A stretch of 35,467 nt of DNA, taken from positions 1-35,467 of the forward strand of contig NZ_VCYH01000016.1 in assembly GCF_030464345.1 (NCBI RefSeq), given 5' to 3'. Position numbers and translations under genes: made by a program. The notes below the pieces were generated by a model. The model had not been told where the DNA came from and searched no databases. It saw only the letters and a list, made by a program, of their open reading frames with translations. Position 1 is the first letter of the stretch. Every line of letters begins with the position of its first letter. Source of the stretch: Methanoculleus frigidifontis (GTDB lineage Archaea; Halobacteriota; Methanomicrobia; Methanomicrobiales; Methanoculleaceae). Shown one piece after another: positions 1 to 35,467 of the stretch.

Positions 1-2
1 GC

Positions 3-131
3 GGTAGCTCTCGAGAAAATCCAAAAGAACCCCTAAAGGCAAGAGTTCAGGAAGAAAGCGGCTCAGCAGTGGCGGAACGAAAGAGCAAATCCTTGATGGA
101 AGAGAGGGTTAATCGCAATTCTCGTATATGA
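3..131 (+). CDS. 3'-end of an unknown gene, cut by the left window edge
   Basis: The frame is open from the window edge to a TGA at 129-131 and gives about 42 residues. The peptide is rich in Glu, Lys, Arg and Ser (for example VQEESGSAVAERKSKSL), a charged and probably helical tail with no recognisable domain. Its stop overlaps the ATG of the next short frame as ATGA (128-131). That could be translational coupling, or the two frames could be one gene broken by a frameshift near 100-115. The surrounding DNA is more AT-rich than the rest of the window. No function can be assigned. Confidence 0.35.
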   Translation, partial: GSSRENPKEPLKARVQEESGSAVAERKSKSLMEERVNRNSRI

Positions 132-280
132 TAAACGAGAGAGATCTCTATTTTGTCGTCGGCATGCATTCGCTCCAGCCAACATGGCTGATAATAGGAC
201 TGTACTACCCTCCTAAAGGTATTAAGCAAGAAACTAGACAGGAAACTCATAATCAAACGCTAGATAAGTGGTTTCAATAG
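128..280 (+). CDS. Short unknown protein or C-terminal fragment (50 aa)
   Basis: The frame starts at ATG 128, overlaps the previous stop as ATGA, and ends at TAG 278-280. The peptide has a protein-like core: after MINERD come LYFVVGMHSL and a hydrophobic strand WLIIGLYYPPK, then a polar tail ending DKWFQ. The alternating hydrophobic and aromatic pattern looks like the last strands of an alpha/beta domain rather than random translation. The same frame is open for only five codons upstream of the ATG (TAA at 110-112). It is therefore either a genuine 50-residue ORF coupled to its upstream neighbour or the C-terminus of a frameshifted gene. I do not recognise the family. Confidence 0.4.
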   Translation: MINERDLYFVVGMHSLQPTWLIIGLYYPPKGIKQETRQETHNQTLDKWFQ

Positions 281-663
281 CGGAGATGAGAAATAGTTGG
301 CCTTTATCCTGGGGTATCGCATGGGAGGAGGGGCTGGCCCCCTCCTGCCAGAGAATATTGGGACAACCTCTATCGCAACAACCCCCAAAACCCCCACCCT
401 CACAGAAGCCTTCAGACGGCCGATCGCGACCCCGTCCATACCAGACATCATCCGGAAATTACCCGGGCTCATATCGCCGCTACGGCCTCGCGATCCTGCC
501 GCCAATCAGGAATCGGAGCACATTCCTCCGCCCTCTGCAAAGCCCCGGATCCGTCATCCGGAACCTTCGCCGAAATCGAAAAAGACCGCCGGATTACCCT
601 CCGTTCAGAGCGAAGAGAGGGCGACCCCCGGCCCCTGCGGGGGGGGAACCCTTCTTCGCTCTT

Positions 664-715
664 CGATTGCACAGGTGCACCCGGTGACGCACTTCTGCAC
701 CGGGGTGTGCAATCG
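664..715. repeat. Long inverted repeat / hairpin
   Basis: The outer arms CGATTGCACA (664-673) and TGTGCAATCG (706-715) are perfect complements. Inner arms CCGGTG (681-686) and CACCGG (698-703) are also complementary, so the 52-nt stretch can form a two-part stem with a short asymmetric bulge. No T-tract follows, so it is not a typical archaeal terminator. It may be a structured RNA or a protein-binding site. Confidence 0.5.
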
Positions 716-858
716 GAAATACCAACGCTCAGGCAGTATGCCGGAAAACGGGAGGCAGTCCGCCAGAATCCCCCGGCGTTTGCACCCGCCGCGGATTCAC
801 GCACCCCGGGAGACCCGCTGCCGGCACTCCCAGGCCTGCTCCGAGTTCCTCCAGGGTC

Positions 859-1180
859 TTGCGACAGTTGCAACCATTTGCACCCGTTTGCGACATCGTG
901 TCGCAAATAAAACTGCCCGAATTACACCCTATTCTCGAAACGTACTCTGTACTGGAGAAGAAGGATCGCATTTGCGACAGACCCGGAGCACAGAGCAGAG
1001 CACTGGCCACCGGTGCCCGACGCTTCCTCTCTCTGCTCCCCGGATCCGTCGTAAACACGGGCCGGGGGGACGGGCAAAAAGCCGTTCCTGCCCCCTGCCT
1101 GGAAAATCCAGCCGGAACGCCGCCGGAAGGTTTTGCGAAACCATGTCGCACGTGTGTCGCAAACCGTCGCAACTTCGCAA
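859..1180. repeat. Cluster of TTGCGAC / GTCGCAA heptamers
   Basis: TTGCGAC occurs at 859-865, 888-894 and 972-978. The reverse complement GTCGCAA occurs at 900-906, 1156-1162 and 1166-1172, with GTCGCA at 1145-1150 and TTCGCAA at 1174-1180. Two copies form a perfect 8-bp inverted repeat with a 5-bp spacer (887-907). The three at 1145, 1156 and 1166 are spaced 10-11 bp, about one helical turn. A further TTGCGAC is at 1622-1628. The arrangement resembles an iteron or operator cluster; the binding protein is unknown. Confidence 0.5.
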
Positions 1181-1633
1181 CTACGCCCGCCCCTCCCGGG
1201 AGAAGGAGCGGCGTCGCCGCGCACCGCACAGCTCAGCATGGGAAGACGCGGGGTAAAATGGTTCCCTGACCGGAGAGAACGTGAGCAGCATGGCCGGAAC
1301 TCTCCGGCGGTATCGCCCCGCCGCTGCCGTCGACAGGTACATCGTGCACAGCACCAGGCCGCTCAGATACCCCGGCGTACACCACGCAACGTCACTCATC
1401 GGAGGCCAATTCTGCCGGGCGACATCGATTGCCGGCACTGCCACTGTTTTCCCCCGACAGGTACACCATCTCCCGGAGCAGAGACACACCCGGCGTGAGA
1501 AGAGGAAGTCTGTTGCTTGTGCTGTGTTCTCCGATTCTGGTGTACATCAGTACTAGGAGATACGTTTTTAGTACCTGTGCACAGAGTAGCAGAAGATTCC
1601 TCCTCATTCTCTCCGTTCTGATTGCGACAACGC

Positions 1634-1655
1634 GTGGTGTACATGCGGTGTACAT
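1634..1655. repeat. Tandem 11-bp repeats GTGGTGTACAT / GCGGTGTACAT
   Basis: Two adjacent 11-bp units (1634-1644 and 1645-1655) share the core GGTGTACAT. Related words lie upstream: GGTGTACATC near 1539, GGTACACC near 1460, GGTACATC near 1336 and GATGTACC near 1666. The half-palindromic core and one-turn spacing are typical of a regulator-binding array, but no regulator can be named. Confidence 0.4.
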
Positions 1656-1771
1656 CTGCTGTCGCGATGTACCCGACCACCGCCGCCGGCCACCACGGGG
1701 ACACTCACCCCCCCGCTACAAACAGTTACCCTTTTTCTCCCCGAAACGAATAGTAGAGTAGCATTCCTTGC

Positions 1772-1793
1772 GCACCGGAAACATTTCCGGTGC
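1772..1793. promoter_or_regulatory. Perfect 10-bp inverted repeat upstream of the NrpR-like gene (candidate operator)
   Basis: The arms GCACCGGAAA and TTTCCGGTGC are perfect complements separated by CA, and lie three bases before the AGGAGGAGAT ribosome-binding site (1796-1805) of the NrpR-domain gene. The core contains GGAA-N4-TTCC. The established NrpR operator in Methanococcus maripaludis is GGAA-N6-TTCC, so spacing differs by two. The 2-bp centre is too short for a stable RNA loop, which favours a site for a dimeric DNA-binding protein. Autoregulation by NrpR is inference. Confidence 0.5.
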
Positions 1794-1811
1794 ACAGGAG
1801 GAGATCTGTCG

Positions 1812-2558
1812 ATGGAAGGCCCGCTCAAATTCACCAATCATCGCATCGAGGAGTACGCCCTGCAGGCGACGTACAATCCCGAAGAGAACACCGGGACTAT
1901 CATCTACAACCTCTCCCTCATCAGGCCCGACGACCTCGACCTCGCCGTCGCGATCCTCAAAGACGCCCAGAAGACCGGCCTTCTGATCAGCGACCGCGTC
2001 CGGATCGCAGAAGCCGGCGAGACGATCGCCGACTACACCGTGCAGCCGGACACCTGCGCCATCTGCACGATGTGCAGCATCACCCTCGACGCCCTGCTCC
2101 TCCGCCGCGGCGTGCCGCTCAACCCCATCGGCGGCGGCGTCGTGGAGATCGAGGCGCACGAACCCCGCCGGTTTACCAGCATGATCCTCTACCGCGACAC
2201 CACCCTCGACCCGCTCGAGGTGCTCATCTCCCAGGAGACCACCTCCATCCAGAGCGTCATGGAAAACGGCACCGGCACCATCCTCGCAAACATGCGGGAG
2301 TGCCACATGGAAGCGGAAGGCCTCATGGCCTCCACCCTCGACGAACTCGTCGCCAGCGGATTTGCCGGGATCCTGGACGTCGGCGCGCCGAACGTCCCGC
2401 TGCTTGGGGTGCCGGTCAGCCCGCAGTATCTCGGGGTGACGATGGTCGGCGGCACCAACGCAATGGCGGCGATAAAAGAGGCGGGGCACTGGGTCGTCAC
2501 CCGTGCCCTCAAAGGGCTCATCGATATCCGGGAGATCGGCTACCTGGACGACTACTGA
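1812..2558 (+). CDS. NrpR regulatory-domain (DUF128) protein lacking an HTH
   Basis: The 248-residue protein matches the NrpR effector domain (DUF128). Landmarks are the ITLDALLLRRGVPLNP segment near residues 90-105, the GGGVVEIE stretch, and the TTLDPLEVLI motif near 130-140. NrpR is the euryarchaeal nitrogen repressor that responds to 2-oxoglutarate. Classical NrpR has an N-terminal winged helix and one or two of these domains; here the protein begins directly in the effector domain, as in the HTH-less NrpRII partner described in Methanosarcina. Cys82, Cys85 and Cys88 form a CxxCxxC cluster not typical of the family as I know it. The start is fixed by AGGAGGAGAT seven bases upstream. Its 3' end overlaps the convergent TrmB gene by 7 bp. 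Without a DNA-binding domain it probably acts through a partner repressor outside the window. Confidence 0.8.
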   Translation: MEGPLKFTNHRIEEYALQATYNPEENTGTIIYNLSLIRPDDLDLAVAILKDAQKTGLLISDRVRIAEAGETIADYTVQPDTCAICTMCSITLDALLLRRGVPLNPIGGGVVEIEAHEPRRFTSMILYRDTTLDPLEVLISQETTSIQSVMENGTGTILANMRECHMEAEGLMASTLDELVASGFAGILDVGAPNVPLLGVPVSPQYLGVTMVGGTNAMAAIKEAGHWVVTRALKGLIDIREIGYLDDY

Positions 2559-3334
2559 TTGGAAAGCTTCACCCAGTCCCGGATATTGGTCCAGTACCGG
2601 CTGAAGAACTGGACGAACCCCGGCGACTCCGAGTAGAGCGCCGACGTCTCTTCCCCGGACGAGCCCATCCAGACCAACACTTTTGCACCGTCGACGATGA
2701 AGACGCCTGCGTTCTCCATCGGCGGGTGATTCTCACACTGCTCGTGCTTCATGCAGTGGCGGTGCACGTGGACGGCCACGCCCTCCGGCACCTCTCCCTC
2801 CCAGAAGTCGGTGACGACCTCGACGGCGATTGCGCCCCGGGCCTGCCGGAGAAGCGGGAGGATCGTTTCGGAGAGGAGATTCCAGTTGGCGACCATCCGT
2901 ATCTCCTTCCCGGCGTTCCGGATGAGATCGGTGAGCCGCCCCTGGATATTCTCCTGCCCGTAAATACTCCAGATGAACTCCTGGTCGGCACGGTGTTCCT
3001 CGGCCTTCTCCCGGTAGATCGCGGTGAGCGCCTCGCGGGCCTGGGCCGCATCCTCCTCGATCCGGTGCATGAGCGAATCGATACCGTCGTCGGGGGGAGT
3101 CGCGTTGAACCGCTTCGGGCTCGTGTGTGAGACGCTGACGAGGCTCTTCTGCATCAGCCGGTCGAGGACCGGGTAGACCGACGCGCGGGGCACCCCGGAG
3201 ATCTCGTGGATCTCCGTCGCCGTCGCGCCCGCCACCCGCAGAAGACCGATGTAGACCAGGGCTTCGTACTTGGTTAAACCCAGAGATTTGAGAGATTCGA
3301 TGATATGTACAGGGATCTCGCGTGGCTCGCTCAT
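2552..3334 (-). CDS. TrmB-family transcriptional regulator
   Basis: This 260-residue protein has an N-terminal winged helix of TrmB type: LGLTKYEALVYIGLL near 18-32, then ATATEIHEISGVPRASVYPVLDRL near 38-60. A helical linker (85-118) and a phospholipase-D-like TrmB sensor domain (120-235) follow. TrmB proteins bind palindromic promoters and usually sense sugars or other small ligands. A His/Cys cluster at 189-203 (His189, His191, His193, Cys194, His197, Cys200, His203) could bind a metal; this is inference. The ATG at 3334 lies about 25 bp from a TTTATT-like TATA element near 3358-3364, consistent with a leaderless transcript. It faces the COG1361 gene across a 64-bp divergent promoter, a likely target or shared control point. 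The ligand is unknown. Confidence 0.85.
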   Translation of the reverse strand: MSEPREIPVHIIESLKSLGLTKYEALVYIGLLRVAGATATEIHEISGVPRASVYPVLDRLMQKSLVSVSHTSPKRFNATPPDDGIDSLMHRIEEDAAQAREALTAIYREKAEEHRADQEFIWSIYGQENIQGRLTDLIRNAGKEIRMVANWNLLSETILPLLRQARGAIAVEVVTDFWEGEVPEGVAVHVHRHCMKHEQCENHPPMENAGVFIVDGAKVLVWMGSSGEETSALYSESPGFVQFFSRYWTNIRDWVKLSNQ

Positions 3335-3398
3335 CCCATATGTATATATAATGACGGGAAATAAATGTTGTTACGACAAAAACAACAATGGTGATCTG
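3335..3398. promoter_or_regulatory. Divergent promoter region, TrmB regulator / COG1361 gene
   Basis: The 64-bp gap holds TATATATAAT (about 3343-3352), placed for rightward transcription to the gene at 3399, and AAATAAATG (about 3358-3366), which read leftward gives CATTTATTT suited to the regulator at 3334. The repeat TTGTT/AACAA around 3367-3387 lies downstream of the rightward TATA box and could be an operator. Regulation by the TrmB-type neighbour is inference. Confidence 0.5.
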
Positions 3399-4679
3399 AT
3401 GAGAAGACAGCAACTCCTGGTACTGGCCCTTCTGATCGCGGCGCTCGTCGCGCCGGCGATGGCCGCAGACCAATACCTCTACGGCAGCCCGTCGCTCTCT
3501 GCGGCGATCGCCGGTACGAACGAGTTCTCCCCCGGAGATACCGTCACACTGACGGTAACCCTGACGAACAGCGGCCTGAACACCTACAAGTTCGTCGACC
3601 CGACCGCCGTCGCCCGTGACGACCTCCCGAACACCGCGAAGATGGTCACCGCAGGCCTCGGCACCACCGGCGTTCCGATCACCGTCATGTCCGACCCGCA
3701 GTTCCTCGGCGACATCCCCGGCGGCCGGAGCGCAACCGCGACCTATAACGTCCGGGTTGCCAAAGATGCCGCCCCCGGCACCTACCAGGTGCCGCTCCAG
3801 GTGACCTACACCTACCTCGGCTCGGCGGAGCAGTACAGCGACAGCGTCCGGTACTACTATGACACAAAGACCGAGACGATCCCGGTCGCCATCGTCATCA
3901 AACCCGACCTCCTGATCGACGTCGTCGACGTCACCTCCGAGTATCTCAACGTCGGGACCGAGGGCTACGTCCGCATGACCCTGAAGAATACCGGCTACGA
4001 GACGGCGCACGCCGCGGTCGCCCAGATCGTCCGCAGCGGCACGAGCCCGATCGTCCCCACCGATGCATCCGCCTACCTCGGCACCTTCGCCCCGGGCGAG
4101 ACGGTGGACGTCACCTTCAAAGTCGCGGTCTCCACCGAGGCCGAGACGCAGGCCTACCCCCTGAACGTCCAGGTCACCTATGAGAACAGCGACGGCGACA
4201 CCGTCGCCACCGAGACCACCACCCTCGGCCTGCCGGTCGGCGGCAAGACCGACTTCGCCGTCGCCTCGACGACCGCCTCCCTCACCCCGGGCGCCAAGAG
4301 CGTCCTTGAAGTGGTCTATCGCAACATCGGCGACACCACCGTCTACAACGCACAGGCACGGATCAGCGCCATCGACCCCTTCACCAGCAACGACGACACC
4401 GCCTACCTCGGCGACCTCGCGCCCGGCGACGAGGCGACCGCACGCTTCGAGGTGAACGTCGATGGCGACGCGACCCTCAAGCCCTACGGCCTCGACTCCG
4501 AGATCCGCTACCGCGACGCCCTCGACAACAGCCAGATCTCCGACACCATGAAGGTGCAGGTCGACCTCGTCCCGCGGAGCGATTCACCCTTCACAAACCC
4601 CCTGGTGCTCGCCGTCCTTGCAGTCGCGATCCTGGGTGGAGGGTATTATATACTGGTCTACCGTAAGAAAAACAGATGA
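3399..4679 (+). CDS. COG1361-type exported surface protein with C-terminal membrane anchor
   Basis: The product has 426 residues. It has an N-terminal signal peptide (MRRQQ, then LLVLALLIAALVAPAMA, cleavage near residue 22), tandem beta-sandwich domains of the COG1361/CARDB kind (about 25-155, 165-280, 285-395), and a final transmembrane helix at about 400-420 followed by the basic tail YRKKNR. Phrases such as GDTVTLTVTLTNSG, GTEGYVRMTLKNTG and LAPGDEATARFEV recur, as in S-layer-related proteins of methanogens. It is probably anchored outside the cell, with a structural or adhesive role. I chose ATG 3399 because the signal peptide begins there; the frame is open further upstream but runs through the promoter. 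The stop overlaps the next ATG as ATGA, an unusual pairing with a sugar-phosphate isomerase gene. Confidence 0.8.
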   Translation: MRRQQLLVLALLIAALVAPAMAADQYLYGSPSLSAAIAGTNEFSPGDTVTLTVTLTNSGLNTYKFVDPTAVARDDLPNTAKMVTAGLGTTGVPITVMSDPQFLGDIPGGRSATATYNVRVAKDAAPGTYQVPLQVTYTYLGSAEQYSDSVRYYYDTKTETIPVAIVIKPDLLIDVVDVTSEYLNVGTEGYVRMTLKNTGYETAHAAVAQIVRSGTSPIVPTDASAYLGTFAPGETVDVTFKVAVSTEAETQAYPLNVQVTYENSDGDTVATETTTLGLPVGGKTDFAVASTTASLTPGAKSVLEVVYRNIGDTTVYNAQARISAIDPFTSNDDTAYLGDLAPGDEATARFEVNVDGDATLKPYGLDSEIRYRDALDNSQISDTMKVQVDLVPRSDSPFTNPLVLAVLAVAILGGGYYILVYRKKNR

Positions 4680-5401
4680 ACGGATACTGGAAGGGTACCC
4701 TCCCGGAACCGCAGGTGCGGACAATAGGTGATATGCGGGGCGTGCTCGCCGACCCGGACTGCGCCGCCGCTGCCGATCAACCCCTCTATTTTATGTATCG
4801 CCACCTCGCCCTCTCCGAGGACGATCGCCGGTGGCTTGAGGAGCAGCACCTCAGTTACGACATCACGGTCATCCCGCCGCAGACGCTCTGCGGCGAGTAC
4901 GTCAAGACCAAAGGCCACTATCACATCGAGAACCCGGAGGGTGTCGGATACCCGGAGATCTACGAAGTGCTGGAGGGAGAGGGGCACTACCTCCTCCAGA
5001 ACCACGATGCAAGCGACGTCATCATGATCCGTGCCGTCGCAGGGCAGAAAGTGCTCATCCCCCCGGGCTACGGGCACGTCACCATCAACCCGGGGAAGGA
5101 GGACCTGGTCATGTCAAATCTGGTCTCGACCGAGTTTTCGAGCGACTATGCCCCCTACGTCGAGAAGAGCGGGGCTGCCTACTACGAGATGGAAGGGGGA
5201 GCGCTCGTGAAGAACCCCGCCTACCCCCACGCAAGCCCGGTCCGGCACCTCGCACCCGTCGAGGTCTCCGAGCTCGACCTGACGCGCCGAACGCCCCTCT
5301 ACGATCTGGTCGGCCGCCCGGCCTCGGTGGCGTTCCTCAACCACCCCGAACAGTTCATGCAGATCTTCGCGGGCCTGACCGAGTACCCGGTTCCCCGCTA
5401 A
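4676..5401 (+). CDS. pgi: Glucose-6-phosphate isomerase, archaeal cupin type
   Basis: This 241-residue cytosolic enzyme interconverts glucose-6-phosphate and fructose-6-phosphate, serving gluconeogenesis and glycogen-type storage in methanogens. The cupin fold is shown by TxxxLCGEYVKTKGHYH, with His81 and His83 as metal ligands, Glu94 in PEIYEVLEGEG and His134 in PPGYGHVTINPG. These align with the four metal ligands known for the Pyrococcus enzyme. It also has the family's N-terminal strand block and is somewhat longer than the Pyrococcus protein (about 190 residues) because of a C-terminal extension. Translation is probably coupled to the upstream surface-protein gene through the ATGA overlap. 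The 3' end overlaps the convergent DUF3821 gene by 4 bp. Confidence 0.92.
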   Translation: MNGYWKGTLPEPQVRTIGDMRGVLADPDCAAAADQPLYFMYRHLALSEDDRRWLEEQHLSYDITVIPPQTLCGEYVKTKGHYHIENPEGVGYPEIYEVLEGEGHYLLQNHDASDVIMIRAVAGQKVLIPPGYGHVTINPGKEDLVMSNLVSTEFSSDYAPYVEKSGAAYYEMEGGALVKNPAYPHASPVRHLAPVEVSELDLTRRTPLYDLVGRPASVAFLNHPEQFMQIFAGLTEYPVPR

Positions 5402-6015
5402 ACCATCTCATTTTCCGGCGCCACCGCAAAGACGACGGAGTTTGACGGATACGCCGTCCCGGCGGCGACGACCGTCGCCCGTGCGGCGTAGAATCCGGGC
5501 GAAAGATCTGCAGGGTCGATGACGGCGAGAACCGTCCGGTTCGCCGTCAGTGCGCGCTCCGTCAGGCCAACCCCGCTCGGCCCGGTCAGCGTGATCCGGA
5601 CGGCGCCCCCTGCCGGACGTCCGTGCGTCAGGACGAGGTCGACCGGCCGGCCGGGGGCTATCCGCTCGCCCATCACCGACGCATCCGGCGATCCGTCCAG
5701 AACGACGTCGAGGCGGGGGGAGCCGGTCACGTTCACCCACTGCCGCCCGACGGTATAGACGCCGGTTACCCCGTCGACCGCTCCGGCGGTCAGGTCGAAA
5801 CTGCTCCGGTTCGGAACGGCGATGCTATTGTCGGGGCCGGAGACCCCCGTATGCACCAGGCGGTCGCTGCCAGCGGGCGCACCCGCAAAGAGCGGCGTCA
5901 GGTCCAGGTTCTCCTCACCGACGTAGACCGTATCGCCGCTCGAGACGACCCTGCCGTCGGCGGCCGCCGGAACGGCGATGCAGAGCAGCAGAAGCAGGAG
6001 CAGAGCTCGGTGCAT
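5398..6015 (-). CDS. DUF3821-like exported protein
   Basis: The protein has 205 residues, with a signal peptide (MHRA then a run of seven leucines, cleavage near Ala18-Asp20). The GDTVYVGEENLDLTPLFAG segment near 27-45 marks DUF3821, a domain common in Methanomicrobiales surface proteins. A second beta-rich section (about 120-200) resembles an Ig-like repeat, with GRPVDLVLTHGRPAGGAVRITLTGP. There is no C-terminal anchor, so it is secreted or held by partners. ATG 6015 is preferred to the longer upstream frame because GGTGAG (6019-6024) precedes it and the leader peptide starts there. An AGTATAAAG TATA element (about 6052-6060, read on the minus strand) gives a short leader. Function is unknown beyond the cell envelope. 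Confidence 0.75.
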   Translation of the reverse strand: MHRALLLLLLLCIAVPAAADGRVVSSGDTVYVGEENLDLTPLFAGAPAGSDRLVHTGVSGPDNSIAVPNRSSFDLTAGAVDGVTGVYTVGRQWVNVTGSPRLDVVLDGSPDASVMGERIAPGRPVDLVLTHGRPAGGAVRITLTGPSGVGLTERALTANRTVLAVIDPADLSPGFYAARATVVAAGTAYPSNSVVFAVAPENEMV

Positions 6016-6071
6016 GCATCTCACCCGTCGGCCCCGGGTGACCGGCACCCTCTTTATACTTCCGGCGGGCG

Positions 6072-7724
6072 TCACATCAGGCGGACGAACCGCTTCAGCA
6101 TCTCGTTCTCCCCGACGGCGATCACCGCATCGCCCGGGCGGATCAGGTCGTCCGGAACCGGCTGCACGGTCGAGCCGTCCGGCCCCTCGACCCCGACGAT
6201 CCGCACCCCGGTGCGCCGCTCCAGCGCCGTCACCGTCACCGCCGCCTCCCGCGTCCGGGACTTCATCACGACCTTCCGGCCGTCCGGCAGCTCCAGCAGG
6301 ATCCGGACGATATCGGCGAGGATGATCCCGGCGATCACCTGTCCGCCGATGACCGGCAGCAGAGCGACGTAGTCGGCACCCGCCCGGTAGAGCTTATCGA
6401 CCGATGAGGGTTCGTTCGCCCGTGCGAGGATCCGGATCCGGGGACTCAGGTTCCGGGCCATCAGGGTGGTGAAGATATTGACGGTATCGTCGTTCACCGC
6501 CACCACGCAGAACCGGGCGTCCTCGATCCGGGCATCCTTCAGCACGCCCTCGTCCTCGACGTTGCCCACGACCTCGGCCACGTCGTACGGTTTCTGGTCG
6601 ACCACGATGCCTGCGATGCCGGAGGCGGCGAGCTCGCGATGCGCCGCCCTGCCGACGTCCCCGAACCCGGCGATCACCGCACGCGCACTGCGTTCCGTGC
6701 TGTGGACGAACTCATCGTCGATCATCGCCGCGATCGCGTCCGCCGGGCCGAGAATGAAGAGCATGGTCGAGGTGTCGATGCGATCCTCGGCCTTCGGCAC
6801 CGGCACGAACCGGCCGTTCCTCCAGAAGAAGAGCACCTCCGCCCCGTAGGCCTCGATCAGCGCGAGCTGCCGGAGCGTCTTTCCCGCGGCCGGCGAGCCC
6901 TCCATGATCGGCACCATCACGAGGCGCAGCGAAGTATCGGACCCGGGCCGGGCGAAGGTCGCCTCCTCCGGCTGCACCGCCTCGGAGAGCATATCCACCT
7001 CCGGGCGGAGCACCGCGTGCCGGGCAAGGATCCGCCCGGTCGCGTTCTTCGCCGAGAGGACGTAGTCGGCACCGGCGTAGCGGAGGTAGCGGTCGAAGGC
7101 GAGGTCGTCGACCATGGCGATTATGCGGGCGGCGGTCACATCCCGGATCCCGAGAATGACCGAGGCGGTCGTCCGCTCCCGTTCGGTGACGACGACGGTG
7201 GAGGCGTTTTTGACCCAGACACCCTTCCACGTCGCCGGGTCGGCGTAACTGCCCCAGACGACGTGCACCTCCCCGCGGTAACGGCGGTCGAGGTCACGCG
7301 CCAGCGCCTCGTCGTCGACGACGACGACCGTTTCAAGGTCAGAGATCATCAGGCTCTCGATGAGCGAGCGTACGAGCTCGGAGAACCCGACGACGACGAC
7401 GTGGCCGTCGACCTCGTGCGGCGTCCGGCGGGGCGGGACCGTGTGGACGAGCTCGGTGATGTAGGGCGCCAGCAGCAGCGGGATGAACATGAAGATCATC
7501 ACCACCCCGGTCAGCATCACGACGATCGCAAACATGACCGTTGCCTCGTTCTCGAAGGGCAGGAACTCCCCGTAGCCGGTCGTCGTGACCGTCTCGAGGA
7601 CAAAGAGCAGGGCATCGGCCCAGGTGATGCGGGTTCCCTCCCAGACCGGGTAGAAGGTGTGAAACAGGATGGTGTAGACGATGATCTGCGCTGCGAAGAG
7701 AGCGAGGTAGAGGCGTATCCGCAC
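6072..7724 (-). CDS. Potassium channel with two RCK (TrkA-N/TrkA-C) modules
   Basis: The 550-residue protein begins with a two-helix pore (TM1 about 4-24, TM2 about 64-88). Between them is the K+ selectivity filter TVTTTGYGE, with Gly50-Tyr51-Gly52. Two RCK modules follow: RCK1 with its Rossmann start at VVVVGFSELV (109-118) and TrkA-C about 262-335, then RCK2 with GFGDVG (353-358) and TrkA-C about 480-545. One chain therefore supplies a full two-RCK gating ring subunit, as in GsuK-like channels, rather than the single RCK of MthK. RCK1 lacks the classical GxGxxG (GFSELV), so nucleotide binding may be limited to RCK2. The start is a GTG without a clear ribosome-binding site, and the frame stays open upstream through a plausible LLWRIANAPSS segment, so the true start may be earlier and overlap the upstream gene. 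Confidence 0.88.
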   Translation of the reverse strand: MRIRLYLALFAAQIIVYTILFHTFYPVWEGTRITWADALLFVLETVTTTGYGEFLPFENEATVMFAIVVMLTGVVMIFMFIPLLLAPYITELVHTVPPRRTPHEVDGHVVVVGFSELVRSLIESLMISDLETVVVVDDEALARDLDRRYRGEVHVVWGSYADPATWKGVWVKNASTVVVTERERTTASVILGIRDVTAARIIAMVDDLAFDRYLRYAGADYVLSAKNATGRILARHAVLRPEVDMLSEAVQPEEATFARPGSDTSLRLVMVPIMEGSPAAGKTLRQLALIEAYGAEVLFFWRNGRFVPVPKAEDRIDTSTMLFILGPADAIAAMIDDEFVHSTERSARAVIAGFGDVGRAAHRELAASGIAGIVVDQKPYDVAEVVGNVEDEGVLKDARIEDARFCVVAVNDDTVNIFTTLMARNLSPRIRILARANEPSSVDKLYRAGADYVALLPVIGGQVIAGIILADIVRILLELPDGRKVVMKSRTREAAVTVTALERRTGVRIVGVEGPDGSTVQPVPDDLIRPGDAVIAVGENEMLKRFVRLM

Positions 7725-7758
7725 CGACGACGGGGCGTTCGCGATCCGCCAGAGAAGA

Positions 7759-8658
7759 CTACGTCCGGCGATACCCTCTCACCTCGTCCAGGATCCGGCA
7801 GCACCGGCAGACCTCGCCGGCAGGCTCGCCGCACCGTTCGCAGATCCGCATCGTCCCGGCGGGCGCCGCCGCCCCGCCCCGGAGCTCCTCCCCGAGGTTT
7901 ACGAGGGCGTTTTTGGTCGCTGGGTGGTGCCAGGAGTACTCGTCGAGCAGGCTCCGCACATCGCCCCGGAGAGCGCTGTGGGCGTACGGGCAGCCGGCGA
8001 GGTCGAACCCCTCCACGTGCAGGAAGGCGTAGAGGGCGACCTCGCGCTCCGGAATGTACATGAGCGGCTTGATCCGCGGGACCATCCCGGCAACCGGGCG
8101 CATCGGCCGGCAGAGCCGCTCCGCGTCCCCCCGCAGGACGTTCATCAGCACCGACTGCGCCTCGTCATCCAGGTTGAACCCGAAAGCGAGCTTGGTCACG
8201 CCGCGGTCGCGGGCGAACCGGTTCATGAGCGCACGGCGGAGCACCCCGCAGTAGGAGCAGGAGAGACGGTGGCCCTTCCGGCGGACGATCTCGTCGAGGG
8301 TGATTCCGTACTCGTCGGCAAAAGAGGTGGTCACCCACTCCACGCCGATCGTTTCCGCTATCCCGGCCGCATGGCGCGTGTTCCGGTAGCCGCAGATCCC
8401 CTCGTCGATGGTGATCGCCATCAGGCGGACGTCCCGCCGCTCACAGAGGAGGCGGTGCAGAAAGAAAAGGACGGCGCTGCTGTCTTTGCCGCCGGAGAGC
8501 CCGACCGCCACGGTATCCCCTGACTCGATCCAGCGGTGCTGCCGGATCGCCCGTTTCGCCTTCGTCTCGAAGTCGCGGATAAAGTGCTCCTTACAGAGGT
8601 GCAGCCCGGAGTAACGCTGGTAGAGGATCGCCTCACGGTGGCACTTGCTGCATTTCAT
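7759..8658 (-). CDS. ncsA: tRNA 2-thiolation enzyme, NcsA/TtuA (CTU1/Ncs6) family
   Basis: The 299-residue ATP-pyrophosphatase thiolates tRNA uridines. An N-terminal zinc finger uses Cys3, Cys6, Cys22 and His25. The PP-loop is SGGKDSS (55-61). Cys134, Cys137 (CSYC) and Cys223 (GCPYAH) correspond to the three Fe-S cysteines of TtuA. A second C-terminal finger has Cys273, Cys276, Cys284 and Cys287. In archaea the sulfur is usually supplied by a ubiquitin-like SAMP protein or sulfide; no such gene is in the window. ATG 8658 is chosen because MKCSKC begins the zinc finger, and a GATAAAAG TATA element lies 20-27 bases upstream, giving a nearly leaderless mRNA. It shares a 53-bp divergent promoter with rio2. 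The archaeal gene name varies between organisms. Confidence 0.9.
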   Translation of the reverse strand: MKCSKCHREAILYQRYSGLHLCKEHFIRDFETKAKRAIRQHRWIESGDTVAVGLSGGKDSSAVLFFLHRLLCERRDVRLMAITIDEGICGYRNTRHAAGIAETIGVEWVTTSFADEYGITLDEIVRRKGHRLSCSYCGVLRRALMNRFARDRGVTKLAFGFNLDDEAQSVLMNVLRGDAERLCRPMRPVAGMVPRIKPLMYIPEREVALYAFLHVEGFDLAGCPYAHSALRGDVRSLLDEYSWHHPATKNALVNLGEELRGGAAAPAGTMRICERCGEPAGEVCRCCRILDEVRGYRRT

Positions 8659-8711
8659 CTCTGCCGTCCCGATCACACTTTTATCACCCAAACACATAAA
8701 TGGTGTAGAAC
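8659..8711. promoter_or_regulatory. Compact bidirectional promoter, ncsA / rio2
   Basis: Only 53 bp separate the two divergent ATGs. The element CTTTTATC (8678-8685) reads GATAAAAG on the minus strand, 20-27 bp before ncsA, and lies 27-34 bp before rio2 on the plus strand. One T/A-rich core could recruit TBP for both directions. A second candidate for rio2, CATAAATG near 8695, is too close to the start unless it marks an initiator. Confidence 0.45.
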
Positions 8712-9569
8712 ATGCCCGTTCCTGCAGAATACGTGCGCTCCCTGCACGCCTACGAACTCGCCGTTCTCCGTGCACTCGAGCGCCTGATGCGACGGCACCA
8801 GTGGGTCCCGTTCGACATCCTGAAATCGGCCACGCACCTCTCGGAGTCCGAGCTCAACTACCGCATCGGCAGGCTGATGTCCATGGACATGGTGCGGTTC
8901 GAGAAGGTGCCCTACGAGGGCTACGCCCTGGTCTTCAACGGCTACGACACCCTCGCGCTCACCACCCTGACCCGCAAAGGCACCGTCCAGGCGCTCGGCT
9001 GCCTGATCGGCGTCGGCAAGGAGTCGGAGGTCTACGAGGGGATGGGGCTCGGGGTTGTGGTGCTGAAGTTCCACCGCGTCGGCCAGCGCTCGTTCCAGTC
9101 GGCACGCCTCAAAAGAGGCTACATGCCCGAGGCCGGGCACTGCCCCTGGATCTTCGCGTCGAACCTCTCGGCGCGGATGGAGCACGAGGCGCTGACGACC
9201 CTCCACCCCGCGGTCTCGGTGCCGCTCCCGATCGACCTGAACCGGCACGTCGTCGTCATGTCCTTCGTCCCGGGGGTGAACCTCTCCCAGGCGGTCCTCG
9301 AAGAGCCGGGCACCGTTCTCGACGAGATCCTGCAAAACGTCGGCGCCGCTTACCGCCACGGGATCGTCCACGCCGACCTCTCCGAGTACAACATTATGGT
9401 CGACGAGGAGCAGTGCTGGCTGATCGACTGGCCGCAGTGGATGGAGACGGCGCACCCGAACGCAGACGAGATCCTCAGGCGGGACATCGAGAATGTCCTC
9501 CAGCACTTCCGGCGGAAGTACGGGATCGCGTATGCCCTCGGCGACGCCGTAGACCAGGTGGTCGGGTGA
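8712..9569 (+). CDS. rio2: RIO2-type atypical serine kinase
   Basis: The 285-residue protein has the RIO2 layout: an N-terminal winged helix (about 1-90) and a RIO kinase domain (about 91-285). The nucleotide loop is GKESEVYEG (102-110), the ATP lysine is Lys119 in VVVLKF, the catalytic loop is HADLSEYN with Asp222 and Asn227, and the metal-binding IDWPQ has Asp239. RIO2 works in maturation of the small ribosomal subunit, acting more as an ATPase switch than as a classical kinase. The gene starts the rio2-DUF460-thiL operon; its TGA overlaps the GTG of the DUF460 gene as GTGA. Confidence 0.93.
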   Translation: MPVPAEYVRSLHAYELAVLRALERLMRRHQWVPFDILKSATHLSESELNYRIGRLMSMDMVRFEKVPYEGYALVFNGYDTLALTTLTRKGTVQALGCLIGVGKESEVYEGMGLGVVVLKFHRVGQRSFQSARLKRGYMPEAGHCPWIFASNLSARMEHEALTTLHPAVSVPLPIDLNRHVVVMSFVPGVNLSQAVLEEPGTVLDEILQNVGAAYRHGIVHADLSEYNIMVDEEQCWLIDWPQWMETAHPNADEILRRDIENVLQHFRRKYGIAYALGDAVDQVVG

Positions 9570-11521
9570 AGATATTCGGGATCGACATCATCAAAGGATC
9601 GGTCCGGTCGAAGTCACGGCGGCCGCTCTACGCCCTCTACCGGATGGAGGACGGTGAGATCACGGACGTCACCGAAGTGACGGAGTTTCGGCTGATGCGA
9701 CTCCTCTCTGCCGAGGAGCCCGACATTCTGGCCGTCGACAGCATCCAGGAGATCGCGACCGACCAGCACGAGCTCTTCGCGTTCCTTCAGGCCCTCCCGC
9801 CGCGGACGCGGCTCGTGCAGGTGACCGGGGGCGAGCGAAAAGAGTCGCTCCCCAAAGTCGCTTCCCGCTACAATATCAGTTTCAATAAGTTCGACCCCTA
9901 CGCCGAGGCACGCACCATCGCCCAGGTGGCGTCGCTCGGCGCCGGCGTCGAGGTGATCGCGTTTGAGAACACCACCGACATCGTGGTGAGCCGGCACCGC
10001 TCGCCGGGGAGGGGCGGGTGGAGCCAGAACCGCTACGCCCGCAAGATCCACGGCGGGGTGATGCAGAAGGCCCGCGAGATCGAGATGCGCCTGAAAGGGG
10101 CGGGGCTGCGCTACGAGAAGAAGGAGACGAAGGCCTTCGGCGGGTTCTCCCGCGTCGCGTTCACCGTCAACGCCCCGCGGGACATGGTGCCGGTGCACGC
10201 CTCCCGCGGCGCCGACGTCCAGGTCCGGGTGACGGGCAGGAGGCTCGACCGGATCCGCTACGAGCAGCGGAGCGGCAGGCCGCGGTTCCTGATCGTCGGC
10301 CTCGACCCGGGCACGACGACCGGGATCGCCGCTGTCGACCTCGACGGCAACCTGGTGCACCTCACGAGTTCCCGGCAGATGACGATGTCCGACATCGTCG
10401 AGGAGCTCTACCGGGCCGGAAAACCGCTGATCGTCGCCTCGGACGTCCAGCAGATGCCCTACTCGGTCGAGAAGATCCGGCGGGCGTTCAACGCCATCCC
10501 CTACACCCCCCGCCAGTCGCTCTCCGTCGAGGCCAAATACGACCTCACCGCCCCCTTCTCCTACACCAACGACCACGAACGCGACGCCCTCTCGGCGGCG
10601 CTCGACGCCTACCGGAGCAGCAAGAACAAGTTCCAGAATATCGCGAAACGGGTGCCGCCGGGCGTCGACCTCGACGAGGTGCGCTCACGTGTCCTCCGGG
10701 GGCAGGCGCTCGACCAGGTGCTCGCCGACCTGCGGGGCGTCCCGCCGGCGGCCGAGGAGACGGCGCCGACGGTGCCGGTCGAGCGGAAGGTCGAAGACGA
10801 GCGGGTGGTCGCCCTCGACGGCATGGTGAAGAGGCTGCGGGGCTACGTTGCCGAGCTGCAGGAAGACCTCACAGAGCGCGACCGGGAGATCGAGCGGCTG
10901 CGGCAGACCGTGCGGCGGGAGCGTTCGGCGACCGAGAAGAAACTGCAGAAAGACGCCGATCTCGCGACGAAGGACGCGATCATCGAGAGCCTGAAGCGGC
11001 AGCTCAAGAACGAAAAGCGGCACGCACGGCGGCTGAAGAAACGGCTCGACCGGACACGGGCGATCGCCGAGCTCGAACGCGCCGAAGACGTCACGCCGGT
11101 CAAAGTGCTCGACGCCCTCACCCGCGACGCCGTCCGGAGCCTCGACGAGGCGCTCGGCATCGGCGAGGGAGATCTCCTCTACCTCCAGCGGATCAACGGC
11201 TGGGGGCGGGCGGTCGTCCGCGACCTCGCCACTGCGGGCGTGCAGGCGCTGATCGTCGGGGAGGAGACGGCCGAAGGCCTCGACCCCCAGCTCGTCCGGG
11301 AGTTCCGGGAGGCGGAGCTGCCGCTGATCCGCGGTGCAACGGCACGGGTCGAGGTGCGGGGCAGGACCGGGGCGGTGAAGACCGATACGCTCGAAGAAGC
11401 GCTCCGGGACTGGGAGGAGGAGCAGAAGCAGTACCGGCGGGAACTCGAGGCCGAACGGGTCGAGTATCTCTTCAAAGAGTACCGGAGCGAGCGGGAGAAG
11501 GAGGTGCGCCGCGGTGGATGA
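9566..11521 (+). CDS. DUF460 (COG2433) RNase H-fold protein with coiled coil
   Basis: The 651-residue protein begins at GTG 9566 inside the rio2 stop, with KIFGIDIIKGS. It has two RNase H/RuvC-like parts: the first about 1-170 with an early Asp in FGIDI, the second about 240-345 with VGLDPGTTTG (Asp247) and a downstream TNDHERDALSAALDAY carrying further acidic residues. A long charged coiled coil covers about 405-505, and a C-terminal alpha/beta part ends in a basic helical tail. COG2433 is an archaeal family predicted to be a nuclease but, to my knowledge, not biochemically defined. Coupling to rio2 suggests work on RNA or ribosomes; this is inference. Its last bases overlap thiL by 8 bp. 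The long frame continues upstream through rio2 and is not part of this gene. Confidence 0.85.
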   Translation: MKIFGIDIIKGSVRSKSRRPLYALYRMEDGEITDVTEVTEFRLMRLLSAEEPDILAVDSIQEIATDQHELFAFLQALPPRTRLVQVTGGERKESLPKVASRYNISFNKFDPYAEARTIAQVASLGAGVEVIAFENTTDIVVSRHRSPGRGGWSQNRYARKIHGGVMQKAREIEMRLKGAGLRYEKKETKAFGGFSRVAFTVNAPRDMVPVHASRGADVQVRVTGRRLDRIRYEQRSGRPRFLIVGLDPGTTTGIAAVDLDGNLVHLTSSRQMTMSDIVEELYRAGKPLIVASDVQQMPYSVEKIRRAFNAIPYTPRQSLSVEAKYDLTAPFSYTNDHERDALSAALDAYRSSKNKFQNIAKRVPPGVDLDEVRSRVLRGQALDQVLADLRGVPPAAEETAPTVPVERKVEDERVVALDGMVKRLRGYVAELQEDLTERDREIERLRQTVRRERSATEKKLQKDADLATKDAIIESLKRQLKNEKRHARRLKKRLDRTRAIAELERAEDVTPVKVLDALTRDAVRSLDEALGIGEGDLLYLQRINGWGRAVVRDLATAGVQALIVGEETAEGLDPQLVREFREAELPLIRGATARVEVRGRTGAVKTDTLEEALRDWEEEQKQYRRELEAERVEYLFKEYRSEREKEVRRGG

Positions 11522-12386
11522 CCGCGACCTCCTCGCCCGGGTGCAGGCGGTCATCGGCCGGGAGCAGACGCTGGACGACTGCGCCGTGCTCCCGCTCGGG
11601 GGCGAGTACCTGGTCGCGACGACGGACATGCTCCACGAGACCACCGATTTTCCACGCGGGATGACGCCGTGGCAGATGGGCTGGATGGCGGTCGCGGTCA
11701 CCATCTCCGATATCGCGGCGATGGGCGCTGACCCGAGAGCCGTCCTCCTCGCCATCGGCCTCGACGATGCCGAGAGGCTCCTTCCGATCATGGAGGGCGC
11801 CCACGACTGCTGCAGAGCCTTCGGGGCCGAGCTCGCCGGCGGCGACCTCGATGCCCACACCGAGCTGACGATCGTCAGCAGCGGGATTGGGACAGTCAGC
11901 CCCGAGCACCTCGTCCGCAGGCGGGGCGCCCGCCCCGGCGACGTCGTCGCGGTCACCGGACGGCTCGGCGAGGCGCAGGCGGCGCTGGCGGGCTACGACC
12001 ACCTCACGCTGAGACTGCTTGAGCCGCAGCCCCGGGTCGCCGCCGGCCGGGCGCTCGGGCGGGCCGGAGCAACGGCGATGATGGACATCTCCGACGGCCT
12101 CGCCCTCTCGCTCTACGACCTGCAGGCGGCGGGCGGCTATGGGTTCGCCGTCGACACCCGCCGCCTCCCGCTCCCTGCCGGCGTCCCGGAGAAGGAGGGG
12201 TGCGAGTTTGCGCTCTACGGCGGCGGGGACTTCGAGCTCCTCTTCACCTGCCCGGAGGACATCCTGCCGGTGCCAGGCGTGGAGGCGGTCGTCGTCGGCA
12301 GGGTGATCGAGGAGCCCCGGGTGCTCGCCGACGGCGCGGTGCTGGAGCGGCGGGGATACCAGCACCGCTGGAGCGGCGAAGGGTGA
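11514..12386 (+). CDS. thiL: Thiamine-monophosphate kinase
   Basis: The 290-residue ThiL phosphorylates thiamine monophosphate to the active pyrophosphate with ATP. It shows the AIR-synthase/ThiL fold: LDDCAVLPL (20-28) for the usual GDDAAV, a TTDMLHETTDF metal- and substrate-binding strand, the helix VAVTISDIAAMGADP, the GGDL turn near 121-124, and MMDISDGLALSL then YGGGDFELLFT in the C-terminal half. The start is GTG 11514, supported by AAGGAGGTG (11498-11506); the overlapping ATG at 11518 is out of frame. It is the third member of the overlapping operon and ends one base before the convergent YhfC gene. No other thiamine gene is in view. Confidence 0.93.
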   Translation: MDDRDLLARVQAVIGREQTLDDCAVLPLGGEYLVATTDMLHETTDFPRGMTPWQMGWMAVAVTISDIAAMGADPRAVLLAIGLDDAERLLPIMEGAHDCCRAFGAELAGGDLDAHTELTIVSSGIGTVSPEHLVRRRGARPGDVVAVTGRLGEAQAALAGYDHLTLRLLEPQPRVAAGRALGRAGATAMMDISDGLALSLYDLQAAGGYGFAVDTRRLPLPAGVPEKEGCEFALYGGGDFELLFTCPEDILPVPGVEAVVVGRVIEEPRVLADGAVLERRGYQHRWSGEG

Positions 12387-12387
12387 T

Positions 12388-13173
12388 TCAGGCTCCGCTC
12401 CGGCCGAGACGCCGCCACTCCCACAGGATGTAGATGAGGCCGATCACGAAGAAGACGAAGAGCGAAGCCTCCGTCACCAGGATCCCGACCGTGCTGCCGA
12501 GATAGACGGCAACGAAGTCCACGACCGTGTGCCAGAGCACCGCGAGGGCGAGCAGCAGCGGCCGGGCGTAGACCACCGAGGCCAGCACCAGGAGCGACCA
12601 GGCGATGTGGAGGGTGATCGTCATGATCCGCTCGAGGAGGCCGGGCAGAATATCGAGCGGCGTGAGGGCGAGGAGGGCGCCTGCCTGCTGCGTCACCACC
12701 GGGTCATCCGGCAGGAAGACCATGTTGCCGGAGGTGAGGACGATATAGGAGACCATGGCCGAGAGCACCAGCAGCGCGACGAAGATGCTCTCGATCCCGC
12801 CCCACCCGGCGCCGAACATGAGCCCCTGCTCGCGCCGGAGCGGGATCGACCGGCGTGGGAAGAAGTACCGGAAGACGAGCCAGCGGCCGACCTCCTCAAA
12901 AAGCCCGGCCATCAGCCCGAGATAGAGGGCGAGGCCGGCAAGGGCGAGTGTCTCGGTCTGCAGGAGATCCTGCAGGAAGAGATAGAGCGGCCCCTGGGTG
13001 ACGAGGACGAGGGGTGTGTGGAAGACCTGCACGACGACGAAGAAGAGGGCGCCGTAGCCGAAGACCTTCCAGGAGACGCCGAACCTGCGGACGATCCACC
13101 ACCCGAGCAGCAGGGGGATGGCGATCTCGAGAAGAACGACGACTGCAAACGTGGCGACGACGAGCGGGTCCAT
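12388..13173 (-). CDS. YhfC-family intramembrane glutamic protease-like membrane protein
   Basis: The 261-residue integral membrane protein has about seven helices (near 6-24, 36-58, 72-92, 123-145, 183-202, 206-226, 230-251). The conserved residues of the YhfC/PrsW/Rce1-related group are visible: Glu93-Glu94 and Arg97 (FEEVGR), Glu128 in GGIES, Glu181, His189 and His215 with Asp219 (LWHTVVD). These proteins are thought to cleave membrane substrates or bacteriocin-like peptides. The substrate here is unknown and no peptide gene is adjacent. The gene is monocistronic, convergent with thiL, with GGAG about five bases before its ATG. Catalytic assignment rests on family motifs only. Confidence 0.8.
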   Translation of the reverse strand: MDPLVVATFAVVVLLEIAIPLLLGWWIVRRFGVSWKVFGYGALFFVVVQVFHTPLVLVTQGPLYLFLQDLLQTETLALAGLALYLGLMAGLFEEVGRWLVFRYFFPRRSIPLRREQGLMFGAGWGGIESIFVALLVLSAMVSYIVLTSGNMVFLPDDPVVTQQAGALLALTPLDILPGLLERIMTITLHIAWSLLVLASVVYARPLLLALAVLWHTVVDFVAVYLGSTVGILVTEASLFVFFVIGLIYILWEWRRLGRSGA

Positions 13174-13293
13174 GCACTCCAGGTATCGTGCTTCTCCTAT
13201 TTGAAGCCTGCAGGGTTGCAGGGCCGAAAAATCGTTACCAATCGGAAAATGTTAAACGCAGGAAGATCCATCTCTCCGGAAGAGGAATCCCGT

Positions 13294-13722
13294 ATGCTTG
13301 ATGAAAAAACGATCGAGACTGTCAAAGCCGCTCTGCAGGACTACGCAGCCGCCTACAGCCGCTGCGATGCGGAGAGCGTCCTCGCGCTCACGGCGCCGGA
13401 GTTCATGGCCTTCGGGTCGGGATCGGACGAAGTCTGCACCGACCGCGACGAGTATGCAAAGGGGCTTGAACGCGACTTCATCCAGTGCGACGACCTTGTC
13501 ATGGAGTTCGACGACATCCGGGTCGCCGGGGTCGGGGACGCCGCGTGGATCGCCGCCGGGTGCACGATCACCCCGACGTTCGAGGGCAAGAGCGAGCCGC
13601 TCCGCGGCCGGATGACCGCGGTCTTCCGGCGGGACGGGGAGCGCTGGCTCTGCACGCTCACGCACTTCTCGCTGCCGTGCAGCGAGCAGGAAGAAGGCGA
13701 ATCGTCCCCCTCTTCCGAGTAA
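13294..13722 (+). CDS. SnoaL-like / NTF2-fold protein
   Basis: The 142-residue protein has the NTF2-like pattern of a leading helix with TVKAALQDYAAAYSRCDAESVLALTAPEFMAFGSG, then strands ending in GRMTAVFRRDGERWLCTLTHFSLP. Members of SnoaL_3/DUF4440 type bind small ligands or act as simple hydrolases or isomerases; the substrate cannot be read from sequence. I take ATG 13294, preceded by AGAGGAAT, rather than an in-frame ATG at 13249. The product is acidic and cytosolic, with a Glu/Ser-rich tail. It stands alone between the divergent YhfC gene and the acyltransferase. Confidence 0.7.
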   Translation: MLDEKTIETVKAALQDYAAAYSRCDAESVLALTAPEFMAFGSGSDEVCTDRDEYAKGLERDFIQCDDLVMEFDDIRVAGVGDAAWIAAGCTITPTFEGKSEPLRGRMTAVFRRDGERWLCTLTHFSLPCSEQEEGESSPSSE

Positions 13723-13774
13723 TCCCTTTTTTTGCCGGCGGCAGATCAGGTATATGCAGGGTGCGGCACAATAG

Positions 13775-14842
13775 ATGGGTATGGCCACCGGCAGGCATGA
13801 GAACAACTTCGACGCCCTGCGGCTCGCCGCCGCGACGATCATCGTCGTCGCTCATGCCTACTCACTCTCCGTCGGCTACGCCAGCATCCCGGCGGGCGAC
13901 CCGGTCATCCTGGTCGGCTGCGCGGCGCTCGGTGCGCTCTTCGTCACCAGCGGCTACCTGATCACTGCCAGCTGGGAGACGACGGCAACGGCCGGGCAGT
14001 TCGTCTGGAAACGGTTTCTGCGGGTCGTGCCTGCCCTCGTGCCGCTGATCTTCGTCACGCTCTTTGTTATCGGGCCGGTGATGACCAGCCTTCCGCTCTC
14101 CGGGTACTTCGCCTCCCTCTTCTCGCTGCAGGGCATCCTCTCGGTGCCGTTCTTCGAGAACGGCGCGATGCTCGGACTTTTCCAGGAAAACCCGGTGAGT
14201 TTCGTCAACAGCTCGCTCTGGACGATCCCGGTCGAGGTCTTCATGTACGGGATCGTCGCCGTCTGCGGCGTGACCGGCCTTCTGCGCCGGCGGGGGGTCG
14301 TCCCGGGGCTGATCCTCCTCAATCTCCTGGTCTGGATACCCTGGTACGCCGACCCGCGCCTCGGCAAGGTCCGGTTTACCCTCTACTTCCTCATCGGCGC
14401 CTACCTCTACCTGCACCGGAACCGGATCGTCTACGACGCACGGGTGGCAGGTCTGCTCCTTGCCGTCCTCGCCCTCTCCACGCTGACCCCGTACGTCACC
14501 GCCGCCGGGGTGCTCTGCATCCCCTACCTGACACTTTACGCCGCACACGCCCCGATACCGCTCCTCAGCGGCGTCGGAAGGGCGGGCGACTTCTCCTACG
14601 GGATGTACATCTACCACTATCCCCTCCAGCAGGCGGTGATCCAGGCGACGCAGGACGCGCTCGCGGTGCCGGTGCTCGCCGCGCTCTCGCTCGCGATGAC
14701 CTTCCCGCTCGCGTTCCTCTCCTGGCACCTCGTCGAACGCCGGGCGCTGGCGCTGAAGAAGACGTCCGCCGGCGAGGTCGTCCGGGCATACCGGGTGCGT
14801 GCGGAGGCGCTCCTCTATCCCGGCGGCGGGATCCGCCGGTAA
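13775..14842 (+). CDS. Acyltransferase 3 family membrane protein (OafA-like)
   Basis: The 355-residue polytopic protein has about ten transmembrane helices. It carries the family signature at the N-terminus: NNFDALRLAAATIIVVAHAYSL with catalytic-type His27, then a conserved Arg in WKRFLRVVPAL, WTIPVEVFMYG in the middle, and DFSYGMYIYHYPLQQ near the end. Such enzymes O-acetylate or O-acylate cell-surface sugars. The target here is unknown, though the envelope genes elsewhere in the window fit a surface role. A TATATG element about 22 bp before ATG 13775 suggests a leaderless mRNA; ATG 13781 is an alternative start. Confidence 0.88.
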   Translation: MGMATGRHENNFDALRLAAATIIVVAHAYSLSVGYASIPAGDPVILVGCAALGALFVTSGYLITASWETTATAGQFVWKRFLRVVPALVPLIFVTLFVIGPVMTSLPLSGYFASLFSLQGILSVPFFENGAMLGLFQENPVSFVNSSLWTIPVEVFMYGIVAVCGVTGLLRRRGVVPGLILLNLLVWIPWYADPRLGKVRFTLYFLIGAYLYLHRNRIVYDARVAGLLLAVLALSTLTPYVTAAGVLCIPYLTLYAAHAPIPLLSGVGRAGDFSYGMYIYHYPLQQAVIQATQDALAVPVLAALSLAMTFPLAFLSWHLVERRALALKKTSAGEVVRAYRVRAEALLYPGGGIRR

Positions 14843-14900
14843 CGGCACCTATTATCCCGGACCGGCGCATAGAAGTACGAACGATAGAGGAACGAAGCGT

Positions 14901-16082
14901 ATGCCGTACCATTTCGCCTCCCGCATGGAGAAGACGCCGAAATCATTCATCCGCGAGATTCTCAAAACAACCGAGCGGCCCGAGGTCATCTCGTTCGCAG
15001 GCGGGCTCCCGAGCCCCGCCCTCTTCGCCGTCGAGGAGCTGGCGGCGGCCGCACAGGACGTCATGGCAGAGGCAGGCCGGGCCGCCCTGCAGTACAGCAC
15101 GACCGAGGGCTACCTCCCGCTCCGCGAGTTCATCGCCGGCCGCTACCGGCGGCGCCTCGGGCTCGCCATCGACCCGGACGAGATCCTGATCACGAACGGC
15201 TCCCAGCAGTGCCTCGACCTTATCGGGAAGGTGCTCCTCGATCCGGGCGACCCGCTCCTCATCGAGCGGCCCGGCTACCTCGGGGCGATCCAGGCGTTCT
15301 CCCTCTACGAGCCCGCGTTCCGTTCCGTGCCGCTCATCGATGACGGCCCCGATACCGCCTGCCTTGAGGCGATGCTCGAGGAGGCGCCGGCGAAGCTCTT
15401 CTACGGCGTCCCAAGCTCGCAGAACCCCTCCGGGATCACCTACTCGGCGGAGAAGCGGCGCGCCGTTGCGGCTCTGCTTGCCGGGACCGGGACGATCTTC
15501 GTCGAGGACGACGCCTACGGCGAACTTCGGTTCGACGGAGAGAGCCTCCCCTCCCTCAAGAGCTACCTTCCCGATGCAACGATCATCACCGGCTCATTCT
15601 CGAAGATCGTCACGCCCGGCCTGCGGCTCGGGTGGATCGCTGCGCCCGGCGAGATCATGGAGCAGATCACCGTTGCGAAACAAGCCTCCGACCTGCACTC
15701 GAACTACCTCGCCCAGCGGATCATCGCCCGCTACCTCGAGACAAACGACATCGACGCCCACATCGCACGAATCACCGACGCGTACCAGGCACAGCGCGAC
15801 CTGATGATCGCCATGATCGAGGAGGAGTTCCCGGACGGTGTCAGCTATACCCGGCCGGACGGCGGGATGTTCCTCTGGGTCACCCTCCCGGAGGGCTGCC
15901 CGACGACGCAGCTCCTGGAGGAGGCACTCCGCCAGAACGTCGCGTTCGTGCCGGGCAGGGCGTTCTACGTCGATGGGGGCGGCGATACGGCGATGCGCCT
16001 GAACTTCTCGAATGCGGACGAAGAAAAGATCGTCGTGGGGATGCGCCGTCTCGGGGCGGCGGTCCGCAGGTTCATCGGGTGA
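14901..16082 (+). CDS. PLP-dependent class I/II aminotransferase (2-aminoadipate / MocR-like type)
   Basis: The 393-residue enzyme has the fold-type I pattern: SFAGGLPSPALF near 34-45, YSTTEGYLPLREFIA, ITNGSQQCLDLIGKVLLDPGD, the PxxQNPSG-like SSQNPSGITYS, and the Schiff-base Lys235 in GSFSKIVTPGLRLGW. This subgroup includes LysN/2-aminoadipate aminotransferases and aromatic or branched-chain aminotransferases; the exact amino-acid substrate is not decided by sequence. AGAGGA nine bases upstream fixes ATG 14901, and the longer frame upstream runs into the acyltransferase. It is cytosolic and monocistronic, and convergent with the C_GCAxxG_C_C gene. Confidence 0.9.
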   Translation: MPYHFASRMEKTPKSFIREILKTTERPEVISFAGGLPSPALFAVEELAAAAQDVMAEAGRAALQYSTTEGYLPLREFIAGRYRRRLGLAIDPDEILITNGSQQCLDLIGKVLLDPGDPLLIERPGYLGAIQAFSLYEPAFRSVPLIDDGPDTACLEAMLEEAPAKLFYGVPSSQNPSGITYSAEKRRAVAALLAGTGTIFVEDDAYGELRFDGESLPSLKSYLPDATIITGSFSKIVTPGLRLGWIAAPGEIMEQITVAKQASDLHSNYLAQRIIARYLETNDIDAHIARITDAYQAQRDLMIAMIEEEFPDGVSYTRPDGGMFLWVTLPEGCPTTQLLEEALRQNVAFVPGRAFYVDGGGDTAMRLNFSNADEEKIVVGMRRLGAAVRRFIG

Positions 16083-16089
16083 ACCGCCC

Positions 16090-16524
16090 TCACAGCATCT
16101 GTTCCAGGATCTCCGCAGCGCTCCGGACGTACGCCGGACAGACCTTCCGGGTAAGCCCCTCCTGCCGCGCCCGTTCGCGCCCCTCCGGCGTCGCAAGATC
16201 GCACCCGAGCAGCGCCGGGCAGTCGACCGCGCCATGCCGCCGGGAGAACTCCGCGACGAACTCCTGCACCAGGGCGTAGGTCTTCGCCTTCGCCTCTTTC
16301 TCGTCCGGCGACGTGGCACCGTAGGCGAGACCGAGGACGATCACGGCGCCCGAAACGACACCGCACGTGCCGCCGGTCTGCCCCATGCCGCCGCCGAACC
16401 CGCTCGCGACCTTCAGCGCCTGCTCGTCGGTGAGCCCGTAGTCGCCGGCGAAGACCGAACATACCGCCTGGGAACAGCTGAACCCTTCCGAAAAGCGGGA
16501 TACCGCTTCATCTACCCTGCTCAT
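16090..16524 (-). CDS. C_GCAxxG_C_C family protein (putative redox protein)
   Basis: The 144-residue protein matches the C_GCAxxG_C_C family: FSCSQAVCSVFA with Cys17 and Cys22, then FGGGMGQTGGTCGVVSGA with Cys54 standing for the GCAxxG element, and further cysteines at 102, 108 and 129. The spaced cysteines suggest redox chemistry or metal or cofactor binding, but the family has no firm function. AGGAG precedes ATG 16524 well. The protein has no signal peptide. Its upstream side carries one of the hairpin repeats described here. Confidence 0.85.
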   Translation of the reverse strand: MSRVDEAVSRFSEGFSCSQAVCSVFAGDYGLTDEQALKVASGFGGGMGQTGGTCGVVSGAVIVLGLAYGATSPDEKEAKAKTYALVQEFVAEFSRRHGAVDCPALLGCDLATPEGRERARQEGLTRKVCPAYVRSAAEILEQML

Positions 16525-16563
16525 GATACTCTCCTGGAAGAGGAGGTACGAGAGACAAGAGCA

Positions 16564-16642
16564 TTATTCTTCCCCACCGAAGGGGCTCCGCCCCTTTGAA
16601 AAACCCCGGGGCGACCCGGCGGTCGCCGATGGGCGGTTGAAG
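16564..16642. repeat. Palindromic dispersed repeat, copy 1
   Basis: This unit runs from TTATTCTT through CACCGAAGGGG, a hairpin AAGGGGC-TCC-GCCCCTT, an ACCCCGGGGC block and a GGCGGTCGCCGA block, to GGTTGAAGA. It is the same length (79 bp) as copy 3 at 19922-20000 and clearly homologous throughout. It lies between the divergent C_GCAxxG_C_C and beta-propeller genes. Such GC-rich, non-coding, palindromic units resemble REP/BIME-type elements. Confidence 0.7.
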
Positions 16643-16742
16643 ATTTTTTCGTCGGTAGGGATTTATAGAACGGGGATGTATCAACGGATCGTTCGGCCTC
16701 CCCCACAGCGGGAGGAGGTCATCAGGAAAAGGGGGGATTTTC

Positions 16743-17921
16743 ATGACGAGAAAGATAGTGCTGATCTTCGCGGCTCTGCTGCTCGCGATCTGCCTTGTGC
16801 AGGCTGCAGGAGCGCAAGAACGCGGCGCATACACCGAAGTAACGGCGGAGAGCACGGTCACGGCGGTGGCCATCTCGGGCGACGGCGTGCTCATCGCCGC
16901 CGGAAGCGCCGACGGAGCGGTCGTCGGCCTGAACGAGACCGGCACCGTTCTGTGGACGTACGAGACGGGAGAGAACGTCAGTGCGGTCGCCGTCTCGGAT
17001 ACCGGCCCCTCCATCGCGGTGGCGACTGAGAACGGCACGGTGACGTTCCTCGACGCGGACGGCAGCCGGGTCTGGTCGTATCCCACCGATGGGCCGGTAC
17101 GGTCGCTTGCGATCACCGAAGACGGCCGCTACGTCGCCGCAGGAAGCGGCCGGGTATACCTCTACACCTACCTTGGAGAAGCGCTCTGGAACGTCTCGAC
17201 GGGTGACGCCATCCGGTCGGTTGCCATCTCACAGGACGGCCAGTACATCGCCGTGGGAACCGATAACGGAAGGATCTCACTGCTCGGACGACGCGGAAAC
17301 ATCCTGTGGGAGAACCTTGCCCGGGGCGTCGTCCCGGACGTCGGGATCTCCGCTGACGGGACGGTCATCGCGGCGGGGAGCGCCGACGACAACCTCTACG
17401 TCTACAGCCGCCAGGGCGGGCTTCCCTGGATAAAAGTCACCGGCACCCCGATCCTCGCGTTGGCGCTCTCCCGCGACGGGCGGTACGTGGTCGTCGGCAA
17501 CCGGGGCGGCAACCTCCAGTTCTACCAGGCCGGGGCCGACCAGGTCTTTACCGAGATGCTGGACGATGACGTCCTGGACGTCGCCATCGCAGACAACGGC
17601 AACGCGGTCGCCGCCGGCACGGCGAACGGCACGGTCGCCTTCATGCGGACCCGGACCGGTGCGAACTGGACGTTCCCGGCAGGTGCGCCGGTCACGGCGG
17701 TCGCGCTCAGCGGCAGCGCCGATCTGCTCGCCGCCGCGGCAGGGAACAGCACCCTGATCTTCCGAACGGCGGAGACGCCCGTCCCGACGACGGCGGCACC
17801 GACCGCGGCGGAGACGACGACCACAGCCACGCCGACACCGACCGCCGGTGGGGAGGGACTGCTCCTCGGCGCGGCGGCATGTGCAGCCGTAGCGCTGCTG
17901 ATTGGGCGAAAGAGAAGATGA
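16743..17921 (+). CDS. Secreted beta-propeller (PQQ/WD-like repeat) protein with C-terminal anchor
   Basis: The 392-residue protein has a signal peptide (MTRKIVLIFAALLLAICLVQAAGA), then about seven repeats of roughly 40 residues with the theme VxSVAISxDGxYIAAGSxDGxVxLxxxxGxxLW. This is a beta-propeller of PQQ-like or WD40-like type covering about 35-340. A Thr/Pro-rich spacer (TPVPTTAAPTAAETTTT region), a hydrophobic helix (about 372-388) and the tail GRKRR follow. This tripartite end resembles archaeal sorting or anchoring signals, though I see no PGF motif. It is probably displayed outside the membrane and has no catalytic signature. A TTTATAG element near 16664 could be its promoter. Confidence 0.82.
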   Translation: MTRKIVLIFAALLLAICLVQAAGAQERGAYTEVTAESTVTAVAISGDGVLIAAGSADGAVVGLNETGTVLWTYETGENVSAVAVSDTGPSIAVATENGTVTFLDADGSRVWSYPTDGPVRSLAITEDGRYVAAGSGRVYLYTYLGEALWNVSTGDAIRSVAISQDGQYIAVGTDNGRISLLGRRGNILWENLARGVVPDVGISADGTVIAAGSADDNLYVYSRQGGLPWIKVTGTPILALALSRDGRYVVVGNRGGNLQFYQAGADQVFTEMLDDDVLDVAIADNGNAVAAGTANGTVAFMRTRTGANWTFPAGAPVTAVALSGSADLLAAAAGNSTLIFRTAETPVPTTAAPTAAETTTTATPTPTAGGEGLLLGAAACAAVALLIGRKRR

Positions 17922-17936
17922 TGAAACCGACGGGGG

Positions 17937-18590
17937 TTATTTCATCCCCCGCATGTGAAGCCCGAAGGGATTTTCGGAGATCTCCGCGGACTTGAGCGGC
18001 GTTCCGGCCGCCATCGCGGCAAGCTCGCTCCGGGTGTACGCGGCGTCGATCGAGGTCTGCAGTCCCGGCCGCATCTCAGGCGGCCTGACGCTGACCTTCA
18101 TGAACCAGGCGACGGCGGGGTTCAGGTCCCGCTTCAGGTCGCTGACGTACCACCTGCCGCCGGGCTTCAGGACGCGGTATATTTCACCGAAGGCCCGCTC
18201 CGGGTCGCTCCACTCGTGCAGGGAGCCGTTTGAGAAGACCGCATCGAACGTCCCGTCCGCGAACGGGATCTCCTCGACCCGGGCATGCGTATACCGGGCC
18301 CGCGAGGCAAGCCCGTACTCTTCCGCGTTCCGCCGGGCGGTGTCGATCATCTTCCGGCTGATCTCGACCGCCGCAAGATCGGTCCCGTCGATCCTGCGCA
18401 GCCACTCGAGCCCCAGGTACCCGGGCCCGGGGCCGAGCTCCAGTGCGCGACCGGCGGCGATCCCGGACGCGATGATATCGTCGGTTGCAATCAGGCCTTT
18501 ATCCCGCAGGTGCCGCTGCATCCGGTCGAAGCGTTCGACGTCGAGCTCCCCCTGGATTCCCTGGTCGGTCTCTTTGATTCTTTGTTTCAT
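17937..18590 (-). CDS. Class I SAM-dependent methyltransferase
   Basis: The 217-residue protein has the methyltransferase_11 pattern: motif I LELGPGPGYLG (50-60), an acidic strand end in LAAVEIS, the motif around IPFADGTFDAVFSNGSLHEW, and LKPGGRWYVSDL. The substrate is unknown; the family includes ubiquinone/menaquinone-type and small-molecule methylases. It is convergent with the beta-propeller gene and lies 29 bp downstream of the acetyltransferase on the same strand, so the two may form an operon. Confidence 0.85.
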   Translation of the reverse strand: MKQRIKETDQGIQGELDVERFDRMQRHLRDKGLIATDDIIASGIAAGRALELGPGPGYLGLEWLRRIDGTDLAAVEISRKMIDTARRNAEEYGLASRARYTHARVEEIPFADGTFDAVFSNGSLHEWSDPERAFGEIYRVLKPGGRWYVSDLKRDLNPAVAWFMKVSVRPPEMRPGLQTSIDAAYTRSELAAMAAGTPLKSAEISENPFGLHMRGMK

Positions 18591-18619
18591 GCGGATTCGC
18601 CTTCTCTACGCGGAGGGGA

Positions 18620-19375
18620 TCATGCGATCGCCGCGTGTTTCTTCAGGATGTTCTTCAGCCGTGTCTGCGAGATGTAGCGGTCGGCCAGAGCGGTCCCGTC
18701 GTGGATCAGGTTGAAGACGGCGTATATCGAGGGAGCATTCTGGGCCTGCTCTGCGGTTTCGAACTGTGTGAGCGTGAGTTCGAGTCGGTCCACGATCGTT
18801 GGATCCAGTTCACTGATGAACCGTGCGACCCACGGACACTGGTTGGAGTAGACGATCTGCCATCCCTGGTAGTTCCCCAATTGCTCTCTGTAGTCCCGAA
18901 ACTTCGGCAGGAGCCCTTCTTTCAGCGGCTTCACCAGCAGCTGGTCTTTGCCGTCTTCTTCGGTGATCGCAAAACCGTTCTTCAGGAAGAGGTTTCGGGT
19001 TGCCATGAACGGACCGTCGCTCGCAACAACGGCAACGCCCAGTTTACCGTCCGCATCCTTGATGCATTCCCGTATCAGGTCTGACCCGTATCCCTTCTGT
19101 TTGTAGCTGTTCGGACTCACCCCGATGCAGTGAATGAAGAGATAGCCTTCGGCGTCCACGGCCCGCCAGGCATATTCTCCGGGGACGTACTCGATGAAGC
19201 CGTGGATCTTCCCATCCGTTTCGTCATACAGGACTTTGACTTTGAGACCTTCGGAAAACCTCCCTTTCAGCCATTCCCGTTTTATGTTGTATCCTTCATT
19301 CTTCGGATTGAGAAAGCAGGTCGGTGGGCATTCGTCGATGTTCTGCGCCGTAACGTCGACGATGCGGGGGGGCAT
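18620..19375 (-). CDS. GNAT acetyltransferase with C-terminal YoaP-like domain
   Basis: The 251-residue protein has an N-terminal GNAT domain (about 1-150), with a strand VKVLYDETDGKIHGFIEYVP and the acetyl-CoA loop SYKQKGYGSDLI. A C-terminal thioredoxin-like/YoaP segment follows, with NQCPWVARFI and a terminal helix ALADRYISQTRLKNIL. ATG 19375 is chosen because AAGGAGCTGG stands directly upstream, although an in-frame ATG exists at 19405. Codon use is visibly less GC-biased than in its neighbours (for example GGTGGGCATTCG-type stretches are replaced by AT-richer codons), hinting at transfer from bacteria, where this architecture is common. The substrate is unknown. Confidence 0.82.
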   Translation of the reverse strand: MPPRIVDVTAQNIDECPPTCFLNPKNEGYNIKREWLKGRFSEGLKVKVLYDETDGKIHGFIEYVPGEYAWRAVDAEGYLFIHCIGVSPNSYKQKGYGSDLIRECIKDADGKLGVAVVASDGPFMATRNLFLKNGFAITEEDGKDQLLVKPLKEGLLPKFRDYREQLGNYQGWQIVYSNQCPWVARFISELDPTIVDRLELTLTQFETAEQAQNAPSIYAVFNLIHDGTALADRYISQTRLKNILKKHAAIA

Positions 19376-19405
19376 TTTTACCAGCTCCTTCTTTCGTGCA
19401 CACAT

Positions 19406-19794
19406 TCGGGCTTTCCGCTCTTCGTACGCACTGATGTTGTGGTTCCTGCACGGCGCATACCTCTTGCATGAGGCTCAACGCTGCCGGGCAAAATACCTTT
19501 CATAACCATCTGCCGGAGGGTGCCGCAGGCAGCTCCGGCAGGAGGAGAGGAGAACCCGGGCGACCGTCCTGTCGCCTGCGGACATATGGAGGAACGCCAG
19601 AAAAATCGTTTGGAACGAGAAAACGACGTCCCGGCGGGATCCGGGCGCGCGGCATTTCCAAGCGAAACAAAGGGGTTTTCGCCCTGCGGGTCGCTCTCAG
19701 GCGTCCTTTGGCCTTCCGCAAATTTCTCACGAAGCGTTCGAGGATAAAACGGCTCAGAAGGAGGTATTTTGATCAGAAAAGCCCATATACGCCG
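19406..19794. other. Intergenic stretch with a degenerate hairpin element
   Basis: No convincing gene lies here. At 19510-19541 the arms CTGCCGGAG and CTCCGGCAG form a 9-bp inverted repeat. It is followed by AACCCGGGCGAC and GTCGCC, which resemble the ACCCCGGGGCGAC...GGTCGCC part of the dispersed repeats and may be a diverged copy. The rest is featureless apart from short open frames with random composition. Confidence 0.45.
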
Positions 19795-19850
19795 CAAAAG
19801 GGCTCCGCCCCTTTCAGAGCATCACGGCATCCTGCGGTCGCCGATGAGCG
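19795..19850. repeat. Palindromic dispersed repeat, copy 2 (diverged)
   Basis: It shares AAAGGGCTCCGCCCCTTTC and GCGGTCGCCGATG with copy 1, in the same order and orientation. The middle block is altered (GCATCACGGCATCCT in place of ACCCCGGGGCRACCYG). It lies 127 bp from copy 3, so the two form a local pair. Confidence 0.6.
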
Positions 19851-19891
19851 CTAGGGGGACGGATAGACGACAGGATGGAGAAAGAAAACAG

Positions 19892-19925
19892 TGGACTCGG
19901 CGGGATTTGAACCCGCGGCCTTTAC
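19892..19925 (-). pseudogene. 3'-fragment of a tRNA-Ala-like gene
   Basis: These 34 bases are identical to the 3' end (T arm, variable loop and part of the anticodon stem) of the intact tRNA-Ala gene at 20034-20105, in the same orientation and 142 bp away. The identity stops where hairpin repeat copy 3 begins (19922), and the 5' half of the tRNA is missing. It cannot form a functional tRNA. It may be half of a tandem duplication destroyed by the repeat, or a leftover attachment-site duplication. Confidence 0.75.
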
Positions 19926-20000
19926 TCTTGCGCACCGAAGGGGCTCCGCCCCTTTCGAAACCCCGGGGCAACCTGGCGGTCGCCGACGGTTGTTTGAAGA
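19922..20000. repeat. Palindromic dispersed repeat, copy 3
   Basis: The 79-bp unit runs from TTACTCTT, CACCGAAGGGG, the hairpin AAGGGGC-TCC-GCCCCTT, ACCCCGGGGC and GGCGGTCGCCGA to TTTGAAGA. It matches copy 1 over its full length with scattered substitutions and small compensating indels. Its left end abuts the truncated tRNA gene exactly, so it marks the breakpoint of that gene. Confidence 0.7.
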
Positions 20001-20033
20001 AGTAAGAGAAGCACAAAACGAAAGAAGAAATTA

Positions 20034-20105
20034 TGGACTCGGCGGGATTTGAACCCGCGGCCTTTACGTTGCGAACGTAACGATCTACCCCTGATCTACG
20101 AGCCC
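20034..20105 (-). tRNA. tRNA-Ala (anticodon CGC)
   Basis: The 72-nt gene folds as a standard cloverleaf. The acceptor is GGGCTCG/CGAGTCC with the G3-U70 wobble that marks tRNA-Ala. The D stem is GATC/GATC, the anticodon stem TTACG/CGTAA with loop TTCGCAA (anticodon CGC), the variable loop AGGCC, and the T stem GCGGG/CCCGC with loop TTCAAAT. The discriminator is A and CCA is not encoded. It follows tfb by 12 bp on the same strand. Confidence 0.93.
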
Positions 20106-20117
20106 GGAAAAGAGAGA

Positions 20118-21131
20118 TCAGAGTATGATCTCGATATCTAATTTTTCTGCCAGTTCCTTATATCTGTTCCTGATCGTGACCTCGGTCACCCCTGCCACCT
20201 CGGCGACCTCGCGCTGGGTGCGCCGCTCGCCGCCGAGGATCGACGAGATATAAATCGCGGCTGCTGCGACGCCCGTCGGCCCTCTGCCGCTCGTTAACTC
20301 ACGTTCGCCTGCCTGCCGGAGGATCTCGACGGCACGGCTCTGCACCTCGCCCTTGAGATTTAAGCCCGAGCAGAAGCGCGGGACGTAGTCGATCGGCGAG
20401 GTCGGGAGGAGCTTTAACCCGAGCTCGCGCGAGATGAACCGGTAGGTCCTGCCGATCTCTTTCCTGGAGACCCGGGACACCTCGGCGATCTCGTCGAGCG
20501 TCCGGGGAACGCTGCACTGCCGGCATGCCGCATACAGCGCGGCCGCGGCGACACCCTCGATACTCCGGCCGCGGATCAGGTTCTTGTCGACGGCGTCACG
20601 GTAGACGACCGCAGCGGTCTCACGGACGTTCCGCGGCAGGCCGAGTGCGGAGGCCATCCGGTCGAGCTCGGAGAGCGCGAAGGCGAGGTTGCGCTCCGTC
20701 GCGTTCGAGACACGGATACGCCGCTGCCACTTCCGGAGCCGGTAGAGCTGCGCACGGTTCTTGCTGGAGATGGCACGGCCGTATGAGTCGCGGTTCCTCC
20801 AGTCGATCATCGTTGAGAGACCCTTATCGTGGATCGTAAAGGTCATCGGGGCACCGACACGGGACCGCTTCATCCGCTGGTCGTGGTCGAAGGCACGCCA
20901 CTCCGGGCCGCGGTCGATGAACTCCTCGTCGAGGACGAGACCACAGTTCTGGCAGACAAGCTCGGCGCGCTCGTAATCCTGAACAAGCTGGCGGCTCCCA
21001 CACTCGGGGCAGGTAGACTGGACCGACTCTTCGGTGCGTTTCTTCTCCTTCTCTTTGACCTGCTGTTCCCCGCGTTTCTTCAGGGCCTCACGCTGCAACT
21101 GCAGCTGTTTCAGCTTCTCAACTTCAGTCAT
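20118..21131 (-). CDS. tfb: Transcription initiation factor TFB
   Basis: The 337-residue archaeal TFIIB homologue bridges TBP-bound promoters and RNA polymerase. An N-terminal charged helix (1-35) precedes the zinc ribbon (Cys41, Cys44, Cys60, Cys63), the B-reader segment [11 protein letters not shown] (71-81), and two cyclin folds (about 130-230 and 235-330). The last carries the helix-turn-helix [23 protein letters not shown] that reads the BRE. AGGTGA lies about nine bases before the ATG. It follows gar1 by 12 bp and is probably cotranscribed with it, a pairing I recall from other euryarchaea. Confidence 0.96.
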
Positions 21132-21143
21132 GAATTATTTCAC

Positions 21144-21368
21144 CTATTTTGCAAAGATCTTCTCACCAACGTGCGTGGAACAGTCGTCGTAGCAGAGAAC
21201 TGCGGCGTAGGGAGCTGATATATTACCAAAGACATCAACGACTTTTCCTACGGGCTTCATTCGCCTATCGACAACCCTGCTATGGAGGCGGGGGAGGTGT
21301 GCCGCATCGCATCGCAAGATTAACAAGCGACTACCGCACACACGTATTGAACGCCCGATGAATTTCAA
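21144..21368 (-). CDS. gar1: H/ACA RNP protein Gar1 (TTG start)
   Basis: The peptide reads LKFIGRSIRVCGSRLLILR, then PRLHSRVVDRRMKPVGKVVDVFG, SAPYAAVLCY and VGEKIFAK. This matches the small beta-barrel Gar1 (about 74 residues), which with Cbf5, Nop10 and L7Ae forms the pseudouridylating H/ACA RNP. No ATG fits. A TTG at 21366-21368, with GAGGTTG a few bases upstream, gives the expected N-terminus; a GTG at 21389 is a longer alternative. A TATA element at 21412-21421 lies about 45 bases from the TTG. The gene leads the gar1-tfb unit. Confidence 0.85.
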   Translation of the reverse strand: MKFIGRSIRVCGSRLLILRCDAAHLPRLHSRVVDRRMKPVGKVVDVFGNISAPYAAVLCYDDCSTHVGEKIFAK

Positions 21369-21410
21369 ACTGCAACCTCTTGAACGCACTGTAGCTAGGC
21401 GTATTGAGTA

Positions 21411-21422
21411 ACATATATATAT
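21411..21422 (-). promoter_or_regulatory. TATA box of the gar1-tfb operon
   Basis: An alternating ATATATATAT run at 21412-21421, set in an AT-rich stretch, is the only strong TATA-like element upstream of gar1. It would start transcription near 21388-21392 and give a leader of about 20-25 nt carrying the GAGGTTG ribosome-binding site. Confidence 0.5.
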
Positions 21423-21467
21423 TGGACAGAAGAGTATATAAACCTTCTGACAACCTATAAATAATAG

Positions 21468-22130
21468 TTAGATTCGATGCAGGAAGCGTTTTATGTCCAG
21501 GGAGAGCGCCTCCCGACACTCCGCCTCCGTCATCCCTGCTCCCAGCGCAACCGCTTTTCGTGCCCCGGCCGTCATCAGATCGGACGGCGCATGTGCGTCC
21601 GAATCAACCGTAACAACGCACCCTGCCTCCCGCGCCATCAGGAGGACGTGCCCGTTCGTCCGGTTATGCCCTCCCCGCGCGGTGATCTCAAGAGCAATCC
21701 CCATCGCCGCCGCGCTCCGCGCATCCTCAAGGCTGATCAGCCCGGGGTGCGCGAGCACGTCGACGTACTCGCAGGTGCAGGCCGCCTGGTTCGTACCCGG
21801 GGCGACCGGCTCGATCGTCGTCTCGCCGTGCACCACGACGATATCGGCTCCCCGCTGTTTTGCCGTCCGGGCGAGCAGCGGGATCTCGGACGGCGGGACG
21901 TGCGTCAGCTCCACGCCGACGAGGACTTCAACCCCGTACTTCCGGGCAGACTCCTGCACCGGCCGGAGCTCGTCGATCAGGCGGGCCGTGTTCGTGCTGT
22001 CCGCATGGTCGGTGATCGCGACCGTCCGGTAACCGAGGACGGCGCACCGGCGGACGAGCTCGATCGGGAGGAGCTCGCCGTCGCTGCAGATCGTGTGCGT
22101 GTGAAGGTCGTACATGCCTGGGGTGCTCAC
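21468..22130 (-). CDS. PHP-domain phosphoesterase (histidinol-phosphatase-like)
   Basis: The 220-residue protein has the PHP metal motifs in order: YDLHTHTICSDGE (7-19), ITDHAD, VELTHVPP, VVVHGETT, LAHPGL and DSDAHAP (near 176-182). PHP enzymes use three metals to hydrolyse phosphoesters; members include histidinol phosphatase and nucleotide- or RNA-acting enzymes, and the substrate here is open. The ATG overlaps the srp19 stop as ATGA (22127-22130), supporting this start over Met6, so it is probably made from the srp19 transcript. Confidence 0.85.
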   Translation of the reverse strand: MSTPGMYDLHTHTICSDGELLPIELVRRCAVLGYRTVAITDHADSTNTARLIDELRPVQESARKYGVEVLVGVELTHVPPSEIPLLARTAKQRGADIVVVHGETTIEPVAPGTNQAACTCEYVDVLAHPGLISLEDARSAAAMGIALEITARGGHNRTNGHVLLMAREAGCVVTVDSDAHAPSDLMTAGARKAVALGAGMTEAECREALSLDIKRFLHRI

Positions 22131-22399
22131 TTCCGGTGCGGCAGGAGGCGCGCCACGTCTCTGATGAGGTCCTCTTTGCTCCGGTCCCAGTTGGCGATGA
22201 CGCGGCCGCCGCGCTCCGCCCAGTGGCCGGGATGGCTCTTCTCCTCAACGTGATAGGAGACCTTCAGCTGTTTCAGCGCCCCCTCGATATCGGCGAGGGC
22301 GGGGTTCTTGACCGCCATCGGACGGGGAACCCTTCGCCCCTCGCTGCGCTGCAGGCCGGCATCGAAGTAGCAGGGATACAGGATGCGCTCCGGGCTCAT
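22127..22399 (-). CDS. srp19: Signal recognition particle subunit SRP19
   Basis: The 90-residue basic protein binds helices 6 and 8 of 7S RNA and prepares the particle for SRP54. Family features are ILYPCYFDAGLQRSEGRRVPRPMAVKNP at the N-terminus, the K-VSYHVEEKSHP segment, and a basic end RVIANW..RSKEDLIRDVARLLPHRK. Transcription probably starts at the shared bidirectional element at 22424-22432 with little or no leader. Confidence 0.93.
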   Translation of the reverse strand: MSPERILYPCYFDAGLQRSEGRRVPRPMAVKNPALADIEGALKQLKVSYHVEEKSHPGHWAERGGRVIANWDRSKEDLIRDVARLLPHRK

Positions 22400-22452
22400 A
22401 ATTGTACACGTTTAGGCGTTAATCTATAAAAGATCATGATCAAGTACACTGT
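22400..22452. promoter_or_regulatory. Bidirectional promoter, srp19 / hypB
   Basis: The 53-bp divergent gap contains CTATAAAAG (22424-22432), which lies 21-29 bp before hypB on the plus strand. Read on the minus strand as CTTTTATAG, it lies 25-33 bp before srp19. The single A/T block in the near-symmetric context ATCTATAAAAGAT could position TBP in either direction, giving leaderless mRNAs both ways. Confidence 0.5.
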
Positions 22453-23100
22453 ATGCATCACATCGACGTCCACATCGAGAAGGACGTCTACGACGTCAAC
22501 AATCGCATCGCCGACGCCACCGCCCGGCACCTCAAAGAGCATGGCGTCCGGGCATTCGACCTCCTCGGTGCGATCGGCTCGGGAAAGACCGCCCTTATCG
22601 AGCGCCTGGTTCCCCTCCTGAAAGAACGCGGCCTATCGCCCGGCGCGATCGCGGGCGACGTCTACGGCGACGACGACTTCAAGCGGATCGTCAGCCTGGG
22701 CATCCCGGCATACAATGCGAACACCGGCAAGGAATGCCACCTCGACGCCCACCTGGTGGAGCACGCCATCGACCACCTGCCCCTCGACGAGATCGATCTC
22801 CTCTTCATCGAGAACGTGGGGAACATGGTCTGCCCGACGGACTTCCGTCTCGGTGCCGAGAAACGGATCGTCGTCGTCAGCTCGACCGAGGGCGACGATG
22901 TCGTGAACAAACACCCCATGATGTTTCGCGAGAGCACGATCGGCGTGATCAACAAGATCGACCTGGCACCGTTCGTGGGCGCAGATCTCGACCGGATGGA
23001 GAGCGACATGCACCGCTACAACCCGGAGATGCAGGTCTTCCGGACGAACCTGAAGACCGGCGAGGGGCTCGAGGGTCTGCTCGGGGCGATCCTCCGCTGA
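22453..23100 (+). CDS. hypB: Hydrogenase nickel-incorporation GTPase HypB
   Basis: The 215-residue SIMIBI GTPase delivers nickel to NiFe hydrogenases. The P-loop is GAIGSGKT (39-46). The metal site has Cys95-His96 in GKECHLDAH, and Cys127 in GNMVCPTDF, positions matching those known for Methanocaldococcus HypB. Further GTPase motifs are IENVGN, VVVSSTEGDD and VINKIDLAP. The gene stands apart from other hyp genes in this window, so HypA and the hydrogenases must be elsewhere. It is divergent from srp19. Confidence 0.95.
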   Translation: MHHIDVHIEKDVYDVNNRIADATARHLKEHGVRAFDLLGAIGSGKTALIERLVPLLKERGLSPGAIAGDVYGDDDFKRIVSLGIPAYNANTGKECHLDAHLVEHAIDHLPLDEIDLLFIENVGNMVCPTDFRLGAEKRIVVVSSTEGDDVVNKHPMMFRESTIGVINKIDLAPFVGADLDRMESDMHRYNPEMQVFRTNLKTGEGLEGLLGAILR

Positions 23101-23204
23101 TCAGCACGGTTTAAATATCTTTGATTCGAACATTTATAGCACTTTAACGATGAACCGCTCCCCCGGGCCGGGGATCCGTTTCAATACAATCATACGGTGG
23201 TCAT

Positions 23205-23582
23205 ATGCAGTGGCAAGGTAGATCAGTACGAAAGGCGACCGGCGGTCGCTACCGCCCGTCCCAGGGCAAGAGGCGCTCCGAGATCGGACGCGCCCCCGCA
23301 GAGACGCACATCGGCGAAAGCCGCAGGAAACTCGTTCGCACCTTCGGCGGCAACCAGAAGGTGCGGGCGCTGCGTGTGAACTACGCAACCGTCTCGAACC
23401 CCGCAACCGGCGAGACCAAGCGCGCCGCGATCCAGACGGTCGAGGCAAACACCGCAAACCCGAACTACGTCCGGCGGAACCTCCTGACCAAGGGAGCCGT
23501 CATCCGGACCGAGCTCGGACGCGCACGTATCGTCAGCAGGCCCGGTCAGGACGGCGTTGTCAACGCGGTCCTCATCGAGTAA
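23205..23582 (+). CDS. rps8e: Ribosomal protein S8e
   Basis: The 125-residue basic small-subunit protein starts [24 protein letters not shown], typical of archaeal S8e. It continues with [21 protein letters not shown] and ends [14 protein letters not shown], as full-length archaeal members do. Possible TATA elements are TTTAAATA (23110-23117) and CATTTATAGC (23131-23140), giving a leader of 45-70 nt. A T5 tract (23587-23591) just after the stop fits an archaeal terminator. Confidence 0.96.
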
Positions 23583-23586
23583 TACC

Positions 23587-23591
23587 TTTTT
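23587..23591 (+). terminator. T-tract terminator after rps8e
   Basis: TTTTT follows the rps8e stop codon by four bases. U-rich tracts without hairpins terminate archaeal RNA polymerase. Confidence 0.4.
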
Positions 23592-23888
23592 CAAATCTGG
23601 AGACAGCCCGGGAAAGCCGGGGCATTTCTTCCAGCATTTCACAGCTTGATAGAGCCCCAGCCCGCGGCCTTGAGCCGGACGAGCTTGACGAGACGACCTC
23701 GAATCCGTCGGCGGGAAATGCATCGCACGTAAGACCATGCTCCGCCGGGCGGCCGCACGGTATCGTCGTGCCGGTCTCCTGCGCGCAGGGCATGCACGCC
23801 GTCTGCGTAGACTACGACCTTCACCTCCACAGCGTCGGCGTCGCCCGGGAACTCTCGTCGAGGTGGAACGCCGCCCGGTAGCGCCCGG
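23592..23888. other. Gene-poor gap between rps8e and the phosphoesterase
   Basis: Short open frames cover these 297 bases on both strands, with pieces that look protein-like in different frames (for example VPVSCAQGMHAVCVDYDLHLHSVGV on the plus strand). None has a start, ribosome-binding site or recognisable domain. It may hold a decayed gene; I cannot support a feature. Confidence 0.3.
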
Positions 23889-25325
23889 TCATATTGCCAC
23901 GACCGTCCCGCGGAGCTCTGCCGTAACCGTTCCCTTCGCCAGGTAGCGCTCCAGCGCATCGATCGCACGGACCTCACGGTGCTGCCGGCCCTGCCCGTAC
24001 TGCTCCGGCACCCCCTGGACGGTGACGAATGCGGCGGTATACCTTCGGTCAAGGTCGAGCGGCCTTCCCCCGACGAAGAACTCCTGGATCCGGTGTCCGG
24101 CCGGGTTTTCGAGCTTGCAGTAGATGTTCAGCCCCAGGCACCGCTTGACGTAGCCGCCCATCTGGTTGTAGGGGTCGCGGGAGAAGGTATGCTCCAGGTT
24201 CTCTTCCATCATCGCCAGGAGCTCGCTGCCGGTGATCCCGACGGTTGAGACCGGCGGATTCGTGGGGATGATGTTCCAGAGGTCGTTCACCGTGACCGGG
24301 CCCGGCCTGACCGGCGCCCCGTAGCGCCAGCCGTTCGAGAACGCGAGATCCGCACCGGTCAGGTCCTGCAGCGCCTGGAGCAACAGGTTGTCCATCGTCG
24401 CCTCGAGCACCGTGCTGCGGTTCAGCGCGGTCGCCGTCCTCCCGACCACCCGGTCAAGCTCCGCGCGGTGCGGGTCGAGGGTGCGGCTTGCCATCTCCTC
24501 GACCTCCGGGTCAGGCCGGATTCCCTCGTCGACCGTGAGGAGCCGGTGCGCGTGGTGCATAATCCGCCCGCCCTCGACTTCGATGTCCAGCCTGCCGAGG
24601 AACGAGCCGTGGCAGCCCGACTGGATGAGGATGGTGCCGTTCACGATGACGGGCGCAAAAAGCCGGTTATGGGTGTGCGCCGAGAGCAGCACGTCGATCC
24701 CGTCCACCTCCCGCGCAAGCTTCACCTCCTGGGGAAAGCCGAGGTGCGAGACGACCAGAACGAGGTCGACGCCCTCCTCGTCGCGGAGATGCGCGATCTG
24801 CCCGGGAAGTTCCTCGTTTCCGAGCGTGAAGTGGATGCCTTCGGAGAAGGAGGGCGGCATCGTCTTGTCGACGATCGTCGCGGCGATCCCGACGACGCCG
24901 ATCTGAAGATCGTCGGTCTCGCAGACAGTATAGGGCGGAAAGACGAGATCGCCGGTTGCATCGTCGTAACAGTTGACGGCAAGCATCGGGTAGCTGAGCC
25001 TGCCCGCCACCTCGCAGAACCGCTCGGGCCCGTAGGCGAACTCCCAGTGGGCGGTCATGCCGTCGAAGGCAAGGGCGTTTAAGATCGGGACGAGCGCCTC
25101 GCCCCGCGTCTGCACCGCCCCGTAGGTGCCGTGGATGGTGTCCCCGCAGTCGAACGCCAGCACCTCGCCCGGCCGCTCGCTCCGGATCGTCTCAAGGAGC
25201 GTGGCGATCCGTGCATACCCCCCCGCCATCCGGTACTCGGCGTGATCGCCCACCCAGAAGAGCTCGGGGTGGAGCTCCAGGTAGCCGTGGGAGTCGTTCA
25301 TCTGCACTATCGTCAGCCGCTGCAT
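23889..25325 (-). CDS. SoxB/5'-nucleotidase-like metallophosphoesterase (cytosolic)
   Basis: The 478-residue protein combines a calcineurin-like metallophosphatase domain (1-270) with a 5'-nucleotidase C-terminal domain (about 300-455). Metal motifs are MNDSHGY (Asp11, His13), FDCGDTIHG (Asp62), VVSHLGF and LSAHTHN. The usual GNHEFD is replaced by TAHWEFAYG (His93, Trp94, Glu95), the form seen in SoxB thiosulfohydrolases and relatives. There is no signal peptide, unlike UshA and SoxB, so it acts in the cytosol. The substrate could be a nucleotide or another phospho- or thio-ester. No sox or nucleotide-salvage genes are adjacent. The gene is monocistronic, facing the rps8e side at its 3' end. 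Confidence 0.85.
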   Translation of the reverse strand: MQRLTIVQMNDSHGYLELHPELFWVGDHAEYRMAGGYARIATLLETIRSERPGEVLAFDCGDTIHGTYGAVQTRGEALVPILNALAFDGMTAHWEFAYGPERFCEVAGRLSYPMLAVNCYDDATGDLVFPPYTVCETDDLQIGVVGIAATIVDKTMPPSFSEGIHFTLGNEELPGQIAHLRDEEGVDLVLVVSHLGFPQEVKLAREVDGIDVLLSAHTHNRLFAPVIVNGTILIQSGCHGSFLGRLDIEVEGGRIMHHAHRLLTVDEGIRPDPEVEEMASRTLDPHRAELDRVVGRTATALNRSTVLEATMDNLLLQALQDLTGADLAFSNGWRYGAPVRPGPVTVNDLWNIIPTNPPVSTVGITGSELLAMMEENLEHTFSRDPYNQMGGYVKRCLGLNIYCKLENPAGHRIQEFFVGGRPLDLDRRYTAAFVTVQGVPEQYGQGRQHREVRAIDALERYLAKGTVTAELRGTVVAI

Positions 25326-25416
25326 GGTGAGGATGCATACCGCGGAGACTATAAGGCATCTTTGGTGTCTCAGGCAATCATATGCTTTTTACCCTCCGCA
25401 CTCCTCAACTGTACCG

Positions 25417-25839
25417 ATGCGCAGAATCTACCATCGGTTTCCCCAACAGGTCGACCTCGATTTCGACCTGAACCGCCCGTTCCGCGACGTCCTCCGGTGC
25501 CTTCAGCGGCTGCACAATACCCATACCACCGAGCGGCAGGAGAACGGACTTCTCAAACGCCGGATTCTGGTCCAGATCTCGGACGGCAGAACACAGTTCC
25601 AGGAGATGGCAGGGTTGCCGCCGCTCGACGAGACCGTCACCGAGGCCGCCGACTTCCGCCTCGACCTGCAGGAGACGCTCCTGACACCCGACCGCAGGCT
25701 GCCGGTCGCCGCGAACATCTTCCTTCTCCGGATCGTCGATAAGGGCCGGACGACCGAGTGTTTTGTGGCGAAAGAGGGACGGAACGCCGGCATGGACGCT
25801 ATGGCTCTCCGAACACTGCTGAAGGGTGCCTGCGAGTGA
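25417..25839 (+). CDS. Unknown protein coupled to a DUF2240 gene
   Basis: The protein has 140 residues, with no signal peptide, membrane segment or motif I recognise. The composition is that of a normal soluble alpha/beta protein, with regular strands such as RRILVQISDG and NIFLLRIVDKGRTTECFVAKEG. ATG 25417 is the first sensible start; the upstream frame runs back across the divergent promoter. Its TGA overlaps the next gene's GTG (25836-25839). Tight coupling to a DUF2240 gene is the only functional clue. Confidence 0.7.
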   Translation: MRRIYHRFPQQVDLDFDLNRPFRDVLRCLQRLHNTHTTERQENGLLKRRILVQISDGRTQFQEMAGLPPLDETVTEAADFRLDLQETLLTPDRRLPVAANIFLLRIVDKGRTTECFVAKEGRNAGMDAMALRTLLKGACE

Positions 25840-26306
25840 GCCTGAGGATTGCCATCGCCGCGCCGTTCAAACATATGCGGAAAGAGCGGTTGCAGAAGAG
25901 CGAGTTCATCTTTTATATCGCGATCGACCGCAAGTGGATGAACAAGGAGCAGGCGAACCAGCTCCTCGAGCGCGCACGCGAGGCCGGCCTCGTGGAGGTG
26001 AGCGGCGGGTCCGTCACGCCGCTCTACGACGTCGCCGAGGTGACGGTGCCGCTCGGGTTCAAACCGGAATCAGAGATCCTCGAGGAAGAGAGCCCGTACG
26101 AAGAACTCATCGCCCGGATCGCCGCTGCAACCGGGACGCCGCAGAACCAGGTCGTGGCAGAGCTCAACCCGATCATCACCGACCGCTTCGACGGAAACCT
26201 CCGCGTCGAGGCTGCCGTGGTGCTGCTGGCGAAGAAGCATAACGTGCCGTTCGAGGATAAACTCGACGCACTGACGCGTAGCGTCCTTGAGAAAAAGGGA
26301 AGCTGA
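25836..26306 (+). CDS. DUF2240 family protein
   Basis: The 156-residue protein starts at GTG inside the stop codon of the upstream gene. It fits DUF2240, an archaeal family of unknown function, by its opening IAIAAPFKHMRKERLQKSEFIFYIAIDRKWM and the following winged-helix-like NKEQANQLLERAREAGLVEVSGGSVTPLYD. The second half is mainly helical (EELIARIAAATGTPQNQVVAELN, then VEAAVVLLAKKHNVPFEDKLD). The N-terminal part suggests nucleic-acid binding; that is inference. It ends one base from the convergent rps6e stop, with a shared palindrome at the junction. Confidence 0.75.
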   Translation: MSLRIAIAAPFKHMRKERLQKSEFIFYIAIDRKWMNKEQANQLLERAREAGLVEVSGGSVTPLYDVAEVTVPLGFKPESEILEEESPYEELIARIAAATGTPQNQVVAELNPIITDRFDGNLRVEAAVVLLAKKHNVPFEDKLDALTRSVLEKKGS

Positions 26307-26307
26307 A

Positions 26308-26706
26308 TTATTCAGCAGCTTCCTGCGGCTGTTCGAAGTATTCCGCGAGCGGCTTTTCGCCGTAGGTCTTTACGATGGCGTTGATCTGCACGAAGTCGGG
26401 ACTGATCTCGCTGCCGCGAACGGATTTGCGGCGGCGTTCACCGTCGTAGACGGGGTGAAACCCGGTGCCCTCGGAGAGGAGCAGGCGCCTGCGCCCCGAG
26501 CCCGGGAGGTCGCGGCGTGCGGGGATACCGGTCTTGTCGGTCCCGCCGGTGATCTCAACGGCATACCCGTTGAGCCCCAGAACGTTGCCATCTATCGCTT
26601 CACCGATGCGTTTCCCGACAAATGCACCCGCCGCAGCGCCGGTTGCATCAATTTTGTATGATCGACCTGATTGAGGGTCGGAAAGAACGATTTTGAAATC
26701 CACCAT
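26308..26706 (-). CDS. rps6e: Ribosomal protein S6e
   Basis: The 132-residue small-subunit protein matches archaeal S6e, which lacks the long phosphorylated eukaryotic tail: MVDFKIVLSDPQSGRSYKID, FVGKRIGEAIDG, LNGYAVEITGGTDKTGIPARRDLPG and a GERRRKSVRGSEISPDFVQIN end. AGGAG (26715-26719) precedes the ATG. A TATTTAATA box (26751-26759) abuts the end of infB, and an inverted repeat lies between. It follows infB on the same strand. Confidence 0.96.
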   Translation of the reverse strand: MVDFKIVLSDPQSGRSYKIDATGAAAGAFVGKRIGEAIDGNVLGLNGYAVEITGGTDKTGIPARRDLPGSGRRRLLLSEGTGFHPVYDGERRRKSVRGSEISPDFVQINAIVKTYGEKPLAEYFEQPQEAAE

Positions 26707-26721
26707 TGTGACGACTCCTAC

Positions 26722-26740
26722 AAACGTATCTATTACGTTT
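26722..26740 (-). promoter_or_regulatory. Inverted repeat between TATA box and RBS of rps6e
   Basis: AAACGTA (26722-26728) and TACGTTT (26734-26740) are perfect 7-bp arms around a 5-bp spacer. They sit about 15-30 bp from the TATTTAATA box, so they cover the expected transcription start. The site could be an operator or a 5' hairpin. No regulator is known from the sequence. Confidence 0.4.
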
Positions 26741-26759
26741 GATATTGAGATATTAAATA

Positions 26760-28544
26760 CTACTTCCCCCAGAACGGATCCTGCCGCCGCCGCATGGTGG
26801 TGTACTCCTCGAGGATCTCCTGCATGCTCGGGCTCAGCCGGTCGAGCATCTCCCGTTCGATCACCTTGACGTGCCGTTCCGGGATATCAACGTACAGGTC
26901 GTCGTCGACGTTAATTTGCCGCCCGACGGTCGGGCCTTCGATGGAGACCGCCACCTCCTGGCCGGCCTCGGCCTCATGGATCGTCTCGCTCCGGAGTTGC
27001 ATCTGTTTGAGGTGCCCGATCCTTTTCCCATTCGGGAGCGCCAGGTAGACCCCGCTCTGCAGTTTGCCGCCGAGGATGCGGACGCCGACCACGGCAGGGT
27101 TGCTCTGGCGGAAGATGCAGCCCGGCAGGATCCGCACCTTCGCCGGCATGACGAGCTTCTCGAACTGCTGCCGCTCCATCTCGCGCTTCTTCTCGTCGCG
27201 CCATTCGACGTAGTCGTCGATGAGCTGGTAGATGACGCCGCTCTCGAAGGCACTGACCTGCGGTGACTCCGCCAGGGTATCGACGGCGTCCGGCAGCATC
27301 GGGGTGTTGAAGGCGATGATCGCGCTGTAGAGCGGATTTTTGATCGTGCCCGCCTCGATGACGTCGTGCCGGGTGACCGGGCCGACTTCGGCCTTCAGCA
27401 CCCCGATCCCCTGCGCATCAAGCTCTTTCGAGAGGGCCTCGAGCGCGCCGATGGTATCGGCCTTGATGATGATACCCTCATCGGCGATGGTCACCTGGAT
27501 GTCCTCGATCTCGCTCATCACCTTCTCGATGACCTCGTCCCGGTTCTCACCGCGGACGACCCGCAGCGGCGTGCCGGCGATGACGCCCTCGAGCTTCGGT
27601 GCGGCGACCTTGATACCGGTCGCGGCGGCGACCGACTTGACCCGCTCGAACTTATCCTCGATCAGGATCTCGCTCATCGGCCGGGGCTTTAAGAGCGAGC
27701 GAACCTTCGTGGTGAGGATCTGGTTGTGGCCGGCGACGACGATCTCGTCGCCGACGCTGAGCGTCCCGTCGTAGAGGATGACGTCCAGCGTGGTGCCGAG
27801 GCCGCGCTCCTCCTTCACCTCGAGCACCGTCCCGGCACCGGGGCCTTCCACGCTGAGCGCCAGATTGTCGGTCATGTAGCGCTGGGCAAGCCCGATCAGC
27901 ATCATCAGGACGTCGGAGATACCCTCCCCGGTGAGGGCGCTCGTCGGCACGATACCGACGTTCCGCGCGAAGTCGCGCACCCGGTCGAACCGCTCGGAGT
28001 TGAACCCGAGATCCGAGAGTTTGCCGACGAGTTCGTAGACCTTCGTCTCGAGCATGCCCTGCACGCGTTCGTTCTGTTTTGCGAACGTCGTGGCGAAGGA
28101 TTCGTTCTCGTGAACGCGCCAGCCGTGGATGCGGTCGACTTTGTTCGCCGCGATGACGAATGGCGTCTTGTAGTTCCGCAGGATCTGGAGCGCTTCGATC
28201 GTCTGGGGCTTGAATCCCTCGTTGATGTCCACCACGACGATCGCAAGGTCGGCGAGCGACCCACCGCGCGCCCGCAGGGTCGTGAAGGCGTGGTGCCCCG
28301 GCGTATCGATGAAGAGCAGCCCCGGAATGTTGAACTGCATTTTGGCAAGAGAACTGTTGCCCCGGGCGATCGCCTCGATAGGGACGATTGTGGCTCCGAT
28401 ATGCTGCGTAATGGCACCTGCCTCGGTGTCGACGACGGAAGAGCCGCGGATCGTATCCAGGAGCGAGGTTTTTCCGTGATCGACGTGCCCCAGCACACAG
28501 ACGATCGGGGTTCTGATCTGAGATGTCTTGGACTGTTTCGCCAT
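26760..28544 (-). CDS. infB: Translation initiation factor aIF5B (IF2-like GTPase)
   Basis: The 594-residue factor promotes subunit joining and initiator-tRNA positioning. GTPase motifs are GHVDHGKTS (19-27), DTPGHHAF and AANKVDRIHGW, followed by the beta-barrel domains and the C-terminal initiator-tRNA-binding domain, with RILPGCIFRQSNPAVVGVRILGG and a final MRRRQDPFWGK. The length is normal for archaeal aIF5B without an intein. I choose ATG 28544 because GGTGA stands about nine bases upstream and the protein then begins MAKQSKTSQIRTPIVCVLG. The frame is open much further upstream, but that part is a leader. It is likely cotranscribed with, or just upstream of, rps6e. Confidence 0.96.
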   Translation of the reverse strand: MAKQSKTSQIRTPIVCVLGHVDHGKTSLLDTIRGSSVVDTEAGAITQHIGATIVPIEAIARGNSSLAKMQFNIPGLLFIDTPGHHAFTTLRARGGSLADLAIVVVDINEGFKPQTIEALQILRNYKTPFVIAANKVDRIHGWRVHENESFATTFAKQNERVQGMLETKVYELVGKLSDLGFNSERFDRVRDFARNVGIVPTSALTGEGISDVLMMLIGLAQRYMTDNLALSVEGPGAGTVLEVKEERGLGTTLDVILYDGTLSVGDEIVVAGHNQILTTKVRSLLKPRPMSEILIEDKFERVKSVAAATGIKVAAPKLEGVIAGTPLRVVRGENRDEVIEKVMSEIEDIQVTIADEGIIIKADTIGALEALSKELDAQGIGVLKAEVGPVTRHDVIEAGTIKNPLYSAIIAFNTPMLPDAVDTLAESPQVSAFESGVIYQLIDDYVEWRDEKKREMERQQFEKLVMPAKVRILPGCIFRQSNPAVVGVRILGGKLQSGVYLALPNGKRIGHLKQMQLRSETIHEAEAGQEVAVSIEGPTVGRQINVDDDLYVDIPERHVKVIEREMLDRLSPSMQEILEEYTTMRRRQDPFWGK

Positions 28545-28856
28545 GGGTTTCACCATCCGGTACGAATCGGAGAAGAACTGCCTGTCGCCGGAAACAATGA
28601 TTTTCCGGAAGTTTTCCGGTATTGAGCGCCGGATCTCCTTCACCGTATTGCCCGGCGCTGCATGCGCTGGTACGTAATAGAACACGGACTCTATTAATAA
28701 TTCACCTCCGCGTCCCGGCCGGGGCGGCGAGCATGCCGGCAGCGTGCGTGCGTTCTGCCGCACCACCGCGGCACGGTGCCCGGCACATCCGCCGGGTGAG
28801 GAGAAACACGAAGAGATAGATTAATGAAACCTCCGTACAAATGAAAGAGGGTACCT

Positions 28857-28929
28857 GCCAGGGTGGGGTAGTTGGTTATCCTAAGGGACTGTGGATCCCT
28901 CGACCCGGGTTCGAATCTCGGCCCTGGCC
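28857..28929 (+). tRNA. tRNA-His (anticodon GTG)
   Basis: The 73-nt cloverleaf has acceptor GCCAGGG/CCCTGGC, D stem GGGT/ATCC, anticodon stem AGGGA/TCCCT with loop CTGTGGA (anticodon GTG), and T stem CCGGG/CTCGG with loop TTCGAAT. The discriminator C is typical of tRNA-His. CCA is not encoded. The base before G1 is T, so the G-1 needed for histidylation would have to be added after transcription. Confidence 0.9.
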
Positions 28930-28992
28930 TTCGGAATTCAATTCCGATTCCCTTACCAAATCGTTAAATAGTCTCTTTCTGACCTGGCTTCC

Positions 28993-29223
28993 ATGGGAGA
29001 AGCATTCACAGCACCTACCCAAGCAACGCAGTCGTTTCATCTCGTCAAACCGGAATACGCCGAGTCATCGATCAGGCGTGCCATCGACGAGAACCGGCTG
29101 AACGAAGACGATGCCGCGCTAATCCGGGAGTATGTCGCCGAAATGCGGACGCCGGGCGGGACCGGCACCGCGTGGGCGAACAAGGACACCCCTGCCCCGG
29201 TAAACCGGCGGCGCTTCATCTGA
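28993..29223 (+). pseudogene. Truncated tyrosine-recombinase/integrase N-terminus
   Basis: The 76-residue frame resembles the N-terminal SAM-like DNA-binding domain of archaeal XerC/D-type integrases: IRRAIDENRLNEDDAALIREYVAEMR, then a WANK..NRRRFI element that corresponds to the RANKI...WRRF motif of such proteins as I recall them. It stops where the catalytic domain should follow, and no R...HxxR...Y residues are found downstream. It lies 63 bp after tRNA-His on the same strand, a usual place for an integrase left by an integrated element. A stand-alone short protein is possible but less likely. Confidence 0.6.
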
Positions 29224-29397
29224 CCCTGCCGCACCACCACCATCGCCGAACTGACGGGGAACGCCGCGCTCGAGGCCGCGATGGCGGGTACGGCCGTCCG
29301 GCGAGATCTACTCCCTCACGTTCAGCCGTGACGCAATCCGGATTACGAGCTGCCAGAGCGACACCATCCACACCACCGTTCCGGTGCTCGGGTGAGG
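29224..29397 (+). pseudogene. Decayed C-terminal coding fragment
   Basis: Two adjacent frames join into a protein-like sequence: LTGNAALEAAMAGTAVR in one, then GEIYSLTFSRDAIRITS and DTIHTTVPVLG to TGA 29395-29397 in the next. A single-base shift near 29298 would restore one reading frame. No start or upstream domain remains. The family is not recognised. Confidence 0.35.
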
Positions 29398-29599
29398 GAT
29401 ACCCCTCTCTTTACCGCCCTGAACAAAGGGTTGATCTCGCATTTTTTTCCAATTGTACTCCATGGCCTTGATGGTGGAATTCAGCCCCGGAATGAACCGG
29501 CGCAGAGCACTCCAATTTCCGGGCAACGTCCGAGACGTCGGACCAGGTCTCGCGTCCATCGCTGCATCGCAAAATCTTTTCACACACCCGGACATTTGA

Positions 29600-29801
29600 T
29601 GACCCCCTCGAACCGAAAACCAGATCAGTTACTTTAACCCGCTGCTTTTCGAAGGGTTCTGGCAGGGTATGTACCGGGATTGCAGCGGCGTGAGCGAACG
29701 AGCACCCGCTCGCCGCCGCCGGCCTGGTGCTGCTCCTGGCAGTGCTCGCCATCATCGGCGGCATCGCGGCGATCGTCCTGGCGTCCCGGATGCCGGGGTG
29801 A
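29600..29801 (+). pseudogene. Decayed fragment ending in a transmembrane tail
   Basis: A frame reading ENQISYFNPLLFEGFWQGMYRD is followed in another frame (29694-29801) by NEHPLAAAGLVLLLAVLAII and GGIAAIVLASRMPG to a TGA. Together they look like the end of a membrane-anchored protein broken by a frameshift near 29690. No start codon or ribosome-binding site serves the second part. The segment between 29398 and 29600 shows nothing I can support. Confidence 0.35.
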
Positions 29802-29895
29802 GGGGAGCATCGCCCTCCGCCATTCCATTATTTTTATATATCACCTCCCATAATTCGCCACGAGCAGCAGTTGCCAGTCTGCTCGGGAGAGAGGT

Positions 29896-30312
29896 ATGAA
29901 AAAATGGATTTTTTTGGTCGCCGGAATTCTTCTCCTGGCCTGTGCCGCCGCCGGGTGCGTCCAGCCGACCGAGGAAGAGGCGCGGGCGCAGCTCTGCCAG
30001 GACCTTGAAGCGCTCGGCTTAGCGCTCCAGAATATGGCAGCTCTCAACGCAAGCTCGTCTGTGGGAGATATCCGGGATGCACGGGATGATGTGCAGTCTG
30101 CTATGGAGAACGTCAGGAACTCTGCCGCCCAGCTCGGTGACGTCCGGGTCGACGAGCTCAACCAGGCGTATAGTGACCTCGATCAGACCGTGCAGAGCCT
30201 TCCCGACGATGCGACTGTCCCTGAGGCCATCCAGACCATCCGCCCGGAGGTGCGGGCTGTCCGGGATGCACGGCAGAACCTCACTGCGGAGCTGAACTGC
30301 ACAACGCAGTGA
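29896..30312 (+). CDS. Small lipoprotein with coiled-coil core
   Basis: The 138-residue precursor has a lipoprotein signal peptide (MKKWIFLVAGILLLACAAAGC; lipid-modified Cys21). The rest is almost entirely helical and acidic, with heptad-like spacing (DIRDARDDVQSAMENVRNSA, VDELNQAYSDLDQTVQSL). GAGAGAGGT precedes the ATG, and TTTTTATATATC near 29830-29840 is a good TATA element. Such small helical lipoproteins are common in Methanomicrobiales; function is unknown. It is an intact gene within a decayed neighbourhood. Confidence 0.8.
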   Translation: MKKWIFLVAGILLLACAAAGCVQPTEEEARAQLCQDLEALGLALQNMAALNASSSVGDIRDARDDVQSAMENVRNSAAQLGDVRVDELNQAYSDLDQTVQSLPDDATVPEAIQTIRPEVRAVRDARQNLTAELNCTTQ

Positions 30313-31220
30313 GCGTGGCGGGAACGGGCCGGCGGGTAGCGGAAGGAACCAGTGCCACGGTCGAGGGGCACTGATTCCCCTACCGCCGGATGTACAGGGT
30401 ATTGGCCGCAGGCTTCTATCCCGGTGTGGCTATGCACGTTTCGGTTCCCGTAGCGGCACCCTGTCGGATTCGCGCAGAAAGCCGGTATGATACGTGGCGA
30501 AAGGAGATCGGCGGTGCGTTCGTCGGCGGTGGAGGGAAGCAGACCGGTGAGATTGCAGGGGTCTCCCCCCGGCCTTCTGGACGCCCGTGTCCCTGCGGCA
30601 TACCTCACGGTGCCGGGTATCCGGGATCGCTCCGGGCGATCTCGTCCTCCTCCGCTTCCTCGGCGTCGTCGGCTATCCAGGGGGGCTGACGGGGCGGTGA
30701 AGCGGCAAGACCATCCTTCAACCGCCTTCCCTCCTGATGCGCCGGCCGCGGCATGCGATACGGAACTCCGGCCGTTCGAGGGCTGCCCGACGAAGAGCAG
30801 CCGGAGCTTTTCGCCTATCAGGAGAGACGGGCCTGTTCGATCCAAGCCCGTGCCGGACAAACTCGAACGAGCCCCGCAGGGTCTCGCCGGCCGCAGTGGC
30901 ATCGCTCCCCGGGATATTCGGTGTCGGGAACCCCCGTCACGATCAATGGCGAGCACGTAAACAGTGGCAATTGTCACCGCCGTACGTGATCGCGTTGGCA
31001 AAGGGGAGCTCAAACCCGACCCGCTCGTCGATAGAACGCCAAACGTGATCTATTCTATTCCGAATGAACGGTGTATTCGATTTTCTGTGAAGTTCTCTCA
31101 ATGCCGGCCGACGAATCTCTCACATCTCGTGTTGCTCGCTGCGCTCTTTGCGATCTCAACGGTGAAATTTCCGGAGGGGCGGAAGAAGACTTTATTCCTT
31201 TCTGCTGGCAATTCTCTCAT
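30313..31220. other. 0.9 kb without a convincing gene, probably decayed
   Basis: All frames are interrupted or of random Arg/Ser/Pro-rich composition. Short protein-like islands appear in different plus-strand frames, such as IAPGDLVLLRFLGVVGYPGG near 30625-30690, FRLSGETGLFDPSPC near 30810 and VSGTPVTINGEHVNSGN near 30920-30965. This suggests an old gene with several frameshifts. From about 31030 the DNA is AT-richer and leads into the promoter of the DUF1254 gene. Confidence 0.35.
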
Positions 31221-32792
31221 ATGGTGCAGAAGAAGAGAATCTACGGTATCATAATTACTCTATTTGTCGCAGCGTGCATTCTGGCAGTCGGTTGCACCTC
31301 CCAACCGGGTGAGACAGCCGTTCCGACTGCGACCCCTTCCGGGACCCCCGCACCCGCGGAGACCACGGCAGGACAACTCTGGAACGCCACGTCCTCGCAG
31401 ATGTCCGAACAGGACATTCAAAACCTCGCCCTAAAGGCATTTGTGTACGGTTTCCCGCTCGTAGAGAGCATGGGCAAGACGTACGAGATGGGCACCTCTC
31501 CGGACGTGCCGCTGGGTGCACCGGTCAACACCTTCGGTCGTACAAGTCTGTTTATCGATGCAGAGGCATGCCCGCGCCTGGGAATCGTGTCGCCCAACGA
31601 CGACACGCTCTACCAGCTGGCACAGGTGGATGCCGGGAAAGAGCCGCTCGTCCTCCACGTGCCTGCCACGGGAGACCGCTACTATGTCATGCAGTTCGTG
31701 GATGCCTGGTCGAACAACTTTGCATACGTCGGCAAGCGTGCAACCGGCACCGCTGAAGGCGAGTTTCTGCTCGTCGCCCCCGGATGGCAGGGGGAGGTTC
31801 CCGCCGGCATGCCCGTCATCCATGCTCCGACACGGGTCTTCACCATCAACGGCCGATTCGCGGTAGCGGGCGAGGAGGATGTGCCGAACGTTGAGGCGCT
31901 GCAGGATCAGGTGTGGCTGACGCCCCTCTCCCGGTACCCGGGAAAACCGGATACATCCAACCGTACAATCGGGGACTGGCCGCTGCCGGGACCCGATCCG
32001 GCGGTGCCCGACGACCTCCTCTTCTGGGAGAAATTCCGGGTCTGGTCCCAGACCTTCCCGCCGGATCCGTCGGAAGCCGGATACCTCGGGCAGTTTGCTC
32101 CACTCGGGCTCTGTGAGGAGAAGAGCCCGTACGTGAACGCCGATCCGTCCCTGGCGGCCGTACTTCGCGACGCACAGCAGGAGGGGCTTGCCATGCTCAA
32201 CGAGGAGATACCAACCATACTGCCGCTGAACGAACAGTGGGGCGATACCCGGGATCTCTTCAACTACAACGTGCATTTCTTCGAGATCGGTACAATCGAC
32301 TCCCCTGAATGGAAGATCGCCGACCCGCAGACTCGCTACGTGATGCGCGGAATTGCCGCCCTCATCGGGCTCTGGGGCAACCACGCCTACGAGGCCTATT
32401 ATCCGGCAACCTATAATGACAACGAGGGACAGTCTCTCTCCGGGGAATATACGTACATCCTGCACTTCAACCAGACACCTCCAGTCGAGGCCTTCTGGTC
32501 GGTCACCATGTACGATGTCCCCCGGTACTATCTGGTCGACAACCCGCTCAACCGATATTCGATCGGAGATCGGACGCCCGGCGTACAGTACAATGACGAC
32601 GGCTCACTGGACATCTTCATCCAGCATGACTCCCCGGGGCCCGACAGGGAGTCGAACTGGCTGCCTGCACCGGCCGGGCAGTTCCGCCCCATCCTCCGCA
32701 TGTACATGCCGGATTCGGGAGTATTCGAGGAAGGGCAGTGGCACATGCCGTCGATCGAGCGCGTGGAGGAGCCCGGAAGCGATCTCCCATAA
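31221..32792 (+). CDS. DUF1254/DUF1214 domain lipoprotein
   Basis: The 523-residue precursor has a lipoprotein signal (MVQKKRIYGIIITLFVAACILAVGC; Cys25) and a Thr/Pro-rich linker (about 30-50). DUF1254 is at about 65-210 (YGFPLVESMGKTYE, SPNDDTLYQLAQVD, RYYVMQFVDAWSNNFAYVG). DUF1214 is at about 400-510 (GEYTYILHFNQTPPVEAFWSVTMYD, YSIGDRTPGVQYNDDGSLDIFIQHDSPG). This two-domain family is widespread in bacteria and of unknown function; it is scattered in archaea, so transfer is plausible. ATG 31221 is chosen for the signal peptide. A CTTTATTC element about 30 bp upstream suggests a short leader. It would sit on the outer face of the membrane. Confidence 0.88.
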   Translation: MVQKKRIYGIIITLFVAACILAVGCTSQPGETAVPTATPSGTPAPAETTAGQLWNATSSQMSEQDIQNLALKAFVYGFPLVESMGKTYEMGTSPDVPLGAPVNTFGRTSLFIDAEACPRLGIVSPNDDTLYQLAQVDAGKEPLVLHVPATGDRYYVMQFVDAWSNNFAYVGKRATGTAEGEFLLVAPGWQGEVPAGMPVIHAPTRVFTINGRFAVAGEEDVPNVEALQDQVWLTPLSRYPGKPDTSNRTIGDWPLPGPDPAVPDDLLFWEKFRVWSQTFPPDPSEAGYLGQFAPLGLCEEKSPYVNADPSLAAVLRDAQQEGLAMLNEEIPTILPLNEQWGDTRDLFNYNVHFFEIGTIDSPEWKIADPQTRYVMRGIAALIGLWGNHAYEAYYPATYNDNEGQSLSGEYTYILHFNQTPPVEAFWSVTMYDVPRYYLVDNPLNRYSIGDRTPGVQYNDDGSLDIFIQHDSPGPDRESNWLPAPAGQFRPILRMYMPDSGVFEEGQWHMPSIERVEEPGSDLP

Positions 32793-32860
32793 GAAAAACG
32801 GCCCAACAAGGAATCGCAGATCTGAGGGGCGAAGAAATACGAGCCATCTTTTTCTGCACT

Positions 32861-32932
32861 GCCGGGGGATGGGGAGCCACTTTAGCACCTGCATTGGAGG
32901 CGAAAGGCTCCACTCGCCCCTCATCCCCCGGC
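32861..32932. repeat. Long imperfect hairpin downstream of the DUF1254 gene
   Basis: Arms GCCGGGGGATG (32861-32871) and CATCCCCCGGC (32922-32932) are perfect over 11 bp. A second pair, GGAGCC (32873-32878) and GGCTCC (32906-32911), nests inside it. The 72-nt structure has no T-tract and no coding content. It might be a mobile-element end or a structured RNA; the rest of 32793-33199 shows no gene. Confidence 0.45.
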
Positions 32933-33214
32933 ATGGTTCCGACCTTCTTCCAGCAGCGGCTCCGGGAGAGTGATAGTTCAACGTCGGCATCAACGGTGAC
33001 CGGATTGCAGCCGTATCCGGTCAACCGCTTCAGGGCAAAATGTCCTTGATGTCCCGGGCCTCATCGTAGCGCCAGGGGGTCGTCGACCTGCACTCCCATG
33101 GCCGGACCGTCACCGGCAACCGCCCGGCTACGTCTGATTGCGTTCGTCCTGTTTGGTAGTGCCCAAAAAAACAACTGATAATAGAAAAGCTCTCACGGTG
33201 TGAGTTTCTGGTAT

Positions 33215-33756
33215 GAACGCGGGATATTGCTCAACATAATGCAGTCGGATTCTCTGAAAGAGATTTTCAGTTATATTCTGGGGCACAACCGTATTTATCG
33301 GCGGGGTCTGGATCACGCACTCGTCCATCACCCGGTTGACGGAACAGGAAGACCACATCACGTTCCGGATGACGCTCGTGATGCTCTTCTTCGTTTCCCT
33401 GCCTCCCGTTCTTCACGAGCCCGATGACCACCCACCTCGCCGGGGCGGGTTCACGGCTGTCGGTTCTCCTCTACGGGCAGGATCTGTTCTTCGCATCGTA
33501 TCTGCTGAGCACGATCATGCGCTACCTTGCCCGGCGTCCGGAGCTCCTCGTTGACGGCTTTGCGGATGACGACCTCCGGGACATGGTACGGCGACGGCGA
33601 TACGGCGTTGTCTCCAATGGAATCAGGGTGCTGCTCGCGCCGTTCCTGCCTCTGCCGGCAATCGCGATGTATACTACCGTTGCGATCTGCTTTATTCTCC
33701 AGCCCCTGTTCTTCAGGCGAATCATCGTGCGTTCTCTGAAAAAGCAAGCGCAGTGA
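33215..33756 (+). pseudogene. Frameshifted TMEM175 (DUF1211)-like potassium channel
   Basis: Three frames in order give one recognisable protein. First comes SDSLKEIFSYILG (ends about 33285), then TTVFIGGVWITHSSITRLTEQEDHITFRMTLVMLFFVSLPPVL, then LAGAGSRLSVLLYGQDLFFASYLLS and a C-terminal membrane part ending RSLKKQAQ at TGA 33754-33756. The order matches TMEM175/DUF1211 helices, including a GVWITHxxI for the family's usual IYWxxHHxxF. At least two frameshifts (near 33285 and 33415) are needed, and the first helix with the family's N-terminal motif is missing. Either a pseudogene or sequencing errors; the missing N-terminus favours a pseudogene. Confidence 0.65.
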
Positions 33757-33968
33757 GATCCTGCTGCTTTTGGGATCCAGCCCCTCCCCGGGAGAGGTGC
33801 TCACGAGTACGCTCCGCCACGCATCTCCTCGTCCATCGCGGTGGGATTATTCTCATCATACCGGGAGTGCCCGCGGTTCATCGGGTTGGAGAGACCCCGT
33901 ACCTTTATGTATCGGGGAGTGAAGCAGACGGGCATGAGATCGGTCGATGCACCGGGGCCGGAGGGCCG

Positions 33969-35258
33969 ATGAGCACATCTGATAGCAGGGCACCCCCCGC
34001 CTTCCACGTCATGGCAAAACCGACCGGCGCACGGTGCAACCTTGCCTGTGCCTACTGCTTTTACCTGGAGAAGGAAGGGCTGTACCCGGACGGCACCTTC
34101 CGGATGACCGACGAGGTGATGGAGCAGTTCATCCGCCAGACGATCGAAGGGCACCGCGTGCCCGGGGTGACGATCGCCTGGCAGGGGGGAGAGCCGACCC
34201 TGATGGGGCCGGACTTCTTCCGGCGGGCCGTGGCGGTGCAGAAGAAGTATGCACGGCCCGGCACCCGTATCGAGAACACCTTCCAGACAAACGGCGTCCT
34301 CCTCGACGACGAGTGGTGCCGGTTCTTCCACGACAACAATTTCCTCGTCGGCCTCTCCATGGACGGGCCTGCGGAGCTTCACGATACCTACCGGAGAGAC
34401 AGGCGAGGCCGCGGCACCTTTGACCGGGTGTTTGCGGCCGCCCGCCTGCTCCAGAAGCACCGGGTCGCGTTCAATATCCTCTGCGCAGTCAACAGCACGA
34501 ACGCCGATTATCCCCTGGAGGTCTACCGGTTCTTCCGCGACGAACTCTCGGCGCCGTACATTCAGTTCATCCCCATCGTGGAGCGGGAGAACAAGACCGG
34601 ATTTCAGGAAGGGAACACGGTCACCGACCGGTCCGTCCGGCCGGATCAATGGGGCCGGTTCCTGATCGCAATCTTCGATGCGTGGGTCCGGCGAGACGTC
34701 GGCCGGATGTTCGTCCTGAACTTCGACGGAGCGCTTGCTGGCTGGCTCGGCATGGCCGGGACGGTCTGCGTCTTTGCCCCGACCTGCGGCCTTGGCGTGG
34801 CGCTTGAGCACAACGGCGACCTCTACTCCTGCGACCACTTCGTCGAACCCGACTATTTACTCGGCAACATCCTCGAAACACCGCTCGCAAAGCTCGTGGG
34901 CTCGGAGAAGCAGCGGCGGTTTGGGGCGGCCAAGCGCGACACGCTCCCCCGCTGCTGCCGGGAGTGTGCGTTCCTCGCCGTCTGCAACGGCGAGTGCCCG
35001 AAGAACCGGTTCGTCGAGACGCCGGACGGCGAAGGAGGCTTGAACTACCTCTGCGAAGGGTATAAGGCGTTCTTCTCCCACGCCGACCGCCCGATGCGGA
35101 TGATGGCCGGGCTGCTCCGGCAGGGACGGTACGCGGATGAGGTGATGCCGATGCTCGCCGCGGAGGAGAAGCCGGCGGCAAGAGTGGGGCGAAACGATCC
35201 CTGTCCCTGCGGGAGCGGGCTGAAGTACAAGAAGTGCTGCGGAGGCAGGAATCGTTAA
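33969..35258 (+). CDS. Radical SAM/SPASM anaerobic sulfatase-maturase-like enzyme with SEC-C tail
   Basis: The 429-residue protein has the radical-SAM cluster motif CNLACAYC (Cys23, Cys27, Cys30), the WQGGEPTLMG glycine-rich motif near 60-70, FQTNGVLLDD, LSMDGPAELHDTYR and a SPASM region with paired auxiliary-cluster cysteines (VCVFAPTCGLG, LYSCDHFVEP, CCRECAFLAVCNGECPKNRF). This matches anSME enzymes, which convert an active-site Cys or Ser of sulfatases to formylglycine. The C-terminus adds a SEC-C zinc motif, GRNDPCPCGSGLKYKKCC. No sulfatase gene is in the window. ATG 33969 has GGAGGG close upstream, and CTTTATGTA near 33903 is a likely TATA element. Met15 is an alternative start. Confidence 0.88.
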   Translation: MSTSDSRAPPAFHVMAKPTGARCNLACAYCFYLEKEGLYPDGTFRMTDEVMEQFIRQTIEGHRVPGVTIAWQGGEPTLMGPDFFRRAVAVQKKYARPGTRIENTFQTNGVLLDDEWCRFFHDNNFLVGLSMDGPAELHDTYRRDRRGRGTFDRVFAAARLLQKHRVAFNILCAVNSTNADYPLEVYRFFRDELSAPYIQFIPIVERENKTGFQEGNTVTDRSVRPDQWGRFLIAIFDAWVRRDVGRMFVLNFDGALAGWLGMAGTVCVFAPTCGLGVALEHNGDLYSCDHFVEPDYLLGNILETPLAKLVGSEKQRRFGAAKRDTLPRCCRECAFLAVCNGECPKNRFVETPDGEGGLNYLCEGYKAFFSHADRPMRMMAGLLRQGRYADEVMPMLAAEEKPAARVGRNDPCPCGSGLKYKKCCGGRNR

Positions 35259-35388
35259 GAGCGGTGCTTCAGGCCGGGGTCGCTGTCCCGGAACATATCC
35301 GTCGGGCGCCGGACGCGGCAGGTGCATTTTCCCGGAAGAATATAGTTCTTGGCGCTACCCTTTTGAACCTTGAAGTACCTGAGCCTTC

Positions 35389-35467
35389 ATGACCGGGCAG
35401 GAGCAGATCGCGATCGTGAAACACGTTCCCTTTTCTGTTTTGAAGAAACGGATCAAGCACCACAAAG
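35389..35467 (+). CDS. N-terminus of an unidentified gene, cut by the right window edge
   Basis: An open frame begins at ATG 35389 and runs to the edge, giving 26 residues: MTGQEQIAIVKHVPFSVLKK, then a basic stretch. The amphipathic, Lys-rich opening resembles the N-terminal helical region of IS630-type transposases, but too little is present to decide. An AAGAATATAGTTCTT palindrome (about 35337-35351) containing a TATA-like core lies about 40 bp upstream. Confidence 0.45.
   Translation, partial: MTGQEQIAIVKHVPFSVLKKRIKHHK

What the first reader, a model, noticed from the sequence alone, without database searches (positions are those of the whole stretch)
19892..20105. Truncated tRNA-Ala copy whose breakpoint coincides with a repeat
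34 bases identical to the 3' half of the intact tRNA-Ala(CGC) end exactly where repeat copy 3 begins. This may record insertion of the repeat into a duplicated tRNA gene, or a relic attachment site made by an integrative element at the tRNA 3' end.
Basis: partly seen in the sequence, partly recalled or inferred. Interest (0 to 1): 0.6.

Follow-up and report, generated by a model that had tools for sequence, protein, structure and literature searches.

The report
tRNA-anchored hairpin repeat unit
The broken tRNA copy is one end of a roughly 140-base repeat unit (tRNA end + spacer + two conserved hairpins) that comes and goes as a block beside alanine tRNA genes throughout one order of methane-making archaea; it looks like a miniature insertion at a tRNA attachment site, and it seems not to have been described before.

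Summary
In detail: 19892-19925 repeats bases 40-73 of tRNA-Ala(CGC) exactly, beside the hairpin repeat. In relatives the truncated copy and the repeat form one unit: [tRNA 3' part + T-rich spacer + double hairpin]. It lies downstream of tRNA-Ala(CGC), next to the TFB gene, in most genomes of this family and in three other families of Methanomicrobiales, with 0-3 truncated copies. In one family it also follows tRNA-Ala(TGC). Truncated copies match the neighbouring tRNA of their own genome. Three filled/empty pairs of relatives differ by exactly one unit. The double hairpin shows strong covariation (13 of 16 pairs with double changes; 0 of 500 shuffles as high), has no Rfam family, and ends in a tail resembling the anticodon loop. 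A related family has a provirus with an archaeal integrase at this very tRNA, so the site is a real attachment site. Best reading: the copy is the displaced tRNA end (attR-like) of a miniature, gene-less unit gained and lost by recombination at the tRNA. Whether an integrase or ordinary tandem recombination does this is open, as is any RNA function.

The parts
20034..20105 (-). intact tRNA-Ala(CGC), anchor of the unit
   Evidence: ARAGORN and Rfam tRNA model
19987..20033 (-). T-rich spacer 1; length and sequence vary between species (mean pairwise identity 0.54)
   Evidence: covariance model R1, 74 bits; fold; covariation
19892..19932 (-). truncated tRNA-Ala copy: exact for bases 40-73 (19892-19925), with a further match to bases 34-38 (19928-19932) after a 2-nt difference
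19845..19891 (-). spacer 2, not alignable with spacer 1
19787..19844 (-). decayed double hairpin 2 (DH2), outer unit, no tRNA copy after it
   Evidence: model R1, 33 bits
16570..16629 (-). detached double hairpin 3, same strand, 3.4 kb downstream, no tRNA piece next to it
   Evidence: model R1, 66 bits
20118..21131 (-). TFB (TFIIB) gene, conserved neighbour of this tRNA in all related loci that reach it
   Evidence: Pfam; tblastn across loci

Best explanation
The truncated tRNA is the displaced 3' end of the tRNA gene at the outer border of a discrete unit of about 110-185 bp (142 bp here): tRNA-Ala 3' part, T-rich spacer, conserved double hairpin. Units are gained and lost as whole blocks at the tRNA. 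SHOWN: unit structure, recurrence, filled and empty sites, copies that match their own genome's tRNA, conserved hairpin pairing, and a provirus with an integrase at the same tRNA in a related family. INFERRED: a unit joins the tRNA by recombination between the tail of the double hairpin, which resembles the anticodon loop (or, in a minority, the T-loop), and that loop in the tRNA gene. The incoming unit brings its own tRNA 3' end, so the tRNA stays intact and the old 3' end is pushed outward, as in tRNA-targeted integration. Afterwards recombination between tRNA 3' part copies, or between hairpins, duplicates, swaps and deletes units, and outer units decay. I favour a gene-less mini-element acted on at least originally by a tyrosine integrase supplied from elsewhere, over purely integrase-free duplication, but only modestly.
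For: The same unit follows tRNA-Ala(CGC) in most same-family genomes and in families f2, f3 and f5. Filled versus empty: G020 has tRNA-unit-copy-flank where G011 has tRNA-flank; G019 versus G008 and G018 versus G021 differ by one unit; G020/G011 are sisters in the TFB tree (0.94). Copies follow their own neighbouring tRNA in 40 copies read, including TGC-type copies next to tRNA-Ala(TGC). The tail base matching anticodon base 34 is T in 10 of 10 TGC arrays and never in CGC arrays. A provirus (Phage_integr_3 integrase, Mtd_N protein) sits between tRNA-Ala(CGC) and a roughly 45-nt copy of its 3' half in G029. Archaeal integrases favour tRNA 3' ends, with the anticodon loop as overlap region for IntSSV1 (PMC8371274), and partial tRNAs from such integration are common (PMC9897764). 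In a MAG labelled Micrarchaeota the same hairpin core lies between tRNA-Pro and a truncated tRNA-Pro end, with the junction in the T-loop.
Against: No integrase or other gene lies in any unit. No larger autonomous element carrying the double hairpin was found, and exact-pattern scans of viral contigs found none. Neighbouring units within one array are often near-identical (G001, G009, G013, G092), as plain tandem duplication would give. The tail differs from the loop at base 33 in both CGC and TGC arrays, so it is not a perfect 7-bp overlap. The TFB tree is weakly supported at several nodes, so gain and loss cannot be told apart for every pair.
Confidence: 0.55

Rival explanations
1. Integrase-free tandem repeat. 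A double hairpin happened to lie downstream of tRNA-Ala in an ancestor. Short similarity between its tail and the anticodon loop (or T-loop) allowed one duplication by slippage or unequal crossing-over, and homologous recombination between the roughly 30-nt tRNA copies and between hairpins has since added, removed and homogenised units.
For: Near-identical neighbouring units in G001, G009, G013, G092, G151 and G219. Copies follow their own tRNA, as concerted evolution predicts. In several f5 genomes whole tRNA-Ala(CGC) and tRNA-Ala(TGC) genes alternate with units in one cluster. G007/G080 and G009 share the flank beyond the hairpin but have different spacer types, which fits exchange at the hairpin.
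Against: Arrays with unrelated spacers but identical tRNA copies (G000, G018, G019) need the copies to be homogenised without the spacers. The same unit plan at tRNA-Pro in another phylum would need the same accident twice.
Confidence: 0.33
2. Relic of one large integrative element (provirus or island) at tRNA-Ala that shrank to its ends, leaving attL-spacer-hairpin-attR.
For: A provirus occupies this tRNA in G029. In G024 a short open frame resembling RHH regulators follows the truncated copy. The window's own genome has a 3.1-kb segment with toxin-antitoxin and restriction genes between tRNA-Ala(GGC) and a copy of its 3' part.
Against: The same compact unit recurs across four families with covarying hairpins; independent decay of large elements would not leave the same 57-nt structure. 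The G029 provirus carries no double hairpin (no model match in G029).
Confidence: 0.07
3. The double hairpin is primarily a structured RNA made from the tRNA transcript (a trailer or separate small RNA). The tandem tRNA pieces are by-products or part of the RNA. (This is about function and can be true together with either history above, so the confidences do not sum to one.)
For: 13 of 16 pairs with double changes, 0/500 shuffles as high. G-U far outnumbers A-C on the tRNA strand: 64 versus 9 cells, and 34 versus 7 genus-by-pair events. Hairpins are conserved (0.86) where the spacer is not (0.54).
Against: Absent from many related genomes (59 of 232 have it) and decayed in some. The G-U excess is also expected for an element recognised as single-stranded DNA, and the covariance model itself favours G-U. 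No expression data.
Confidence: 0.25

Closest known systems
Genomic islands and proviruses integrated at tRNA genes by tyrosine recombinases (Islander-type; archaeal SSV/pT26-2-type)
   Same: Intact tRNA at one end, displaced 3' fragment at the other, shared segment running from the anticodon loop to the 3' end, empty sites in relatives
   Different: The segment between is only about 110 bp, carries no gene, has a conserved double hairpin next to the displaced end, and occurs in tandem series
E. coli tyrT tandem repeats / rtT RNA (recalled from memory; no text found)
   Same: Tandem repeats downstream of a tRNA gene, each starting with the 3' end of that tRNA
   Different: Different tRNA, domain, unit length and sequence; Rfam, which I believe holds rtT, gives no match here; here the hairpins covary and span an order
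REP/MITE-type dispersed palindromic repeats
   Same: Short GC-rich double hairpin; in genus g25 (G115-117) and in G147 dispersed in at least 10-24 copies
   Different: In the window's own genome there are only three copies, all within 3.5 kb of one tRNA; in Methanoculleus-type genomes it is confined to tRNA-Ala(CGC)
Partial tRNA genes misread as tRNAs in archaea (PMC9897764)
   Same: A 3' fragment of a tRNA left by integration
   Different: Those examples bound 9-23 kb elements; this one bounds 108 bp

Membership tests
tRNA-integrated mobile element | intact tRNA plus displaced 3' fragment in direct orientation bounding the insert | tested here: met
tRNA-integrated mobile element | empty site in a close relative | tested here: met
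   G020/G011, G019/G008, G018/G021
tRNA-integrated mobile element | integrase gene inside the insert | tested here: not met
   the insert is 108 bp with no gene; a non-autonomous member is the most that can be claimed
tRNA-integrated mobile element | excised circle or integrase-dependent recombination | not testable with these tools
   needs the bench
REP/MITE dispersed repeat | many copies spread over the genome | tested here: not met
   own genome: 3 real matches, all near the tRNA; met only in g25 and G147
REP/MITE dispersed repeat | transposase mobilising it, target-site rule | not tested
   no boundaries of dispersed copies were mapped; searches show only that in g25 the core lies inside larger repeats of about 300 bp
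structured RNA family | conserved base pairing with compensatory changes | tested here: met
structured RNA family | match to a described Rfam family | tested here: not met
   only the tRNA itself above gathering score
structured RNA family | transcription | not testable with these tools
   no expression data
split (trans-spliced) tRNA 3' half | half starting at the splice position, with no intact gene for that tRNA | tested here: not met
   intact tRNA-Ala(CGC) present; copy starts at base 34-40 and lacks the 5' anticodon strand
tmRNA | tmRNA score above gathering and paired acceptor ends | tested here: not met
   20 bits against a gathering score of 47 at 19889-19964

The most novel reading that the evidence does not exclude
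A new class of gene-less archaeal mini-elements: a double hairpin, with a tail imitating a tRNA anticodon loop or T-loop, docks at tRNA 3' ends, carries a replacement tRNA end, builds integron-like tandem arrays, and is read as folded single-stranded DNA or as RNA. It is not limited to tRNA-Ala or Methanomicrobiales: the same core lies beside tRNA-Pro in a MAG labelled Micrarchaeota, near a tRNA end in a DPANN MAG, and inside the anticodon-loop intron region of a tRNA-Arg in a Methanocellales MAG.
Probability: 0.27. Interest if true: 0.82.

Novelty: new variant of a known kind. Interest (0 to 1): 0.58.

Why it matters
Partial tRNA genes are usually read as scars of big integrated elements. Here the scar bounds a tiny, conserved, hairpin-bearing unit that has come and gone beside the same tRNA across an order. 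If it is a mini-element, it shows how little DNA can use a tRNA attachment site and how arrays grow there. If it is an RNA, it is an undescribed structured trailer of tRNA-Ala. In one family the clusters also hold alternating tRNA-Ala(CGC) and tRNA-Ala(TGC) genes, so such recombination may help new isoacceptors arise. It also warns that partial tRNA copies in these genomes are not evidence of islands.

Tried and rejected
Dispersed REP family in this genome: rejected, 3 copies only. tmRNA: 20 bits, below gathering. Split tRNA: rejected (intact gene present). 'tRNA-Ser(GGA)' predicted by ARAGORN in G150 (L080 384-459): treated as a false call built from hairpin 2 plus a truncated tRNA-Ala. Insertion of the repeat into a duplicated tRNA: rejected, because the hairpin follows the intact tRNA even where no copy exists. 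Selection on the truncated copies: not supported, since outer copies decay in G015, G017, G022 and G092. Viral source: no exact match in viral contigs (exact patterns only). MFE folds: individual z-scores are modest (-0.05 to -1.7), so the structural claim rests on covariation. The 'Bacteroidales' hit L188 looks like Methanoculleus contamination. Literature searches for this repeat, for rtT/tyrT and for Methanoculleus tRNA islands found nothing on it. The class-level search covered the same 232 genomes as the order-level one. An automatic short-copy finder gave false positives for G012 and G016; those genomes were read by eye as having no truncated copy.

Full report
OBSERVATION. The window holds an intact tRNA-Ala(CGC) at 20034-20105 on the minus strand. 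A 34-base copy of its 3' part lies at 19892-19925, identical letter for letter. In tRNA numbering the copy is bases 40-73, from the 3' side of the anticodon stem to the discriminator base. After a 2-nt difference five more bases, CGCAA (anticodon plus A37 A38), match as well. The repeat called copy 3 is directly adjacent. Chance is excluded.

THE REPEAT IS A TRNA-LINKED DOUBLE HAIRPIN. I built a covariance model (R1, 57 positions, 16 pairs) from the repeat cores. In this genome it finds three real copies: 19928-19986, a decayed one at 19787-19844, and a detached one at 16570-16629. In 40 relatives nearly all hits lie right downstream of tRNA-Ala(CGC). In 232 genomes of the order 59 have it, in 16 of 40 genera. 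Records matched by name are Methanoculleus, Methanogenium and other Methanomicrobiales. The tRNA is always next to the TFB gene wherever the locus reaches that far.

THE UNIT. Read from the tRNA, the arrays are: tRNA, T-rich spacer, hairpin 1 (GGCGACC..GGTCGCC), GGGGTTT, hairpin 2 (CGAAAGGGGC..GCCCCTTCG, with a bulged A), tail, truncated tRNA 3' part, and then often another spacer and double hairpin. Of 29 same-family loci read by eye and script, nine have the double hairpin with no truncated copy, ten have one copy, three have two, two have a decayed copy, three have no double hairpin at all, and two are cut by contig ends (tally). In family f5 the same unit also follows tRNA-Ala(TGC), and several genomes have CGC and TGC genes in one cluster with units between.

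THE COPY BELONGS TO ITS OWN TRNA. In 40 truncated copies bases 49-60 are 95-100% and bases 61-73 mostly 87-97% identical to the intact tRNA just upstream, with one position at 80%. This holds although the tRNA differs between species and between the CGC and TGC genes. In TGC arrays the tail reads TCTGCAA or a variant, in CGC arrays TCCGCAA or other forms. The base matching anticodon base 34 is T in 10 of 10 TGC arrays and in no CGC array. So the homology reaches into the anticodon loop, and the junction between hairpin and tRNA copy lies there. A minority have the junction in the T-loop, with only the last 12 or so bases copied (G224, G209).

FILLED AND EMPTY SITES. G020 has tRNA, spacer, hairpins, truncated copy, flank. 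Its sister G011 (0.94 in the TFB tree) has tRNA followed directly by that flank. G019 versus G008, and G018 versus G021, each differ by exactly one unit: the outer spacer and hairpin of the longer array match the only spacer and hairpin of the shorter. Arrays with unrelated spacers (G000, G018, G019) and arrays with identical spacers (G009, G013, G092) both occur. Outer copies decay in G015, G017, G022 and G092. These facts show gain or loss of whole blocks and ageing outward from the tRNA. They do not say which enzyme does it.

THE TRNA IS A REAL ATTACHMENT SITE. In G029, of family f6, in which no double hairpin was found, tRNA-Ala(CGC) is followed by about 16 kb ending in a roughly 45-nt copy of the tRNA's 3' half. 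The segment carries an archaeal phage integrase (PF16795) and a major-tropism-determinant domain protein. Integration from the anticodon loop to the tRNA 3' end is typical of archaeal integrases (PMC8371274), and partial tRNAs are their usual scar (PMC9897764). In the window's own genome tRNA-Ala(GGC) has a similar 3' copy 3.1 kb away.

HAIRPINS ARE CONSERVED AS PAIRS. In 132 distinct sequences 96.9% of pair cells are standard; 13 of 16 pairs show changes on both sides (mean 6.1 in shuffles) and 71 cells do (9.9), with no shuffle of 500 reaching either. The alignment was fitted to the model and the sequences are related, so the shuffle count is not a probability; the sliding controls are also far lower. 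Among tRNA-linked copies G-U cells number 64 against 9 A-C, or 34 against 7 as genus-by-pair events. That points to the tRNA-sense strand acting single-stranded, as RNA or as DNA. The model itself prefers G-U, so this is supportive only. Across 22 same-family loci the hairpins are 0.86 identical on average against 0.54 for the spacer.

BEYOND THE ORDER. An exact pattern of the hairpin 2 core, scanned in one genome per species, hit a few other archaeal MAGs. In one labelled Micrarchaeota: tRNA-Pro(CGG), spacer, a different hairpin 1, the same hairpin 2, then a truncated tRNA-Pro end with the junction in the T-loop. In a DPANN MAG: a tRNA 3' end, a hairpin, then hairpin 2. In a Methanocellales MAG the core lies, reversed, in what reads as the anticodon-loop intron region of a tRNA-Arg(CCT) gene (my reading of the sequence). 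It is rare there: 1 of 87 genomes in the Micrarchaeota group searched, and 1 genome outside this order in a sample of 393 of the phylum. MAG labels are unchecked. If these hold, the hairpin 2 core is a portable, tRNA-seeking module and not a peculiarity of one tRNA.

JUDGEMENT. Structure, recurrence, filled and empty sites and conserved pairing are shown. The mechanism is inferred. I favour a gene-less mini-element using the tRNA attachment site (0.55) over integrase-free tandem recombination (0.33). A function of the double hairpin as RNA is compatible with either.

LIMITS. Genome searches scored at most 24 candidates per genome at order level, so copy numbers in G115-117 and G147 are lower bounds. 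One array (G040) contains Ns. Identities are ungapped. No expression or recombination data exist here.

Noticed in passing
window 21468-22130 (-): PHP-domain protein matching RNase P subunit p30, one gene beyond TFB: a tRNA-processing gene near the tRNA
   Followed up: no
L133 (G000:C10:17000-25000), 2680-5867: tRNA-Ala(GGC) with a copy of its 3' part 3.1 kb downstream bounding a PemK/MazF toxin, a winged-helix protein, a HicB-like antitoxin and a TdeIII restriction endonuclease; no integrase seen. About 100 nt after both tRNA copies are alike, including a small RHH-like open frame
   Followed up: partly
L113 (G029:C11:22000-41900): Provirus-like 16-kb element at tRNA-Ala(CGC) with a Phage_integr_3 integrase and a Mtd_N protein
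   Followed up: partly
L081, L082, L083, L088 (family f5): tRNA-Ala(TGC) resembles a tandem duplicate of tRNA-Ala(CGC), unlike the TGC gene of the window's genome (L134): possible isoacceptor change within these arrays
   Followed up: no
L073-L077, L114-L126 (genus g25): The hairpin core is embedded in abundant dispersed repeats of about 300 bp with inverted arms (MITE-like); tens of copies per genome
   Followed up: partly
L176 near 5620-5850: Hairpin 2 core, reversed, inside what reads as an intron in the anticodon loop of a tRNA-Arg(CCT) in a Methanocellales MAG
   Followed up: no
L135 (G000:C1:295000-297000), near 833 and 1040: Degenerate tRNA-Leu-like sequence 207 nt after an intact tRNA-Leu(CAG)
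   Followed up: no
L172 19449-19664 (G024): Short open frame resembling RHH regulators directly after the truncated tRNA copy in place of a second double hairpin, possibly the edge of another integrated element
   Followed up: partly
L188: Contig filed as a Bacteroidales MAG carries the Methanoculleus-type tRNA-Ala array: probably a contaminated bin
   Followed up: no

Follow-up and report, generated by a model that had tools for sequence, protein, structure and literature searches.

A tRNA-His gene in Methanoculleus frigidifontis is followed by what is very probably the scar left by an integrative element, of the kind that carries a tRNA-integrase in Methanomicrobiales, now almost wholly deleted. 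The stretch of DNA analysed here (the window) is the whole of contig C16, 35,467 bases long; it belongs to a 3.17-Mb genome in 30 contigs, whose assembly is not closed. The window holds tRNA-His, a pseudogene of the N-terminal part of an integrase that is fused to the remains of a further gene (X) and, to the right, a native gene cluster with a cut DUF308 gene. An element would have integrated at tRNA-His and lost the rest of its DNA by deletion, and similar entries would have occurred several times in the family.

Integrase remnant behind tRNA-His

The tRNA-His(GTG) gene occupies positions 28857..28929 (+). It was found intact by ARAGORN and, at the same place, by the Rfam tRNA family; comparison of the whole window with Rfam returned two tRNAs and nothing else. 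The left neighbour of tRNA-His encodes translation initiation factor IF-2 (26760..28766, -). On its right side, a leader of 63 bp (28930..28992, +) separates the tRNA from an open reading frame. The leader is identical to that of genome G025 at 54 of 63 positions and to that of G002 at 53 of 63, and identity across the window, G025, G002 and G003 ranges between 73 and 86%. The congener G001 has neither leader nor integrase scrap at tRNA-His. The leader was probably brought in by the element.

The reading frame starts with an ATG at 28993, 63 bp past tRNA-His, and spans 76 codons (28993-29223). Its product has no match in Pfam, PHROGs or NCBIfam; direct comparison reveals similar sequence in 37 of 61 genomes including its own (E<=0.01). 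The 76 residues are 38-51% identical to the eight best long open frames (412-448 residues). Intact relatives are 404-416 residues long and contain the Phage_integrase domain PF00589, which was detected in all three whole relatives scanned against Pfam (E 2e-26, 7e-23 and 6e-29). A profile of six intact proteins matches the structures of XerA, XerC-like and XerD proteins. Judged from these comparisons of sequence, the integrase homology of the ORF is far beyond chance.

The similarity does not end with the ORF. It continues beyond the in-frame TGA (29221-29223): the stretch 28993-29259, which includes one stop, reaches 66% across 89 residues, and the profile of intact integrases matches the window at 29005-29256, with no second match in contig C16. 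At the DNA level, the window tracks G025 through the stop and diverges near 29250, where gene X follows. The fragment of about 88 codons (28993..29256, +) thus covers an N-terminal part of a tyrosine recombinase. The catalytic domain of tyrosine recombinases bears the motif R..HxxR..Y; this domain is absent from the fragment, the profile match stopping at 29256. On sequence grounds, 28993-29256 is a pseudogene of an archaeal tyrosine recombinase and not an integrase.

As expected of a tRNA-integrated element, the fragment adjoins the 3´ end of the tRNA and reads away from it. The sequence-only reading had seen here an N-terminal integrase remnant 63 bp after tRNA-His. Homology to the PF00589-bearing relatives confirms this, the similarity ending at about 29256. 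The same reading took the remnant for the edge of a former integrated element, which is supported both by the homology and by the same arrangement of tRNA and integrase in relatives. It named two outcomes that would speak against it, a lack of homology to integrases and conservation of the ORF as a complete gene; the homology is present, and the ORF is complete at tRNA-His in no relative examined. Searches with the remnant itself retrieved 34 stretches from viral contigs (remnant alignment) and 149 stretches from the genome collection (remnant alone), none of them confirmed. With intact integrases as query, 197 hits were confirmed in the genome collection (80 kept), along with two viral contigs.

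The integrase fragment is joined directly by the scrap of gene X (29246..29404, +). Translated in two frames, this segment resembles the C-terminal portion of a protein of 167 residues (E 8e-12), with DNA identity of 84-90% in short blocks; it is decayed and contains internal deletions. Weak similarity to the 3´ flank of X may extend to roughly 29500; from about there to 29700 the sequence has no assignment, which weakens the account of the scar.

Two other interpretations of the fragment have to be considered. The 76-codon ORF might be a domesticated small protein that serves the host, given that its frame is uninterrupted in the window and that parts of it are also open in G025, G002 and G003. 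The pattern of substitutions argues against this. At codon positions 1/2/3, the remnant of the window is 83/86/75% identical to that of G025, 74/87/80% to that of G002 and 73/80/64% to that of G003, while IF-2 gives 84-85/89-92/63-65% in the same three pairs (85/92/64% for G025). In the window-G003 pair third-position identity shows no real excess (64% versus 63% in IF-2). Changes in the remnant are not concentrated at third positions, unlike those in the working IF-2 gene, and we therefore regard the remnant as a pseudogene. Further, residues common to intact relatives are lost from the window ORF, and G015, G017, G022 and G024 have either a shifted or a cut frame. Domestication is thus most improbable. 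The second interpretation is that the fragment represents the int(N) half of an SSV-type suicidal integrase, split upon integration. Such splitting leaves an N-terminal integrase piece at a tRNA, as described in PMC8371274, and this is what the window displays. But in the SSV type the att site lies inside the integrase gene, whereas here the frame begins 63 bp past the tRNA, so that an att site in tRNA-His would lie outside the gene. Relatives integrated at the corresponding position are unsplit, whole genes with PF00589. No matching C-terminal half is present in contig C16, and the C-terminal piece found at C1:334 kb of the same genome belongs to another locus. The split-integrase reading is strongly disfavoured, and we give it hardly any probability.

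Intact relatives and their attachment sites

Intact relatives of the integrase are located directly 3´ of many tRNAs across the whole order, namely those for Glu, Leu, Ser, Thr, Cys, Gln, Asn, Phe and Gly. They usually start about 60-100 bp from the tRNA (measured to the first matched residue) and read away from it; some integrase loci in relatives have no nearby tRNA. Among the loci scanned, there was no full-length integrase at tRNA-His.

Eleven loci with a tRNA at most 400 bp away were sampled, and a repeat of the tRNA end was sought in the following 40 kb (in one of them, G182, the tRNA is on the opposite strand). Five of the 11 have a repeat of 14-19 bp situated 5.6-30 kb downstream, which ends at the tRNA 3´ end or one to three bases past it: 18 bp in G099, 19 in G045, 16 in G158, 14 in G139 and 18 in G196. 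In three shuffles per locus, repeats did not exceed 14 bp for G158 or 12 bp for the remaining four loci. Repeats in G044 (13 bp) and G100 (12 bp) are weak, as shuffles reached 11 and 12, respectively; G057, G125, G159a and G182 have no convincing repeat of the tRNA end within 40 kb. Since the repeats of related elements extend to the 3´ end of the tRNA, tRNA-His (28857..28929) is by analogy presumed to be the former attB/attL.

A direct repeat of the tRNA-His 3´ end, which the sequence-only reading had suggested to look for beyond the window, was sought in all 30 contigs and not convincingly found. The last 22 bases of tRNA-His, with up to three mismatches allowed, occur a single time in the genome, and a scan of the window for a repeat of the tRNA end gave nothing above shuffle level. 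The extent of the element is therefore not proven. Loss of attR would fit the same deletion that we propose below for the right junction. A 17-mer allowed up to two mismatches has one other place, with one mismatch, at C1:292129. We dropped this match because it lies inside an ORF, which we take by eye to be helicase-like.

A second likely island exists in the same genome at C1:295771-334444. It comprises tRNA-Leu at 295771, gene X at 314143, an integrase at 332466-333635 (-) and a C-terminal piece of an integrase near 334034-334444.

Native gene cluster on the right side

The right edge of the scar is the 3´ tail of a gene for a DUF308 membrane protein, about 33 codons and a stop (29700..29801, +). 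It is followed by a lipoprotein gene (29896..30312, +), a DUF1254/DUF1214 gene (31071..32792, +), a small membrane-protein gene split over two frames (33290..33753, +) and an anaerobic sulfatase maturase gene (33753..35258, +; conserved part 33972-35255). The DUF308 gene has about 183 codons in G012, and it is an uninterrupted frame in G007, G009 and G012. The small membrane-protein gene is a single frame in G001 and G023. The maturase occurs in 16 of 41 genomes including its own, the others being 60-89% identical. Only five of the 41 genomes, again with its own, have matches to the DUF1254 gene, which is interrupted by stops in G049 and G002 and reduced to a 61-residue piece in G014.

The cluster genes or their subsets lie within about 2-4 kb in seven relatives. 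The make-up is DUF308-lipoprotein-maturase in G012, DUF308-maturase in G007 and G009, lipoprotein-membrane-maturase in G023 and (partly) G014, and lipoprotein-maturase in G022 and G001, with the membrane gene of G001 standing after the maturase. As the shared gene content indicates, the DNA from 29.70 kb rightward is a conserved chromosomal cluster of the relatives, in which the DUF1254 gene is an interruption.

The sequence-only reading had assigned the decayed and scattered genes up to the right edge to an island, which would then span everything between tRNA-His and the end of the window. Many short or frameshifted frames, the rare DUF1254 gene and the X scrap next to the integrase fragment are in favour of such an extent. 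But the DUF308, lipoprotein, small membrane-protein and maturase genes are clustered in seven relatives, five of which are without an integrase remnant, and the maturase is as widespread and conserved as stated above. The lipoprotein, small membrane-protein and maturase genes are native and do not belong to the element; the claim found no support, and we consider an island of this size very improbable. For the cluster genes it is refuted; only the DUF1254 gene might be of foreign origin.

In four genomes (G007, G009, G012 and G014), tRNA-His and the cluster share a strand, with the cluster 17-22 kb downstream. The intervening genes are mostly common to these four genomes, partly also to G025 and G023, and none of them is in the window, where the DUF308 tail comes only 0.8 kb after tRNA-His and most of the gene is missing. 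In the simplest account, the right junction would have arisen by deletion, in one step or several, of the DNA between a point within the element and one within the DUF308 gene. Since tRNA-His and the cluster are about 450 kb apart in G001, the junction could also stem from a rearrangement and not from a single deletion.

Recurrence of integrase scraps at tRNA-His

Of 36 other genomes of the family, 29 were fetched for a survey of the tRNA-His locus. Integrase scraps are present there in eight of the 29 and none is intact; together with the window, the scrap-bearing genomes represent four genera. Scraps are broken by a frameshift or small deletion in G015, G017, G022 and G024. The scrap of G002 breaks off into a frame that by eye we take to be IS-like, and that of G025 runs into what is presumably a broken enolase-like frame.

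The occurrence of scraps at the same site in four genera, all of them broken and in differing ways, might be explained by one insertion in the common ancestor of the family, which was inherited and then decayed in each lineage. Against this, third-position identity of the scraps exceeds that of IF-2 in six of six pairs, three of them at P<0.05; these three all involve G002 and are thus not independent, and the objection is weakened by the window-G003 pair, where the excess is one point only. Furthermore, 20 of the 29, among them the congener G001, have no similarity at all, and G011 has a leader scrap only. We consider the single ancestral insertion unlikely. Instead we infer, with moderate confidence, that tRNA-His was invaded independently by closely related elements in a number of related lineages, where these elements then decayed. 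The tRNA-His gene would then be an integration site used in this family, with no intact copy found in the genomes examined.

Proposed formation of the scar and relation to known systems

A possible course of events is as follows. As intact relatives suggest, the element would have integrated at the tRNA-His 3´ end without damage to the tRNA, and its integrase would have read away from the tRNA. The integrase would then have lost its catalytic part, and loss of DNA would have joined its initial ~88 codons to the 3´-terminal part of gene X, carried as cargo. A further deletion would have reached from behind X into the native DUF308 gene, removing attR and probably native genes. What may be left of the element is about 0.5 kb, without mobility function. 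The scar by itself is of an ordinary, common kind.

Classical archaeal tRNA-targeting integrases, exemplified by the SNJ2 type in PMC8371274, are similar in two respects: a single-gene tyrosine recombinase lies beside a tRNA, and a short att site is located at the tRNA 3´ end. According to the same source, att sites measure 13-14 bp in SNJ2-type elements and are short in some archaeal elements, in agreement with the 14-19 bp found in five of the 11 relatives of the window element. The likeness noted is one of layout and att length; here the catalytic part is gone and there is no attR. The main text of PMC8371274 contains no occurrence of Methanomicro or Methanoculleus. Elements of archaeal dark-matter islands (PMC4158269) also bear integrases, some of them at tRNA genes. 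They are marked by other genes, such as the prim-pol arCOG07809, and X was not identified in the covered part of that source. Among titles and openings of abstracts, our literature search returned nothing on such elements in Methanoculleus or Methanomicrobiales.

Gene X as presumed cargo

Besides the scrap in the window, the genome has three whole copies of X and one frameshifted copy. X is present in 50 of 61 genomes, its own included, and in 51 of 294 genomes of a phylum sample. All 51 belong to Methanomicrobiales, the order of the window, with no match in other orders of that sample. X falls into no Pfam, NCBIfam or PHROG family, and searches yielded no confirmed viral contig and no phage or plasmid record. 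Sequence comparison with solved structures gave nothing better than E 0.3. The predicted model of X is confident (mean pLDDT 91); a fold search with this model gave no convincing match (best Z 6.7). In seven of 13 X loci viewed, X is accompanied by a divergent gene Y of about 80-110 residues, which weakly resembles PHROGs 1103 and 5225, both of unknown function.

The association of X with integrases was evaluated at 20 integrase loci chosen for long contigs, at least one of which (G196) is itself broken. X occurs within 40 kb downstream at seven of the 20 and upstream at none (Fisher P 0.008), a count that includes G044, G042 and G045, known beforehand to have X downstream. Without these three, the numbers are 4/17 and 0/17 (P 0.10). 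X lies between the integrase and the att repeat in G099, G045 and G158, that is, in all three X-bearing elements with a strong repeat; G139 and G196 have the repeat and no X. Copies of X also exist at a distance from any integrase found, for example in three places on contig C2 of the same genome. Because X is inside three att-bounded elements and limited to one order in the sample, it is probably, though not certainly, cargo of these tRNA-integrated elements.

Tentatively, X and the divergent Y might be the hallmark cargo module of an undescribed tRNA-integrated family spread over the whole of Methanomicrobiales, with scraps of X marking collapsed copies; we regard this as possible rather than probable. 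The locus links the uncharacterised and apparently order-specific family X to integrative elements of methanogens, which are sparsely covered in the literature searched, and X may mark a little-studied element family.

At its left end (395-629, -), the window contains a segment about 71-73% identical to a non-coding repeat of about 230-260 bp. This repeat trails copies of gene X and is also found solitary at other places in the same genome.
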